Source of the DNA: Marivita sp.
GTDB lineage: Bacteria > Pseudomonadota > Alphaproteobacteria > Rhodobacterales > Rhodobacteraceae
NCBI RefSeq assembly: GCF_020055635.1
Contig: NZ_JAIPUT010000022.1
Coordinates: forward strand, 1 to 62,051
Length of the DNA: 62,051 nt
Direction: 5' to 3'
Below the pieces are notes generated by a model that was not told the origin of the DNA, did no database searches, and saw nothing but the letters and a program-made list of their open reading frames with translations. This document shows positions 1-62,051 of this stretch, piece by piece. Both the position numbers and the translations under genes were made by a program. The number at the start of each line of letters is the position of its first letter. The first letter of the stretch is position 1.

Positions 1-387
1 CGGACCTACCCGTTCTTCCCGGCAACGGCCGCCATCGCACGCGAGGATATCGCCTGGCAGGGGGAAACGATCCGCGCCGGCTGCCGTGTCATCCTTGATA
101 TCTACGGCACGAACCGGGATGCCCGGTATTGGGACGACCCGGATACCTTCTCTCCAGCGCGGTTTCTCGGAGCGGAGAAAGACCCCTATGCGTTCATTCC
201 GCAAGGCGCGGGCGATCATCCGGTGACGCACCGGTGTCCCGGTGAGTGGCTGACACTCCGCATCATGAAGTGCTTCACCAGGATCCTTCAGGAGGAGCTT
301 CGCTGGCGGTTGGTCGATCCCGAGGTCGATCTGAACTATTCCGCGCTTCCGGCCTTGCCGAAGGACGCGCTGAAAATCGCTGTCTGA
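1..387 (+). CDS. CYP152-type cytochrome P450 (fatty-acid peroxygenase), C-terminal part
   Basis: The reading frame is open from base 1, so the gene begins outside the window; 128 residues and a TGA stop are visible. The fragment begins RTYPFFP, which fits the segment just after the ExxR helix, and carries FIPQGAGDHPVTHRCPGE, the haem-binding loop with the cysteine thiolate ligand. The form IPQGxGxHxxxHRCPGE with YGTNRD upstream is typical of CYP152 peroxygenases such as P450-BSbeta and OleT, which use hydrogen peroxide to hydroxylate or decarboxylate fatty acids. The class rests on this motif; whether this enzyme hydroxylates or decarboxylates cannot be told, because the distal-pocket residues lie outside the window. 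Confidence 0.85.
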   Translation, partial: RTYPFFPATAAIAREDIAWQGETIRAGCRVILDIYGTNRDARYWDDPDTFSPARFLGAEKDPYAFIPQGAGDHPVTHRCPGEWLTLRIMKCFTRILQEELRWRLVDPEVDLNYSALPALPKDALKIAV

Positions 388-595
388 CCGTGCCGAAACG
401 ATGAGGGCGACCGCCGGCACCGGCGCCTCTTTCTCCGCAAAGGGGCCTCCGGGTTCTTCGCTTGAGCCTCGGCCGTGCGCCCCTCGGAGTTCAGCAGGCT
501 GAGTGCTGTCAATTGAGTGTTTCGTCCAGGATTCTGTGGGTTTAGCCGCTGACTATATCTTATCTACAGTTTTCTCGTCGGATAGGTCATACTGC

Positions 596-925
596 CTAAG
601 CTAGGCAATTAGGCCGCCGGTCACCGTTTCCAGGTCCATGTGCGCGTGGCTTTGGTGATGCGGTATCTGTCACCTTCACTGTTTGCTTTCGAACGGCGCT
701 TGACTCGATTATCAGGCCGTCTCCGGTTGGATCTACGATGCCGGCGACGAAAATCATCCACGTCGTACTTCTGCCGCGCTGATCACCCGAAGGTTTCATC
801 CGCTTGATCAGGCTGTCCGCCCCGACATAGGTTCCGCCGCCGACCGCGAAAGCGGCAGTGATCCACCAGCCGGCGAGATTGGCAAAGGACTCTGGCATCA
901 ATTTAATACTAATGAGTAAAGCCAT
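596..925 (-). CDS. hypothetical small membrane protein (doubtful)
   Basis: An open frame of 109 residues. The first 35 residues are hydrophobic and glycine-rich (WWITAAFAVGGGTYVGADSL), followed by a charged part and a second weakly hydrophobic stretch, WMIFVAGIV. I do not recognise a family and there is no clear ribosome binding site before the ATG. The last 30 residues look like read-through of non-coding sequence. It could be a small membrane protein, a relic of one, or chance. The surrounding bases 388-595 and 926-1062 show nothing else. Confidence 0.3.
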   Translation of the reverse strand: MALLISIKLMPESFANLAGWWITAAFAVGGGTYVGADSLIKRMKPSGDQRGRSTTWMIFVAGIVDPTGDGLIIESSAVRKQTVKVTDTASPKPRAHGPGNGDRRPNCLA

Positions 926-1062
926 GGTTGGGCTATTGGCCGTCTCGATGAAAGTTGGGCCCAGAGTGGTTTCTAGTGCTTCTCATATTGGAAGCCGATA
1001 GACGCTCAAGGTCAGAACCAGCTTGGCTTCGTCGACGCTTTCGCCAAATCTCCAGAGTGACG

Positions 1063-1716
1063 CTAAATACTGTCTTTGACGCGCTCCCAAGTTTTCTTGA
1101 GGTGCGACGCCATGGCTTCGCCGAGTTGCTGACCATCCCTGTCTTTCAGCGCACGCACCATCTGTTCGTGATCGGCCACCGCGCCAGCCCACGAGTCTGG
1201 TTTTTGGTTTCCGATGTAGCGGATACGCTTCAGTCTGGCCTGAATGTTCGCCTGCATCTCTTGCAGGGTTCCGTTCTTTGACAATTCCGCCAGACGGGAA
1301 TGAAATTCCTGATTCAACTTGTAATAGGGCATGCGGTCGCGCGTACGATAGCACTCCATCATGCGTTCATGCAGACGGACTAACTCGTCAATTTCCTCGT
1401 CGCTGGCTCTTTCGCAGGCCAACTCGCCAGCCAGCCTCTCAAGATGTGCAAGGACTTCCAGCATGGAGAACACGTCATCGGGTGTCAGTTGGCGGACTAT
1501 GCTGCCCTTGGAAGGGCGCACGATAACCAGGCCTTCGGCAGCAAGCGTTCTCAGCGCTTCGCGGAACGGAGTCCGGGAAACGCCAAGCTCTTCGATCAAG
1601 TGACCCTCGTCGATTCGGCTTCCCGGCTCAAGAATGCCTTCGATGATCAGGTCCCGAACACGACTCGCGACTTGGTCGTGGAGCGAACGGTTCGTTATGG
1701 CAATGGAGGAAGCCAT
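1063..1716 (-). CDS. GntR-family transcriptional regulator, FCD (FadR) subgroup
   Basis: 217 residues. Residues 10-75 form the winged helix with ELGVSRTPFREALRTLAAEG as recognition helix, and residues about 85-210 form the all-helical FCD domain. Histidines in NQEFHSRL, DHEQM and MASHLKK are placed like the metal-binding histidines of FCD proteins, which sense small carboxylates or sugar acids. The gene is divergent from the TRAP/dehydratase operon that starts at 1871, so it most likely represses that operon until the sugar acid or an intermediate binds. A palindrome at the predicted -10 region of the operon is the obvious operator. Family assignment is firm; the ligand is unknown. Confidence 0.9.
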   Translation of the reverse strand: MASSIAITNRSLHDQVASRVRDLIIEGILEPGSRIDEGHLIEELGVSRTPFREALRTLAAEGLVIVRPSKGSIVRQLTPDDVFSMLEVLAHLERLAGELACERASDEEIDELVRLHERMMECYRTRDRMPYYKLNQEFHSRLAELSKNGTLQEMQANIQARLKRIRYIGNQKPDSWAGAVADHEQMVRALKDRDGQQLGEAMASHLKKTWERVKDSI

Positions 1717-1785
1717 CGTTAAGCCCTTGTTTCGTATGCATTTGGTTCGCCTTTAGAGCGCTAATCCAGGTTACCGAAGAACGGC

Positions 1786-1816
1786 TTGATCGTCCATACT
1801 TTTAGTGTGTATACAA
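1786..1816 (+). promoter_or_regulatory. predicted promoter and GntR operator of the TRAP/sugar-acid operon
   Basis: TTGATC at 1786-1791 and TATACA at 1810-1815, 18 bases apart, resemble a sigma-70 promoter. The perfect 8-base palindrome TGTATACA (1808-1815), inside GTGTATACAA, covers the -10 box. FCD-type GntR regulators commonly bind short TNGTATACNA-like palindromes, so binding here would block RNA polymerase. The site lies between the divergent regulator (start 1716) and the dctP start (1871). Confidence 0.5.
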
Positions 1817-1870
1817 AATACATGAAGCGGATATGCGAAATGCATGACGCGAGGGAGAGGAGATCAATCA

Positions 1871-2854
1871 ATGAAAACCCTAAGAAACAGCGTTTCCGCT
1901 GGCCTGATGCTTTGTGCGATGTCAGTGGCGTCGGCACCGGCCATGGCCGACACCTACATCGTCGCGGTAGGAGCAGCATCCAACAGCCTTCAGGGGCGCA
2001 GCGCCGCAAAATTCGCCGAGGATCTCCAGTCCGAACTGGGCGATGCGCACAAAGTCGAGTTCTACGCTGACGGCCAGCTTGGCGACGAGAAGGAGCTGAT
2101 GCAGAAACTGCGCCTCGGAACCGTGCAGTTCACGCTGATCTCTTCCATCATGACCAACGTGGCCCCCGAGTTTGCGCTGTTCGACATGCCGTTCCTCGTG
2201 AAAGACCGCGCGCATCTCAAGGCCATCGACGCCGAAATCGTGCAGAGCGAACTCGCGCCCAAGGCCGAGCAATCGGGACTTAAGGTTCTGTCGACTTGGG
2301 AAAATGGCTTCCGCCAAATCACCAACAACACCCGTCCGATCAACACGCCCGCGGATCTTGAGGGGCTCAAGATCCGTACGCCATCGTCCGAATGGCGCGT
2401 GGCAATGTTCAATGAATGGGGCGCTAACCCGACGCCGATGGCATTCTCCGAAGTATTCGTGGCGCTACAGACTGGCACAATGGACGGACAGGAAAACCCG
2501 CTGACCAACATCACCGGCGCGAACTTCCAGGAAGTGCAGAAATACCTGAGCCTCACCGGTCACGTCTATTCGCCGACATACCTGACGAGCGGACTCGAAA
2601 CTTGGAACGGACTGCCGGACGATGTTCAGGCAGCAGCATCGGCTGTCGCGGCCTCGGTTCAGGAATGGTCTCTGAACGAGGGCGAAACTGCGGACAACGA
2701 ACTGGTGGACAAGGTCAAGGCCGCTGGCATGCAGGTCAACGAGGCCGACAAGGCTGCGTTCATTGATGCATCCAAACCCATCTATGACGCCTTCGCCAGC
2801 GATGTCGAGGGTGGTGATGAGCTGGTTAGCCGCGCGCAGGCCTTGGCGGAGTAA
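1871..2854 (+). CDS. dctP: TRAP transporter solute-binding protein, DctP family
   Basis: 327 residues. An ATG lies in frame at 1844, but 1871 is preceded by GGGAGAGGAG and starts a normal signal peptide (MKTLRNSVSAGLMLCAMSV, cleavage near APAMA-DT). The mature protein has DctP-family hallmarks: KLRLGTVQFTLIS, FDMPFLVKDRAHL, and the conserved arginine region NGFRQITNNTRPI / LKIRTPSSE, where the arginine usually clamps a substrate carboxylate. It would bind an organic acid in the periplasm and deliver it to the DctQM membrane part encoded directly downstream. The enzymes that follow point to a sugar acid such as a pentonate as the ligand. Confidence 0.92.
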   Translation: MKTLRNSVSAGLMLCAMSVASAPAMADTYIVAVGAASNSLQGRSAAKFAEDLQSELGDAHKVEFYADGQLGDEKELMQKLRLGTVQFTLISSIMTNVAPEFALFDMPFLVKDRAHLKAIDAEIVQSELAPKAEQSGLKVLSTWENGFRQITNNTRPINTPADLEGLKIRTPSSEWRVAMFNEWGANPTPMAFSEVFVALQTGTMDGQENPLTNITGANFQEVQKYLSLTGHVYSPTYLTSGLETWNGLPDDVQAAASAVAASVQEWSLNEGETADNELVDKVKAAGMQVNEADKAAFIDASKPIYDAFASDVEGGDELVSRAQALAE

Positions 2855-2920
2855 GAGCTGGATGCACGGTCGGCCGGACAAGACCGGCCGACCGCCTCCG
2901 CATTGAAGGGAGTTTCCACA

Positions 2921-3484
2921 ATGGTTGCGAAAATCGAGAAGGCGCTTTTGTGGGTGATCGAGACGATCTGCCTTGTGCTTCTGATCTCGTTGGCTGTTTC
3001 GGTCATCTATTCGACCACCATGCGCTACCTCGGTTCGTCTCCAGCCTGGTATGATGAGATCGCAAGCGTTCTGCTGGCCTGGCTCACCTATTTTGGTGCT
3101 ACCTACGCGCTCTTTCTGCGCCAACACATGAGCTTTGGCGGCATCGTGACCGCTTTGCCGAAACATGCGGCTGTCGCCCTCGCGCTGGTTTCCGAATTTC
3201 TGGTAATCGGCTTCTTCGCCGTTGTCGCTTGGTATGGCAATGCCATTCTGGCCGTGGCCAAGTGGGACTCGCTGCTAAGCATTCGCTGGATGACGCTTGA
3301 CATCGTTCAATCGGTCATCCCGATCACGGCCGTTCTGATGATCATCGGCACCCTCCTGACAATGCCACGAGCCTTGCGGAATGCAGCCGCCGGCATCGAC
3401 ACCGATCATGCGGAAATCGAACAGGCCATCGCCGAGGCCGAACGCGAGACTGCGGAAATGTCTCGAAAGGATAAAACGAAATGA
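2921..3484 (+). CDS. dctQ: TRAP transporter small permease, DctQ family
   Basis: 187 residues, starting at the ATG at 2921 because AAGGGAG lies 8-9 bases upstream; an in-frame ATG at 2903 lacks such a site. Four hydrophobic segments are seen (about residues 12-35, 45-62, 85-110, 125-150). The motif SPAWYDEIASVLLAWLTYFGA is typical of DctQ, with the acidic pair followed by W-L-T-F/Y-G-A. It forms the small membrane subunit of the sodium-driven importer with DctM. Its TGA overlaps the dctM ATG by four bases, which suggests coupled translation. Confidence 0.93.
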   Translation: MVAKIEKALLWVIETICLVLLISLAVSVIYSTTMRYLGSSPAWYDEIASVLLAWLTYFGATYALFLRQHMSFGGIVTALPKHAAVALALVSEFLVIGFFAVVAWYGNAILAVAKWDSLLSIRWMTLDIVQSVIPITAVLMIIGTLLTMPRALRNAAAGIDTDHAEIEQAIAEAERETAEMSRKDKTK

Positions 3485-4761
3485 TCCTGCTGTTCACAAT
3501 GGTCGCCCTGATCGGGCTAATCCTGATCAACGTGCCGATCGCCGTCGCCATTGGCATCGTGGCGTTGGCGGGACTGACACTGACGCCGGGCGGCGCGACG
3601 CTCTATGATATGGCGATCGCGCTGTACTCGGGCGCAACATCCTTTCCGCTGATCGCCATCCCGCTGTTCATCCTGGCGGGCAACCTGATGAACACGTCCG
3701 GCATTTCCGTCCGGCTCATCAATTTTGTCACCTCGTTGATCGGCTTTGTCCGCGGTGGACTGGGTATGGTGAACATCGGCGTTTCAATGGTCTTCGCCGA
3801 AATCTCGGGCTCCGCCGTCGCCGATGTCGCCGCGACCGGCACCGTTCTGATCCCGGAGATGAAGAAGCGCGGATATTCCCGCACCCTCGCGGCAGCGATC
3901 ACGTCATCCTCGGCATCGCTCGCCATCATCATTCCGCCGTCGATCCCGATGATCCTATACGGCGCAATCGCCGAAGTCTCGGTGCTCAAGCTCTTTGTTG
4001 CCGGCGTTGTGCCGGGCGTCATGGGTGGCGCCTTGCTGATGGCGGTCACCTTTGTCTTGGCGTTACGCTACGACTTGCCCCGCGCGGAAGGGTTTGACCT
4101 CTGCCACGTCTGGCGGTCTTTCAAGGAAGCGATCTGGGCTCTTATGATGCCGGTCATCATCCTGGGCGGTATTTTCTCTGGCATCGTGACTGCGACCGAA
4201 GGTGCGGGCCTTGCGGTGCTGGCAGCGCTGATCATCGGCATCTTCATCTACCGGGATCTCGACGTGTCGCGGCTGCGTAAGGTGATGCTTGAAGGTGTCA
4301 ATCAGACCGGAGTGGTCATGCTGCTCGTGGCGACATCGGCGGCGCTGGGGCTGTTTCTCACGCAGGCGCAGGTTCCGCAGCAATTGGCGCAGCAGATTAC
4401 GGAGATGACCACCAATCCTCTGATCGTCTTGGCGCTTCTGAACCTTCTGTTGCTGGTTCTGGGCATGTTCCTGCACGGAGCAGCGGCTATTATCTTGGTC
4501 GTGCCGGTCGTCATGCCGCTGGTCAACGCCGTCGGGATCGATCCCATTCACTTCGGGATCATGGTCACGCTGAACCTTGCAATAGGCCAGCAGACACCGC
4601 CTGTGGCCTCGGTGTTGATCACGTCCTGTTCGATTGCGAAATCCGGCATCTGGGAGACCTCGCGGACCAACCTTCCGTTTATCGGCGTTCTCGCCTTCAT
4701 CCTCTTGCTTGTCACCTACGTGCCGCAGGTGTCTCTCGCTCTTACGGGCTACATTCAATGA
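3481..4761 (+). CDS. dctM: TRAP transporter large permease, DctM family
   Basis: 426 residues with about 12 hydrophobic segments, the usual DctM length. The conserved half-repeat motifs are present: EISGSAVADVAATGTVLIP with the following ITSSSASLAIIIPPSIPMI in the first half, and LNLAIGQQTPPVASVL in the second half. It carries the ion-coupled transport path for the ligand captured by DctP. It overlaps dctQ upstream and the PdxA-like gene downstream by four bases each, so the transporter and the enzymes are one transcription unit. Confidence 0.95.
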   Translation: MILLFTMVALIGLILINVPIAVAIGIVALAGLTLTPGGATLYDMAIALYSGATSFPLIAIPLFILAGNLMNTSGISVRLINFVTSLIGFVRGGLGMVNIGVSMVFAEISGSAVADVAATGTVLIPEMKKRGYSRTLAAAITSSSASLAIIIPPSIPMILYGAIAEVSVLKLFVAGVVPGVMGGALLMAVTFVLALRYDLPRAEGFDLCHVWRSFKEAIWALMMPVIILGGIFSGIVTATEGAGLAVLAALIIGIFIYRDLDVSRLRKVMLEGVNQTGVVMLLVATSAALGLFLTQAQVPQQLAQQITEMTTNPLIVLALLNLLLLVLGMFLHGAAAIILVVPVVMPLVNAVGIDPIHFGIMVTLNLAIGQQTPPVASVLITSCSIAKSGIWETSRTNLPFIGVLAFILLLVTYVPQVSLALTGYIQ

Positions 4762-5774
4762 CCGATCCGAAACCACTTATCGCCATCATTCCCGGAGATC
4801 CCTCCGGCATCGGGCCGGAATTGATCGCCAAGCTTCTCAACGACGACGGAGTCAGGCAGAACGCCAACATCCTCTTGATCGGCGACGAACATGTCTGGCG
4901 TCAGGGCGCCGATCAGACCGGGTTACCGATCGATCTCCCGCAGATAAACGAGGACGACATCGACGGTCAGCAGAACCTCTCCTGGCTCCCGATGCAGACG
5001 ATCGCACCGGAGGACGTGCACGTCGCCGAGGTTACTGTTTCCGGTGGAGCGTCCAGCCTGCGCTGCCTCGACAAGGCATTGGACCTTGCGACAGCAGGGA
5101 AGGTGGATGGCATCCTTTTCGGACCTTTCAACAAGGCGGCGTTGACCAGCGCTGGCATGAATGCCGAGGACGAGCACCGCTACATGGCCCGCTACATCGG
5201 TTTCAAGGGTTATCACAGTGAGATAAACGTTCTGGATGATTTGATGACAACACGTGTCACCAGCCATATCGGCCTTCGCGACGTGGCGGAACGGATCACA
5301 GCCGATGCGGTGGAGAACGCAATCCGATTGGCGGAGGACACGCTCCGGCGTGCGGGCAAGAAACGGCCGCATGTCGCTGTGGCCGCGTTGAACCCGCATG
5401 CTGGTGATAACGGGAAATTCGGCCGCGAAGAAATCGACATCCTGCAGCCCGTCATAGCGGCGGCGCAGGCCAGGCAGAAAAATGTGAGCGGACCCTGGCC
5501 CTCGGACACCGTCTTTCTCAAGGCGCAGCGCGGCGAAGTCGATGCCGTGGTTACAATGTACCACGACCAGGGACAGATTGCGATCAAGCTGATGGGCTTC
5601 GACCGGGGCGTGACCGTCGCCGGCGGGTTGCCAATCCCCGTCGCCACCCCGGCGCACGGGACTGCCTTCGACATCGCGGGACAGAACAAGGCGAATGTTG
5701 GCGCCACGCGTCAGGCCTTCAACCTGCTCGTCCGTATGGCTCGAAATCACCGCGCGCCCCGCGCGTCTGCCTGA
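4758..5774 (+). CDS. PdxA-family NAD-dependent dehydrogenase (4-hydroxythreonine-4-phosphate dehydrogenase-like)
   Basis: 338 residues. It begins with IPGDPSGIGPELIAKLL, the PdxA N-terminal signature, and keeps the three metal-binding histidines: H170 (TSHIGLRDV), H214 (LNPHAGDNGKFG) and H269 (MYHDQGQIAIK). PdxA enzymes oxidise a hydroxyl group next to a carboxylate and then decarboxylate. True PdxA works in vitamin B6 synthesis, but PdxA2 paralogs in catabolic operons act on 4-phospho-threonate or -erythronate together with a DUF1537 kinase. No such kinase is present here, so the substrate is open: the paralog may act on an unphosphorylated acid or use a kinase encoded elsewhere. Its position inside the TRAP operon argues for catabolism rather than B6 synthesis. 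Confidence 0.85.
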   Translation: MTDPKPLIAIIPGDPSGIGPELIAKLLNDDGVRQNANILLIGDEHVWRQGADQTGLPIDLPQINEDDIDGQQNLSWLPMQTIAPEDVHVAEVTVSGGASSLRCLDKALDLATAGKVDGILFGPFNKAALTSAGMNAEDEHRYMARYIGFKGYHSEINVLDDLMTTRVTSHIGLRDVAERITADAVENAIRLAEDTLRRAGKKRPHVAVAALNPHAGDNGKFGREEIDILQPVIAAAQARQKNVSGPWPSDTVFLKAQRGEVDAVVTMYHDQGQIAIKLMGFDRGVTVAGGLPIPVATPAHGTAFDIAGQNKANVGATRQAFNLLVRMARNHRAPRASA

Positions 5775-5786
5775 CAAGGATATCAC

Positions 5787-6962
5787 ATGACGAAGATCAA
5801 ATCTGTCCGTACCCGCGTTTGGAACTGGACCGGACCAACCGTGCCACCGACAGGAAATTTCTGCACCAACGCCTCGGACGCGCTCTGGATCAAGGGCGAT
5901 GCCATGGCCTCGTTCCGCTTTCATCAGTGGCTGACCTGTGAGGTCGAGACCGATGATGGAAGCATCGGCATCGGCAACGCTGCGCTGGCGCCAACCGTGG
6001 TCAAGAAGGCCATCGACGATTGGTACGCGCCGCTGGTGATCGGCGAGGACCCGTTCGACTACGCTTATCTTTGGGAAAAGATGTATCGCCGCACCCATGC
6101 CTGGGGCCGCAAGGGCATCGGGATGACGGCGATCTCTGCCATCGATATCGCGGTCTGGGACCTAATGGGCAAGCTGGTCGGCAAGCCGGTCTTCAAGCTG
6201 TTGGGCGGACGAACGAAGGAAAAGATCCCTGTCTACTACTCCAAACTGTACGCCGGACCGGTTGAGTCCATGCAGGCCGAAGCCGAGGAGGCGATGAAAA
6301 ACGGTTACACAGCCTACAAGTCGCGGTTCGGCTACGGTCCCAAGGACGGCATGGCAGGGATGCGCGAAAACCTCAAACGCGTCGAGGCTCTGCGCGAAGT
6401 CATCGGCTATGACAACGATCTGATGCTCGAATGCTACATGGGCTGGAACCTGGATTATGCCAAGCGAATGCTGCCCAAGCTCGCGAAATACGAGCCGCGC
6501 TGGCTGGAGGAGCCGGTCATTGCCGACGACGTAGAGGGCTACGCCGAGCTGAACGCAATGAACATCGTCCCCATTTCCGGTGGTGAGCATGAGTTCAGCG
6601 TGATCGGGTGCGCCGACCTGATCCGCAAGAAGGCGGTGAGCGTCCTGCAATACGACACCAATCGCGTGGGCGGCATTACCGCAGCGCAGAAGATCAACGC
6701 GATCGCCGAAGCCGCGCAGATACCGGTGATTCCGCATGCCGGCCAAGTCCACAATTACCACCTGACCATGGCAAACACGAATTGCCCGATCAGCGAATAC
6801 TTCCCGGTATTCGATGTCGAGGTCGGCAACGAGCTATTCTACTACATATTCGAAGGCGACCCCGAAGCCGTCGACGGCTTCCTGCAACTCGACGACGACA
6901 AACCGGGGCTGGGTATCACCATAAGCGACCAGCACCTGTCCAACTTCGAGATTATCGAATGA
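5787..6962 (+). CDS. enolase-superfamily sugar-acid dehydratase, rhamnonate/lyxonate dehydratase-like
   Basis: 391 residues. The N-terminal capping domain contains [20 protein letters not shown], as in L-rhamnonate dehydratase. The barrel shows the probable magnesium ligands E215 (LECYMGW), E241 (WLEEP) and E267 (SGGEHE), and the His-Asp dyad H317 (VIPHAGQ) and D290 (LQYDTN). E215 replaces the aspartate usual in RhmD. The reaction would be loss of water from an aldonic acid to give a 2-keto-3-deoxy acid. The next gene resembles a 2-keto-3-deoxy-L-arabonate dehydratase, so a pentonate such as L-arabinonate or L-lyxonate fits better than a hexonate, but this is inference. It overlaps the next gene by four bases. 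Confidence 0.85.
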
Positions 6963-7870
6963 CCCGGTATTCTGGTATCTGGCCGGTCGCACCAACGCCG
7001 TTCCATGACGACGGAACGCTGGATCTCGATGGGATGAAGCGTGTTCTGGACTGCCTGATCGATCAGGGCGCGGATGGTATCTGCATCCTGGCGAACTTCT
7101 CCGAGCAGTTTCTGGTCTCCGACGAGGAGCGTTCTCTCCTGACACGTCTCAGCCTTGAGCATGTGGACGGCCGCGTCCCGGTGATCGTGACGATCAGCCA
7201 CTTCGCCACGCAGATCGCTGTCGAGAGGGCGCAGTTCGCCAAGTCGCTCGGCGCCTCCATGGTCATGATGATGCCGCCCTATCACGGCGCCCTGCTGAAA
7301 GGCACGCCGGACCAGACTTACGAGCAGTTCTGCGCCGTGGGCGAGGTCGGCATACCGATTATGGTACAGGACGCGCCGCTCTCCGGCGTCGATCTGCCGG
7401 TCCCGCTGCTGGTGCGGATGGCCCGCGAAATCGAGGAAGTGCGCCTGTTCAAGATCGAGTGCCCGAGGGCCGCGAACAAGCTGCGGGCGCTGATCGCCGA
7501 AGGCGGCGATGCAATTGAAGGCCCATTTGACGGCGAGGAAGGCATCACCCTGCTGGCCGATCTGGACGCGGGCGCAACCGGCTCGATGACCAGCGGGATG
7601 ATTGTCGACCAGATCAAGCCCGTGGTCGAAAAACACAACGCCGGCGACATCGAAGGTGCAACCGCCGCCTACGCGCGCGTGGCCATGGCAATCAACCACG
7701 AGAACCGGCAGTGCGGCTGGCAATCGTGCAAGGCTGCAATGGTCGAGGGCGGAGTGATCGAGTCGGAATTCTGCCGACACCCGATCCCACCGCTGCATCC
7801 GGCCATCCGCCAGCGGATGATCGACCTGCTAAAACCGCTTAACCCGATGGTTCTGGGCTGGGGCCGCTGA
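6959..7870 (+). CDS. DHDPS/NAL-family protein, 2-keto-3-deoxy-L-arabonate dehydratase-like
   Basis: 303 residues, starting at the ATG that overlaps the TGA of the upstream gene. The fold is a class I aldolase barrel; K165 in RLFKIECP is the likely Schiff-base lysine. The usual GTTGE loop is replaced by [10 protein letters not shown] and the usual catalytic tyrosine region by [10 protein letters not shown] recall both features from L-2-keto-3-deoxyarabonate dehydratase (EC 4.2.1.43), which makes alpha-ketoglutarate semialdehyde, rather than from dihydrodipicolinate synthase. With the dehydratase encoded before it, this gives two steps towards 2-oxoglutarate. The semialdehyde dehydrogenase needed for the last step is not in this cluster. 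Confidence 0.85.
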
Positions 7871-8338
7871 ATCTTGACAGAATTGGACGCGCATCACGGT
7901 ACATCTTGAAGACCACGACGCGCTGATATTGCAAGAGCTTCGGGATCTGCCCAACCGGTTGGCGTGGTGATGTCTGCCATTTAATCCGACAGCGACGTTG
8001 ACTCCGCCCCCTTGATGCAGAAGATCAGCATTTAAAGGGCAATTCGATCAAGGGGCAGGATCACCGGCACATGTTCTGCGGCGAGCGCAGGGTAGGCGGT
8101 CAGAGACCGTGGTTATCGCCAATGACATTCACTCAATCGAAAGACGAAATTATTAAGGCTAACGTATCCGGGGCTGCCCAACCGCCGGTTAACTATAGGG
8201 CAGGACAAAGCCACCGTTTGCGCAAAACTATCTCTTTTGTTCTTCACCCCGCCGGAAAGCGGTCTCTCAACTAGCTGGCGTCCTCATGGCGGATCCGCCC
8301 GCGACAATCAGTCTTTCCCCAAACAGCATCGACTTGGC
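7871..8338. other. intergenic region without a recognised gene
   Basis: About 470 bases between the sugar-acid operon and the convergent protease gene. A 67-codon open frame from 8071 on the plus strand has no recognisable content or ribosome binding site. No clear hairpin with a T-run was seen after 7870. Confidence 0.5.
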
Positions 8339-9424
8339 TCATGACGCACGCGGCCTGCTGCTCAAAACCACCCATTCGCCGATGTTTTCGCGAGTGATGT
8401 AGCCCAGGAACAGGCCCTTGCGATCCGTGACGGCCACCGCGGGCGTGTTCGGTTGGTGCAAGGCATCGAGGGCGCGTTCAAGCGGATCGGTCAGCATCAA
8501 GGTCGGCACCTCTCCCAGCATCACATCCGCGACTTTCGCTGCCTGCGTTGCCCCTTGGTGATGTGCGATGATAGCGGATTTGGCGAGGATTCCTGCCAAG
8601 GTGCCGTCTGCATTCACGACCGGGAACTCAGACTGGGTCGTACGCAGCAAGGCCATCTCGGCGGCGGGAAGCGTGTCACCGGGGGCAAGCGCCTCATAGG
8701 CGGTGATCATCGCATCGCGGGCCATGACGCCTTTCACAAGGTCATGCATTTCCACATCCGAGCTTTCTGCCATGGCGGCCATGAAGACGAAGATCGCAAT
8801 CAGGATCAGGATCGGATTTCCGCTGACCAGCCCCAGATAGCCGAAGAGGAAAGCAATGGCCTGTCCGGCTCGCGCAGCCCATCGCGTTGCCCGCACACGA
8901 CCCATGGATCCGGCCAGCACTGCCCGAAACACCCGGCCGCCATCCATCGGGAAGGCCGGGATCATGTTGAAGACGACCAGAAAGAGGTTCACCGCCGCGA
9001 GACGCTCAAGAAAGCTCTGGCTCGGGTCTTCAAGCGAAACGAGCTCGGCCGGATTGCCCCGCACGCCAAACCCGAGAACCAAAACCAGCCAGATCACGAC
9101 GTTGACCGCGGGGCCAGCTAGGGCGACGGCAATTTCCTCGCGAGGGTATTCCGGGATCTTCTCGAGTCGGGCCATGCCGCCGATCGGCAGCAGCGTGATG
9201 TCCGGTGTCCGGACGCCGTATCTGCGCGCCATCAGCGCATGGCCAAACTCATGCGCAACCACACAGGCAAAAAGCGCGAGGACGAAGGCCAGATTGGCAA
9301 AGGTTGCCGCAGGACCCTCGGCAAGCCATGTGACCGTGCCGATCCAGGCGAGCAGCAGAAAGAACGTGGCGTGGACCCGGAGATCCGAGCCAAGGATGTG
9401 ACCGATGGAAAAGGACCATGACAT
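8339..9424 (-). CDS. M50-family (site-2 protease-like) membrane metalloprotease with CBS domains
   Basis: 361 residues. The start at 9424 (MSWSFSIGHILGSDLRVH) is chosen because family members begin with a short segment of this type; the frame extends further upstream only into the broken integrase. Membrane helices lie at about residues 17-60, 85-115 and 130-200. The zinc site is intact: HEFGH in VVAHEFGHALMARRYG and the second ligand motif NMIPAFPMDGGRVFRA. After residue 225 come two CBS-type repeats (MARDAMITAYEALAPGDTL; ADVMLGEVPTLMLTDPLERAL) that probably bind adenine nucleotides. Such rhomboid-unrelated intramembrane proteases cleave membrane anchors of regulators; the target is unknown and no anti-sigma gene is adjacent. 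Confidence 0.9.
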   Translation of the reverse strand: MSWSFSIGHILGSDLRVHATFFLLLAWIGTVTWLAEGPAATFANLAFVLALFACVVAHEFGHALMARRYGVRTPDITLLPIGGMARLEKIPEYPREEIAVALAGPAVNVVIWLVLVLGFGVRGNPAELVSLEDPSQSFLERLAAVNLFLVVFNMIPAFPMDGGRVFRAVLAGSMGRVRATRWAARAGQAIAFLFGYLGLVSGNPILILIAIFVFMAAMAESSDVEMHDLVKGVMARDAMITAYEALAPGDTLPAAEMALLRTTQSEFPVVNADGTLAGILAKSAIIAHHQGATQAAKVADVMLGEVPTLMLTDPLERALDALHQPNTPAVAVTDRKGLFLGYITRENIGEWVVLSSRPRAS

Positions 9425-9469
9425 GCAAGAAGCGTAGTCGCTCTTGCGTCCTAGTGGAATAGGGACATG

Positions 9470-9962
9470 GCTTGACCGTTGGTGTCGCCTTTGTCTTGTT
9501 GCACCGTCCATGCGGTCGAGGCACCGGTGGCTCGGCCTTCCGGCAGAACTCCTTGATCGCGTTGCGAAAGTCATGGTTCGTCAGGTTCGGATCGAACCGC
9601 TTGAGCATCCTGAGGAGCGCGTTTGCGGAGACGTCGCCCTTCGTTGTCGGACTTTCGAAGATGTATTCGTTTCGCTCGTTCACGAATTTCAAGCGAGCCA
9701 ATAAGCCGCCGGGTAAACGCAGGGCGTATTCACGGCCCGATTTCATTCGACACCTTTCCTGCTTGTTTTGGCGCGCCGGGATAGTCCAAGTGCCAGTCTC
9801 AAAATCGATGTGTTCCCACTTGGCTTGGACGACCACTCCGATGCGGTGCCCGGTAACCATCGCGGTCAGGATGGCAAGCTGCGTTGACAAGCCAGCGTTG
9901 CTGTCGGTGACGGCCTGCCAAAGCTCCGGCATCTTTTCGTAGGGCAGGGTGGCGTGTGCAGA
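9470..9962 (-). pseudogene. tyrosine recombinase (phage-type integrase), broken remnant
   Basis: Read on the minus strand, the remnant keeps the catalytic-domain blocks TAMVTGHRIGVVVQAKWEHI (first conserved Arg), a beta-hairpin WTIPARQNKQE, and LTNHDFRNAIKEFC (His-x-x-Arg box). The frame then runs into unrelated sequence before the histidine/tyrosine end of the active site, and the N-terminal domain is absent. The fragment stops near 9960, shortly before an IS5-family transposase, so the insertion may have cut it. It is evidence of an old mobile element at this place; it cannot make an active recombinase. Confidence 0.75.
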
Positions 9963-10115
9963 GCCTCTTCAGCAATCTCTGATCTACCGTTTTTGGCGGC
10001 GCCGATTTCCGTGCAATCGGGCTTTGATATAGCAGACAGCGACCGATTTTGGGCTCGTAGCGCCAGAATTGGCTGTCCTGAGGCCCCGAACCCCTGATTT
10101 TGGGCAGAATCGTCC

Positions 10116-11033
10116 TCATGCCATCAGCTTTCGTCGAACAAGAAACAAGTTGCCAAGGGCGAATAGCGTAAAGAGCTGCGCGCGGTCCTTGGCGAGACTA
10201 CGGTAACGGGTCTTGATGTATCCGAACTGGCGCTTGATCACCCGAAAGGGATGTTCAACCCGGGCCCGCACCTTGGCGATGATCCGGTTGATTTCTTCAT
10301 TGATGGGGTGCAGTCCACTGCCTTTTGGTGCCTTGCGCATCACGCCCAAGAACTTGCCGACCCCGGAGAATGCCGACCGATGTCTCCTTGCCGTGTAGAA
10401 GGTCATCCCAGACCTGACTGTCATGAACTTTGGCCGTGGTGGTATCGAGGCTGTGCACGAAGCCGCTGGCTGCATCCACTCCAACATGCGCCTTCATCCC
10501 GAAAAACCAGTCGTTGCCCTTCATTGTCGACGGCATCTCAGGATCGCGCGCCTTCGCCTCATTCTTGGTCGAGGACTGCGCATCGATGATAGTCGCATTC
10601 ACCAATGTGCCGGAGCGAAGCGTGATACCCTGATCGGCGAGGTGAGTGTTCACCTCGACAAACAGCTTTTCGGTCAGCTGATGCTTCTCCAGCAGGTGGC
10701 GAAAGTTCAATATCGTTGTTTCGTCCGGGATGCGGTCGTCTCCAAGTTCGATGCCCGCGAACTGGCGTATGGTGTCACTGTCATTCAGCATCTCCTCGGC
10801 CATCGGGTCGCTGCGCGCATACCAGTTCTGGAGGAAGTATGTGCGCAGCATCGTTTCCAGCGAATCGGTGGCCGTCCATCCTTCGGTCCGGCCTTCGGGT
10901 AATGCGGCCCGATCAGAGCCAGCATACGCGGCCAAGGCACAACCGCATCCATCTCGCAGAGGAACTTCTCACGCGGCGTCTGTTTCTTCTTCATCGATTG
11001 GCGGAAGCCGGGAAAGGCGGGTTGCTTGGGCAT
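10116..11033 (-). mobile_element. IS5-family insertion sequence transposase, frameshifted
   Basis: The minus strand encodes the pieces of one IS5 transposase in more than one frame. It starts MPKQPAFPGF with KKKQTPREKFLCEMDAVVPW (11033 down to about 10870), then changes frame to METMLRTYFLQNWYARSD-like sequence, PDETTILNFRHLLEKHQL, NATIIDAQSSTKNEAK and [13 protein letters not shown] (DDE domain). It changes frame again near 10390 to [20 protein letters not shown] and ends at 10116. The second change also loses residues normally found between the two blocks. At least two frame changes mean it is inactive unless supplied in trans. I could not find a convincing pair of terminal inverted repeats. 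Confidence 0.85.
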
Positions 11034-11306
11034 TGGCAGATTCCTCTATCGTCCCCGCAACTCTACAGTGCGCGCGCGAGAGGAACAGTAAACGCGCGCG
11101 CACAGCATGACGCAACTCTGGGGAAATCTCACCCTGCCAACAGGGCAGTATGATAAGGTCCGAGGCGTCGGACAGTTAAGTCCAGACCCTAAACGTTGGA
11201 ACTCTTGGCACGACACTGGGTCCAGTTGATTGACGCCCGCGGAGCAGAACCCACTCCTTGATAGCTGCCGTAATCGGCAAAGATGGCGCGGGGAGCGCGG
11301 AACCTT

Positions 11307-11338
11307 TTGACAATCCACAAATCGCCCGACAATATGCT
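11307..11338 (+). promoter_or_regulatory. predicted sigma-70 promoter of the amide operon
   Basis: A perfect TTGACA at 11307-11312 is followed by two possible -10 boxes, CAATAT (11330-11335, 17-base spacer) and TATGCT (11333-11338, 20-base spacer). Transcription would begin around 11342-11346, just before the leader hairpins. The amiC ribosome binding site is about 90 bases further on. Confidence 0.6.
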
Positions 11339-11347
11339 AACAAAATT

Positions 11348-11412
11348 GCGGCATGGTCCGCTTTCGGCAACAGCGCCCGTTCACCCGCCTTGTGCGGGAG
11401 GCGGGCGTTTTT
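11348..11412 (+). promoter_or_regulatory. amide-operon leader: two six-base-loop hairpins and an intrinsic terminator (probable AmiR antitermination site)
   Basis: Hairpin 1 is GCGG/CCGC closing the loop CATGGT (11348-11361). Hairpin 2 is GGC/GCC closing AACAGC (11366-11377). A terminator follows, with outer stem CGCCCG (11374-11379) and CGGGCG (11402-11407), an inner CCCGC/GCGGG stem, and TTTTT at 11408-11412. Hairpin 2 and the terminator share bases 11374-11377, so they exclude each other. ANTAR proteins such as AmiR are known to bind paired six-base-loop hairpins and prevent termination. AmiR is encoded in this operon. The loop register differs from the published A1/G4 pattern: here A is at position 2 and G at position 5 in both loops. 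Confidence 0.6.
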
Positions 11413-11442
11413 CGTTTTATCACGTCTTGTGAAGGGGATCAC

Positions 11443-12546
11443 ATGGTGCGCTTCGATCTTGGTCTCGTATTTTCGATCACCGGGCCCTACGCAGCGCTGG
11501 GTCAGGCAGCGCGCGCTGGTGCAGAGATGGCCATTGCCGATCTGCGCGGCGAAGGGCTGGCCGATATCACATCGGTTCCGCGCGATCCCGGAGGCATCCC
11601 CGAAGCCTATGAAGCGGCCACTGACGAAATCCTGAGCACCGGCGTTCGGCATGTGGCGGGTGCGATCACCTCCTGGAGCCGCAAGGACATGATCCCGGTG
11701 CTGGAACGGCATGGTGGCCTGCTCTGGTATCCGTGCCCCTATGAGGGGTTCGAGAGCAATGACCATGTCGTCTACCTGGGTGCGGCACCCAATCATCACG
11801 CGATTCCGCTGCTGGATCACATGTTGGGTCGAGGTGTACAGCGCGCCTACCTGCTGGGATCCAATTACGTCTGGGGCTGGGAAACCCTGCGCCTGGCTCG
11901 CGAACGGCTGATGGCCGCTGGGGTCGAGATCGTGGGCGAACGCCATTTGCCGCTGGGCAGCGTCGAATGTGACCGCGCGCTGACCGAGATCGTCGAGAAG
12001 CAGGCGGATTTGGTGGTTAACTCCCTGATTGGCCCGTCCAACGCCGCATTCATGCGCGGCCTTGGCGGATCGGAACGGCCCTGCATCATATCCTGCAACC
12101 AGACGGAAGCCGATCTTGACGCTCTGGGCCCGGAGGCCGAAGGCCTGATCGCGGCTGGCAGCTTTTTCGAAGCGCTGGGGCCGACGGATTTTGTGACGCG
12201 CGCGGCCAAAATTGCACCGAACGGGCGTTGTTCCGCCTTTCTGGCCACAAGTTACGCCAGTGTCCGCATCCTTGCCGACGCAGTGCGCCGGGCCGGGACC
12301 GTTGCGCCCAAACCGGTCTTCGACGCGGCAAGCGGACGAGCGCATGAAACGGTTCTGGGATCGCTGACCATCGATCCCGTCACCCGCCATGCAGGGCTGA
12401 CGCCGCATCTGGTTTCCGTGCAGAACGGGCGGTTCGTGCCGCTGGTCTCGGCCCAGGGGCCGATCGCCGCCGACCCTTATCTCATCGACCTGCCGCCGGC
12501 TGTGGTACAGCCGCGCCGGACACCGACCGTGAGGATCGTGACATGA
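11443..12546 (+). CDS. amiC: AmiC-type amide-sensing negative regulator (periplasmic-binding-protein fold)
   Basis: 367 residues, starting at 11443 behind GAAGGGG; an in-frame ATG at 11353 lies inside the leader RNA and is rejected. There is no signal peptide, so the protein is cytoplasmic although its fold is that of branched-chain amino acid binding proteins. LGLVFSITGPYAALGQAARA, WYPCPYEGFESNDHVVYLGA and LLGSNYVWGWETLRLARERL match Pseudomonas AmiC. AmiC holds AmiR inactive until a short amide (acetamide in Pseudomonas) binds in its cleft. amiR follows with a four-base overlap. Here the pair heads an operon with a formamidase rather than amiE. Confidence 0.93.
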   Translation: MVRFDLGLVFSITGPYAALGQAARAGAEMAIADLRGEGLADITSVPRDPGGIPEAYEAATDEILSTGVRHVAGAITSWSRKDMIPVLERHGGLLWYPCPYEGFESNDHVVYLGAAPNHHAIPLLDHMLGRGVQRAYLLGSNYVWGWETLRLARERLMAAGVEIVGERHLPLGSVECDRALTEIVEKQADLVVNSLIGPSNAAFMRGLGGSERPCIISCNQTEADLDALGPEAEGLIAAGSFFEALGPTDFVTRAAKIAPNGRCSAFLATSYASVRILADAVRRAGTVAPKPVFDAASGRAHETVLGSLTIDPVTRHAGLTPHLVSVQNGRFVPLVSAQGPIAADPYLIDLPPAVVQPRRTPTVRIVT

Positions 12547-13127
12547 CCTACAGTTTCGTCGGGCAACAGGCCCGTGTCCTCCACCCAAGCGCCGACATGC
12601 GCGTGGCGCTGATGCGGCGGCTTGCCAGCCTTGGCGTCCAAGCCGAGGAACGGTGGCCCGCGCTGGAGCCGGGCGATGCGGACGCGCACATGCTGATCTG
12701 CGACATAGATCGCGGCGAAAGCGGCCAGTTTCCGTGGCAACCGGGCTCTGCCCCGATGCCGGTGGTCGGTCTGGTCGGGTCGGAAACGCCCGGGCGGTTG
12801 CAATGGGCGATCGATCAGGGTGTCGATGCGTTCCTGCCCGTCGGCGCCACGGCAAATCTGTTCTCGACGCTGGTCATCGCCTTTGCGCGTCATGCCGAAC
12901 GGGGTGCGCAGCGTCAGGTGCAGGCCGAGACCGCGCGGCGCAACGGCTTGCGCCTACCTTTGATCCGCGCAGTGAACGCCATCATGCAGGCCGAGGATGT
13001 CGACGATGCGGGCGCGCTCAAGCGATTGCGCGCCTTCGCCATGGCCGAGCGTCTGCCGCTCGAAGATGCCGCCGGGCGCTATCTTTCGGCGGTTTCGGCC
13101 ATCACAACCACGAGGGGCCGGGCATGA
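12543..13127 (+). CDS. amiR: AmiR-type ANTAR-domain transcription antiterminator
   Basis: 194 residues. Residues 1-115 form a pseudo-receiver domain without the usual phosphorylation-site pattern (ADAHMLICDIDRGES), then comes a coiled-coil helix (residues about 118-140), then the ANTAR three-helix domain (residues about 140-190). The ANTAR part contains AVNAIMQAEDVDDAGALKRL and AMAERLPLEDAAGRYL, with the alanines and hydrophobics of that family. The protein binds leader RNA and prevents termination; AmiC keeps it inactive. The terminator-bearing leader upstream of amiC is the natural target, so the operon would control its own read-through. Confidence 0.9.
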   Translation: MTYSFVGQQARVLHPSADMRVALMRRLASLGVQAEERWPALEPGDADAHMLICDIDRGESGQFPWQPGSAPMPVVGLVGSETPGRLQWAIDQGVDAFLPVGATANLFSTLVIAFARHAERGAQRQVQAETARRNGLRLPLIRAVNAIMQAEDVDDAGALKRLRAFAMAERLPLEDAAGRYLSAVSAITTTRGRA

Positions 13128-14026
13128 GCGCCACAGAAATCGTCCCGCCGAGAGCGCAGAGCCGTCAACGGCGCGTGATCGGCTTGATCCGCGCGTTGAT
13201 GAAGCGGCCACGTTCCGCCTTCGGAATGGTGGTGATCGTGCTGATGGTCGGCGCGGCGGTGTTTGCGCCCTTGATCATGCCACATGATCCGTTCGAACAA
13301 AGCTTTGACGGGCTGTCGATGGTCGGGGCGCCGCTGCCTCCGGGGGGCGATTTCATCCTCGGCACCGATCTGTTGGGGCGCGATCTGGCCAGTCGCCTGA
13401 TCTTCGGCACGCGCACATCGCTTATCATCGGGGTTCTGGCCAATGGCATTGCGATCCTGCTTGGCGCGGGTGTCGGCATCACGGCGGGGTATTTCGGCGG
13501 CTGGATCGCCGCGGTTCTGATGCGGTTCACCGATCTGATGATGGCCTTTCCCGCCCTGCTGCTGGCCATCGTGCTGGCTGCGATCTTTCAGCCCTCGCTG
13601 CTGATCGTGGCACTGGTGATCGCCATGGTAAACTGGGTTCAGATGGCGCGCGTAATCTACACCGAGACGCGCAGCCTGGCCGAGCGCGATTTCATCCAGG
13701 TGCAACGCGCGCTTGGCGCGGGTCACCTGCGCATTCTGCTGCGCCACCTGCTGCCGCATCTGCTGTCGTCCATCGTGGTTTTCGGCACGCTGGGCATCTC
13801 GACCACCGTGCTGCTGGAGGCGACACTCAGCTTTCTGGGCGTGGGTGTTCAGCCCCCGACGCCAAGCTGGGGCAATATCATCTTCGAGAACCAGACCTAT
13901 TTCAGCACCGCGCCTTGGCTCGTGTTCTTTCCCGGCCTCGCCATCGTGCTGCTGGCGCTGGCCTTCAACCTTGTCGGGGATGCGCTGCGTGACATTCTCG
14001 ATCCGACGCTGAAAGGACGGCACTGA
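13124..14026 (+). CDS. ABC transporter permease, DppC/OppC type
   Basis: 300 residues starting at the ATG that overlaps the amiR stop. It has an N-terminal cytoplasmic tail, then a first helix (residues about 27-48), the DppC-type periplasmic segment ending GTDLLGRDLASRLIFGTRTS, and five further helices. The EAA loop is ERDFIQVQRALGAGHLRILL, which contacts the ATPase. It pairs with the DppB-type permease directly downstream. Linkage to amiCR and an amidase suggests transport of short amides or related small nitrogen compounds rather than peptides, though the family alone cannot distinguish these. Confidence 0.92.
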   Translation: MSATEIVPPRAQSRQRRVIGLIRALMKRPRSAFGMVVIVLMVGAAVFAPLIMPHDPFEQSFDGLSMVGAPLPPGGDFILGTDLLGRDLASRLIFGTRTSLIIGVLANGIAILLGAGVGITAGYFGGWIAAVLMRFTDLMMAFPALLLAIVLAAIFQPSLLIVALVIAMVNWVQMARVIYTETRSLAERDFIQVQRALGAGHLRILLRHLLPHLLSSIVVFGTLGISTTVLLEATLSFLGVGVQPPTPSWGNIIFENQTYFSTAPWLVFFPGLAIVLLALAFNLVGDALRDILDPTLKGRH

Positions 14027-14946
14027 TGCAAGCCTATCTTGTCCGCCGTCTGCTTGAAAGCGCGCTGATCCTGCTGGGGATCACGCTGGTGACGTTCATC
14101 CTGCTCTATCTGGTGCCTGCCGATCCGGCGCGCCAGATCGCCGGGCGGTCGGCCACGGCCGAGACGGTTCAAAACATACGCGACCAGCTGGGGCTGAATG
14201 ATCCGTTCTTCGTACAGTACTGGCGCTATCTTACCTCGCTTTTACAAGGCGACATGGGGCGCAGCTATCTGCAGCGCGCCGAAGTGTCTGAACTGATCGC
14301 GGCGCGGCTTCCGGCGTCGCTTCTCCTGATGGTGGCGGCCATCGTGACCGAGCTGATCCTGGGTCTGACCATCGGCATCGTTGCTGCGCTGCGCCGCAAT
14401 CGGCCTGCCGATCATGGGTTGATGATCTTCAGCTTCGTGTCGATCTCGGCGCCGCAATTCGTCATCGGTATCCTGCTGCTTTATGTCTTTGCGGTGCAGC
14501 TTGGCTGGTTCCCCATCGGCGGCTACGGCACCTTCGCGCATATCGTTCTGCCTGCGATCACGCTCGGCTTTCTGGGCGCGGGCTGGTATTCGCGGATGAT
14601 GCGGTCCAGCATGATCGACGTTCTGGGCCAGGATTTCGTGCGCACCGCCCATGCCAAGGGGCTTGGCAAGGCGCGCATCGTGCTGCGTCATGTCATTCCC
14701 AACGCCATCCTGCCGATCATCGCCATGATCGGCATCGATATCGGCCTGTTCATGTCCGGCATCGTCGTGGTGGAAAGCGTTTTCGGCTGGCCCGGCATCG
14801 GCCAATTGGCCTGGCAGGCGATCCAGCGCGTGGACATTCCGGTGATCATGGGAGTGACCATGGTGTCGGCCACCGCCATCGTTCTGGGTAATCTGCTGGC
14901 CGACCTTGTCGCGCCGCTGATCGACCCGCGAATCAAGACCAAGTAA
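14026..14946 (+). CDS. ABC transporter permease, DppB/OppB type
   Basis: 306 residues. It starts MQAYLVRRLLESALILLGIT with the first helix and the signature LYLVPADPAR, followed by the periplasmic part (LGLNDPFFVQYWRYL) and five more helices. The EAA loop is GQDFVRTAHAKGLGKARIVL. Together with the DppC-type subunit it forms the membrane channel. The start codon overlaps the previous stop (TGATG). Confidence 0.93.
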   Translation: MQAYLVRRLLESALILLGITLVTFILLYLVPADPARQIAGRSATAETVQNIRDQLGLNDPFFVQYWRYLTSLLQGDMGRSYLQRAEVSELIAARLPASLLLMVAAIVTELILGLTIGIVAALRRNRPADHGLMIFSFVSISAPQFVIGILLLYVFAVQLGWFPIGGYGTFAHIVLPAITLGFLGAGWYSRMMRSSMIDVLGQDFVRTAHAKGLGKARIVLRHVIPNAILPIIAMIGIDIGLFMSGIVVVESVFGWPGIGQLAWQAIQRVDIPVIMGVTMVSATAIVLGNLLADLVAPLIDPRIKTK

Positions 14947-14967
14947 CCCAACAAGGAGGAAACCAAG

Positions 14968-16593
14968 ATGAAGAAACTGCTTATGACAGGTGTGGCCGGT
15001 CTGGCGCTGACCGCGCATATGGGCGCCGCACAGGTGAATGAGGACGCCGCCATGGGCGGCAGCATGATCGTCACCTACAAGGATGATGTGGCGACGCTCG
15101 ATCCCGCGATCGGCTATGACTGGCAGAACTGGTCGATGATCAAATCGCTTTTCGACGGGCTGATGGATTACGAGCCCGGTACCACGACTCTGCGCAATGA
15201 ACTGGCCTCGGAGTATACGATTTCCGAAGTTGGCACAGTGCATACCTTCAAACTCAAGGACGGGATTACCTTCCACAATGGCCGCGAGATCACGGCCGAG
15301 GATGTGAAATACTCGCTCGAGCGCACGACCAACCCCGAAACCCGGTCCCCGGGTGCCGGGTTCTTCGGCATGATCGAAGGCTTCGACAGCTGGAACGCGG
15401 GCGAAGGCGATGGATTGTCGGGCGTCAAGGTTATCGACGACAAGACGGTCGAGATCACCCTGTCGCGCCCCGATGCAACCTTCGGGCATGTCATGGCGCT
15501 TAACTTTGCCTCCATCGTCCCGAAAGAGGCGGTTGAGGCATCAGGTGAGGATTTCGGGCGCGAGCCTGTCGGATCGGGCGCGTTCAAACTTGCCGAATGG
15601 TCCCCCGGTCAACGCGTCGTGTTCGAGCGTTTCGAAGATTATCACCGCGAGAACCTGCCCAAGCTGGATCAGATCACCTTCGAGATCGGGCTTGAACCGA
15701 CGGTGGCGCTCTTGCGTCTGCAACAGGGCCAGGCGGACATTCCGGGCGACGGCATCCCGCCTGCGCAGTTCCTGCAGGTGATGGGTGACCCGGCGCAGAG
15801 CGAGAACGTGATCGAGGGAGGCCAGTTGCACACCGGCTACATCACGCTCAACACGCAGATGGCGCCGTTCGACAATGTCGACGTGCGCAAAGCCGTCAAC
15901 ATGGCGATCAACAAGGACCGGATCGTCAAGATCATCAATGGTCGCGCCGTGCCCGCCAACCAACCGCTGCCGCCCACCATGCCGGGCTATGCCGACGATT
16001 ACGAAGGCTATGCCTATGACCCGGCCAAGGCGCAGGAAATGCTGGCCGAGGCGGGTTTCCCCGACGGGTTCAAGACCGAGCTGTTCGTGATGAACGTCGA
16101 TCCCAATCCGCGCATCGCACAGGCGATCCAGCAGGATCTCAAGGAGATCGGCATCACCGCCGAGATCCGCAGCTTGGCACAGGCCAACGTGATCGCCGCT
16201 GGCGGCGAAGCCGATCAGGCGCCGATGATCTGGTCCGGTGGCATGGCCTGGATCGCCGACTTCCCCGATCCGTCGAACTTCTACGGCCCCATCCTGGGCT
16301 GTAGCGGCGCGGTGCAGGGCGGTTGGAACTGGGCGTGGTATTGCAACGAGGACCTGGACGCGCGCGCCGCCGAGGCCGATGCCATGACCGGCGAGGAAAA
16401 TGCTCAAGCGCGCCTCGATGCGTGGCGGCAGATCTATCTCGACGTGATGGCGGATGCGCCCTGGGTCCCGGTGTTCAACGAACAGCGCTTCACCCTAACA
16501 TCGGACGCCATCGGCGGCGATGACAGCCTCTTCGTCGATCCGGTGCATATCCCGGTTCATTACGATTACGTTTACTCGAAGGATGCGCAATAA
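14968..16593 (+). CDS. ABC transporter solute-binding protein, peptide/nickel (DppA/SBP_bac_5) family
   Basis: 541 residues with a strong AAGGAGG site 8 bases before the ATG and a signal peptide (MKKLLMTGVAGLALTAHMGA, cleavage after AQ or nearby). It contains the family blocks TLDPAIGYDWQNW, FKLKDGITFHNGREITAEDVKYSLERT and YAYDPAKAQEMLAEAGFPDG. The length is normal. As the capture protein for the DppBC/DF transporter next to an amidase, it probably binds a small amide or amide-containing compound in the periplasm. The ligand is inferred from neighbours only. Confidence 0.92.
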   Translation: MKKLLMTGVAGLALTAHMGAAQVNEDAAMGGSMIVTYKDDVATLDPAIGYDWQNWSMIKSLFDGLMDYEPGTTTLRNELASEYTISEVGTVHTFKLKDGITFHNGREITAEDVKYSLERTTNPETRSPGAGFFGMIEGFDSWNAGEGDGLSGVKVIDDKTVEITLSRPDATFGHVMALNFASIVPKEAVEASGEDFGREPVGSGAFKLAEWSPGQRVVFERFEDYHRENLPKLDQITFEIGLEPTVALLRLQQGQADIPGDGIPPAQFLQVMGDPAQSENVIEGGQLHTGYITLNTQMAPFDNVDVRKAVNMAINKDRIVKIINGRAVPANQPLPPTMPGYADDYEGYAYDPAKAQEMLAEAGFPDGFKTELFVMNVDPNPRIAQAIQQDLKEIGITAEIRSLAQANVIAAGGEADQAPMIWSGGMAWIADFPDPSNFYGPILGCSGAVQGGWNWAWYCNEDLDARAAEADAMTGEENAQARLDAWRQIYLDVMADAPWVPVFNEQRFTLTSDAIGGDDSLFVDPVHIPVHYDYVYSKDAQ

Positions 16594-16594
16594 C

Positions 16595-17532
16595 ATGTGT
16601 CAGCACTGTGATTACACGATCCACGGTGCACACCATCACGGGTGGGATCATTCGATCCCGCCCGCTGAGACGGTGGCCCCCGGATCACGCCTTCATTTCA
16701 AATGTCTCGACAGCTCGGGCGGGCAGTTCGACAAAGACAGCACCACCGCCGATGTGTCGCACCTCGATTTCGGAAAGATCAATCCGGTCACTGGGCCGAT
16801 CTTTGTCGATGGCGCACAGCCCGGTGATGTGCTCAAGGTCCAGATCGACGCGTTTCATCCGTCCGGTTTCGGCTGGACGGCGAATATCCCCGGCTTCGGC
16901 CTGCTGGCCGACCAGTTCACCGCTCCCTATCTGAAGATCTGGGACTACAACCCCGAAACCATGGCCCCCGCGCTCTACTCCGATCTGGGGCGCGTGCCGC
17001 TCAAGCCGTTTGCTGGCACCATCGGCCTTGCCCCTGCCGAGGCGGGGCTTCATTCGGTTGTGCCGCCCCGGCGCATGGGCGGCAATCTCGATATTCGCGA
17101 CCTGGCGGCGGGCACGACGCTCTATCTTCCGGTTGAGGTCGAGGGCGCTCTCTTCTCTGTCGGCGACACTCACGCGGCGCAGGGCGATGGTGAGGTTTGC
17201 GGCACGGCGATCGAAAGCCCGATGGATGTCGAGATCACGCTGGACGTGATCAAAGGCGAGAAACTGGCCTTTCCGCGCTTTTCCACGCCCGGCCCGGTGA
17301 CTCGCCACCTTGATGCAAAGGGGTACGAGGTGACCACCGGCATTGGCCCCGACATGATGCAGGCCGCCCGCGACGCGGTTTCGGGCATGGTCGATTTCCT
17401 AGGTCGAACCAAGGGCATTTCGGCCGAGGACGCCTATCTGCTTTGCTCGGTCTGCGGCGATCTGCGGATTTCCGAGATCGTCGACCAGCCGAATTGGGTG
17501 GTGAGCTTCTACTTCCCCAACGTGGTGTTTGA

Positions 17533-17536
<4 letters not shown>
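16595..17536 (+). CDS. fmdA: formamidase/acetamidase (FmdA/AmdA family)
   Basis: 313 residues, beginning one base after the stop of the binding-protein gene; an in-frame ATG at 16583 overlapping that gene is also possible. Family landmarks are SGGQFDKDSTTADVSHLDFG, NPVTGPIFVDGAQPGDVL, FSVGDTHAAQGDGEVCGTAI and the cysteine-containing end LLCSVCGDLRISEIVDQPNW. FmdA/AmdA enzymes hydrolyse formamide or acetamide to ammonium and the acid. The N-terminus MCQHCDYTIHGAHHHGWDH is unusually rich in Cys and His and may bind metal. Hydrolysis products explain why the operon is under an amide sensor. This family is unrelated to the nitrilase-type AmiE that AmiC/AmiR controls in Pseudomonas. Confidence 0.9.
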
Positions 17537-19263
<1,727 letters not shown>

Positions 19264-19391
19264 TGGCGCACGGTTAAATTTGCGCGAGTCAACGCTGGAC
19301 CTCCCGGCTCAACGACGTCCATTCGTTGCCATGGCCACAGAAGGTGCAGTCTGCGACTTGAACCCAACCGAGCAGCCGGTTTCATGATCTC

Positions 19392-19553
19392 CTATGGCTC
19401 AGGGAAACCAGTGAGCCGCTCGAGATATCGGTTGACCTGCATGCCGAGGTACAGCGGTTGCAGCACGAGAATGCTCTTTTGACGCACGAATCCAGTAGGG
19501 AGCACATCATCAGTCAGCACGGTTGGTGGTGGTTGCACCACGTGGGCCGTCAT
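19392..19553 (-). CDS. small open frame, possible end of a lost gene
   Basis: 53 codons from an ATG at 19553 to a TAG at 19392; the frame is also open about 20 codons further upstream. The tail (RQKSILVLQPLYLGMQVNRY) reads like real protein but matches no family I recognise. It lies just beyond the end of the ISL3 transposase relic and may be the remains of a truncated gene. The rest of 19264-19600 shows nothing else. Confidence 0.2.
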   Translation of the reverse strand: MTAHVVQPPPTVLTDDVLPTGFVRQKSILVLQPLYLGMQVNRYLERLTGFPEP

Positions 19554-19599
19554 GTTCGTCGCGCTCGTTGGTTCGCGTTGCTCTAAAATTCGGTAATCC

Positions 19600-20145
19600 T
19601 CAATTTGTGTGGTGGAGAGGGAGCATTCGCGCCCTGAGCAAGTTTGGGCCAGCTTGACCGTACATCGCTCGCTTCAAGGTTTTCAATTGGTTGATCTGGC
19701 CTTTAGCTTGACCATTGCTCCACTGCATTTTGATCGCATTCCTGACCGCATCAATGTCCCTGTTTAAGGTGCGAGCGAACCGTACGATGGCGCAAGGTCA
19801 GTTTCGATCGCGTCGTCGATCCAGGCGGGGAGCGATTTCGCAAGATGCCTTTGAAGCGCATGGCGACCGGGGATTTAGGGTGCCCCGTTTCCGGATCCCG
19901 GACCGGTTCAAGAATTTGGTGCTCGCTGATGCGACCCTCTTGTTTCCGTTTTGCGGCTCGGCGCCATCCGGCCAAGAGCCGCTGCAAATTTGACAGGCTA
20001 CCCTCGTAACCAGGTTCTTGAATAAAAGGGAGCAGTGCATTGCTGCTGCGAATGCCGTTTTCCAGCTTTGCTTCAGGGACTCTTCAAAATACCATGCAGA
20101 GGAGCGTTTGAGGACAGCGCGCTTTCGGTCCGGTGGCGTCTCCAA
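19600..20145 (-). mobile_element. ISL3-family transposase relic
   Basis: The minus strand reads the conserved C-terminus of an ISL3 transposase: AIVRFARTLNRDID, KMQWSNGQAKGQINQLKTLK, RAMYG and LLRARMLPLHH before a stop at 19600. Upstream pieces in other frames include LQRLLAGWRRAAKRK. Several frame changes and loss of the N-terminal half make it inactive. The copy ends about 70 bases before a ketopantoate-reductase fragment, which suggests the insertion damaged that gene. Confidence 0.75.
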
Positions 20146-20214
20146 TTGCAGCGGTTTCGCGACGCTGCGCCGGGAAAATCCCGTTGGCCGCCCAATTGCC
20201 GCGCGACAAACAAG

Positions 20215-20654
20215 GTGAGACCTTTCAGAACGGCATGACGCACGAGGACATCGCCGGTGTTGTCGGCACGCACCGGACGATCGGCGCGGTGATCCAGATC
20301 GCCTCGAACATGTGGGAGCCGGGGATGACGACGCGCCAGAACGACACCGACGAAAGCTGGTTCGCCATAGGCGCGCTGGAGCTCGAACAGCAGCCGCGCG
20401 TGCATGCGGTCGCGGATCTTCTGCGCCATTCCGGCACGGTCGAGGTGGTGGACGACATCCGCTCGGCCAAGTGGATGAAGCTGGTCGTCAACGCGGCCGA
20501 GCTAATCCCCTCGGCCATCATCAACACGGCCTTGAACGAGGTGGCACGCGATCCGGCCTTCCTCAAGGTGATGCGTAAGGCGGGCTACGAGGCGATGGAG
20601 GCGGCTCTGGCCTCCTGGGTCGATCTCCAGGCCGAAGACCTAGTCACCCGATGA
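20215..20654 (+). pseudogene. 2-dehydropantoate 2-reductase (ApbA/PanE family) fragment
   Basis: About 140 residues from the middle of a ketopantoate reductase: QNGMTHEDIAGVVG, then VVDDIRSAKWMKLVVNAAEL with the conserved Lys/Asn helix, then AGYEAMEAAL. The N-terminal Rossmann domain (GxGxxG) is missing and the C-terminus ends early at ASWVDLQAEDLVTR. The gene therefore cannot bind NADPH and is a relic. The truncation begins next to the ISL3 remains. Confidence 0.8.
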
Positions 20655-20779
20655 CCCTAATCGTTTGCGTTACGTGTGTCGGTATGCCGGATTTTCTTGA
20701 AGCGGTCCATTCATGTTCTCGCTCTATTCCCGGACAAATGTGCGGCCTGGGCATCGCGCGCGCCACTACCGAAGATCCT

Positions 20780-21319
20780 TCACTCGGGGTGGATATCGCG
20801 CTGGGTGCAACCGGCGTCGAGCACCACGGCAATCCAGTTCACATCCAGGGTGAGTCCCTGATCCGCCAGCCAGGCGTCCTGAAGTCGGTAGGCCGGCAGT
20901 TCCTGCGCTGCGGGGCAATACCAATGGTGCGGCGCCTGCCGGTGGTGCACCAGTTCGTGCAGAAGCACGCTGACATCCTTCGCATTTCGGCGGTCCCAGG
21001 GCCGGACAAGCAGGATTTCGGAACTGCCTGGATCATAAAGCCCCTGCAACCGGCCGCGTTGGAAACTGGCTGTCACGCCGTATCGTGCCGCAGCCTGCCA
21101 TTGGCTGACGAAGCGGATACGCGGCGGCACCTCGCGCCTCGGCCAGTCGACCCGTGCGTCGAGCCAATCCTCGAGACTTGAGACCAGTGCTTGCATGTCG
21201 TCAGCCTGCCGCCATTCGGTCGGTGCGGCAATGCGGATGGCGGTCTCTGCACGCGACAGCGCCGGGAATAGGAAAACCCCGGCCATGGCGAGTGCCACAG
21301 CGAAAGAGCAGCTGGGCAT
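20780..21319 (-). CDS. exported HExxH protein (possibly DUF6647)
   Basis: 179 residues with a signal peptide (MPSCSFAVALAMAGVFLFPA, cleavage near SRA-ET) and GGAGG five bases before the ATG. The core is LLHELVHHRQ, a zincin-type HExxH site, followed by a conserved-looking YCPAAQELPAYRLQDAWL with a further glutamate. It resembles the small periplasmic DUF6647-type proteins of Rhodobacteraceae, but I am less sure of that name than of the motif. No substrate can be proposed. It stands alone between decayed sequence. Confidence 0.7.
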   Translation of the reverse strand: MPSCSFAVALAMAGVFLFPALSRAETAIRIAAPTEWRQADDMQALVSSLEDWLDARVDWPRREVPPRIRFVSQWQAAARYGVTASFQRGRLQGLYDPGSSEILLVRPWDRRNAKDVSVLLHELVHHRQAPHHWYCPAAQELPAYRLQDAWLADQGLTLDVNWIAVVLDAGCTQRDIHPE

Positions 21320-21721
21320 CAGGTCCTCCGATCCATGATTTGAGAATTGCTGACCTGATTGAGTTTCCTGCGGATAGGGTTTCTGTAGGCGGACCCGTCA
21401 TCAAGCCTTATCAACATCTTGGCGTGACTGCGTATTACTGGATGTGAACAGGATCACAGGTTTACTCAAAGAGGGGGGGGGCCGCATATCGCAAGCCCCT
21501 TACCGGATGTGTTGGAGAACCACGCATGACCCGAGTGAAAGACGGCGCTCAATAGGCGAATGCCCTCGCAGAAATCTACGAGGGTGGTTTTGTCATCGAT
21601 AAATCCGCAAGCGGACGAAGAAAGATTTCGCTGCGGCTCCGCCATTGTTCGCTTTCAATGAAATACCTTGCTGCATTGAGAATAACAGACCAGTGTTGCG
21701 CGAAATTCGAGGAGACGTCGC
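21320..21721. other. intergenic region with a run of nine G
   Basis: About 400 bases between divergently oriented genes. It holds a nine-base G run near 21473-21481, but no recognisable gene. A promoter for the hydrolase gene must lie in its last part; no strong consensus was seen. Confidence 0.4.
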
Positions 21722-22621
21722 GTGTATGAAGAAGTGAGCTTTTCCTCGGAAGGCGCAAAACTACGGGGGCGTCACTACCGCCATGTAAGCGGATCAAGAG
21801 CAACCGTTGTCATGACGCATGGAACAACCGCAACGATCAGCATGGCAATAGACCACTATGCCGAGGCGATCTTTCGGGCCGGCTTTGATGTCCTGCTCTA
21901 CGACCACAAGAATTTTGGATTAAGCGGCGGCAAACCGAGACAGGAAATAAATCCTTGGATTCAAACGCGTGGCTATCGGGATGCCGTTTTATTTTTGCGA
22001 GCGAAACAGCCTGACAGCCCTATCGCCCTTTGGGGTGACAGTTTTTCAGCCGGTCTGGCCTTGGTGGCGGGCGCTCTGATCGATGACATTGCAGCCATCG
22101 TCGCGCAAATCCCGGTTTGTGGAGCCGCACTTCCCCAAGGGCTCACTGACATCAATGCTCTTGACGTCATGAAAGAGATTTTCGCAGGCGGCGATGTGTC
22201 TGGTGGCCCAGAGCAAACAGCGGGCCCAATGCCGGTTGTGTCGTCAGATCCGCTAAACAACCCATCGCTATTGACGCCGATCCAAGCGTTCCGATGGTTC
22301 ATCGAACACGGTGGTCGACATGGTAGCAGATGGGAAAACTGGGCGACGCGTGTGATTCCGAACACGCCTGTCGCTTGCACCCCTTATGTGACGGCACCTT
22401 ATCTGAAAATGCCCGTTCAGATGATGGTCGGACGCAACGACGAGATGGTTCACTGCAATCCTGAAATACAGCGTGCTGTATTCGACCGGATCGCCGGGGA
22501 AAAAGAGTTTGTCGAGATAGAAGGTGGGCACTTCGGTTTGCTTTGGCACGGAACCACCGAATTTGATGAAGCAATCAACCGCCAAATCGCATTTCTGTCC
22601 CGATTATTTCCTGGCGATTGA
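21722..22621 (+). CDS. alpha/beta hydrolase
   Basis: 299 residues from a GTG start preceded by GAGGAG. The catalytic triad is visible: nucleophile elbow GDSFSAG, the acid in MMVGRNDEMVH, and the histidine in IEGGHFGLLW. The oxyanion motif is VMTHGTTATIS. The protein has no signal peptide. Its overall form is that of the dienelactone-hydrolase/esterase-like alpha/beta hydrolases with a lid between the elbow and the acid (residues about 135-215). The gene is isolated among relics, so its substrate cannot be inferred. Base composition looks slightly lower in GC than the neighbouring operons, which may reflect transfer. Confidence 0.8.
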   Translation: MYEEVSFSSEGAKLRGRHYRHVSGSRATVVMTHGTTATISMAIDHYAEAIFRAGFDVLLYDHKNFGLSGGKPRQEINPWIQTRGYRDAVLFLRAKQPDSPIALWGDSFSAGLALVAGALIDDIAAIVAQIPVCGAALPQGLTDINALDVMKEIFAGGDVSGGPEQTAGPMPVVSSDPLNNPSLLTPIQAFRWFIEHGGRHGSRWENWATRVIPNTPVACTPYVTAPYLKMPVQMMVGRNDEMVHCNPEIQRAVFDRIAGEKEFVEIEGGHFGLLWHGTTEFDEAINRQIAFLSRLFPGD

Positions 22622-22665
22622 AAAAGCTGACATTCGCCGCGCACCAGAAAATCAGCAGTGAGGGT

Positions 22666-22818
22666 TCGAAGCGGGCAAACGTTCTGTTGATGATCGCACC
22701 CCGATGTGGGGGTGGCTACCGGTTCGGCGATTATTGGCGACCCGGGCTGCCACTGGAAGTGTTGATCATCCTGGTCGCGACGCCGATGCTTCTTTACGTG
22801 TGGCCACTCAATCCGTAA
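22666..22818 (+). pseudogene. C-terminal relic of an SLC13-type anion transporter
   Basis: About 48 residues ending at a TAA: ANVLLMIAP, GGGYRFGDYWRPGLPLEV and a final helix IILVATPMLLYVWPL. This matches the end of SLC13 (DASS) family transporters, where NxxxxGPGGYRF is followed by the last membrane helix. The rest of the gene is absent. A CAP/RCGG alteration in the GPGG region suggests decay. Confidence 0.55.
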
Positions 22819-23058
22819 ATTGTGGCTCGCACATAGCGACCAGACACTCAAAGACGCCCGCAAAGATATCTGGCATGTCTTTGGCGCGAAGGTTTTACAC
22901 TTGCCGGAATTCCTCCCATTTGGTGCTGCCTCTGAATAACTCAGGGCGAAAAGACTTGCTCGTTAGGCAGATTCAAGCGAGCGTTCCATAACCCGACAGG
23001 TCGCTTGGGGATGTTGGGCGTGGATAGCTGCAAGCATTCTCCAACAAAAAACTGACCA

Positions 23059-25098
23059 GTGGATAGCAAGGGGCAGGGATTGTCGACTTCGGACCAGATT
23101 TGGGTGCTTGTTTGCTGCGCGCTTGTTTTCCTCATGCAGGTTGGCTTCATGTGCGTAGAGGCCGGCATTACGCGCACTAAAAACAACATCAGCGTCGCCC
23201 TCAAGAACATCGCAGACTTCTCGCTGTCGTTCCTGTTGTTCTGGATTGTCGGATATGGACTGATGTTCGGCGCGAGTGGTTGGGGCCTGTTGGGCCTTGG
23301 AGGACTTGCCCCCGTCGCGACGGAACCAGAGGCGCTCGTTCACTTCCTCTTCCAGGCTGTTTTCGCCGGCACTGCAGCCACGATCATATCTGGCGCCGTG
23401 GCCGAACGATGCAGTTTTCACGGCTATCTGATTCTGACTGCGCTCACGGCGGGTTTCATCTATCCCGTGTTCGGGCACTGGGCCTGGGCCACTGACGCGC
23501 AAGGAGAAGCTGCAGGTTGGCTGGCTGCTCTGGGGTTCCGTGACTTCGCGGGCTCGGGCGTGGTGCACGCTGTGGGCGGGTCCGTGGCTCTGGCGGCGGT
23601 AATCATCATCGGCCCGCGTGACGGGCGTTTCCTTGAAACAGGCTCTGCACGTCGGTTCAACGGGTCGGACCTGCCAATGACGATGCTTGGCGTTTTCCTG
23701 CTCTGGTTGGGGTGGTTCGGCTTCAACAGCGGGAGCGCCTTGGGTTTCGACGAGCGAGTACCCACGATCCTGTTCAATACGTTTGCCGGTGGTTCTGCGG
23801 GCGTGCTGGGTGGCATCGCGCTGTCATGGTACGTCACTGGCCGCCCCAATGTCTTCTTCGCCATGAACGGTGGCTTGGGCGGGCTGGTGGCCGTGACTGC
23901 GGGGTGCGATGTGCTCAGCCCTTCACAAGCGATCCTGACAGGTGCCGTGGCCAGCGCACTGGTGCTGGCGGGGGATCGTCTGCTCGAGCGGTTCCGGATA
24001 GACGACGTCGTCGGCGCCGTGCCGGTGCACATGTTCTGTGGACTTTGGGGTCTTGTTGCGGTCAGCATCTTCGGCACCGGTCTTGCGACGCTTCCCTCGC
24101 AGTTGATCGGCGCAGCAGTGCTCTTGCTCTGGGCCTTTGCGGGCAGTTTCGCTGTCATCTGGTTGCTTGACCGCTTGATGCCTTTGCGGGTTTCGCATCA
24201 CGTCGAGACGATCGGCCTGAACATCGGTGAGCACAACGCCAACACGGATCTGAATGAGCTGTTCGAGGTGATGCAGCGCCAGGCGCGCGACAGAGATCTT
24301 TCGATCCGTGTGCCACAATCTCCATTTACGGAAATCGGCCAGATTGGCATCTTCTACAACTCTGTCATGTACGAGCTCGAACGATCGTTCAAGCGAATGG
24401 AGCAACAGTCCAATGCGCTGCAAGGCGCCTTGGGACAGCATCAGGCTTTACTTCAGAGCGTGCTGCCGAAGTCAGTTGCAGAGCGCATGAACGATGGAGA
24501 GACGCAGATCGTCGACCAGTTCGCGGACGCAACGGTGGTCTTCATCGATTTGGTCGATTTCACGATCCTGTCGGCACAGCAGACACCGCAGGAATCCGTC
24601 AACCTGCTGAAGACGCTCTTCGGCGAATATGACAAGGTAATCGAGCGCTTCGGCCTCGAGAAAATCAAGACGATCGGAGATTGTTACATGTTCGTCTCCG
24701 GCGTGCCGACTCCCACCCCGGATCACTGCGCCGCAGCCGTCGAAGCCGCTATCGAAATCGAGTTCGCGACACGCCAAGTGTCGCAAACCATCGGCCGAAA
24801 CTTCAAGGTCAGGATCGGCATTCATAGCGGCCCGCTGATTGCCGGCGTCGTCGGTGATCTCCGCTTCGTCTATGATCTCTGGGGCAGCACCGTCAACACG
24901 GCCTCCCGGATCGAGGAGGCGGCAGTTCCGGGCAAGATCACTGTCAGCGAGGCGGTGATTGACCGGGTGGGCCCCGATTTTGTGTATCAGCGGCAAGGGC
25001 GCGTGCGGCTCCGCAGCATCGGACCGATGATCCTTTATTCGATCGAGGGGCGGCGGAAGTCGGTTCGTCGCCAAGATGCGAGCGAAGCCGAAGTGTAA
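23059..25098 (+). CDS. ammonium transporter (Amt) fused to a class III adenylate cyclase
   Basis: 679 residues from a GTG start. Residues 10-372 form an 11-helix Amt domain with the pore residues intact: twin histidines H170 (GSGVVHAVGG) and H324 (VPVHMFCG), D162 (DFAG) and the AVAERCSF / GHWAW segments. Residues about 380-470 form a linker with GLNIGEHNANTDLNEL, a HAMP-like stretch and a predicted coiled coil. Residues 490-665 form a cyclase with metal-binding D497 and D541, adenine-selecting K537 and D606 (IKTIGD; YDLWGSTVN), and N613/R617. All catalytic positions are filled, so it should make cAMP. Ammonium binding or transport probably sets cyclase activity, but the direction is unknown. 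No glnK gene is adjacent. Confidence 0.92.
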   Translation: MDSKGQGLSTSDQIWVLVCCALVFLMQVGFMCVEAGITRTKNNISVALKNIADFSLSFLLFWIVGYGLMFGASGWGLLGLGGLAPVATEPEALVHFLFQAVFAGTAATIISGAVAERCSFHGYLILTALTAGFIYPVFGHWAWATDAQGEAAGWLAALGFRDFAGSGVVHAVGGSVALAAVIIIGPRDGRFLETGSARRFNGSDLPMTMLGVFLLWLGWFGFNSGSALGFDERVPTILFNTFAGGSAGVLGGIALSWYVTGRPNVFFAMNGGLGGLVAVTAGCDVLSPSQAILTGAVASALVLAGDRLLERFRIDDVVGAVPVHMFCGLWGLVAVSIFGTGLATLPSQLIGAAVLLLWAFAGSFAVIWLLDRLMPLRVSHHVETIGLNIGEHNANTDLNELFEVMQRQARDRDLSIRVPQSPFTEIGQIGIFYNSVMYELERSFKRMEQQSNALQGALGQHQALLQSVLPKSVAERMNDGETQIVDQFADATVVFIDLVDFTILSAQQTPQESVNLLKTLFGEYDKVIERFGLEKIKTIGDCYMFVSGVPTPTPDHCAAAVEAAIEIEFATRQVSQTIGRNFKVRIGIHSGPLIAGVVGDLRFVYDLWGSTVNTASRIEEAAVPGKITVSEAVIDRVGPDFVYQRQGRVRLRSIGPMILYSIEGRRKSVRRQDASEAEV

Positions 25099-25937
25099 AG
25101 GGAGTGCAGCTTGGGTGTCATGGCTTGGCTGTCGCCCGGCATGCGGAGGCTTGGATCGAAACGAGCCCGAAATATTTCGGGAGTAGACTGCAGGTCGGTC
25201 GGCTCCCAGGCAGGGTAGATGTGACCGGCCCTGTTAGCCGCAATAATTCACGAGCGCCTTTTTTTGGCGCGTGGTGGTTTGTTGGCGTCATTTTCATTTT
25301 CAGGAGCGCACGGCTGGTCTTCGCCCTGATTTTGTATCGGGCGTTATTGGTGACCGTGTGCTTTGTGGGTTGGGATTTGTTGTGGTGGGCGGTTTGCGTT
25401 GTTCGGCGTCATGTCGGATGTGGTGGGGCAAGCGCGTCGAACAGGAGTCGGATAAGGCTCTGGCGCGGGCATGAGGCAGGCAGCGTCATGATGATCCGGG
25501 TTTTCTTCTCGACGATGGTTCGACGCGCCAAGAGACGCGGCCATGGAAGCGATCTGACGCCTTCCACGGCCACCAAGGAGTTCGCGACAGAGAGGACAGC
25601 GTGGAACAGAGAAGATACGCCCACAGAGTCTGACGGCCCATTGGCTTATCATAGACCTTGCCGCTAATGAGACCAAGGCTCGTGCGTAACCCCATCAAGG
25701 CCCCGGCCCGCGAGCCGATCAACAGGCCGGATACATATGAGCGATTTCCGAAATCGTGCCAAATTCTCGATTGCGAACAGCAGCCGACACATACATGTGG
25801 GCCGATTTCGTCGTGAGGATCCCTAGCAGCGGGATCTGGCTTGTCCGGCATTCAGAAAAACACGGGTTGCGGGAATGACCCTTCCTGGGTTTCATGGCCG
25901 GGAGGACTGACCAAAGCATCTGCAAAGGAATTTGATC
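25099..25937. other. long intergenic region without a recognised gene
   Basis: About 840 bases. Open frames exist on both strands (for example plus 25104-25667 and minus 25486-25851) but their translations are low-complexity and match no family I know. A GCGCC/GGCGC inverted repeat with a seven-T loop lies near 25255-25272. The region may be decayed sequence or a dispersed genomic repeat. Confidence 0.4.
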
Positions 25938-26219
25938 ATGAAACGGCTTCTCTTCCTGGCGTTCGCGGCCGCGCTTGTCGCCTGCACTCCGGTGACCGAT
26001 CAACCGGTCACCTCGACCCCGGGCGGACCGGACACGTGCCTGAGGTCGCAAATCGACACCATGATCGGCGAGCCTGTCTACGATCAGACGATCACCGTGC
26101 CGGACGGCGGCATCCGCAGCCTTGCCGAGGGGGCGTCTCCGGACTCGACGAGCAACCCAACACGCCTCAACGTGGTCATCGACGGAGAGGGGCGCATCCT
26201 CCGCGCCTTCTGCGGTTGA
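25938..26219 (+). CDS. peptidase inhibitor I78-family lipoprotein
   Basis: 93 residues starting at ATG 25938 behind AAAGGAA. A lipoprotein signal ends in LVACTP, so the protein is probably anchored through Cys. The mature part has the I78 pattern: a cysteine (DTCLRSQIDTMIG), an acidic/aromatic middle (PDGGIRSLAEG) and the end NPTRLNVVIDGEGRILRAFC with the second cysteine. I78 proteins inhibit serine proteases such as elastases. The stop overlaps the TTG start of the next gene. Confidence 0.85.
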   Translation: MKRLLFLAFAAALVACTPVTDQPVTSTPGGPDTCLRSQIDTMIGEPVYDQTITVPDGGIRSLAEGASPDSTSNPTRLNVVIDGEGRILRAFCG

Positions 26220-26737
26220 TAGGTGTTCGCGCAGGAATTGGACTGCTCCGTGCCGGCGTGCTGCTAGCGGGCCTGGCGGCCCCGGGTGCAGCGGGCAGTT
26301 TCGACATCATGGGCACGGTCACGGTGACTGCGGACGACAGCCGGCTGACGCTGTGGGTGCCTTTCGACGGCGAGGAGCAGGAACCCTACGCCACCCGTAT
26401 GGCAGCAGGTGTGATGACCATCTACACCATCGACGCCTTCTCCGGCACGCCAGGGGAAAGCCTCGGAACCCCGCGCCTGTCGCTGTCCCTTACCATCGCC
26501 GGCGGCACGGTGCGGGCGGGCGATCTGACCTATTTTTCCGGTCCCAATGCGGCGGTCTTCGGAGCCGGGGAGGGCATCGGAATGCTGTCCTTCGGCAGGG
26601 TGACGGTCGAGGGCGCGACGCTGTCCTTCGAATTCGTGGCGCAGGGGCAAGAACTTGACCGCACGGACTTCGACGCCGCCGAGGGCGGATCCCGCATCAC
26701 CCTAAGCGGTGATGTGCGCGTGACATTTCAGGACTGA
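26216..26737 (+). CDS. hypothetical exported protein
   Basis: 173 residues if translation starts at TTG 26216, which overlaps the stop of the I78 gene and would give coupled translation. That start yields a good signal peptide (RAGIGLLRAGVLLAGLAAPG, then AAGSFD). The mature part is rich in alternating hydrophobic residues and Thr/Ser (VTVTADDSRLTLWVPFDGEE; GRVTVEGATLSFEFVAQGQ), suggesting a beta-sandwich. I do not recognise a family. A GTG about 13 codons later is another possible start. A CCGGGA/TCCCGG hairpin without a T-run follows at about 26743-26758. Confidence 0.6.
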   Translation: MIGVRAGIGLLRAGVLLAGLAAPGAAGSFDIMGTVTVTADDSRLTLWVPFDGEEQEPYATRMAAGVMTIYTIDAFSGTPGESLGTPRLSLSLTIAGGTVRAGDLTYFSGPNAAVFGAGEGIGMLSFGRVTVEGATLSFEFVAQGQELDRTDFDAAEGGSRITLSGDVRVTFQD

Positions 26738-26765
26738 CAAGGCCGGGATCTCTCCCGGGAAAGGC

Positions 26766-27170
26766 ACGACATATTTGATCCTCTGCCCGGTAAATCTGCG
26801 ACATGTCAAACTGGAGCAACGTGCATAACAAGAAGCCGCTGCGATGGCGCAACGACGCAACACAAAGCTTCTCGTCGCAACAGTTGCACCAGAGATGGAG
26901 CGTAATCTGAACATACGAGACTCCGAAGCATATTGGGCCGACCAACTGAACAAGTTTGTGTCAGAGAACCCGGCAGCCGGCGTCGAAGTGGAGACGGTCG
27001 TGCGCAAGGGGGCGGTGCATCGTCAGATCGTCAAGCTGGCAGACGAGCGCAAGGTCGACCTGATCGTCATGGAAACGGCCAACTCGAAAATTTCGGACTA
27101 CCCGCTGGGAACCACGGCAAGCCATGTGGTGAACAACGCCGAGTGCTCGGTGTATATCGTGCGCGGGTAA
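26766..27170 (+). pseudogene. universal stress protein (UspA) gene interrupted by a stop codon
   Basis: Read in one frame, the sequence gives TTYLILCPVNLRHVKLEQRA, then TAA at 26826-26828, then QEAAAMAQRRNTKLLVATVA and onward to IVRG at 27170. Both halves align with a normal UspA: first strand and helix before the stop, nucleotide-binding second half after it (GTTASHVVNNAECSVYIV). No ATG precedes the first half. Translation from ATG 26844 would give 108 residues without the first strand and the ATP-binding DxS loop. The gene is therefore probably dead, although its second half is well conserved. Confidence 0.75.
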
Positions 27171-27222
27171 CGGGTTGTTGCAGCGACAAGACGCTGCGAA
27201 GTCGAGATTTCCGCCCGAGGAT

Positions 27223-27381
27223 TCATTTACGCAGACTCTCACGGCGCTTCCAGTCGACCACCTTCCGCATGCGTTCGGATCGCCGGTTTTCAATCTTTTG
27301 CTTCGTCAGGTTCAGCCAACGATCTGAAACATAGACGAGCTGACTGACGAAAAGCAGGGTCTGAGCGAGCGACAATGTCAT
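27223..27381 (-). CDS. small hydrophobic-basic protein (hypothetical)
   Basis: 52 residues, from an ATG at 27381 with AAAGGA about 9 bases upstream. The first 20 residues are hydrophobic (MTLSLAQTLLFVSQLVYVSD) and the rest is strongly basic (KQKIENRRSERMRKVVDWKR). This fits a single-span small membrane protein with a cytoplasmic basic tail. No family is recognised. It is supported only by the good ribosome binding site and composition. Confidence 0.35.
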   Translation of the reverse strand: MTLSLAQTLLFVSQLVYVSDRWLNLTKQKIENRRSERMRKVVDWKRRESLRK

Positions 27382-27640
27382 TCCACGTCCTTTCGAAATC
27401 CATCGGTTGTTCTTTGGGGTGGCCCCTTAATCGATGCGTCTTTTCTGGTCCGAAACATTGTCATAATTATGGCGCGGCGGCTCGAAGCAATCGCACAGAT
27501 CACACAAAACACCCGTGTTCTCTTGTCGAAATTGCGTAGGCATATAACCTCCGACACTCTCAAGACACTTCGGATTCGCAAATGATCCTTCGTGGCGCAC
27601 GGAAGCAGCGTTGCCTTCCAGCACCTGTTCGGGTCACATC

Positions 27641-27678
27641 ACAAAGGTAAACAGGATTGACAAAGGTAAACAGGATTG
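27641..27678. repeat. perfect 19-base tandem repeat, two copies
   Basis: The unit ACAAAGGTAAACAGGATTG occurs twice in direct succession (27641-27659 and 27660-27678). It lies in an otherwise gene-free stretch (27382-27829) between the small protein gene and the exchanger gene. It may be a recent slippage duplication or a paired protein-binding site. Confidence 0.8.
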
Positions 27679-27829
27679 ACCGATCGCCAATCCTGCCGCT
27701 TGGGTCTCATCTCGATACGCTCCGCTTAGTTTTCATCTCAGTGGATCTCGTTGGGATTGAGGTCGTGATTATTTCGCGTCTCGATGACTGGCACCGGGTT
27801 TGGTCCTCTGGAATCCGCTGGCCGCGGAA

Positions 27830-28861
27830 CTACAGGAAGATCAGCACAACCGAGCCAGCGTAGAGAAGAAGCACGATGGCGCTCTCGAAACCGATGTTGC
27901 CTGGCCCTGACTTCTGTCGCCGGATCATCCCCAAGAGGAGAACGGCGGTCATCAGCATGGCGATCAGACCAGTGGAGCGATCCTGTTCTGTCATGGCTGC
28001 ATAGATCGATCCGTCGTAGAACATGTCCGCGGCGCTCAGGAACATCACTTCGAACGCGTTGCCTCCGATGACGTCCCCCACGGCCAGGCTGACGGCACCG
28101 ATGCGCACTGCGGCAATGGCCGTTACGAGCTCCGGGAGAGAGTTGGCGATGGCAGCGAAGATCGTGCCCATGGCGGTTTCCGAGAGCGCTGTTGTCTCGA
28201 CGATTCCGATGCTCGCCGCGCCGATCACGTAGCCAGACGCGGCCGTAATCCCGGCATAGAGCAGAAATCGGATCCAGAGAGACCGGTCCGAAGCGGCATC
28301 CGCTCCGATTTCGGGTTCGGAGATTTCCTCGCGTGTTTCGTCAGTTTGAACGGGCTTCCACATCGGGTCATCCTGAATTCTGGAGAGCAGCCACAGGCCG
28401 AAGCCATAGGAGACTGGAACCAGGATCGAAACCGGATGAATGCCCCACGCCGTCACGGGCGGCTCGGCAGCGGCGATCAGGGGCATCGCAAGCAGCGCCA
28501 TCAGAAGAACACCTTGCGCGAGGCCAACCGCGCTGGCGGCCGCGTGCTCAAGATTGGCGCGCCGATAGAAAATGTCGGCAACAGCGATAAAGGCGGTCTG
28601 AGCCGTCAATCCCCCGAGCGCATTCCCTATCGCCAGCCCGGCCGCGCCCTGTGCCCCCGTTGTCATCGAGGTGATCGCGCCGGGCAGCGAGGTTGCTGCA
28701 CCCACGAAAAGGGCGCCGGCCACGACCTCTCCCATTCCGGTGCGGACCGCGAGCTTGTCTGCCACGCCGGAGAGCTTTGTTCCGGCGAACGTAATCGCGG
28801 CTGCGCTGGCCACGAACAGGACAACGCTGGTCCAAAGCGAAAGATCAGCGACAAAAGGCAC
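27830..28861 (-). CDS. sodium/calcium exchanger-type cation antiporter (CaCA family)
   Basis: 343 residues from GTG 28861, chosen because GGAG lies five bases upstream; a longer frame to 28933 has only a TTG start. About 10 helices are visible. Both alpha-repeats are present: GALFVGAATSLPGAITSMTT in the first half and GTIFAAIANSLPELVTAIAA in the second half, each with the conserved Ser-Leu-Pro and an acidic residue in the second (PELVT). The first repeat has Gly-Ala in place of the usual Glu-Leu after SLP, so ion selectivity may differ from classic YrbG. It exchanges cations across the inner membrane. A cytoplasmic acidic loop separates the halves (residues about 175-210). Confidence 0.85.
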   Translation of the reverse strand: MPFVADLSLWTSVVLFVASAAAITFAGTKLSGVADKLAVRTGMGEVVAGALFVGAATSLPGAITSMTTGAQGAAGLAIGNALGGLTAQTAFIAVADIFYRRANLEHAAASAVGLAQGVLLMALLAMPLIAAAEPPVTAWGIHPVSILVPVSYGFGLWLLSRIQDDPMWKPVQTDETREEISEPEIGADAASDRSLWIRFLLYAGITAASGYVIGAASIGIVETTALSETAMGTIFAAIANSLPELVTAIAAVRIGAVSLAVGDVIGGNAFEVMFLSAADMFYDGSIYAAMTEQDRSTGLIAMLMTAVLLLGMIRRQKSGPGNIGFESAIVLLLYAGSVVLIFL

Positions 28862-29152
28862 ATCATCTCCAGGTTGGTTCAAGAGCTTGTCATGCGGGCT
28901 TTCCAATGGTGTCAGAAGAAACCTGCAGGCCAACAGATAGCCTCCGAGGATGGTTGCAACAGCGGTGATGATTTCATCCGTGCCTGTCTCTCATGCCCGC
29001 CTCACCCGCGGCGCGACAGGAACAGAACGCTTTGGCCCCCCTCCTTACTCACGCGTCCGGGAACGCTTCGCCTCGCCAGCTGTTGACGTATGGGAAGGTC
29101 CAAAAGCCGTGACACTCCCCATGCTCGAAACAACTGACAGGGAGGGATACCA

Positions 29153-30535
29153 ATGGCCAAGAATGAACGGTTCTCGGATCCACGCTACGGTCCGGCGGAG
29201 CGGCAGATGGCGGAAAGTCTGGTCGAGATCGAAAGACAGATGCTCGAAGAGGAGGCTGGAGAGGAATGCGACTGCAAGGACGGGATGTTTCCGGGCCTGA
29301 CGCGTCGCAATCTGCTGGCCGGGGGAGCGGCGCTTGGCGGGTCCTTGCTTACAGCGGGTCAAGGCCGTGCCGATGCTCCGCCAGGAGCCGTTGAATACCG
29401 CGTTCAACCCGAGCCGACGAAAGAGCAAGGTCGCACGATCCTGGATGATGGCGGCTATGGCTCGCGCTCGCAGTTCGAGAGCGAGGTGCGCTGGCGCTAC
29501 CCCACGGCCAGTCTCGATTCCAGCTGGTCGATGACACCGCTGGCCTCGGGCCATGGCATCATCACCCCGTCCGGGCTGCATTTCGAGCGTCACCATGCCG
29601 GCATTCCGGCAATCGATCCGCGGACACATAGCCTGACCCTGCACGGCATGGTCGATCAGCCGATGCGCTTCACGATGGACGACCTGCAACGGTTGCCGGC
29701 GGTCAGTCGCATGCACTTCATCGAATGCTCGGGCAACACCCTGACCGAATGGACCGAGCCGACGTTGAAGACCGTGCAGGGCACGCACGGTCTGACCTCG
29801 ACATCCGAATGGACCGGAGTGCCCTTGTCCACCGTGCTCCGGATGGCCGGCCTTCAGGACGGCGCTGCATGGATCCTTGCCGAAGGAGCCGACGCCGCTG
29901 TCATGACCCGGTCCGTGCCGATCGACAAGGCCATGGATGACGCCATCCTGGCCTATGCCCAGAACGGCGAGGCGCTCCGGCCGGAACAGGGCTATCCGCT
30001 AAGGTTGCTGCTGCCGGGCTTCGAAGGCAATACGCATATCAAGTGGCTGCGTCGGCTCGAAGTCAGCGACAAGCCATTCATGACACGGGAGGAAACATCG
30101 AAATACACCGACCTCATGCCGGACGGCACGGCGCGCCAGTTCACCATGGAGATGGACGCGAAATCGGTCATCACCTTCCCCTCCGGCGCCATGCGGCTGC
30201 CACGACCGGGATATTACGAGATCACCGGCATCGCCTGGTCGGGCCGCGGCAAGGTCGAGACGGTCGAAGTCTCCACCGATGGCGGCGAGACATGGGAGCA
30301 GGCTGCGCTGGAAGAACCGGTGCTGTCGAAATGCCATACGCGCTTTCGATTGCCCTGGGTGTGGGATGGCGAGGAAGCGGTGCTGCAAAGCCGCGTCACC
30401 GACGAGACCGGGTATGTCCAACCGACGCTTGAGGAACTGGTCAACGTGCGGGGCACCAATTCGGTCTACCACCTGAATGCGATCCAGAATTGGCACATCG
30501 CGCCAAACGGGGAGGTCACCAATGTTCACGCGTGA
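29153..30535 (+). CDS. soxC: SoxC/sulfite oxidase-family molybdoenzyme
   Basis: 460 residues with GGGAGGGA before the ATG. A long N-terminus is followed by a Tat signal (LTRRNLLAGGAALGGSLLTA, residues 49-68). The molybdenum-ligating cysteine is C192 in HFIECSGNT. The oxidase domain continues to PGFEGNTHIKWLRRLEVSDK and is followed by the dimerisation domain (ITGIAWSGRGKVETVEVSTD). It matches SoxC, which with the cytochrome SoxD oxidises sulfane sulfur, or in related enzymes sulfite, in the periplasm. A SoxD-like gene follows with a 14-base overlap. No soxXYZAB genes are in view. Confidence 0.88.
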   Translation: MAKNERFSDPRYGPAERQMAESLVEIERQMLEEEAGEECDCKDGMFPGLTRRNLLAGGAALGGSLLTAGQGRADAPPGAVEYRVQPEPTKEQGRTILDDGGYGSRSQFESEVRWRYPTASLDSSWSMTPLASGHGIITPSGLHFERHHAGIPAIDPRTHSLTLHGMVDQPMRFTMDDLQRLPAVSRMHFIECSGNTLTEWTEPTLKTVQGTHGLTSTSEWTGVPLSTVLRMAGLQDGAAWILAEGADAAVMTRSVPIDKAMDDAILAYAQNGEALRPEQGYPLRLLLPGFEGNTHIKWLRRLEVSDKPFMTREETSKYTDLMPDGTARQFTMEMDAKSVITFPSGAMRLPRPGYYEITGIAWSGRGKVETVEVSTDGGETWEQAALEEPVLSKCHTRFRLPWVWDGEEAVLQSRVTDETGYVQPTLEELVNVRGTNSVYHLNAIQNWHIAPNGEVTNVHA

Positions 30536-31193
30536 ATTCTGCATCATCCTGTCAGCGGCCCTCGTCGCCGGTCATTCCTCCGCACAGCAGAGCGATACCG
30601 AAGAGGTCCCCAGAACCAGTGCCGAGGTGCCCGAACGGCTGCCCGAGACCGGTGAGAGGGCTCCGGAGTCTCCGCCACAGTCCAGCGCGCAAACCATCGA
30701 GAACATCGACGCGGACGCCTTCGTCTTCGGCGTGGGCCAGCCCGCCACACCCGAAGAGATCGCGGCAATCGACATCGACGTGATGCCCGATGGAACAGGC
30801 CTGCCCGAGGGCAGCGGCACATTTGCCGAGGGCGAACAGCTCTACCAGGAGTATTGCGCGGCCTGTCATGCCGAGGATCTTGGCGGCATCAGCGATCTGG
30901 GTGCCGCACGGCTCATCGGTGGGCGCGGCACGCTGGACAGCGACAGCCCGGTCAAGACCGTGGAAAGCTATTGGCCTTACGCGAGCACCTTGTTCGACTA
31001 TGTCCATCGCGCCATGCCGATGGATGCACCAGGATCGCTGGACGCGGACGAGATCTACGCAATCAACGCCTACATCCTTGGACGTGCCGGAATCCTCGAC
31101 GAAGATACCGAGTTGAACGCAGAGACCTACAGCGAGATCGTGATGCCGAATGTTGACGGGTTTGTTCCCGATCCGAGACCCGATACGCAATGA
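30522..31193 (+). CDS. SoxD-like c-type cytochrome
   Basis: 223 residues from the ATG at 30522, preceded by GGGGAGG inside the end of the soxC-like gene. There is a signal peptide (MFTREFCIILSAALVAGHSS, then AQ). A charged linker rich in Glu and Pro precedes one haem site, CAACH, at about residue 119. PVKTVESYWPYASTLFDYVH and the end of the protein (MPNVDGFVPDPRPD) are characteristic of SoxD. Full SoxD is longer and carries two haem domains; this form has one. It would accept electrons from the molybdoenzyme. Confidence 0.85.
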   Translation: MFTREFCIILSAALVAGHSSAQQSDTEEVPRTSAEVPERLPETGERAPESPPQSSAQTIENIDADAFVFGVGQPATPEEIAAIDIDVMPDGTGLPEGSGTFAEGEQLYQEYCAACHAEDLGGISDLGAARLIGGRGTLDSDSPVKTVESYWPYASTLFDYVHRAMPMDAPGSLDADEIYAINAYILGRAGILDEDTELNAETYSEIVMPNVDGFVPDPRPDTQ

Positions 31194-31207
31194 GCTGGTG
31201 CCGTATT

Positions 31208-31246
31208 GCGCACGGGCCGATGCTTTCCGTGCATCGGCCCGTGCGC
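31208..31246. terminator. perfect 16-bp stem-loop after the cytochrome gene
   Basis: Arms 31208-31223 and 31231-31246 pair perfectly around the seven-base loop TTTCCGT. There is no T-run on either side, so it is not a classic intrinsic terminator; it may stabilise the 3' end of the mRNA or halt transcription with Rho. It starts 15 bases after the cytochrome stop. Confidence 0.6.
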
Positions 31247-31456
31247 GCTCGACATCAGTATGCAATTTCCACACCGTGCGTGGGAAACGTGTCAAAGGAT
31301 TCCACTTTCGTTAATCTTTGGCCATACTGGCTGAGACTCGTTGTGGCTGCGATCTGCAGATCGTGACGACATTGGTAGCAGAAGCACGGGCATCGAATCC
31401 CTGGGCTCTCCTGGTGCGTCTGGGCTCGATGCTTGACTCAGTCTTGGCAGAGCGTT

Positions 31457-32206
31457 TCAGACCGCGAAGAACACTGCGGTCATGATCGCGCCGATCGCGA
31501 TGATCACGCCACGCAGGAAACCCGTATGCCGGATGCGCCGCGTATAGCGGGCCCCCAGGTAGCCGCCGAGTGTAGTGGCGACAGCCATGACGATGGCAGA
31601 GTCCCAGGCGATCAGACCGGCCGAAGAATAGGTCACGACGGAAACCACCGACAACAGCGCCGCCAGCACGTTCTTCAACCCGTTCATGCCGTGCAGGTTC
31701 TCGAACCCGATCAGCCCGAAGGCGGCCAGCAGCATGATGCCAAGCCCACCGTTGAAATACCCGCCATAGGTTGCGACGACACCGATTGCCACTGCCGACA
31801 GCCCCGGTCCGGCTGGCCCGATGTTTCGGCTGCGCACCGCTCTGATCATGCCGGGACCAAGAGCGAACAGCGCCGTCGCGCCAAGCAACAGCCAAGGCAC
31901 GATCCCCACGAACGCGTCGCCTGGCGTAATCAGAAGCAGCCCGGCACCGACAAGCCCGCCCAACGCGGTCACGGCGAGAATTGCGCTCAAACGCAGCGTC
32001 CCTTCGGCGCGCAGGTCGTGACGATAGGCCCAGGCACTGGCGACATATCCCGGCAGCGCCGTCAGGGTTGCGGTGGCATTCGACATGATCGGCGGCACTC
32101 CGACCCAGATCAGTGCCGGAAAGCTGATCAGCGTGCCGCCACCGGCCAGGGCATTGATGCTTCCCGCCAGAAGACCGGCAAGAAAGAGGATGGAAAACGA
32201 GATCAT
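31457..32206 (-). CDS. TauE/SafE-family anion exporter
   Basis: 249 residues from the ATG at 32206, which has AGGAG seven bases upstream; the frame extends further but without support. Eight hydrophobic segments and the paired family motifs are seen: INALAGGGTLISFPALIWVG with NATATLTALPGYVASAW in the first half, and GGYFNGGLGIMLLAAFGLIG with NGLKNVLAALLSVVS in the second half. TauE/SafE proteins export sulfite or sulfoacetate. The soxC-like pair next door points to sulfite or a related ion, but the two units converge and need not be co-regulated. It is divergent from the GntR regulator at 32290. Confidence 0.88.
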   Translation of the reverse strand: MISFSILFLAGLLAGSINALAGGGTLISFPALIWVGVPPIMSNATATLTALPGYVASAWAYRHDLRAEGTLRLSAILAVTALGGLVGAGLLLITPGDAFVGIVPWLLLGATALFALGPGMIRAVRSRNIGPAGPGLSAVAIGVVATYGGYFNGGLGIMLLAAFGLIGFENLHGMNGLKNVLAALLSVVSVVTYSSAGLIAWDSAIVMAVATTLGGYLGARYTRRIRHTGFLRGVIIAIGAIMTAVFFAV

Positions 32207-32289
32207 GTCGACACTCCTGTTGGACAAGAGGTGTCTCTGCCGTAAGAGTGCATTGGTCTGCAAATTGGTCTGGAAAGGATTGGAACGCC

Positions 32290-32985
32290 ATGCGCATCGG
32301 AAAAGTCGAAGCCTTGGCGCGACTGCGTGCCCTGATCGAAACAGACGCCCCGGCCGTTGGCGACAGGCTGCCTGCGGAACGCCGATTGACAACCGCCATC
32401 GGATGCAGCCGCGAGACCTTGCGCGCAGCACTCGATCTCCTGGAAGCCGAGGGGGAGATCTGGCGTCACGTCGGTCAAGGCACGTTTCGTGGTCGGCGCC
32501 CTCCTGGTCAGCCGGTGAGGGATCGGATCCTCATCGAGGCGACAACGCCACTCGATCTGATGGACGCACGACGCATGCTCGAACCATCCGTCGCAGCAGC
32601 GGCAGCACTGCGCCGAACCGATCCGGATGTGGCGCTGCTCTATTCAAAGGTCGAGCAGGGTCGGATGGCCCGGGATCGCGCGGCTTGTGAACGCGCCGAT
32701 GACGCGTTCCATCAGTCCATCGCGCAAGTGGCGCGCAATCCAGTTCTGGTCGCGCTTTTGCGCCATTTCTCCAGCACGCGGTGCCGTGCCGTATGGCAGC
32801 GCGAATGGGACCGCACGTATCGCCGCGTCGGGGTGACCGAGTTCACGCAGGTCCATTCCGGGCATCACCGTGACATCGTGGACGCCATTGCCGCCGGTGA
32901 TGACGGGGCTGCGCAACAGGCGATGGCCCGTCATCTTGATGCGGTCAGCACAGCCATGGGCGCGCCGGACGACGTGCATCGTTGA
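32290..32985 (+). CDS. GntR-family regulator, FCD subgroup
   Basis: 231 residues from ATG 32290 with AAGGA upstream. The winged helix is compact: DRLPAERRLTTAIGCSRETL and ALDLLEAEGEIWRHVGQGTF. The FCD domain follows with DARRMLEPSVAAAAALR, DDAFHQSIAQVARN (His) and HSGHHRDIVDAIAAGDDGA and ARHLDAV (His). It could control the divergent TauE gene (83 bases between starts), the downstream aminotransferase/Aap/hydantoinase genes, or both. The position before 33164 in the same direction favours the latter. Confidence 0.85.
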   Translation: MRIGKVEALARLRALIETDAPAVGDRLPAERRLTTAIGCSRETLRAALDLLEAEGEIWRHVGQGTFRGRRPPGQPVRDRILIEATTPLDLMDARRMLEPSVAAAAALRRTDPDVALLYSKVEQGRMARDRAACERADDAFHQSIAQVARNPVLVALLRHFSSTRCRAVWQREWDRTYRRVGVTEFTQVHSGHHRDIVDAIAAGDDGAAQQAMARHLDAVSTAMGAPDDVHR

Positions 32986-33163
32986 GAGCTGGAGAAGAGG
33001 AACGTCCCGGGCTCATGTCGGCACCTCGTGATCGATCCTTGAAAGGAACCAGGCCGACAACCCCCCAAAGAGCTCCCAAAGGCCTGAATAAAAAGTTTCA
33101 TTTCATCTTTACATAACTGAAAAATATGTTTCAATGAACGCATCGAAAGGATTCACCGTACAC

Positions 33164-34405
33164 ATGACCCAGATCGACATCGCCTATGTGCGCAAACAGT
33201 TCCCCGCAATCAGCGACGAAACCGCTCTCCTCGATAATGCCGGCGGATCACAGGTGGCAAAGCCGGTTGCAGACCGCATGACCGACTTCATGTTCACGAC
33301 AAACGTCCAGCTTGGAGCAACTTATGCAACCTCTGTTGCGGCTTCGCAAAAGGTCGCCGAGGGACGCGCTGCTCTGGCCACCTTGCTGAATGCAGATCGT
33401 CCAGAAGAAGTGGTGATGGGAGCAACGGCGACCCAGCTTTTTGATCAGCTTGCGCGCGCCCTCGTTCAGAAATGGGCGCCCGGCGACGAGGTGATCGTCA
33501 CAAACTTCGATCACGAGGCCAATATCGGCCCATGGCAGCGCCTTTCGGAACAGGGGATCGTCGTGAAGACGTGGGAGTTGCCCGAAGGCAGCCATCGGCC
33601 CGGGCCAGAGAGCCTTGCGCCGCTTCTCGGGCCGAAGACGAAGTTGGTCGCAATGACACATTGCTCCAATATCTTCGGCAGCATCAACGACGTGCGCGCC
33701 ATTGCCGATCTGGTCCATCAACACGATGCCATGCTCTGTGTAGATGGTGTTGCCTTTGCCCCGCACCGTGCCGTTGACGTAAAGGCGCTGGATGCTGATT
33801 TTTATGGGTTCTCGGTCTACAAGACTTATGGGCCACACCACGCCGTGCTCTACGGCAAATACGACCTGCTCCGAAATCACGCGGGCAACATCAACCACTA
33901 TTTCTATGGCGAGGACAAGGTTCCGGGAAAGCTCGAGCCTGGCAATCCCAACTATGAATTGGCATATTCATGCTGTGGCGTGATCGACTATCTTGAAGGT
34001 TTCGCGGCAGCCCACGGCATCAACGAAACCGGACGCGCTGCGGTAGAGGCGGCCTTCGAGATCATGGCCGATCACGAAGCGGCGTTGGCGGAACGTCTTC
34101 TTTCTTATCTACGTGGTCGGGACGACGTGACGATCGTCGGGGATCCCGCCTCGGATAAAGAGACCCGTGTGCCCACGATTTCCTTCGTTATCGCAGGGAT
34201 GAAGTCTCGCGACGTGGTCGAGGCGGTCGATCCGTCCGGCATCGGCATTCGCTTCGGCGATTTTCATTCCAAGCGCCTCGTGCAGGCGCTGGATCTGGGT
34301 GACCCGGACGGCGTCATCCGCGTCTCTGCGGTGCATTACAACACCCTGGACGAAATCGACCGGCTCATCGAGCAATTCGAAGGCCTGCGCAGACGGGCTG
34401 GCTAA
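33164..34405 (+). CDS. class V aminotransferase (cysteine desulfurase-like PLP enzyme)
   Basis: 413 residues from ATG 33164 (MTQIDIAYVRKQFPAISDET), chosen because family members begin here and AAAGGA lies upstream; ATG 33134 would add ten residues without a ribosome binding site. It has ALLDNAGGSQVAKPVADRM (family N-terminal signature), the PLP-binding region LCVDGVAFAPHRAVDVKAL, and the Schiff-base lysine in GFSVYKTYGPHHAVLYG. Class V members include cysteine desulfurases, isopenicillin-N epimerase-like and phosphoserine aminotransferases; the subgroup cannot be fixed. Downstream lie an amino-acid transporter and a hydantoinase, so a role in amino-acid breakdown is likely. Confidence 0.85.
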   Translation: MTQIDIAYVRKQFPAISDETALLDNAGGSQVAKPVADRMTDFMFTTNVQLGATYATSVAASQKVAEGRAALATLLNADRPEEVVMGATATQLFDQLARALVQKWAPGDEVIVTNFDHEANIGPWQRLSEQGIVVKTWELPEGSHRPGPESLAPLLGPKTKLVAMTHCSNIFGSINDVRAIADLVHQHDAMLCVDGVAFAPHRAVDVKALDADFYGFSVYKTYGPHHAVLYGKYDLLRNHAGNINHYFYGEDKVPGKLEPGNPNYELAYSCCGVIDYLEGFAAAHGINETGRAAVEAAFEIMADHEAALAERLLSYLRGRDDVTIVGDPASDKETRVPTISFVIAGMKSRDVVEAVDPSGIGIRFGDFHSKRLVQALDLGDPDGVIRVSAVHYNTLDEIDRLIEQFEGLRRRAG

Positions 34406-34437
34406 ATAATCCACCAACCTCCAACAAGGACAATCCC

Positions 34438-35457
34438 ATGAAAATCTACCCCATTCTTACCACGGCTGCCGCCCTTGCGGTTGCCGCAGGCGGTGCTGTG
34501 TCGGCCCAGACGCTCGAAGAAGTGCGTGAACGCGGCCATTTGAACTGTGGCGTGTCCCCCGGGGTCACCGGATTCTCGAATCCCGATGACGAGGGCAACT
34601 GGTCCGGCTTCGACGTCGAGGTCTGCCGGGCCGTCGCGGCAGCGGTGCTCGAGGACGCGGACGCAGTGCGCTACACGCCGCTCTCGAACACGGAACGTTT
34701 CACCGCGCTGCAGTCAGGCGAGATCGACATGCTTTCGCGGACCACGACCCGGACGCTGAACCGCGACACAGCCCTGGGCCTGAACTTTGCTCCTGTCATG
34801 TTCTATGACGGTCAAGGGTTCATGGTGCGTCAAGACATGGGCGTTTCCAGCGTCTTGGAACTGGACGGCGCCACGGTCTGCACTTCGGCGGGCTCCACAA
34901 CGGAGCTGAACCTTGCGGATTACTTCGAAGCAAACGGCATGAGCTATGAGCCGGTGCGTTTTGACCGCGCGGACGAGGTGCTGGCCGCCTATGATGCGGG
35001 GCGCTGCGACGTCTACACGTCCGACCGCTCCGGGCTTGCCGCGCGACGCCTTGTGATGACCAACCCGGCAGAACATGTCATGCTTCCGGAGACGATCTCC
35101 AAAGAGCCGCTCGCGCCGGCGGTGCGTCACGGCGATGATCAGTGGTTCGATATCGTGACATGGACGGTATATGCCCTGATCGAGGCCGAGGAATACGGCG
35201 TGACTCAAGGCAATGTCGACGAGATGGCAAATTCAGAGAACCCCAATATCGCGCGGATGCTCGGGGCCGAAGGGTCGCCGGTCGGCGAATGGATCGGTCT
35301 GGACAACAAATGGGTTCACCGGGCAATCGCCGCGGTCGGCAACTACGGAGAGATTTTCGAGCGCCATGTCGGGCCGAACACGCCTCTGGAAATCGAACGT
35401 GGGATGAACGCGCTGCACACCAATGGCGGGCTTCAGTACGCCATGCCCTTCAAGTGA
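34438..35457 (+). CDS. aapJ: general L-amino acid ABC transporter binding protein AapJ type
   Basis: 339 residues with AACAAGGA before the ATG and a signal peptide (MKIYPILTTAAALAVAAGGA, then VSAQ). It has the family motifs LNCGVSPGVTGFSNPDDEGN, GFDVEVCRAVAAAVL, YTPLSNTERFTALQSGEID and SRTTTRTLNRDT. It captures L-amino acids in the periplasm for AapQMP, encoded next. The conserved Asp/Arg pair that binds the amino-acid backbone is present (GFDVE; TTTRTLNRD). Confidence 0.92.
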   Translation: MKIYPILTTAAALAVAAGGAVSAQTLEEVRERGHLNCGVSPGVTGFSNPDDEGNWSGFDVEVCRAVAAAVLEDADAVRYTPLSNTERFTALQSGEIDMLSRTTTRTLNRDTALGLNFAPVMFYDGQGFMVRQDMGVSSVLELDGATVCTSAGSTTELNLADYFEANGMSYEPVRFDRADEVLAAYDAGRCDVYTSDRSGLAARRLVMTNPAEHVMLPETISKEPLAPAVRHGDDQWFDIVTWTVYALIEAEEYGVTQGNVDEMANSENPNIARMLGAEGSPVGEWIGLDNKWVHRAIAAVGNYGEIFERHVGPNTPLEIERGMNALHTNGGLQYAMPFK

Positions 35458-35466
35458 TCTGAACCA

Positions 35467-35495
35467 CGCCTCCGCCGTCTTTGGCGGCGGAGGCG
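35467..35495 (+). terminator. intercistronic stem-loop between aapJ and aapQ
   Basis: An 11-bp GC-rich stem (35467-35477 with 35485-35495) closes a seven-base loop, ten bases after the aapJ stop. There is no T-run directly after it. Hairpins at this place in ABC operons commonly protect the binding-protein mRNA and lower read-through, so that the binding protein is made in excess. Confidence 0.65.
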
Positions 35496-35538
35496 CATCT
35501 TCTTCCTCTAGCAAACCTTCCGACAAAGGATTTTACCC

Positions 35539-36732
35539 GTGCCTGTTTCGCGCGATCTTGGCCCGATGGCCGCACCAAAACCGGCTTTCTGGACGCGGTC
35601 GCGAATCCGGTCCGTGCTGGTCCAGTTCGGTTTCGTGGTTCTGCTTGTCCTGCTCATCCAGTTCCTGCTGGCCAATACGATGCAGAACTTGGCGAGGCAG
35701 GGAATTGCGTCGGGCTTCGGGTTTCTCGAAAACCGCGCAGGCTTCGACATCGCCATCGCCTTTCTCGATTTCGACCGCAATGGCACCTATCTGGACGCCT
35801 TCTGGACCGCCATCGTCAACACGCTTGTTCTGGCCACTCTTGGAATCGCACTGGCGACTCTGCTGGGGTTCATGATCGGTTTGGCGCGGGTTTCGCCGAA
35901 CTGGCTGATCTCGCGGCTGGCTGCTGTATATATCGAGACGTTCCGCAATATCCCGCTGCTTTTGCAGCTGTTCTTCTGGTATTTCGCCATTCTCAGGCCG
36001 CTGCCCGGCCCGCGCCAGAGCTTTGACGTCGCCGGCACGGTTTTCCTGAGCAACCGTGGCCTCTACATGCCGAAACCATTGCTGGATTCCGGGGCCCAGC
36101 TTGCCCTTCTCGCCCTTGTGGTGGGTCTGATCTTCGCTCTCTTCATGGCGCGTTCTGCCCGTCGACACCGGGCTGCGACCGGAAACTCCGTCGCGGTCGC
36201 GCATTGGTGGCTCATCGGGCTGGTCGGGTTACCCGTTTTAACCTGGTTTGCCACGGGTGCTTCGGTCGAAATGTCCATCCCGTCGCTGCAAGGCTTCAAC
36301 TTCCGTGGCGGTATGGTGATCCTGCCGGAAATGCTGGCAGCCCTGCTTGGTCTGTCGATCTACATCGCTGCTGCTGTTGGAGAAATCGTACGGTCCGGCA
36401 TCCAGGGGATCGACCACGGCCAGACCGAGGCGGCGCAGGCCATGGGGCACACTCGCGGACAGATCATGCGATATGTCGTCATTCCCCAAGCCATGCGCAT
36501 CATCATTCCGCCGTTGACGACGCAGTATCAATCCCTGGCCAAGAACACCTCTCTCGCCTCGGCGATTGCGTTCCCCGAGATCATTTCGATCATTGCGGGC
36601 ACGACGCTGACGCAGACCGGGCAGGCGATGGAGACGATCGCGCTTGCGATGCTGTTTTATCTGACGGTGAGCCTTTTCATCGCGGCCGTGATGAATTTCT
36701 TCAACTGGCGCGTGATGCGGCGGTCATTCTGA
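35539..36732 (+). CDS. aapQ: general L-amino acid ABC transporter permease AapQ type
   Basis: 397 residues from GTG 35539 with AAAGGA upstream; ATG 35566 is an alternative that removes nine residues. Helices lie at about residues 32-52, 93-118, 130-150, 190-210, 225-245, 255-285 and 350-390. The amino-acid permease signature is ETFRNIPLLLQLFFWYFAIL near the first EAA region. The EAA loop GIDHGQTEAAQAMGHTRGQI and VIPQAMRIIIPPLTTQYQSL are typical. The long insertion between helices (about residues 150-235) is characteristic of AapQ. Confidence 0.92.
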   Translation: MPVSRDLGPMAAPKPAFWTRSRIRSVLVQFGFVVLLVLLIQFLLANTMQNLARQGIASGFGFLENRAGFDIAIAFLDFDRNGTYLDAFWTAIVNTLVLATLGIALATLLGFMIGLARVSPNWLISRLAAVYIETFRNIPLLLQLFFWYFAILRPLPGPRQSFDVAGTVFLSNRGLYMPKPLLDSGAQLALLALVVGLIFALFMARSARRHRAATGNSVAVAHWWLIGLVGLPVLTWFATGASVEMSIPSLQGFNFRGGMVILPEMLAALLGLSIYIAAAVGEIVRSGIQGIDHGQTEAAQAMGHTRGQIMRYVVIPQAMRIIIPPLTTQYQSLAKNTSLASAIAFPEIISIIAGTTLTQTGQAMETIALAMLFYLTVSLFIAAVMNFFNWRVMRRSF

Positions 36733-36739
36733 GGCAACC

Positions 36740-37843
36740 ATGACAGACACTCTTACTCCTCCTCCGCTCAAAGCGCCGTCTACGGTGATCGGGCCGCTCG
36801 ACTGGATCCGCAAGAACCTGTTTCCGGATTGGCGCCAAGGGTTGCTGACCATCGTCGTGCTGTGGCTGCTTGTCCGAACGGTGCCACCGCTGATCGACTG
36901 GCTGTTTCTCGACGCGGCCTGGGCAGGTGACCGCGACGATTGCGTTGCGGCAAGTGGCGCCTGTTGGGCCTTCGTCAATGCGCGCTGGGGTCAGTTCATC
37001 TACGGGTTTTACCCAGTCGAGCACCGCTGGCGGGTCGATCTGTCCATGCTGACGTTGGTCGCCTCGATTGCCGTGCTTTTCCTGCCGCGCGTTGCGCACA
37101 AAGGCTGGATCATCACGGGAAGCTTCGTCGCGCTTCCGGTGATTTGCTTTGCACTGTTGCACGGTGGTCCGATCGGGCTTGAGATTGTTCCCACCGATCG
37201 CTGGGGTGGCTTCATGCTGACGCTGGTCGTGGCGGTTGCCGGCATGCTGGGAGCCTTGCCCATCGGTATCCTGCTGGCCTTGGGGCGCCGGTCGCAGATG
37301 CCTGCCATCCGCATTTTTTGTGTCACCTTCATCGAGCTATTTCGAGCGGTGCCCCTGATCACGGTTCTCTTCATGGCGTCGGTGATGCTGCCGCTGTTCA
37401 TGCCGCAGGGGTTCAGCATGGACAAGCTCCTTCGCGCCCTGATTGGCGTTGCCCTGTTTAACGGGGCGCTCATGGCGGAAGTGGTGCGGGGCGGTCTTCA
37501 GGCGATCCCCAAGGGTCAGTTCGAAGCGGCAACGGCCTCGGGAATGGGATACTGGAAGATGATGATCTTCGTTGTCCTGCCACAGGCACTTCGCACTGTG
37601 ATCCCCGGCCTTGTGAACACCTATGTGGCGATCATCAAGGACACGACACTGGTTCTGATCATCGGGCTTTTCGACCTTCTGGGCATCGTTCAGGCCGGCA
37701 TCGCATCGAGCGACTGGCTCGCGCCATCGGTCACGACCTCAGGCTATGTCTTTGCGGGTTTCGGCTTCTGGGCGCTTTGCTTCAGCCTCTCGCGATACTC
37801 GATGTACCTGGAAGGCAAGCTGAACACAGGGCGCCAGCGATGA
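36740..37843 (+). CDS. aapM: general L-amino acid ABC transporter permease AapM type
   Basis: 367 residues starting seven bases after the aapQ stop. It contains [20 protein letters not shown] (family signature), the EAA loop [20 protein letters not shown] and [21 protein letters not shown] periplasmic loop with a [11 protein letters not shown] pair of cysteines is present at about residues 72-82. It forms the channel with AapQ. The end overlaps the aapP start by four bases. Confidence 0.92.
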
Positions 37844-38637
37844 CACGACACAGCCATGACTTTCAAAACAATCTGAACGGAACAGAGATCATGCAGGACG
37901 CAGAAGACATCATCCGTATCGATGAACTCAACAAATGGTATGGAGAGTTTCACGTCCTTCAGGACATCAACCTGACTGTCAAACCAGGTGAGAAAATCGT
38001 GATTTGCGGACCCTCGGGGTCAGGCAAGTCGACGCTCATCCGGTGTATAAACCAGCTTGAAACGCACCAGATGGGTGTCATCAGGATCGACGGTCAGGAA
38101 ATCCATGCCGACATGAAGAACATCGAGGCTTTGCGGGCAAAGGTCGGAATGGTGTTTCAGAACTTCAACCTTTATCCGCATCTCAGCGTTCTGGAAAATC
38201 TGACACTTGCGCAAATCTGGGTGCATCGGGTGCCCCGTAGGGAAGCGGAGGAACGGGCCCGGCATTATCTTGCCCGGGTGCACATTCCCGACCAGGCGGA
38301 AAAGTTCCCCGGTCAGCTTTCGGGTGGTCAGCAGCAGCGCGTCGCAATCGCGCGCGCCCTGTGCACAAAGCCGCAGATAATGCTTTTCGACGAACCGACA
38401 TCTGCGCTTGATCCGGAAATGATCAAGGAAGTTCTGGATGTCATGATCGAGCTCGCGCAGGAAGGCATGACCATGGTCTGCGTGACGCATGAGATGGGTT
38501 TTGCCCGTAAGGTTGCCAACCGGGTCGTCTTCATGGATGGAGGTCGAATTGTCGAAGAGGCTGAACCGGAGGAGTTCTTTCAGAATCCGCAGACGGACCG
38601 CGGTCGTCTTTTCTTGTCGCAAGTCCTTGAGCATTGA
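37840..38637 (+). CDS. aapP: general L-amino acid ABC transporter ATP-binding protein AapP type
   Basis: 265 residues from the ATG overlapping the aapM stop; ATG 37891 ([10 protein letters not shown]) is an alternative that fits the family start better but lacks coupling. Walker A is [11 protein letters not shown], the Q-loop [17 protein letters not shown], the signature [20 protein letters not shown] and Walker [16 protein letters not shown]. The switch histidine is in [10 protein letters not shown]. It energises amino-acid uptake. Confidence 0.93.
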
Positions 38638-38690
38638 TCCATGAACCGCGGGATATCGCATTTTCAAAACACAAATTCAGAGCTCGGGTT

Positions 38691-39581
38691 ATGACAGAAA
38701 CACCGACGAAGTCCGACATGGTTGCCAAACCCAAGACAATGGAAGAATTCCGCGAGCGCCTTGTCGGCGAACGTCATCTGTTCACCAGCCGAATGCTTGA
38801 TGCCGGCGCTTGGGTTCTCGAGAATCAGCGTGTGGTCGCTCTCGAAACGCTGTCGGTGATGGCGAAGAAATCGCAACTGAACCCGTCGATCTTTGTCCGG
38901 CTTGCAAAGGCCATGGGTTTTGACGGCTTTACGGAAATGCAGAAGATCTTCCGGGCGCCACTGCACAATGCGTATCCTGAATCTTTGTCCGAGCGTATTT
39001 CGCACAGCCAGGGCGACGAACTGGTCCAGGATCCCTCCGATCTCGCTGCGGTGGGTCAATCCTTCTGTCGCGCGAACACGGCGTCACTGGCGCATCTGGG
39101 AAGCCGACTGGCCGAATTGCCCCTGTCCGAAGCGGCAACGCTGATCCTCGAGTCGCGAACGGTTCACGTGATCGGACTTGACCGCTCTTTTCCAGTGGCT
39201 TCCTATTTGTCTTATGCGTTGCGGCGTGCAGGCTGCCAGGCAATCCAGATCAGTGGCACCGGAAGCACGCCCGAAGATCAGATCAAGGTCATGCAACCTG
39301 GTGATCTTTTGATTTCCATCAGCTTTCCTCCCTATGCGCGCTCGACGATCGACGCCACACATCAGGCGCTTGCGGCCGGATTACCGGTGCTGGCAATTAC
39401 TGACACCCCGATAAGTCCGATCACCCAGGATGCTGTCGTGGTCCTGACAGTGGATGACGCGGAACTGCACGGATTCCGTTCACTGACCGCCGTCATGAGC
39501 CTTGTCCAAACACTGGCCATCGGCCTGGCTTACCGGCGCAGCGGCACCGGAGAGCTTGACCTCGATCTGATCAACGCCTGA
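38691..39581 (+). CDS. RpiR/MurR-family transcriptional regulator (HTH + SIS domain)
   Basis: 296 residues from ATG 38691. A TTG at 38634 overlapping the aapP stop would extend it. The N-terminal helix-turn-helix is TLSVMAKKSQLNPSIFVRLA with KAMGFDGFTEMQKIF. The SIS domain (residues about 115-260) carries RTVHVIGLDRSFPVASYLSY and PGDLLISISFPPYARSTIDA, with the serines that usually contact a sugar phosphate or other ligand. In this operon it probably senses a hydantoin- or amino-acid-derived metabolite. It lies between the transporter and the hydantoinase. Confidence 0.85.
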   Translation: MTETPTKSDMVAKPKTMEEFRERLVGERHLFTSRMLDAGAWVLENQRVVALETLSVMAKKSQLNPSIFVRLAKAMGFDGFTEMQKIFRAPLHNAYPESLSERISHSQGDELVQDPSDLAAVGQSFCRANTASLAHLGSRLAELPLSEAATLILESRTVHVIGLDRSFPVASYLSYALRRAGCQAIQISGTGSTPEDQIKVMQPGDLLISISFPPYARSTIDATHQALAAGLPVLAITDTPISPITQDAVVVLTVDDAELHGFRSLTAVMSLVQTLAIGLAYRRSGTGELDLDLINA

Positions 39582-39596
39582 GGAGGCGCACTTACT

Positions 39597-40979
39597 ATGC
39601 TCTATGACCTCGTGATTTCCAACGGGACCGTTGCCACCGCATCGGATGTGTTTAACGCGGATATTGGTGTTCACGAGGGCAAGATCGCCCAGATCGGTGG
39701 TCCGATGGAGGGCAAGCAGGTGATCGATGCTTCGGGGCGCTATGTCCTGCCCGGTGGCATCGACAGTCACGTCCACATTTCCCAGCCGTCCGGTCCGGGT
39801 ATCGAGATGGCGGATGATTTCGACACCGCCACGAGGTCGGCTGCCTTTGGTGGCAACACGATGGTCATGCCGTTCTGCTTGCAGGAGAGAGGCCAATCCC
39901 TGACCGGAGCATTTCGGGACTATGTGGCTCAGTCTGAGGGCAAGAGCCACGTGGACATCGGTTTTCACTTGATCGTCACCGATCCGACGCCAAACGTCCT
40001 CGGCCAGGAGCTTCCTGCTCTGATCGAAGAGGGGCACACCTCGGTCAAGGTCTTCATGACCTACGAGGCCTTGCGTATGGACGATGCGGAAATTCTTGCC
40101 ACGATGGATGTCGCCCGTCGGCACGGAGCAAAGGTTCTCGTGCATTGCGAGAACGAAGACGTGATCGCGTTTCTCGCGCAGCGGGCGGAAGAGGCTGGAG
40201 ATGTGGCTCCACGTGCCCATGCCAAAACGCGACCGATCGCGGCCGAACGCGAAGCCACTCATCGCGCGCTGACACTGGCAGAAGTTGTCGATGTTCCGAT
40301 CGTGATCGTTCACGTGTCAAACGGTGCTGCGATGGACGAGATAGCGCGGGCGCGCACGCGGGGCGTCGACATCACCGCCGAGACATGTCCGCAATACCTC
40401 ATGCTCGAGGCAGAGGACCTTTCGCGTCAAAACTGGGAAGGTGCCAAATTCGTCTGCTCGCCGCCTCCGCGCGACCGCACCGAGCAGGAAAACTGCTGGC
40501 GCGGGCTTCAATCCGGCCTGTTCGAACTCTTTTCGTCGGATCATTGCCCCTTTCGGTACGCCGACGACAAGGGCAAGCGGAACGCGGACGGTTTGCGCAG
40601 CTTTCGCCATATCCCGAACGGCATTCCCGGAGTCGAGACACGTCTGCCGATCCTGTTTTCGGAAGGGGTCATGAAGGGTCGAATTGATTTGTCGCGCTTC
40701 GTGGCGCTGACCTCGACCAACCATGCCAAGACCTATGGGCTTTACCCGCAAAAAGGTACGATCGCTATTGGTAGCGATGCCGATATAGCAATCTGGAATC
40801 CCGAGACCCATCGCGTCGTCCGGCACGCAGATCTGCACGACGGATCTGATTACACGCCGTATGAGGGGCTCGAGGTTCAAGGATGGCCAGAGATGGTTCT
40901 GTTGCGGGGAACCACTGTGATCGACAAGGGCACAATGACGGCAAAAAGCCATGGAACCGTGGTCGCGCGTCGCGGTTGA
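39597..40979 (+). CDS. D-hydantoinase/dihydropyrimidinase family amidohydrolase
   Basis: 460 residues with GAGGAGG upstream. The binuclear metal site is complete: HVH in LPGGIDSHVHISQP, the carboxylated lysine in TSVKVFMTY, histidines in LVHCENED and VIVHVSNGA, and the aspartate in FSSDHCPF. It opens cyclic ureides (hydantoins, dihydropyrimidines) to N-carbamoyl acids. The carbamoylase needed to release the free amino acid is not adjacent. Neighbouring Aap transporter and PLP enzyme suggest use of amino-acid-derived hydantoins. The next genes are convergent. Confidence 0.92.
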   Translation: MLYDLVISNGTVATASDVFNADIGVHEGKIAQIGGPMEGKQVIDASGRYVLPGGIDSHVHISQPSGPGIEMADDFDTATRSAAFGGNTMVMPFCLQERGQSLTGAFRDYVAQSEGKSHVDIGFHLIVTDPTPNVLGQELPALIEEGHTSVKVFMTYEALRMDDAEILATMDVARRHGAKVLVHCENEDVIAFLAQRAEEAGDVAPRAHAKTRPIAAEREATHRALTLAEVVDVPIVIVHVSNGAAMDEIARARTRGVDITAETCPQYLMLEAEDLSRQNWEGAKFVCSPPPRDRTEQENCWRGLQSGLFELFSSDHCPFRYADDKGKRNADGLRSFRHIPNGIPGVETRLPILFSEGVMKGRIDLSRFVALTSTNHAKTYGLYPQKGTIAIGSDADIAIWNPETHRVVRHADLHDGSDYTPYEGLEVQGWPEMVLLRGTTVIDKGTMTAKSHGTVVARRG

Positions 40980-41046
40980 CGGTGACCTGCATTAGCCTTG
41001 GACAAATGAAGATCAGACCACCGATCAGAGGCTAGCCTCAAATCAT

Positions 41047-41967
41047 TCAGCCGCGCGTCCAGGGTTCCGCCCCCTTTGTATCAACGAAGACACTGTAGAC
41101 GGATGTCGTGGCGGTAATAAACATCTGGTGCCCATGCGTACCACCGAAGCATAGGTTGGACACCACCTGGGGTATTATGATCTTGCCCAGCAGAACGCCG
41201 TCACTGCCAAAGCAATGCACGCCATCCCCGGCAGATGACCATAGGTTGCCTTGGGCATCACACCGCATCCCGTCGGGTAGACCAGTGTCGATCCGCGCAA
41301 ACACGCCTTTGTCCTTTAGCCGGTCACCTTCGACGGCGAATTGTCGGATGATGGACGGCACGTCGGGGTCATGACTGGACCCACTTTCCGCGATGTAGAG
41401 GGTTTTTTCATCGGGCGAAAAACACAGTCCGTTGGGCTGGGTAAAGTCTGTGACCACCGCTGTTAGTTGCCCATCAGGTGACAGGCGATAAACATTGCGG
41501 GTGGATTGGGACGGGGCCGCGCGGTAGCCTTCAAAGTTCGAGATGATGCCGTAGGTGGGGTCAGTGAACCAGATCGCCCCGTCCGCGCTGACGACCACGT
41601 CGTTTGGCGAGTTCAGGGGTTTGTCTTCGAATGTACTCGCCAGCACCGTTAACGTTCCGTCAATTTCGGTCCGCACCACATCGCGCTTGCCGTGGCGACA
41701 GCTCACAAGCCGTCCGTCCCGGTCGCGCGTGTTGCCGTTGGTGAATTCGGTTCCGGCGCGAAAGACGGAGAGACCATCTGCTTTGGACCAGCGCATGATC
41801 CGCTGGCTGGGGATGTCAGAAAACAGCAGGCACTCGTGGTCGCCGAACCACACCGGGCCTTCAGTCCAGCTCATTCCGTCGGCAATCTGAACAAGCCGGG
41901 ACATGGGATGGACAAGTCCTGCAAACCGGTCGTCGTGAGGCTCCAGATGGGGCGGCATGCCGATCAT
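41047..41967 (-). CDS. SMP-30/gluconolactonase-family lactonase
   Basis: 306 residues from ATG 41967, preceded by AAGGAGG and overlapping the upstream permease stop by four bases. The six-bladed propeller has the expected metal-ligand blocks: WTEGPVWF (Glu), NSPNDVVVSADGAIWFTDPT (Asn/Asp) and FTQPNGLCFSPDEKTLYIAE, with DGMRCDAQGNLWSSAGDG carrying the general-base aspartate. It hydrolyses sugar lactones to aldonic acids. As last gene of the sugar ABC operon it probably acts on the oxidised form of the imported sugar, though no sugar dehydrogenase is in the cluster. Confidence 0.88.
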   Translation of the reverse strand: MIGMPPHLEPHDDRFAGLVHPMSRLVQIADGMSWTEGPVWFGDHECLLFSDIPSQRIMRWSKADGLSVFRAGTEFTNGNTRDRDGRLVSCRHGKRDVVRTEIDGTLTVLASTFEDKPLNSPNDVVVSADGAIWFTDPTYGIISNFEGYRAAPSQSTRNVYRLSPDGQLTAVVTDFTQPNGLCFSPDEKTLYIAESGSSHDPDVPSIIRQFAVEGDRLKDKGVFARIDTGLPDGMRCDAQGNLWSSAGDGVHCFGSDGVLLGKIIIPQVVSNLCFGGTHGHQMFITATTSVYSVFVDTKGAEPWTRG

Positions 41968-42899
41968 GCGCGGATCCTCCTTGAGCTGGCGGCAATGACG
42001 ATGCCGATGATGATGGTCCCGGTAAGGACGTTGCGGACACCTGCGCCGGCGCCGTAACTGTTGAGCATCGACACCACCAAGAACATGAACAGCGCTGCCC
42101 CCCAGACGCCCGGTACGTTCGAATCCCCGCCCGCGATAGAACTGCCGCCGATCACGACAACGGCGATCGACATCAGCAGATACTCCGCACCCATGTTCAA
42201 CGCAGCCCCACCTGAGAAACTGGCGAGCAGGAAACCTGCAATGGCCGCAAAGACAGCGACCGTGACGTAGGTCGAGGCGCGCACCAGTTCCACGGGAATT
42301 CCCGCCAATCGTGCCGCGCGAAGGTTCTGGCCGCTGGCCAACAGCCACCGCCCCCAGACCGAGCGTTCCAGTACCACCCATGTGATGCAGGCGAGAACAA
42401 GACCTACCCAAGCCACATTCGGCAGACCCAGCAAGCGCCCGGTGCTGAAGTCCGCAAGGTCCTGCGGCGGCTTGATCCGCAGCCCTCGGTTCGACCAGAT
42501 TGCAAAAGATTGATAGACCAGAGATGCGGCCAGTGTCGCGATGATCGGCGGCAGGCGCAGCAGGAATATCAACGCGTAGTTCGCGACGCCAACTGCCACG
42601 CCGACGCTGAGCGCAATGCCAAGGCCCATCAGTGCCGTGCCCGGATTCCCGCCCATCGCCTTTAGGGCCAGTGTTGCGGCCAGTGTCATGGTCGCGGGGA
42701 TGGACAGATCGACGTTTCCCGGACCCAGGGTGATTACCAGCATCTGACCCAGCCCTACGATAGCAGCAAACGCCCCGAAAGACAGTGCCGCATAGGCCAG
42801 TTCGCTCGCGCCGCGCCCCGACGTCAGGCCAAGTGTAGCCGAAAAGGCAAGGGCGGCGGCCAGCCAGGCCCAGATCCAGGGTTTGTTCATGATCCTCAT
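41964..42899 (-). CDS. ribose-type ABC sugar transporter permease
   Basis: 311 residues with 8-9 helices. Family blocks are MLVITLGPGNVDLSIPATMT, LRLPPIIATLAASLVYQSFA, the EAA-like GIPVELVRASTYVTVAVFAA and VVIGGSSIAGGDSNVPGVWG. It is the second of two unlike permeases, as in ABC systems that use a heterodimeric RbsC-type channel. Four-base overlaps link it to both neighbours. Confidence 0.9.
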   Translation of the reverse strand: MRIMNKPWIWAWLAAALAFSATLGLTSGRGASELAYAALSFGAFAAIVGLGQMLVITLGPGNVDLSIPATMTLAATLALKAMGGNPGTALMGLGIALSVGVAVGVANYALIFLLRLPPIIATLAASLVYQSFAIWSNRGLRIKPPQDLADFSTGRLLGLPNVAWVGLVLACITWVVLERSVWGRWLLASGQNLRAARLAGIPVELVRASTYVTVAVFAAIAGFLLASFSGGAALNMGAEYLLMSIAVVVIGGSSIAGGDSNVPGVWGAALFMFLVVSMLNSYGAGAGVRNVLTGTIIIGIVIAASSRRIRA

Positions 42900-43822
42900 G
42901 TCCTGCCCCCTTGACGGAAAATCAACCGCGCGGTCAGCACAAGGATCAGGATCGCGCCTTGCGCGCCGATCTGCCAGTCAGACGACAGCCGCATGAAAGA
43001 CAGGAAACTGGCCGCAAGGGTCAGCGTCAATGCGCCGATCACGGCCCCCGTCGGGCTGACTTTTCCGCCGATAAACTCCCCTCCGCCCAGGATCACTCCC
43101 GCGATGGACAGAAGCGTGTAGCGCATAGCAATATTGGCATCCGCTGCCGTTGTCAGGCCGACCAGCGTCATGCCGGCCAAGACGCCGAACAGACCGGCAA
43201 GGCCGTAGGCCAGCGCCTTGAGACGGATCAGCGACCACCCTGCACGTCCGACCGAGCGAGCGTTGCCGCCGACACCGCGCAGCACTGTTCCGATGCCCGA
43301 CCGCATGATCAAAAGATGCGTGACCAGTGCGATGATTATGGCGGCGACCACGGCCATCGGCGCGAAGGGCGGCTTGACAGTCATCAGCGCGCGCAACCAT
43401 TCCGGCGAAGACCCGCCGGGTGATGGCAGAATGAAAAGCGCAAGACCACCCCAGACGAAGGACATGCCCAACGTCACCACGATGGCCGGCAGATCGAAAG
43501 CGTGAATCAACGCGCCAAGGGCAGCATAGCTCAGGATCAGGGACAGCATGATCAGCGCGCCGATCAGCGGCGCGTCCTGCAGAAACGTCGCCGTGACGCA
43601 GGCCGTCAGGCTGACAAAGGCACCAAGTGACAGATCTATATCGTTGACCATGATGATCATCATCTGTGCGATCGTCGCCAGCGCGATAGGCACGGCGAGG
43701 TTGAACAGCAGGTTCAGGCCAAAATAGCTCATCGCACGCGGCTGCATGTAGAATGTCGCAGCCAGCAGCACAGCCAGGGACACGACGGGCAGGACGATCC
43801 TGTGACGGGCGAGGAAAGTCAC
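42896..43822 (-). CDS. ribose-type ABC sugar transporter permease
   Basis: 308 residues. [20 protein letters not shown] is the RbsC signature; [20 protein letters not shown] and [20 protein letters not shown] follow at the usual places. It forms the channel with the permease encoded downstream. It overlaps the ATPase gene upstream by four bases, starting GTGACTTTC (GTG at 43822). Confidence 0.9.
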
Positions 43823-45240
43823 GAAGCCTCCTGCATTTCGAACGACGCTTCGAGGATTTTTTCCTCGGTGATTTCGGCGCCTGTCAGTTCGGCGCTGATC
43901 TCACCGTTGCGAAAGACAAAGACCCGGTCGCATTGGCAGACCTCTTCGGTTTCGGTTGAATACCACAGAAATGTCCGTCCGGCGGCAGCTTCGGTACGGA
44001 TCATCGCGTAGACGTCCTGTTTTGTGCCCACATCGACCCCGCGCATCGGGTCGTCCATGATGACGATCGGTGCCGGCGAGGCGAGCGCGCGCGCGAACAG
44101 CACTTTTTGCTGATTGCCGCCCGACAGCGACAATAGCGGGTTTGTGATATCGTCGGTGCGGATGCCGATGCGGGTTTTCCAGTCTTCCGCGACCTTTTGT
44201 TCGGCCTGTCGGTCAACCAACCCAAAGCGAGCGTCTTTCGGTAGGATCGACACGGTCATGTTCCGCAGGATCGACCAGAGCGGCAGAATACCGTCGCTCT
44301 GGCGGTCGCCTGCGACAAAGGCAACCTGCGGCGACCTGCCCGCGCGCCAGGATGATGATTGAGACAGGTACAGCTTGGCCAATGCAGCCGCCTGCCCGTG
44401 ACCGGCAAGGCCAGACAGGCCCACCACTTCGCCTTGGCGGGCGGCAAGGCCCTGATCGGTGCGCACGACTTCTGCGCCAAAGGTGCCGGTGCGTTCAGCC
44501 TCCGCGGTTTCGGTGGCGACGTGACCCATTGCATCCACGAGGCCTTGGCGGGTGAAGTCGGCGGTCGGTTTTTCCGCGACGATCTTGCCGTCTTTCAGGA
44601 CGATGATCCGGTTTGCGACGTCGAAAATCTCGCCTAGCATGTGAGATATGAAAATTACTGATCCGCCGCCCAAGCAGAAGCGCTTGATGTGCTGCAAGAG
44701 TTGATCGGCGATCCCGGCGTCCAGCGACGATGTCGGCTCGTCCAGAATGACCAGTCGCGCGCTTTGCCCACGGGGCGCAAAACCGATGGCGATCTCAACC
44801 ATCTGGCGTTGCGCGATCGACAAGGTATCAACCTCGGCGTCGGATGTTATGCCGTGATCGGGAAAGACCATATCCAGCGTCTCGGCAATCTCGGCCCGTG
44901 CGGTGCGGCGCCAGCCGAAGCCTTTCAGCTCCATATGCGAAATTCGCAAGTTTTCCGCAACTGTCAGGTTTGGACATAGTGACAGTTCCTGAAAAACCGA
45001 CCGCACACCTGCATCCAGTGCGGTCTCGCCCAAATCAAAGCGCACCTCGCCGGACGACGGGGGCAGTCCCCCATTTACCAGATTGACCAGGGTCGATTTA
45101 CCGGCCCCGTTGTGGCCCACAAGACCGATGCAATCGCCGGGAAACACGGAAAGGCTGACACCATCAAGCGCGCGCACGGGGCCGAAGTGGCGCGCGGCGT
45201 CGGTCAGCGTCACGAGGGGTGCGGATTCCTGGGCGGTCAT
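43819..45240 (-). CDS. ribose-type ABC sugar transporter ATP-binding protein (two ATPase domains)
   Basis: 473 residues, slightly short for RbsA. The first domain is canonical: [47 protein letters not shown] and [14 protein letters not shown]. The second domain has a degenerate Walker A ([14 protein letters not shown]), a normal signature [20 protein letters not shown], and [15 protein letters not shown] where Asp replaces the catalytic Glu. Such asymmetry is usual in this family. It drives the two permeases. Confidence 0.92.
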
Positions 45241-45266
45241 GGAATGTCCAATTAGATCAGCAGGAT

Positions 45267-45297
45267 GGTCGGACCATGCGCTGCATGCGGCCCGACC
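45267..45297 (-). terminator. intercistronic stem-loop after the sugar-binding-protein gene
   Basis: GGTCGG (45267-45272) pairs with CCGACC (45292-45297), with further pairing across CCATGCGC/GCATGCGG inside. It begins about ten bases after the stop of the binding-protein gene and lies before the ATPase gene. It has no T-run and probably favours higher expression of the binding protein. Confidence 0.6.
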
Positions 45298-45306
45298 GAT
45301 CTTGGT

Positions 45307-46332
45307 TTACTCGGCGTCTGCGATGACCTGCTGCGCGTCTTCCAAGAAATAGGACACGTTGGCGACCGACCCTTCAGGCGTGCTTGCAAGCGCTTCATCA
45401 AGGTCCGCTTGGGTGATTTTCAGGAACGGCACGGTCAGGTCCTGTGGAACCTCTTCGCCTGCCAGCACCTGTTGTGCGACCCAGAACGCGAGCGAAGCGA
45501 CGCCCGGTGCGATCGACAGCGACAGTGTCTCGTATCCGTTTGCATCGCGCTGCTCGGCCCACCACTGCAGTTCGTCCTGACGGTTCCCAAGCACGATCAG
45601 TGGCGTATCGCGGCCTGCGGCCTCGAACGCTTGCGCGGTGCCGTAACCGTCACCACCTTGCGTGACGACACCGACGACTTCCGGCAGGGACGGCAGGATG
45701 CCGGCCACAGCCTTTTGGGCCACGTCCTGCGCCCAGTCGCCGTGGACGGAGCCGACGATTTCGAACTGATCGTTGTTGTCCACGCCTTCGTGGATACCTT
45801 TCGAGATTTCGTCATCGACGAACACGCCCGCAAGGCCGCGAATTTCCAGAAGGTTTCCGCCATCGGCAAGGCGCGTCGCCAAATATTCAACCTGTTCGCG
45901 CCCCATCTGCGCAAAATCAACCGCGATGCGGTAGGCGCAAGGTTCTGTCACGATACCGTCGAAGCTGACGACGATCACACCTGCGTCGCAGGCCTCTTTT
46001 ACCGCACCGTTCAGGGCGGTGGGGGATGCTGCGTTCAGCACGATGGCGTCATAACCCTGCAGGATCATGTTCTGGATCTGTGCAGCCTGCTCGGTCGCCT
46101 GATTTTCTGATGTGGTATAGGCGTCGGCGGCTGCGACGACGCCATCGGCGACAGCCTGTGCTGTACTTTCTTTCCAGGTTTGCAGCATTGCCTGACGCCA
46201 GGAATTTCCGGCGTAGTTGTTGGACAAAGCGATCCGCATTTCGGATGTATCGCCGGAATGGGCGTCGGCGTGCGCCAGACCGGCGGTCATGGCGATACCT
46301 GCTGCACCAAGCAGCATTCTTGAAATATTCAT
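45307..46332 (-). CDS. ribose-type ABC sugar-binding protein
   Basis: 341 residues from ATG 46332 with GGGAGGAAA upstream; the frame continues 12 codons further but without support. Signal peptide MNISRMLLGAAGIAMTAGLA ends near HADA. The periplasmic-binding fold (Peripla_BP_4) shows MRIALSNNYAGNSWRQAMLQ, NMILQGYDAIVLNAASPTAL, GVIVVSFDGIV and VTQGGDGYGTAQAFEAAG. It binds a sugar, ligand unknown. First gene of the sugar operon and divergent from the histidine kinase at 46551. Confidence 0.92.
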   Translation of the reverse strand: MNISRMLLGAAGIAMTAGLAHADAHSGDTSEMRIALSNNYAGNSWRQAMLQTWKESTAQAVADGVVAAADAYTTSENQATEQAAQIQNMILQGYDAIVLNAASPTALNGAVKEACDAGVIVVSFDGIVTEPCAYRIAVDFAQMGREQVEYLATRLADGGNLLEIRGLAGVFVDDEISKGIHEGVDNNDQFEIVGSVHGDWAQDVAQKAVAGILPSLPEVVGVVTQGGDGYGTAQAFEAAGRDTPLIVLGNRQDELQWWAEQRDANGYETLSLSIAPGVASLAFWVAQQVLAGEEVPQDLTVPFLKITQADLDEALASTPEGSVANVSYFLEDAQQVIADAE

Positions 46333-46550
46333 TGTTTCCTCCCTTTGCGCAGAACTCCGCGCCTCCATCCGATCCTTTGGGATGCGGATATCTCAGTGAT
46401 GGGACCTGACGCCCGCAGTTGTAAAGGCATGCCGCCGCAGACCTGTTGCGGGAACCCGCAAGCGAATTGCGCGATGTATCGTTTCCTTTCCGCGTTTGAC
46501 TTGTAACATTAGCACCGACGCAGCCGCGTCACCGGGAGGAGGACAGCGAC

Positions 46551-47729
46551 ATGAACCGGACAACCGCGCCGCCCGCGCGCGATGATGCTTTCTTGCGCAT
46601 CTCGGCGCATCTGGCCGACCGGACTGATATTGCCTCGGCGTTACAGGCTGTCGCGGACGAGATATCAGAGGTCATCCCCTTCACCCATGCCGACCTGTGC
46701 CTGATCGACCGGCCCGGCTGGCTGGCCAGTTACGAGGTCGGCATCACCACGCGCTGGTCGCGCACGCGCACTCGGATCGAAGCCTCGCCGGTGCGCGATC
46801 TGTTTAACGGGCACTGCGATTCCATGTTGTGCGACGACGCGATGCAGGATCCCCGCCAGACCTTCGAGGGCGCCGTTTCAGAGCCGATTTTCCATCATAC
46901 GCTGCGGTCGCGGGTGCATGTCCTTCTCAAGGTGATGGGGCGCACGATTGGTACGCTGAACCTGTCGCATTCAACACCGGGACGCTACGATCAGGAAACC
47001 GTCCAGCTGGCGCAGAACGTGGCGGATATTCTGGGCCCGTACCTGCACGCACTGCAAACAGCCGAGCGCGAACAGCGCGCCGCCCGGATCGGCCAAGAGG
47101 CGCAGGCGCGTGAGGAAGGTTTGCGGCGCGGCGCGCTGGAACTGACGCAGGCGCTGGAACAGGAACGCCAGCGCATCGGCATGGACCTGCACGACCAGAC
47201 GCTCGCAGACCTCACCCGCCTGATGCGCGAGATCGAGGAAGGCGCGACGCCGAACCGGGCGGATCTGGACCGGCGCATTTCCGAGATCATCGCCGATCTA
47301 CGTCGCATCATCGACACGGCCGTGCCCACGCTGTTGGAACTCTTCGGTTTCGTGCACGCGGTGCGCGTGCATCTGGAACGAGCCGTGGGCGGTGCTGCGA
47401 TTGTTGCCGAGGTGATCGACCTGTCGGACAACGCGCCGGACAGGCTGAATGGCACCATTCGCACCGCTCTTTTCCGCATCGCGCAAGAGGCGATCAACAA
47501 CGCCGCACGCCATTCCCGTGCATCGCGCATCGAAGTCAGGATAGAACCAGCGCCTGCCTCCGGTCTGGTTTTGACGATCCGCGATGACGGCTCCGGGCTG
47601 CCGACCGCACCCGCGCGCACGTCTGGGCTGGCACACATGCGGACGCGGGCCAGCCTGATCTCGGCAGAGTTGGATGTTGCCAGCGACCCAGGTTGCGTCG
47701 TGCGCGTCCTGCTGGAGGGACAGGCATGA
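46551..47729 (+). CDS. GAF-domain histidine kinase, NarL/LuxR-type (HisKA_3)
   Basis: 392 residues with GGGAGGAGG upstream. No membrane segment is seen, so it is cytoplasmic. Residues about 25-165 form a GAF domain, then a coiled coil (170-205), then the phosphoacceptor H214 in RQRIGMDLHDQTLADLTRLM, then an ATPase domain with QEAINNAARHSRAS (N-box) and IRDDGSGLP (G-box). It phosphorylates the response regulator encoded next. Its GAF domain presumably detects an intracellular signal. Being divergent from the sugar ABC operon, it likely controls it. Confidence 0.9.
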   Translation: MNRTTAPPARDDAFLRISAHLADRTDIASALQAVADEISEVIPFTHADLCLIDRPGWLASYEVGITTRWSRTRTRIEASPVRDLFNGHCDSMLCDDAMQDPRQTFEGAVSEPIFHHTLRSRVHVLLKVMGRTIGTLNLSHSTPGRYDQETVQLAQNVADILGPYLHALQTAEREQRAARIGQEAQAREEGLRRGALELTQALEQERQRIGMDLHDQTLADLTRLMREIEEGATPNRADLDRRISEIIADLRRIIDTAVPTLLELFGFVHAVRVHLERAVGGAAIVAEVIDLSDNAPDRLNGTIRTALFRIAQEAINNAARHSRASRIEVRIEPAPASGLVLTIRDDGSGLPTAPARTSGLAHMRTRASLISAELDVASDPGCVVRVLLEGQA

Positions 47730-48460
47730 AAGTCCTGATCGTCGAAGACGACCAGTTTCACGGCAGCTATCTGCAGGACGCGCTGTCTGAGGCTTTGCCA
47801 GAAGTGACCGAGATCATCAGCGCCTCCGACGGGCTGGAAGGCGAGGAGGCCGCTCGTCAACCCGGCGTCGATGCCATCGTCATGGACCTGCAGATGGCCG
47901 ATCGGAACGGCATCGAGGCCGCGCGCACGATCTGGTCGGAACGACCTGACAGCCGTATCATGTTCTGGTCCAACTACGCCGACGAGGCCTATCTGCGCGG
48001 CATCGCCAAGGTCGTCCCACCGGACACGGCCTACGGATATGTCCTCAAGACCGCCTCGCGCGAACGTCTGAAACTGTCGCTGAGGGCCGTGTTGATCGAA
48101 GGGCAGATCATGGTCGATCGCGAAATTCACCGCCAGCAGAACCGGGGCGACATACAGCGGGCGCGGCTTGATGACAGCGAATATGCCGTGCTGATGGACC
48201 TTGCCCTTGGCCTCCAAGACAGGCTGATTGCAGAGCGTCGGGGTATGTCACTGCGCACAGTGCAAAACCGGCTTCTGTCGCTTTATGAGAAACTCGGCGT
48301 TGATTCTGATCTGGATGCGGGGTTGACGTTGAACAAACGGGTTCGGGCGCTGCACCGTGCCCTTGTGACGCGCGCAATCAATGTTGAGACGCTGGAAACC
48401 GCACAACGCGATCTGAACGAGTGGCTTGTCGGCCGCGCATCCCCGGGCCGCAGAAGCTGA
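47726..48460 (+). CDS. NarL/LuxR-type response regulator
   Basis: 244 residues from the ATG overlapping the kinase stop by four bases. The receiver domain has acidic residues D8/D9 and phosphoacceptor D54 (IVMDLQMADRNG), plus the lysine in YVLKTASRE. The output helix-turn-helix is LGLQDRLIAERRGMSLRTVQ with NRLLSLYEKLGV. It continues about 60 residues beyond the DNA-binding domain (ALVTRAINVETLETAQRDLN), longer than a standard NarL protein. Target: probably the sugar operon promoter between 46333 and 46550. Confidence 0.88.
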   Translation: MKVLIVEDDQFHGSYLQDALSEALPEVTEIISASDGLEGEEAARQPGVDAIVMDLQMADRNGIEAARTIWSERPDSRIMFWSNYADEAYLRGIAKVVPPDTAYGYVLKTASRERLKLSLRAVLIEGQIMVDREIHRQQNRGDIQRARLDDSEYAVLMDLALGLQDRLIAERRGMSLRTVQNRLLSLYEKLGVDSDLDAGLTLNKRVRALHRALVTRAINVETLETAQRDLNEWLVGRASPGRRS

Positions 48461-48593
48461 CGATTGTTGTAGGAAGGCACGACCGTTCCCACCAAAGTGA
48501 TGTTTCAGAACGTGCCATCGCGTCCGTTCATTTACCTCGACTAACAGAGGATTTCTCGATGAACATTGAGCACACCGCCTCACCGCGCCCGGC

Positions 48594-49264
48594 ATGGCGT
48601 CGCTCGGGCGCTCCTACCTCGGGGAGAGCGGCGTCCTGCACACCCGCCTCTCGATCGGCGGCGGGAAGGTCACGGTCACGGTCACGGACTGGCTCAACTT
48701 CGGCGATGCGCCCTCGGGCGTGCTCTGCTGCTTGGTGTCGCCCGCTCCCGTGGCGTTCGAGTTGCGCCTGGCGCCGCGCCCCGATTTCGGGCGTGGCGCG
48801 GCGGTTCCGGTGCGGCTCGCCGACAAGTCGTTCGCGATCGAGAACGGCGGCACGGTCCACGCCTCGCATCCCCTCACCATGACCGGGGAGGACATCCTCT
48901 GCTCGGTTCCGGCGGGCGAGAGGCCCGGCCGGTGCTGGCGGATGACGCACCCGAACCTCCGCCGGATCTCGCCACCCTGCAGCGCTGGCGCGACCTCTCG
49001 CTCGCTGCATGGGATCTGATCGCGGGGAAACCGCAACCGGAAATCTACGGCCGTGAGATCGCCGACTCGCTCCGGGCGCTCCGTATGCTGACCTACGAGC
49101 CGACCGGAGGCATGGTCGCGGCGGCTACGACGTCCCTTCCCGAGATTCCGGGCGGGACGCGGAACTACGACTACCGCTACGTTTGGCTACGCGATGCCGG
49201 CATGATCGCGAGCGCGCTCGTCCGGGCCGGTGACGGTGGGCTCGACGCTGAGGGCTTTCTCTGA
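48594..49264 (+). pseudogene. GH15-family glycoside hydrolase, broken fragment
   Basis: The first piece reads RSYLGESGVLHTRLSIGGGK and VTVTVTDWLNFGDAPSG, the N-terminal beta domain of GH15 glucoamylase/trehalase-like proteins. Near 48925 the frame changes, and the second piece reads LRALRMLTYEPTGGMVAAAT, TSLPEIPGGTRNYDYRYVWL and RDAGMIASALVRAG before a stop at 49264. The second piece is the start of the catalytic barrel; the catalytic glutamates further on are missing. Both ends and the frame are damaged, so it is not functional. Confidence 0.8.
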
Positions 49265-49811
49265 GTCACGACGCCTGACGAAAAAGGTCCTCTTCGTTGA
49301 AAGGCTGGCTCTTTTCTGCCTTGGCACCTTTTTCGTCGGGCTACTGGTTCGATCGAGTGTCCGGCCTCGAGGGGCCATGGGTCTGTTCCGGTAGGGAGTG
49401 TGATCGACTTCACCTGCGATCTTCGACGGCAGAGAGATCGGGGCGAAGCATCCACCACGCTGAAGCTCTTCTTGCTCGGAACAATCCCAAAAATTGAAGA
49501 AACCCGGGTGGAGACACCCCCACCCAGGTGAACTATTTAACAGTAATCTACTTGCAACAATACAAGTAACTGCCGAGTATTGGTTTGGTTCCGAAGGGGC
49601 CCTTTCGGCGCTATTGTCGCTCAGCATTCGGCTGTCGACATCGATCAACGGCACGCCGCAATTCATCGAAGCCTCCGACATCTGTGGCCATTTCCCGAGC
49701 TGAGGCTGCACAGGTACGCCTGCCTTGATGATCGCGATCATCAACACGGGCATGCAGGCCGCAAACATCTCGAGAACGTCAATTTCACTTTCCACCTAAT
49801 GGATCGAAGCC
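49265..49811. other. decayed region before the IS200-like element
   Basis: About 550 bases. An open frame on the minus strand (49795 down) begins plausibly (MFAACMPVLMIAIIKAG) but matches nothing I know. An imperfect inverted repeat CCCGGGTGG/CCACCCAGG lies at about 49504-49530, without a T-run. I see no gene here. Confidence 0.4.
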
Positions 49812-49849
49812 ACCGGCTTCCAGCCGGTCCGCTTCAGCGAATCTGATGT

Positions 49850-49914
49850 GATCTTCCTCCCCAGAATCTGAAGCCCCCGAAAGGGTATGGCTTCAGATTC
49901 TGGGGAGGAAGATC
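49850..49914 (+). repeat. 26-bp perfect inverted repeat that hides the tnpA ribosome binding site
   Basis: Arms 49850-49875 and 49889-49914 are perfectly complementary. The loop contains CCCGAAAGGG, itself a hairpin with a GNRA-type GAAA loop. The right arm includes GGGGAGGAAG and ends directly before the ATG of tnpA at 49915. In mRNA the Shine-Dalgarno sequence would be locked in the stem. In IS200, a 5' leader hairpin is known to restrict transposase expression in this way. Confidence 0.85.
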
Positions 49915-50313
49915 ATGCGCTACTCGTCATCCGCGCACACGCGATTCTATCACAGATACCACGTCGTGTGGGCGACGAAGTATCGGTACAAGGTTTTAAA
50001 GGGCGCAATGCGCGAGCGGATCCGAGAAATCATTATCCAGACGTGCGAAGAGCTGGGTGTCCATATCGTGAAGGGTGTGTTGGCGCGCGATCATGTCCAC
50101 ATGTTCCTGTCAATCCCGCCGAAGTTGTCCCTGTCCGATGTCATGCAGCGCATCAAGGGCCGCTCATCCCGCCGCATCCAGATGGAGTTTCCCGACCTGC
50201 GCAAGCGCTACTGGGGCAGGCGCTTTTGGGCGCGTGGGTATTTCTCCACGACCTCCGGGAACGTGACCGACGACGTGATCAGACAATACCTGGAATTACA
50301 TTCCTCCAAATGA
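49915..50313 (+). CDS. tnpA: IS200/IS605-family Y1 transposase TnpA
   Basis: 132 residues, the normal length. Characteristic blocks are RFYHRYHVVWATKYRYKVLK, the HUH metal motif in ARDHVHMFLSIPP, PDLRKRYWGRRFWARGYF and the catalytic tyrosine in DDVIRQYLELH. It cuts and rejoins single-stranded DNA at the element ends. The frame is intact. The start codon is fixed by GGGGAGGAAG, which is buried in the upstream stem. Confidence 0.93.
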   Translation: MRYSSSAHTRFYHRYHVVWATKYRYKVLKGAMRERIREIIIQTCEELGVHIVKGVLARDHVHMFLSIPPKLSLSDVMQRIKGRSSRRIQMEFPDLRKRYWGRRFWARGYFSTTSGNVTDDVIRQYLELHSSK

Positions 50314-50344
50314 TGCCACCGGCGTCAGCCGGTGCGTCCTTCAC

Positions 50345-50758
50345 TACATTTCTGGCGCCAATAGCGGCGCGCGCGACATCGCTGTGACAGCGCCAGTCCT
50401 GAACACCGAAAGCGCCGATGGCGCCAAGATCGCGATGACCGCACCGGTTCTGCAAGACCGGGAAGGCGCGGGCAATATGATCTTTGTCCTGCCCGAGGGC
50501 CTGACCCCCCTGACCGCGCCGGTACCGACCGATGCGCGCGTCTCGCTGACGACGATCCCGCCGCGCCGAGTCGCTGTGGTACGCTATTCCGGTTTCCTGA
50601 CCCAGCGAGCCTCGACCGAGGAAGCCCGGCTGCGCGACTGGCTGGCGCGCAAAGGCCTGAGGGCGACGGGGCCGGCCGAAATTGCCGGTTACAACCCGCC
50701 TTGGACCCTGCCGCCCTATCGCCGCAACGAGGTTCTCATCCCCGTCGAACGTGACTGA
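50345..50758 (+). pseudogene. SOUL haem-binding family protein, N-terminally truncated
   Basis: The frame reads YISGANSGARDIAVTAPVLN, then KIAMTAPVLQ, MIFVLPEGLTPLTAPVPTD, PPRRVAVVRYSGF and ends at a TGA at 50758. These are the middle and end of SOUL proteins, including the doubled I-A-M/V-T-A-P-V motif. The first 60-70 residues are missing and the frame begins at the right end of IS200-like copy 1. No matching N-terminal piece is seen left of the element, so more than a simple insertion has taken place. Haem binding is unlikely to be retained. Confidence 0.8.
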
Positions 50759-50820
50759 CCGCGCGGTTCCGTCTCCGCCATGCCCCGCAGCTTTCAGTAT
50801 CCACGCCCTGGAGCAAACCC

Positions 50821-51280
50821 TCCGACTTCCAGTCGGAACCGCTTCAGCGTGAAAGAATCGCGTCATGCAATATGACACCGGCAAACACTGCGTTTTCTAT
50901 CACCGCTACCACATCGTCTGGTCGACCAAGTACCGTTACACGGTGCTGACGGGGGCACTGAGACTGCGGGTGCGCGACATCTGCCGGCAGGTCTGCCGCG
51001 AGAACGAGGTCGACATCTTGCGCGGGGTGCTGTCGAGCGATCACGTCCACATGTTCGTCTCAGTGCCGCCGAAGCTCGCCATCTCCGATCTGGTGCGCAA
51101 GATGAGGGCCGTTCGTCCCACAAGGTGCAACGGGAGTTTCCAGCCATCCGAAAGCGCTACTGGGGCTGCCGATTTCGGGGGCGAGGGTACTTTTCAACCA
51201 CCAACGGTGCCATCACGGAAGACATTGTACTTCAGTACCTGGAACAGCACATCGCTGATCCTACCGGCGCCAGCCGGTAG
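50821..51280 (+). mobile_element. IS200-like insertion element, copy 2 (frameshifted)
   Basis: Left hairpin TCCGACT-TCC-AGTCGGA (50821-50837) followed by CCGCTTCAGCG, as in copy 1. Right hairpin CTACCGGC-GCCA-GCCGGTAG (51261-51280), whose last bases are the transposase stop codon. The shared left-end layout shows it is a relative of copy 1, but the interiors differ, so it is a separate element and not a duplication. Together the copies bracket the SOUL fragment. Confidence 0.8.
50865..51280 (+). pseudogene. IS200/IS605-family transposase TnpA, frameshifted
   Basis: The frame from ATG 50865 reads HCVFYHRYHIVWSTKYRYTV and the HUH motif SSDHVHMFVSVPPKLAISDL, then becomes nonsense near 51107. 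Another frame continues RSSHKVQREFPAIRKRYWGC, RGRGYFSTTNGAITEDIVLQ and YLEQH with the catalytic tyrosine, to TAG 51278-51280. A single-base change restores the whole protein, so inactivation is recent. Unlike copy 1, it has no long hairpin before the start. Confidence 0.88.
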
Positions 51281-51454
51281 TCGTTCAGTAAAACTCCGTA
51301 TTTTTTCGTGTATGAGATAGCCAATACGGTGACCACTTGCTGATCTTGTCTTGGTAGGTCTAAGATTACTGACTCCCACATATGTCTATTTTTGCAACCG
51401 GATCGTTGGGAGCTGATTAATCTAAGCTGTTGTAATTAAAAGATTTCGAAAGAA

Positions 51455-51508
51455 TTCAAAATCCCCCGGCTTAACGGCCTTGTCGGTTCGAGTCCGACCT
51501 TGGGTACC
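51455..51508 (+). tRNA. 3' half of a tRNA-Leu(CAA), probable attachment-site remnant
   Basis: Bases 51455-51461 (TTCAAAA) fit an anticodon loop with CAA. They are followed by a 3' anticodon stem (TCCCC), a class II variable arm (CCGGCTTAACGG), a T arm (GTCGG-TTCGAGT-CCGAC), and an acceptor strand CTTGGGT-A-CCA ending at 51508. The 5' half is missing: the bases before 51455 do not pair with the stem or acceptor. A tRNA 3' half in this form is the usual scar of a genomic island that integrated at a tRNA gene. Apart from it, 51281-51650 shows nothing. Confidence 0.75.
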
Positions 51509-51650
51509 AATCGCTTGAAGTGTTTTCTTCATGTATCACATGAGACTCGTCGAATGGTCGTGACGAGGGCCCCAAGGCGTCCTGCCCAGAATCACGGCCG
51601 GATTTCGGAAACGCTGTTGCGCCACCTGCGCATCGCTGCACCCGCGCCGT

Positions 51651-52871
51651 TCACCTGTCCATCACCAGCACCGTTCCAAAGGATGGTGGCCGGACGACAG
51701 GGGTCGGCACCGTCCAGACAACGGCATGGGATGGCTGTGCCGGTACCGGCGCGTCAAGGTCGGTCAGCACCACCAGGAGCGACGGGGCGAGCCGCTGGCA
51801 AAGGGCGAAGACCGGTCCGAAATCGGTTCCACCGCCGCGCCGCAGGTCGAGCCGGGTCAGCGCCTCGGGCCGGTCCAGCCGCGTCTGGCTGTGAATTTCG
51901 GTGTCGAATCCGATCAGGTGCAGCTCGGCGTCGCTCCGGCGCTGGATGCCCAAGGCTTCGGCGGCAAAGAGATCGAGCTGGCTGTCCGTCACCGAACTGG
52001 ACGTGTCGAGCGCCACCACGATGCGCGGACGTTGCACGTCACGGGACAGACCGGGCTGAAAGGCGGGGGGCGGGGTGGCTGCGCGCCGGGCGAGAGACTC
52101 CTGCGCGATCCAGCGCGCGGCCGGGCGTTTGCTTGACAGGCGCGGGACGTCGCTCGCGGCCTTGAGCAATAGCCGGCGCAGGCGCAGTTCCCACGCGATT
52201 GTCGCCTGGGGAAGATCGCCGAACCGGATCAGGGCCGGGCCGATGCCGATCCCGGCGGACCGGCCAAGCTCCAATGCCTGATCGACGCGGGTGGCCCAAA
52301 GGTCGCTTTGGGTCTCGAACCGGCCCTTGCTGGTCAGGTCGGGGGCGAAGCGGCGTTTCATCATGTAGTCGTCGAGCCTGGGGTCGAGGCGCGACGGGTC
52401 GCCGTCCATCGGGGCGGCCAGCGCGTGATACAGACGGTCGGTATCCCAGTCCGCAAGGATGTTCGGGGCCAAAGTGTCCAGGCCGGGCAGCAGGTCGATC
52501 AGCTCTTTCGCGCGCACCGCTGGCCGGGGCAGCGCGTGACCGCCCGCCAGAAGCGCCTCGTTGACGATGGCATCGGCAGCCAGCGTGTAGAGCCTTGGCT
52601 TGAACCCGCGTCCAAGCCGCGTTGCCATCTCGGCCTGTCGCGCAGAGTGGCGCAGCGCCACGTGCAGGACATGATGGGCGGCCAGACCGATCTGTTCAGG
52701 AAGCGAAAGCTGCGTGAAGGACGGCCCGTAAAGTATTGTATCGCCGTTGGTTTCGGTTTCGGCCTCGTGGTCACGATGGCCGCACCATAAGGCCAGCGCG
52801 GCAATCGCCGGATCCGCATCGCCCATCTGCGCCAGCGCCGCGCGGGCGCGTTGGCTGTGCGGACCGGACAT
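51651..52871 (-). CDS. VWA-like/putative metallopeptidase domain protein (DUF2201 type)
   Basis: 406 residues. The N-terminal part has GLAAHHVLHVALRH at residues 62-74, where family members usually have HExxH; here the catalytic Glu is His (H66-H67-x-x-H70), so peptidase activity is doubtful. The C-terminal part is VWA-like, with the MIDAS start VVALDTSSSVTDSQLDLF and RRGGGTDFGPVF, and ends LLVVLTDLDAP. Proteins of this kind pair with MoxR ATPases and act as adaptors that load or remodel metal-dependent enzymes. The MoxR-like gene lies directly upstream, two bases apart. Confidence 0.82.
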   Translation of the reverse strand: MSGPHSQRARAALAQMGDADPAIAALALWCGHRDHEAETETNGDTILYGPSFTQLSLPEQIGLAAHHVLHVALRHSARQAEMATRLGRGFKPRLYTLAADAIVNEALLAGGHALPRPAVRAKELIDLLPGLDTLAPNILADWDTDRLYHALAAPMDGDPSRLDPRLDDYMMKRRFAPDLTSKGRFETQSDLWATRVDQALELGRSAGIGIGPALIRFGDLPQATIAWELRLRRLLLKAASDVPRLSSKRPAARWIAQESLARRAATPPPAFQPGLSRDVQRPRIVVALDTSSSVTDSQLDLFAAEALGIQRRSDAELHLIGFDTEIHSQTRLDRPEALTRLDLRRGGGTDFGPVFALCQRLAPSLLVVLTDLDAPVPAQPSHAVVWTVPTPVVRPPSFGTVLVMDR

Positions 52872-52873
52872 GG

Positions 52874-53980
52874 CTAAAGCGCCCCGGCCTCGGCCCGATC
52901 CTGCGCATATTCGGCATAGGCGGAAGAGCTGCGAAACGCCTCTTGCAGGTCTTGCGCCAGCGCCTTGCGGATCAGAAGCTCGAAGCCGAAGCTGGTCAAT
53001 TCGCCAAGCGGCAGCGATTGCAGCCGGTCGGATTTCAGCCTGCGCATGTCGGCCATGACCTCGATCACATCGCCGATCGTGTCGGCATCGGTCTGCGCCA
53101 GCAGCCCGTAGATCAGGCCCACCAACCCGTTCAGCGTGTCGGGATACAGCTCTGCGCGGTCTTTGCGCGGCGCGGCCAGCATGTCCTGCACCGTGACCAT
53201 TGCGTCCAGTTCGTCGGCCACGCGGGCGAACTCGGCAGAAGGGGCCAGACCGACGGTGCCAGCCACCATCGTGTCGCGGATGCGCCGGTCCGGCACCGCG
53301 CGCATGATCTGGCTCACCCGTTCCCAGGACCGGGGCGTGCAGGCGATCATCTCGCCGCGTCGCAGGCTGTCTTCGGTGCTGTCCAGAAGATCGGGGCGCG
53401 CGCGCAGGAACGCCGTGACCGCCGGATGCAGCGACTGGTCCACCGCGTAGCGTTCCAGCCAGTCCTTGGCGTTGGCGGTGACATGCAGATGCACCAGCCG
53501 GTCCGACAGCGCCGTGCCCATCTCGTAGGCCACCGCGCCATCTTCAACCGTGTTGCCGGCGGCGACGACAAACACGCTGTCGGGCAGCGTGTGCCGACCG
53601 ACGCGGCGTTCCTGCAACAACCCGTAGACGGTGGGTTGCAGGTAGGGCGACGCGGCGGTGAGTTCGTCGAGAAACAGCACGGCAGGCGTGTCGGGGCTGT
53701 CCGGCAGATCCTCGGGCCGGTACCAGAGCGTCTTGCGGGTCTCGTGGTCGTAGTAGGGCAGGCCGCGCAGGTCCTGCGGTTCGATCGTGGTCAGGCGGAT
53801 GTCGTAAAGAGCGGCGCCGATCCGGTCGGCAAGTGTCTGGACCAGCTGCGTTTTCCCGACGCCGGGTTTGCCGTGCAGCATCCAGGACGTCATCAGCGCG
53901 CCGCTGCGCTGCGCCTCCCATGCGGCGTGCAGCACCTCGAGCGCGTCGCCGGCGGACAGGGTCTGGGCGTTCACGCTCAT
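52874..53980 (-). CDS. MoxR-like AAA+ ATPase
   Basis: 368 residues. Walker A is HGKPGVGKTQLVQTLAD (residues 36-52), Walker B AVLFLDELTAASPYLQPTVY, with sensor 1 in FVVAAGNTVEDGAVAYEMGT and an arginine-rich sensor 2 region (CTPRSWERVSQIM). It is a helix-2-insert type AAA+ of the kind that partners VWA proteins. Such pairs act as chaperones in maturation of enzyme complexes. The client is unknown. It overlaps the membrane-protein gene upstream by four bases. Confidence 0.88.
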   Translation of the reverse strand: MSVNAQTLSAGDALEVLHAAWEAQRSGALMTSWMLHGKPGVGKTQLVQTLADRIGAALYDIRLTTIEPQDLRGLPYYDHETRKTLWYRPEDLPDSPDTPAVLFLDELTAASPYLQPTVYGLLQERRVGRHTLPDSVFVVAAGNTVEDGAVAYEMGTALSDRLVHLHVTANAKDWLERYAVDQSLHPAVTAFLRARPDLLDSTEDSLRRGEMIACTPRSWERVSQIMRAVPDRRIRDTMVAGTVGLAPSAEFARVADELDAMVTVQDMLAAPRKDRAELYPDTLNGLVGLIYGLLAQTDADTIGDVIEVMADMRRLKSDRLQSLPLGELTSFGFELLIRKALAQDLQEAFRSSSAYAEYAQDRAEAGAL

Positions 53981-54681
53981 GCGGGGGCTTCCTCGGGCGC
54001 GGGCGCATCCAGCAGCGCCGCCAGACGCGCATGGCCCGAGACACCGCGCGTGTCGAAGGTCACCGCGCGCAGGAAGGTGTCGTCGCGCAGGTTCGCGCGG
54101 TGCAGGTCGCCCGCGGTGAACGTGGCGTCGAAGAGGTGCTCCGCGATCAGGTCGCGCTCTGCCGGGTCAAGCGACAGGATGCGCGGCTTGCCCTCGCTTG
54201 TCTGCACCGACACGAGGGTGAGGGGCGTCACATGGGCCAGTTCGGATTGTTCGACCACCAGCATCAGGTCGCCGCGCGTCTGGTCGCGATGGGCGGCGAT
54301 CCGTGTCAGCACCCGCCGCGCGCGGTAATTCAGCGTGTCGAGCACCCGTGCGGCATCGTCCTCGGAGATCAGTTTCGCGCGCTTGTCGGGTGACAGGCGC
54401 AGCACCTTCATCTCGAAGAACCCGATGACGATGATCATCGCCACGGGCGCCTGCGAGATCGGCAAGGCCAGGTCGCGCCAGATGAACATGGCCGCCACGA
54501 AGGGCGAGAGCGCAATGAAGTAGCGCAGGGGTTCGTTCTCGAAGATCACCCGCGCGACCATCGCCGCGCCGCCGCCCCTGGGCAGGAACGCGATGCGATG
54601 CAGCACCTTGCGCGGAACCGATCCGGTTTCGAGCGCCTTGGGGTTCCAGACGGTCTCCGGGGTGAGGATGAACACAGACAT
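53977..54681 (-). CDS. hypothetical membrane protein, first gene of the MoxR/VWA operon
   Basis: 234 residues from ATG 54681. Two hydrophobic segments (about residues 48-66 and 72-88) are flanked by a basic N-terminus; residues 90-234 are soluble and helical, with ALISEDDAARVLDTLNYRAR-like and DLIAEHLFDATFTAGDLHRA segments. I do not recognise the family. Coupling to the ATPase gene suggests that it anchors the MoxR/VWA machinery to the inner membrane. It is divergent from the ABC gene at 54781. Confidence 0.75.
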   Translation of the reverse strand: MSVFILTPETVWNPKALETGSVPRKVLHRIAFLPRGGGAAMVARVIFENEPLRYFIALSPFVAAMFIWRDLALPISQAPVAMIIVIGFFEMKVLRLSPDKRAKLISEDDAARVLDTLNYRARRVLTRIAAHRDQTRGDLMLVVEQSELAHVTPLTLVSVQTSEGKPRILSLDPAERDLIAEHLFDATFTAGDLHRANLRDDTFLRAVTFDTRGVSGHARLAALLDAPAPEEAPA

Positions 54682-54780
54682 GCGTTCGGAAATAGCACCG
54701 CGCGCCGACGCGGCAAAGTGTGCCGGTGCTTTTTGCGCGGTCGGGCTTTTCCTTTCTGCAGGGCGTGATAGCTCAGTCGC

Positions 54781-55437
54781 ATGGTTTTGAATGTGCAGGA
54801 CGTGACCAAATCCTTCCCCGGCGCAGAAGGCGACGTGCCCGTTCTGCGGGGCGTGTCGCTGATGATGGAGCGGGGTGAAACGCTGGCGCTGACGGGGGAA
54901 TCCGGATCCGGCAAGAGCACGCTCTTGCACCTGATCGGAGGTCTCGACACGGTGGACAGCGGCACCATCCATGTCGGCGGACACGACATCACGGTGATGC
55001 GCGACACCGAGCGCGCGGCGCTGCGGCGGTCGGATGTCGGGGTGATCTTCCAGCAGTTCAACCTGATCCCGTCGCTGACGGTCGAGGCGAATATCGCGTT
55101 CCAGGCGCGTCTGTCGGGGACGTTCGATGCGGAGCACGCGGCGCGCCTTTCCGCGGCATTGGGCCTGAACGACCATGTGTCCAAGTATCCCGAGGCGCTG
55201 TCGGGTGGCCAGCAGCAGCGCGTGGCGATTGCCCGTACCCTGTGCGCCCGGCCCGGGCTTGTGCTGGCGGACGAGCCGACAGGCAATCTTGACGAGGCCA
55301 CGGCGTCCGAGGTGCTGGACCAGATGCTGGCGCTGGTGCACGAAACCGGGGCGGCGCTTCTGATGGTGACCCATTCGCAGACAGTGGCGCGCCGCATGGG
55401 CCGGCATGTGCATCTGAGCCAGGGTCACGTGGTGTGA
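54781..55437 (+). CDS. ABC transporter ATP-binding protein, LolD/MacB type (AttE-like)
   Basis: 218 residues. Walker [20 protein letters not shown]-loop VIFQQFNLIPSLTVEAN, signature [20 protein letters not shown], Walker B LVLADEPTGNLDEA. It belongs to the type VII (LolD/FtsE/MacB) ATPases, which move substrates within or out of the membrane rather than import them. The next gene is its FtsX-type permease, with a four-base overlap. The four-gene order matches attEFGH of Vibrio in outline. Confidence 0.92.
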   Translation: MVLNVQDVTKSFPGAEGDVPVLRGVSLMMERGETLALTGESGSGKSTLLHLIGGLDTVDSGTIHVGGHDITVMRDTERAALRRSDVGVIFQQFNLIPSLTVEANIAFQARLSGTFDAEHAARLSAALGLNDHVSKYPEALSGGQQQRVAIARTLCARPGLVLADEPTGNLDEATASEVLDQMLALVHETGAALLMVTHSQTVARRMGRHVHLSQGHVV

Positions 55438-57830
55438 CCTGGACGACGCTGACCGCGCTTCTGTCGCATTGGCGGCGCAACAAGGTGCAGTTCTTCGCGC
55501 TCATCAGCGGGCTGGCCCTGGCCACCGCGCTCTGGTCCGGTGTGCAGGCGATCAACGCCGAGGCCCGCGCCAGCTATGATGCGGCGGCGGCCACGCTGGG
55601 CGAAGGCCAGTTCGATCAGCTTGTGCCGCGCGCCGGGGACCGGATCGACCAGTCCACCTATATCGCACTGCGCCGCACCGGATGGCAGGTGTCGCCGGTG
55701 CTCGAAGGGCGGCTGTCGACAGATGACGGCCCGGTCCGGATCGTCGGGCTTGATCCGCTGACCGCACCGGGCGGCATCGCGCCGGTGGGCATGCAGGAGG
55801 ACGCGACCCTCGACGATTTCCTGACGCGCGGCGTGGTGTTCGTGGCCCCGGATATGACCGGCGCTTTGGAAGGTGCCGTGTCGCAACGGGTGATCGCCGA
55901 TCCGTCCGTGGCGCCGGGGGTGGCGCTGACCGATATCGGCGTTGCGCAGCAATTGCTCGATGCCGAAGGCCAGCTGAGCCGCCTGATCGTCGCGCGGGTG
56001 CAGCCGATGGGCCTGCCGGACATTGCCACGGTTGCGCCCGGTCTTGTCCGGCAGCCCGCGCAGGACGCGGGCGCGGACCGGTTGACCGACAGCTTTCACC
56101 TGAACCTGACCGCCTTCGGATTGCTCAGCTTTGCGGTGGGCATCTTCATCGTGCACGGGACCATCAGCCTTGCGTTCGAGCAGCGGCGCGGCATGGTCCG
56201 GACCTTGCGGGCGCTGGGTGTGCCGCTGATCACGCTGATCTGGCTGATGATCGTGGAACTGGTGATCTTCGCCCTTGTGGCGGGCGGGATCGGCGTGGCC
56301 CTGGGCTATGTCATCGCCGCCGTGCTGTTGCCGAACGTCGCCGCGACGCTGCAAGGGCTGTATGGCGCGACCGTGGCGGGCACGTTGCAACTGCGCCCGG
56401 AATGGTGGCTGTCGGGCATGGCGATCGCCGTTGTCGGCACCGGTCTGGCGGCGTCGGGTGCGCTGTGGAAGATCGCGCAAATGCCGCTTCTCTCGAGCGG
56501 CCGGCCCCGTGCCTGGGCGGTGGCGTCGGGTGTGACGGCGTGGCGGTTGGGGGCCATCGCCGGCGTGCTGTTCGGGGCCGGTGCAGGCATCGCGATCTGG
56601 GGGCAGGGGCTGACGCTGGGGTTTGCCCTGCTGGCCTGCCTGCTGATCGGTGCGGCGCTGATGCTGCCGCTGGTGCTGCGCGGGGCCGTGACGCTGGCCG
56701 ACAGGATGGCGCACAGCGCGGTGTGGCAATGGTTCTGGGCCGATACGCGGCAGCAGGTACCGGGGATGAGCCTTGCTCTGATGGCGCTACTGCTTGCCAC
56801 GGCGGCGAATGTCGGTGTCTCGACCATGGTGTCGAGCTTTCGCGTGACCTTTGTCGATTTCCTTGATCAGCGGCTTGCGCCCGAACTGTTCATCCGCATC
56901 GAGGACGCCGCGCAAAGCCCTGATCTTGAAGCCTATCTGATCGCCAATGCGCGCGAAGTCCTGCCGCTTCTGTCGGTCGAAACCGATATCGCGGGCGTGC
57001 CCTCGGACCTTTTCGGAGTGCGCGTCGGCCCGACCTATCGCGAGAACTGGCTGTTCCTGGCCGAGACACCGGATGTCTGGGATCGCGTCGCAGAGGGCGA
57101 GGCGGTGGTGGTCAGCGAGCAACTGGCGCGGCGGGCGGGTCTGTGGACCGGCGACCCGGTGACCATCGCACCCGACCTGACGCTGCCCATCGCCGCCATC
57201 GTCGCCGATTACGGCAACCCGCTGGGTCAGGCGCTGATCTCGGAGCGGCTGTTTCGCGACCTGTTCCCGGAGATCGTCCCGCTGTCGTTCGGTGTGCGCA
57301 CCGACGATCCGGCGGCGTTGCGCACGCGCCTGACCAATGATTACGGCTTGCCCGAAACGGCGATCACCGACCAGTCGAGGATCAAGGCGTTCTCGATCGC
57401 GGTGTTCGAACGGACCTTCACCGTCACCGGCGCGCTCAATGTGCTGACGCTGGCGGTTGCGGCCTTTGCCATCCTGATGAGCCTTTTGACCCTCGCGTCG
57501 ATCCGGGTGCCACAGCTTGCGCCCGCCTGGGCGCTTGGGCTGACGCGGCGCACGCTGGGACAGTTGGAACTGCTGCGCGCGCTGGTGCTGGCGCTGGTGA
57601 CCACCGTGCTTGCGATCCCGCTGGGCCTGCTGCTGGCATGGGTGCTCTTGTCCTACGTCAACGTGGAGGCGTTTGGGTGGAAGCTGCCGATGTACCTGTT
57701 CCCCAGCCATTACGCGCTGCTGACGCTCTTTGCACTGCTTGCGGCGGCATTGGCCGCGCTCTGGCCCGCGATCCGGCTGGCCCGCACGCCGCCATCGGAC
57801 TTGCTCAAGGTGTTTGCAAATGATCGTTAG
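55434..57830 (+). CDS. FtsX/MacB-type ABC permease (AttF/AttG-like)
   Basis: 798 residues, with a start GTG at 55434 inside the stop of the ATPase gene. An N-terminal helix (LISGLALATALWSGVQAINA) precedes a large periplasmic domain. A first FtsX block lies at about residues 220-330 (LLSFAVGIFIVHGTISLAFE; MVRTLRALGVPLITLIWLMI), then helices at about 365-430, a second periplasmic domain, and a second FtsX block at about 680-790. This duplicated layout is that of AttF/AttG or YbbP-type permeases. It works with the ATPase upstream, and the downstream lipocalin may receive its substrate. Confidence 0.88.
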   Translation: MTWTTLTALLSHWRRNKVQFFALISGLALATALWSGVQAINAEARASYDAAAATLGEGQFDQLVPRAGDRIDQSTYIALRRTGWQVSPVLEGRLSTDDGPVRIVGLDPLTAPGGIAPVGMQEDATLDDFLTRGVVFVAPDMTGALEGAVSQRVIADPSVAPGVALTDIGVAQQLLDAEGQLSRLIVARVQPMGLPDIATVAPGLVRQPAQDAGADRLTDSFHLNLTAFGLLSFAVGIFIVHGTISLAFEQRRGMVRTLRALGVPLITLIWLMIVELVIFALVAGGIGVALGYVIAAVLLPNVAATLQGLYGATVAGTLQLRPEWWLSGMAIAVVGTGLAASGALWKIAQMPLLSSGRPRAWAVASGVTAWRLGAIAGVLFGAGAGIAIWGQGLTLGFALLACLLIGAALMLPLVLRGAVTLADRMAHSAVWQWFWADTRQQVPGMSLALMALLLATAANVGVSTMVSSFRVTFVDFLDQRLAPELFIRIEDAAQSPDLEAYLIANAREVLPLLSVETDIAGVPSDLFGVRVGPTYRENWLFLAETPDVWDRVAEGEAVVVSEQLARRAGLWTGDPVTIAPDLTLPIAAIVADYGNPLGQALISERLFRDLFPEIVPLSFGVRTDDPAALRTRLTNDYGLPETAITDQSRIKAFSIAVFERTFTVTGALNVLTLAVAAFAILMSLLTLASIRVPQLAPAWALGLTRRTLGQLELLRALVLALVTTVLAIPLGLLLAWVLLSYVNVEAFGWKLPMYLFPSHYALLTLFALLAAALAALWPAIRLARTPPSDLLKVFANDR

Positions 57831-58860
57831 AGCGCTTCTTCTGATGCTCTGGCTGCCGGTGCAGGCCGCGGCGCAGGGCTTTGCCGGGTTGGGCACCGAT
57901 GCCGAGGGCTTTGCCGTGCCGACCCCGAACCCTGCCTTCGACTTCCCGCAGGACCACGGCGCGCATCCCGAGTACCGCATCGAGTGGTGGTATCTGACGG
58001 CCAACCTGACCGGACCGGATGGAACGCTTTACGGCGTGCAATGGACGTTGTTCCGGTCGGCACTGGCACCGGAAACCCGCGAAGGCTGGTCCGACCCGCA
58101 GGTCTGGTTCGCGCATGCCGCCGTCACGACGCCGGATCGCCATCTGGTGGCCGAACGCATCGCACGCGGTGGGATCGGGCAGGCGGGTGTGACGGTTGAT
58201 CCCTTCGACGCCTGGATCGACGACTGGCAGATGGCGGGGCCGTCCTTTGACAACGTGACCCTGACCGCGCGGGGGGACGCGTTCGCCTATGATCTGGGCC
58301 TGCAGGCCAAAGGGCCGCTGGTGTTTCATGGCGAAGACGGCTTTTCGGTCAAATCGGCTCAGGGGCAGGCGAGCTATTACTATTCGCAACCCTATTATGA
58401 GGTGGCGGGCACGCTGACCCTGCCGCAGGGCGATGTGCCGGTGACCGGAACCGCTTGGCTCGACCGCGAATGGTCGTCGCAGCCCTTGGCCGAGACGCAA
58501 TCGGGGTGGGACTGGTTTTCGCTGTCCTTCGAGACCGGAGAAAAGCTCATGGGGTTCCTGTTGCGCGAAGACGATGGCGGCGCGTTCACCTCGGCCACAT
58601 GGATCGCGCCGGACGGAACGACGACGGCCTATCCCGATGGCGCCTTCGCGGCGCAACCTCTGGACTGGCACGAAGTCGCGGGACGCGAGGTGCCGACCAC
58701 ATGGGAGGTGCAACTGCCGGACAAGGGGGTCGACGTGACGGTCACAGCGCTCAACCCCGATGCCTGGATGGCGCTGTCCATCCCATATTGGGAAGGGCCG
58801 GTGATCGTGGAGGGATCGCACGAGGGGCGCGGCTATCTGGAGATGACGGGTTATGAGTGA
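57820..58860 (+). CDS. AttH/CrtC-like lipocalin-type protein
   Basis: 346 residues from ATG 57820, overlapping the permease stop by 11 bases. Signal peptide MIVRALLLMLWLPVQAAAQG. The family signature is YRIEWWYLTANLTGPDGTLY near residue 48, followed by VQWTLFR, WFAHAAVT and, in the second domain, VTGTAWLDREWSSQPLAETQ and GWDWFSLSFETGEKLMGFLL. CrtC (hydroxyneurosporene synthase) and AttH share this fold. With the adjacent ABC genes, AttH is more likely than a carotenoid hydratase. It probably accepts or carries a lipid-like ligand in the periplasm. Confidence 0.85.
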   Translation: MIVRALLLMLWLPVQAAAQGFAGLGTDAEGFAVPTPNPAFDFPQDHGAHPEYRIEWWYLTANLTGPDGTLYGVQWTLFRSALAPETREGWSDPQVWFAHAAVTTPDRHLVAERIARGGIGQAGVTVDPFDAWIDDWQMAGPSFDNVTLTARGDAFAYDLGLQAKGPLVFHGEDGFSVKSAQGQASYYYSQPYYEVAGTLTLPQGDVPVTGTAWLDREWSSQPLAETQSGWDWFSLSFETGEKLMGFLLREDDGGAFTSATWIAPDGTTTAYPDGAFAAQPLDWHEVAGREVPTTWEVQLPDKGVDVTVTALNPDAWMALSIPYWEGPVIVEGSHEGRGYLEMTGYE

Positions 58861-59407
58861 TCACAACGACCTTGCCGCCTTCCTCGATCTGGGCTGGCAG
58901 CGGCTGTCGCGCGGCGTCGCCGACCGGCGCGCGGCGGCGCGGCACCCGGCCTTTGCCACCGTGTCGCCGGACGGCAGGCCCGAGGCCCGCACCGTCGTGC
59001 TGCGCGGCGCCAGCCGCAGCGATGGCACGGTCGAGGTGCATACCGATGGTGGGTCGGACAAGATCGCTTCGCTGAAGGCCATTCCGCATGCGCAGCTGAT
59101 GATCTGGGACGAAAAGCCGAAGCTGCAGATCCGCTTGTCCACCCGAGTCACGATCCGGCAGGGCGAAGAGGTGGCGGACCGCTGGCAAAACGTGCCCGAC
59201 GGGTCGCGCATGGCCTATGGCGCATCTCCGACCCCCGGCACGGTGATCCCCGAGGCCCGCGCCTATACCAAGCTGGCCAGCCACGACTGGTTCACCGTGC
59301 TGACCTGCCAGATCGAATCGATTGAGCTGATGCAGTTGGTCGATCCGCACAGACGCGCTTTTTTCAGGGCGTCCGATGGCTGGGTCGGAGAGTGGTGGGT
59401 TCCCTGA
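58853..59407 (+). CDS. pyridoxamine 5'-phosphate oxidase-family flavoprotein
   Basis: 184 residues starting eight bases before the lipocalin stop. It has PAFATVSPDGRPEARTVVLR (FMN-binding first strand block), VEVHTDGGSDKIASLKAIPH and a C-terminal RRAFFRASDGWVGEWWVP. The form matches the Alr4036/PNPOx-like group rather than true PdxH, since the PdxH-type C-terminal dimer motif is absent. It likely binds FMN; the substrate is unknown. Translational overlap places it last in the ATPase-permease-lipocalin operon. Confidence 0.82.
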   Translation: MSDHNDLAAFLDLGWQRLSRGVADRRAAARHPAFATVSPDGRPEARTVVLRGASRSDGTVEVHTDGGSDKIASLKAIPHAQLMIWDEKPKLQIRLSTRVTIRQGEEVADRWQNVPDGSRMAYGASPTPGTVIPEARAYTKLASHDWFTVLTCQIESIELMQLVDPHRRAFFRASDGWVGEWWVP

Positions 59408-59484
59408 CGTCATCTTTTGCAGGGCCGCAGGTGAGGGGGCTCACAAATCCGACATTTTTGTCTTGCCTTGAAGGAATTCTTGAG

Positions 59485-59594
59485 TAGGGTCACCGCTACC
59501 GACGAAAGTCCGGGCAGATTTACACCCGATTGCGCCCGAAAGAGGCAGCGATCGAATGAAATGGGACGGTAGGGGAGAGCCGTCCCATTTTTTT
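59485..59594 (+). ncRNA. candidate small RNA ending in a strong intrinsic terminator
   Basis: The stretch after the flavoprotein gene is too far from its stop (about 150 bases) and too structured to look like a plain 3' end. TTGCCT (59463-59468) and TAGGGT (59485-59490) could be a promoter with a 16-base spacer. A transcript from about 59497 would be near 100 bases long and end at the terminator below. No open frame fits. It could equally be the 3' untranslated end of the operon. Confidence 0.35.
59560..59594 (+). terminator. intrinsic terminator
   Basis: AATGGGACGG (59560-59569) pairs with CCGTCCCATT (59580-59589) around a ten-base loop. The stem is directly followed by a T-run to 59594. 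It is the clearest intrinsic terminator in the window for plus-strand transcription. The gene on the other strand ends at 59616. Confidence 0.88.
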
Positions 59595-59615
59595 GTCTGC
59601 AACCTTGTCCAAATC

Positions 59616-60221
59616 TTACCGGTCGGGGTTGTTCGCCCGCCAGAGCGTCCAGGCATCCGGCGAGTCCAGATCGGTCAGCGCATGATCAGACGGCAGGGCG
59701 ACGCGGATCAGGCGTGTCCGGTTGGCGTGCACGATCGCGCGCGCGCCTTCGTCACCGCTCAGGGATTTGAACTCCGCTATCAGGTCCGCCGGAAAGATCA
59801 CCGGATGTCCGGGCGTTCCGTCTGCACCGGTGGCCTGAACCAGGAATTCGCCGCTGGCATCCTCGAACGCCTGCAGCACCTGCCGCAGATCGTCTTCCGT
59901 GATGTCCGGCATGTCTGCGGGCAGGATCATCACACCTTCCGCTTCCTGCGACACCGCGCTTGCCGCGCGGCGCAATGAGGCGGACATGCCGTTGCGCGCA
60001 TCGGGCACCGCGATCTGGGTCACGCCCAGACCGTGCAGCGCATCGGCTCGGGGATGGGTCAGATCGGGAAGGGTGACGATCACATCCTCACTCACCGCCA
60101 AGGCCCGCTCCGCCACGACGCGCAGCAGGGGCAGACCGTCGACCGGTTCCAGCAACTTGTCCCTGTCGCCCATCCGGCGACTGGCACCGGCGGCGGGAAT
60201 CACGTGGGTTATCTGGGTCAT
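59616..60221 (-). CDS. MobA-like nucleotidyltransferase (MocA type)
   Basis: 201 residues. VIPAAGASRRMGDRDKLLEP is the nucleotide-binding loop of MobA-like NTP transferases; MILPADMPDITEDDLRQVLQ holds the metal-binding aspartate; GTPGHPVIFPADLIAEF and SGDEGARAIV are the MocA-type substrate blocks. MocA attaches CMP to molybdopterin to make the cofactor of xanthine-dehydrogenase-family enzymes. No such enzyme is in view. The downstream end faces the terminator at 59560. Confidence 0.85.
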   Translation of the reverse strand: MTQITHVIPAAGASRRMGDRDKLLEPVDGLPLLRVVAERALAVSEDVIVTLPDLTHPRADALHGLGVTQIAVPDARNGMSASLRRAASAVSQEAEGVMILPADMPDITEDDLRQVLQAFEDASGEFLVQATGADGTPGHPVIFPADLIAEFKSLSGDEGARAIVHANRTRLIRVALPSDHALTDLDSPDAWTLWRANNPDR

Positions 60222-60230
60222 GCCCCCAGT

Positions 60231-62051
60231 CTAACCGCGCATCTGCGCCCCGTCAGCGTCGTAAAGCGGGGTGCTGATCAGCGTGGCGTCACGCATCTCG
60301 CCGAGGATCTCGATCTGTGCCTTTTGCCCCTCGGTCGCATGGCTGCGCGGGATCAGGCCAAGGGCGATGGATTTGCCCGCGTGGTGCGAATAGCCGCCCG
60401 ATGTGCAGAAGCCGCGCACGTCGCCGTCGATCCAGATCGGCTCGTAGGCATGCACATCGGCGTCGTTCACGGCGACCTCGAAGGCGCAGAGCACCCGGTC
60501 GGGTGGGTCCGCGCGTTCCGCCTCGGCGGCGGCCCGTCCGATGAAATCAGCGGGCTTTGACCACGCGATGAAGCGGTCCATCCCTGTTTCGGCTGGCGTG
60601 TAATCGGGCGAAAATTCGGACAGCCACGAGCCGAAGAACTTGTCGAGCCTGAGCGACATCATCGCGCGCATCCCGAAGGGCCGCATCCCGTGATCCTGCC
60701 CGGCACTCCAGAGCGCGTGCCAAAGCTGCCGCTGCGCGACCGGTTCACAGTAGATCTCGTAGCCCAGACCGCCGGTATAGCTGACCCTTTGCACAAGGCA
60801 GGGCGTCATGCCGATGGTCATGGGCCGCACATCCATGAACTTCAGACCCGTGGCATCGCGCGTCACCGCGTCCAGCACCTTGCGGGCGTTCGGCCCGGCG
60901 ATCTGGAAGCCGGTCAGCTGGTCCGACACGTTGCGCACGGTCACACCCTCGGTCGCGTTCTGCTCGAACCAGCGCATGTGATAGGCCTGCGCGCCGTAGC
61001 TGGCGGTCAGTTGGAAATGTGTGTCCAAGAGACACGAGATGGTGAAATCCCCGATCAGCCGCCCCTTGTGCGACAGCATTGGCGTCAGCGACAACCGCCC
61101 CGGTTTCGGCACCCGGCCCGCCATGACCCGGTCCAGCCAGTCGCGGGCATTTGGGCCGGTGACCTCGTACTTGCCGAAGTTCTGAACCTCATTGATTCCA
61201 ACGGCTTCTCGGACGGCCTTCACCTCGCGTGCGGTGGCGTCCCACGCGTTCGAACGGCGGAACGATGGGGTTTCATAGCGCGGTTCATCACCTTGGGCGA
61301 AGTAGTTCGGCACCTCCAGCCCGAACTGCGCTCCCCAGACCGCGCCCAGACGATCGAAGATGTCATACATCATCGTCGTGCGATTGGGCCGCGCGGCAGG
61401 CAGCTCTTCGTTAGGGTAGCTGACCGAAAACCTTTTCTGATAGTTTTCAATGACTTTCGGGAGGGTGTAGCCGGGGCTGATCCAATCGCCGAAGCGGGCC
61501 ACGTCCATCGCCGACACGTCGCGTTCGCATTCTCCCTCGATCATCCACTGCGCCAGCATCAGGCCCACGCCACCCCCTTGGCTGAAGCCCGCCATGACAC
61601 CGCAGGCCGACCAGTAGTTGCGAAGCCCCGGCACCGGGCCGACCAGCGGGTTGCCATCGGGGGCAAAGGTGAAGGGGCCGTGAATGACCGATTTGACGCC
61701 GGCACGCTCCAGAACCGGAAAGCGTTTGTAAGCGAATTCAATGCTTTCCTCGATCTTGTCAAAGTCATCCGGCAAGAGCTCGTGGCCAAAAGTCCACGGT
61801 GTGCCATTCACCGCCCAGGGACGACAAGGCTGTTCGTAGAACCCGATACACAGCCCGCGCCCCTCCTGCCGCAGATACGATTCTCCGGCCGGGTCCATCA
61901 CATGCGGATGCTCGGTCTCGCGCTCGGAAATCTCGGGGGTCTCATCGGTGACGATATACTGGTGCTCCATCGGGTGCAGCGGCAGATAGACCCCCGCCAT
62001 CGCGCCCACTTCGCGCGCCCAGAGACCACCCGCGTTGACCACATGTTCGGC
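60231..62051 (-). CDS. FAD-dependent dehydrogenase with GcvT-type C-terminal domain (dimethylglycine/sarcosine dehydrogenase family), partial
   Basis: The frame is open to the right edge of the window, so the N-terminal FAD-binding part is missing; about 606 residues are visible. The first 180 residues belong to the DAO-type oxidoreductase (VNAGGLWAREVGAMAGVYLP; FTFAPDGNPLVGPVPGLRNY; GVMAGFSQGGGVGLMLAQWM). From about residue 240 follows the folate-binding GcvT part: GKYEVTGPNARDWLDRVMAG, VSYTGGLGYEIYCEP and PFGMRAMMSLRLDKFFGSWL. Such fusions oxidise N-methyl groups and pass the one-carbon unit to tetrahydrofolate. Substrates in the family are dimethylglycine and sarcosine; the exact one cannot be set here. 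Its stop is ten bases from the start of the MocA-like gene, in the same direction. Confidence 0.88.
   Translation of the reverse strand, partial: AEHVVNAGGLWAREVGAMAGVYLPLHPMEHQYIVTDETPEISERETEHPHVMDPAGESYLRQEGRGLCIGFYEQPCRPWAVNGTPWTFGHELLPDDFDKIEESIEFAYKRFPVLERAGVKSVIHGPFTFAPDGNPLVGPVPGLRNYWSACGVMAGFSQGGGVGLMLAQWMIEGECERDVSAMDVARFGDWISPGYTLPKVIENYQKRFSVSYPNEELPAARPNRTTMMYDIFDRLGAVWGAQFGLEVPNYFAQGDEPRYETPSFRRSNAWDATAREVKAVREAVGINEVQNFGKYEVTGPNARDWLDRVMAGRVPKPGRLSLTPMLSHKGRLIGDFTISCLLDTHFQLTASYGAQAYHMRWFEQNATEGVTVRNVSDQLTGFQIAGPNARKVLDAVTRDATGLKFMDVRPMTIGMTPCLVQRVSYTGGLGYEIYCEPVAQRQLWHALWSAGQDHGMRPFGMRAMMSLRLDKFFGSWLSEFSPDYTPAETGMDRFIAWSKPADFIGRAAAEAERADPPDRVLCAFEVAVNDADVHAYEPIWIDGDVRGFCTSGGYSHHAGKSIALGLIPRSHATEGQKAQIEILGEMRDATLISTPLYDADGAQMRG

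Follow-up and report, generated by a model that had tools for sequence, protein, structure and literature searches.

Described ammonium receptors and membrane-anchored cyclases

Amts that act as receptors are an established idea, and forms in which the Amt is joined to a kinase or to a GGDEF domain are already known. Ks-Amt5 from Kuenenia stuttgartiensis (6eu6) carries a histidine kinase as its C-terminal signalling output and, according to the accessible text of its description, binds ammonium, has lost transport and contains an intramembrane ammonium site made up of Q24, E31, N47, D50, T51, T109 and T112 (PMC5764959). Its kinase signal is stated there to go up at low ammonium and down again as ammonium rises, and its authors describe it as lacking a HAMP domain (PMC5764959). 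The second system, Sd-Amt1 from Shewanella denitrificans (8qj3, 8qj4, 8qpf), appears among the fold-search names as 'Receptor Sd-Amt1', with 8qj4 as the ON state and 8qj3 as the OFF state; no paper on it was recognised in the part of the open-access literature covered. As a GGDEF fusion among the relatives collected here (L008) aligns to residues 460–646 of 8qpf, Sd-Amt1 is an Amt-GGDEF protein.

On the output side, Rv1625c/Cya (7yzk) and the cyclases 5o5k and 4p2x combine a class III cyclase domain with a preceding helical element, but they have other membrane anchors and no Amt. The ligands of the six-transmembrane cyclase anchors examined in a 2016 study were not predictable, as stated in its accessible portion (PMC4821796). 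No paper on a fusion of an Amt to an adenylate cyclase was found in the portion of the open-access literature covered; by word search of the available text, 'cyclase' is absent from a 2023 review of prokaryotic Amts (PMC10433425), and no Amt-cyclase is described in PMC1592074 or PMC12918730.

The gene and its reading frame

The gene studied here lies in a window of 62,051 nucleotides, the whole stretch of Marivita sp. DNA that was analysed, and encodes a putative Amt-HAMP-adenylate cyclase (23059–25098, forward strand). Its open frame, 679 codons without a stop, holds both an Amt domain and a class III cyclase domain, and the initial annotation of an Amt-cyclase fusion in one intact frame is upheld, as PF00909 and PF00211 both score far over their cut-offs. 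The frame begins with GTG at 23059 (679 aa), from which residues are numbered throughout. No Shine-Dalgarno-like sequence is present upstream of this codon; AAGGGG precedes a TTG at 23080 (672 aa), which in three of the four orthologues compared (L187, L188 and L189) aligns with an ATG that is, or adjoins, the called start, and which is probably the likelier start.

Amt domain and predicted ammonium site

The Amt domain (residues 12–377; 23092–24189, forward strand) is matched by PF00909 at residues 15–395 (Pfam; E 1.1e-105, 354 bits against a cut-off of 23.2) and shows 11 long helices in the model, with pLDDT mostly above 90. It thus belongs to the Amt/Mep/Rh family by both profile and fold. 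The best fold match is Sd-Amt1 (8qj4; 44% identity, TM 0.92 by target length). Sequence matches in the PDB are ranked Sd-Amt1 (8qj3 and 8qpf, about 2e-98), Ks-Amt5 (6eu6, 5.8e-73), 2b2f, which is A. fulgidus Amt-1 (3e-43), and AmtB (1e-35), an order repeated by the fold search. Like this protein, Sd-Amt1 is a receptor-type Amt with the site letters QENDFTS, the same linker type and a nucleotide-cyclising output; unlike it, Sd-Amt1 has a GGDEF output instead of a class III cyclase, and the two differ at more than half of the positions over the Amt fold.

The hallmark residues of the Amt/Mep/Rh pore (23350–24030, forward strand) are all found, with a phenylalanine gate (F98, F102 and F222), the tryptophan and serine W143 and S226, the aspartate D162 and the twin histidines H170 and H324, and they are invariant in the five orthologues. 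The same set is kept in all 44 fusion rows (own gene counted twice), except that F98 is replaced by tyrosine in two, and also in Ks-Amt5. Two residues before S226, residue 224 (23728–23730) is serine, where at least 90% of 43 aligned proteins have glycine.

By alignment to 6eu6, a Ks-Amt5-like ammonium site is predicted at Q27, E34, N50, D53, T108 and S111 (23137–23391, forward strand; Ks-Amt5 residues from the accessible text of PMC5764959). Compared with the seven Ks-Amt5 residues, five are identical (Q, E, N, D and one T), T112 is replaced by S111 and T51 by F54. Where Ks-Amt5 has the pore-closing Y30 and F34, this protein has V33 and I37, so that two of the three bulky residues are not kept. 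These two site threonines, the two missing pore-closing residues and the HAMP-free linker ascribed to Ks-Amt5 argue against a simple copy of that receptor.

Such differences bear on whether the Amt still conducts. The initial annotation had proposed a protein able to pass or sense ammonium and to make cAMP; the sensing and cAMP-making part is well supported by the anatomy and by the relatives, whereas intact pore residues do not hold up as a sign of transport, because they are equally intact in the fusions and in the non-transporting Ks-Amt5. Ammonium transport may persist. A transceptor, in which the Amt conducts and the transport cycle rather than static binding drives the cyclase, would fit the complete pore set, the absence of the bulky closers at V33 and I37 and a score over the cut-off of the transporter model TIGR00836 (amt; NCBIfam, 360.6 against 343.3). 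We regard it as unlikely, in view of the Ks-Amt5 precedent for an intact but non-transporting pore and of the receptor grouping, tail residue and additional Amt genes described below.

Receptor grouping and sequence signatures

A tree was built from 151 Amt domains, in two runs that were both quick searches. One side of a single branch contains the five cyclase fusions, 36 other C-terminally extended Amts, Ks-Amt5, Sd-Amt1 and seven short Amts; this receptor branch has a support of 93 in one run (Sd-Amt1 row exact; under the starred level of the tool) and 100 in the other. In the latter run the five cyclase fusions form a single branch with a support of 100. The three extended Amts outside the receptor group are Amt-PII proteins (L060, L065 and L069; Clostridial records), which resemble the present protein in having a C-terminal domain fused to an Amt but differ in their PII output, in their position outside the group and in having NENV for QEND.

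Signature residues were counted in 48 receptor-group rows (own included) against 101 others, leaving out the solved chains; since the choice of rows was guided by similarity to this protein and by motif, they do not represent Amts as a whole evenly. Position 388 is asparagine in 48/48 receptor-group rows and aspartate in 101/101 others, so that the C-terminal tail has GLN in place of GLD; the columns used for the tree include this one. It is part of the C-terminal motif GLNIGEH (residues 386–392; 24214–24234, forward strand), and both solved receptors, Ks-Amt5 and Sd-Amt1, also have GLN. V46 is present in 48/48 receptor-group rows and in 7/101 others. The residues Q27, E34, N50, D53 and T108 occur together in 48/48 receptor-group rows and in 41/101 others, so the site is spread beyond the receptors, and its use as a receptor-only marker was rejected.

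Assimilatory transporters of the AmtB type have a C-terminal GLD tail and an adjoining PII partner gene. This feature set was not found for the fusion, which has GLN for GLD and lies on contig C26, apart from the PII genes on contigs C24 and C33. A plain transporter with a stray domain was rejected on account of the receptor grouping and the GLN tail; both also count against the transceptor, since the domain groups with receptors rather than with other Amts and has N388 where all 101 others have D. The change from GLD to GLN may free the C-terminal segment as a lever for the output.

Short Amts (420–433 aa where complete) with GLN tails but without an output domain are found inside the receptor group at L088, L119, L120 and L122. 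They form adjacent pairs at the first three of these loci, two of the pairs being cut by the locus end. They are perhaps receptors that have lost or outsourced their output.

A Pfam scan of 43 proteins (39 fusions and four plain Amts) identified GGDEF in 13, EAL in 9, HisKA in 12, MCPsignal in 8 and PF00211 in 5, with no recognised output in fusion L010. Together with Ks-Amt5 and Sd-Amt1, these outputs bear out the remark in the initial annotation that Amt-kinase and Amt-GGDEF fusions are known.

HAMP-like linker and transducer helix

Residues 395–443 (24241–24387, forward strand) are predicted by the AlphaFold2 model to form a HAMP-like relay, with a helix at 397–411, a connector at 412–424 and a second helix from 425, which runs to 468 toward the cyclase. 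The HAMP-like stretch previously suggested for the linker is thus predicted by the model as well, together with a long helix (425–468), and the helix-connector-helix order between membrane and output is that of a HAMP domain. The core of this relay surpasses every other region of the protein in conservation, with 89% mean pairwise identity among the five orthologues against 64% for the Amt and 68% for the cyclase; 40 of its 49 positions are invariant.

Profile searches for HAMP gave mixed results. The Pfam HAMP model has no match up to E 1 in the full protein or in its linker; with the same limit, PF00672 weakly matches 15 of the 31 scanned linkers, the lowest E being 0.0003, and the own linker is not among them. 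A DgcN/YfiN model matches residues 391–455 with a whole-protein E of 4.9e-5 but scores only 22 bits where the cut-off is 325, the part of YfiN concerned being, as we take it, its HAMP. The own linker alone has no match in the PDB (phmmer); a profile of 31 linkers, chosen from 39 fusions and aligned without any internal gap, retrieves the Sd-Amt1 linker with an E of 5e-7 and also 9trk, a chain named 'histidine kinase,Gcn4p', with E values of 0.0015 over its full length and 0.15 over its best stretch. The latter chain presumably carries HAMP domains. The eight fusions left out of this alignment (L013, L089–L092, L121, L123 and L125) have less similar linkers that are one residue longer. The linker is HAMP-like in the model and probably a true HAMP domain.

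It is followed by a helix or coil with an LLxxxLP transducer element (residues 444–486; 24388–24516, forward strand), assigned from the alignment, the model and the PDB cyclase matches. The coil at 444–463 varies in sequence but is constant in length in the five orthologues. Matches to the PDB cyclases 5o5k, 4p2x and 4p2m start at residues 446, 453 and 457, respectively, and take in the helical element, which places the domain joint just after the HAMP-like core.

That the Amt is a mere membrane anchor, with a cyclase that is constitutive or otherwise regulated, has a parallel in the many membrane cyclases whose anchors have no proven ligand (accessible portion of PMC4821796). We consider it quite improbable here, as the Amt site and the relay are both constrained, the relay more than either domain, and as outputs of three other kinds are found behind related front ends.

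Cyclase domain

The class III cyclase catalytic domain (residues 487–663; 24517–25047, forward strand) is matched by PF00211 (Pfam; E 1e-48, 166 bits against a cut-off of 21.9). It contains D497, K537, D541, D606, N613 and R617, a catalytic set (DKDDNR) kept in the five orthologues. Every catalytic residue named in the initial annotation, as well as its D162, H170 and H324 of the pore, is therefore present and invariant in this set of five. Of the other family cyclases, 20 could be aligned, and 15 of these have the same six residues; 29 cyclase loci were given, nine of them without an alignment or a frame, only stop-free segments were used, and the comparison was made with these 20 rather than with 7yzk, 5o5k or 4p2x. 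In view of the roles of the six residues in class III enzymes, lysine and aspartate at the positions of 537 and 606 indicate ATP as the substrate. By its PF00211 match and complete ATP-type catalytic set, the domain is classified as a class III adenylate cyclase. The AlphaFold2 model of this part is weak after residue 590.

Distribution and maintenance

Protein searches identified full-length orthologues (query about 3–673) in four further genomes, with 60–63% identity and with the pore and catalytic residues kept. One was found in G185 (own plus one other among 198 genomes searched) and three in G491, G285 and G261 (own plus three others among 390 genomes searched), and in a class-level draw of 385 genomes and a phylum-level draw of 398 only the own gene was among the matches listed. 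These counts are lower bounds, as the draws overlap and few candidates were scored per genome, and the draws of 390, 385 and 398 genomes comprise only matches below 1e-70 or 1e-80. A contig scan gave at least 591 relatives, of which the best 80 were retained; 70 frames were extracted from these by motif, with 10 loci missed, and none of the 70 matches the cyclase domain at E 1e-3. None of 491 matched plasmid records covers 80% of the protein.

The fusion is maintained as one gene in five genomes. Values of dN/dS are 0.02–0.24 in 25 of 30 pair-and-region comparisons, with dS saturated and the other five not computable. An artefact of assembly or gene calling, or a decaying chance fusion, has the division of the genome assembly into 192 contigs on its side and is nevertheless close to inconceivable; four further genomes contain this fusion at full length and free of internal stops, which rules out misassembly, and the low dN/dS and the single branch of the five fusions speak against the rest.

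The five orthologue regions have no specific common neighbour, generic ABC ATPases alone being shared besides the fusion at E 1e-8, and a conserved operon partner was accordingly rejected. As G261 has the same genus placement and is just 61% identical, this pattern suggests a patchy gene that is probably either mobile or old.

Genomic and cellular context

The genome contains three Amt genes, the fusion and two others. On contig C33 the Pfam match of a PII gene is followed after 186 bases by that of one separate amt, and a second PII gene is present on C24. Because the genome has this separate amt adjoining a PII gene, the fusion is probably not the main ammonium transporter of the cell; the two other Amt genes likewise weaken the case for a transceptor.

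Two class III cyclase genes and 13 cNMP-binding matches, 12 of them over the cut-off, were found in the genome, and the cNMP-binding proteins could act on cAMP. The other class III cyclase match lies on contig C10 (23922–25506; L005) with a cNMP-binding match about 0.8 kb apart on the opposite strand, a possible pair of cAMP maker and reader.

The first 24 kb match 368 plasmid records, 213 of them from Rhizobium, although the top-ranked one is from Paracoccus. No nitrogen regulator was identified among ten window proteins scanned with Pfam. A scan of 260 bases before each of the five genes for sigma54-like and CRP-like patterns gave one CRP-like match (L190) and none in the window. About 5 kb before the fusion, an acetamidase/formamidase gene (16520–17536), whose product could release ammonium, lies between dipeptide-type ABC transporter genes (14968–19263); a neighbour of this type is not common to the regions of the orthologues. 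A universal stress protein frame (26844–27170) matches only positions 26–141 of a profile of 141; for this reason it was probably called too short or is a fragment. Two similar-looking short frames are located at 49915–50313 and 50865–51320, the first of which matches an IS200/IS605 transposase model.

Proposed mechanism

We consider it likely, from the sequence comparisons above, that the protein is a one-protein ammonium receptor in which ammonium binding would set cAMP synthesis through the HAMP-like relay and the following helix. External ammonium would enter the Amt vestibule and fill an intramembrane site like that of Ks-Amt5, whose receptor model is transferred here by analogy. Occupancy of the site would shift the C-terminal GLN segment and the relay, which would then turn or separate the following helices, so that the dimeric cyclase site is assembled or disassembled and the cAMP level changes. 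Ammonium is guessed to raise rather than to lower cAMP, with a slight leaning only, partly because the Ks-Amt5 signal responds in both directions.

A point against this one-protein receptor is the mismatch between a trimeric Amt and a dimeric cyclase, which equally concerns the kinase and GGDEF fusions. Further points on that side are the spread of the five site letters to other Amts, the substituted site and pore-closing residues, the support of 93 under the starred level, the missing Pfam HAMP match, the longer linker of eight fusions, the weak end of the cyclase model and the failure to find a nitrogen regulator among the ten scanned proteins or a specific neighbour common to the orthologues. 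As Amts are trimeric, while kinases, GGDEF domains, cyclases and HAMP domains are dimeric, the receptor group may share an unusual coupling, for example by the pairing of two trimers. The wider reading, in which ammonium sets cAMP through a receptor Amt, giving a native cyclase with a predictable ligand, and in which the whole group may use one solution such as two paired trimers serving three dimers of relay and cyclase, is put forward tentatively, at somewhat less than an even chance.

Significance for adenylate cyclases and Amts

This fusion bears on the standing question whether adenylate cyclases have receptors in their membrane domains, and for which ligands; as its anchor is a known ammonium-binding fold, a candidate ligand can be tested at once. 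The linker is of equal length in most of the fusions compared, which opens trimer-to-dimer coupling to side-by-side study, and one kind of ammonium receptor appears to have been combined with four or more types of output, mostly through this equal-length linker. If the proposed receptor function is true, nitrogen availability would feed directly into cAMP.
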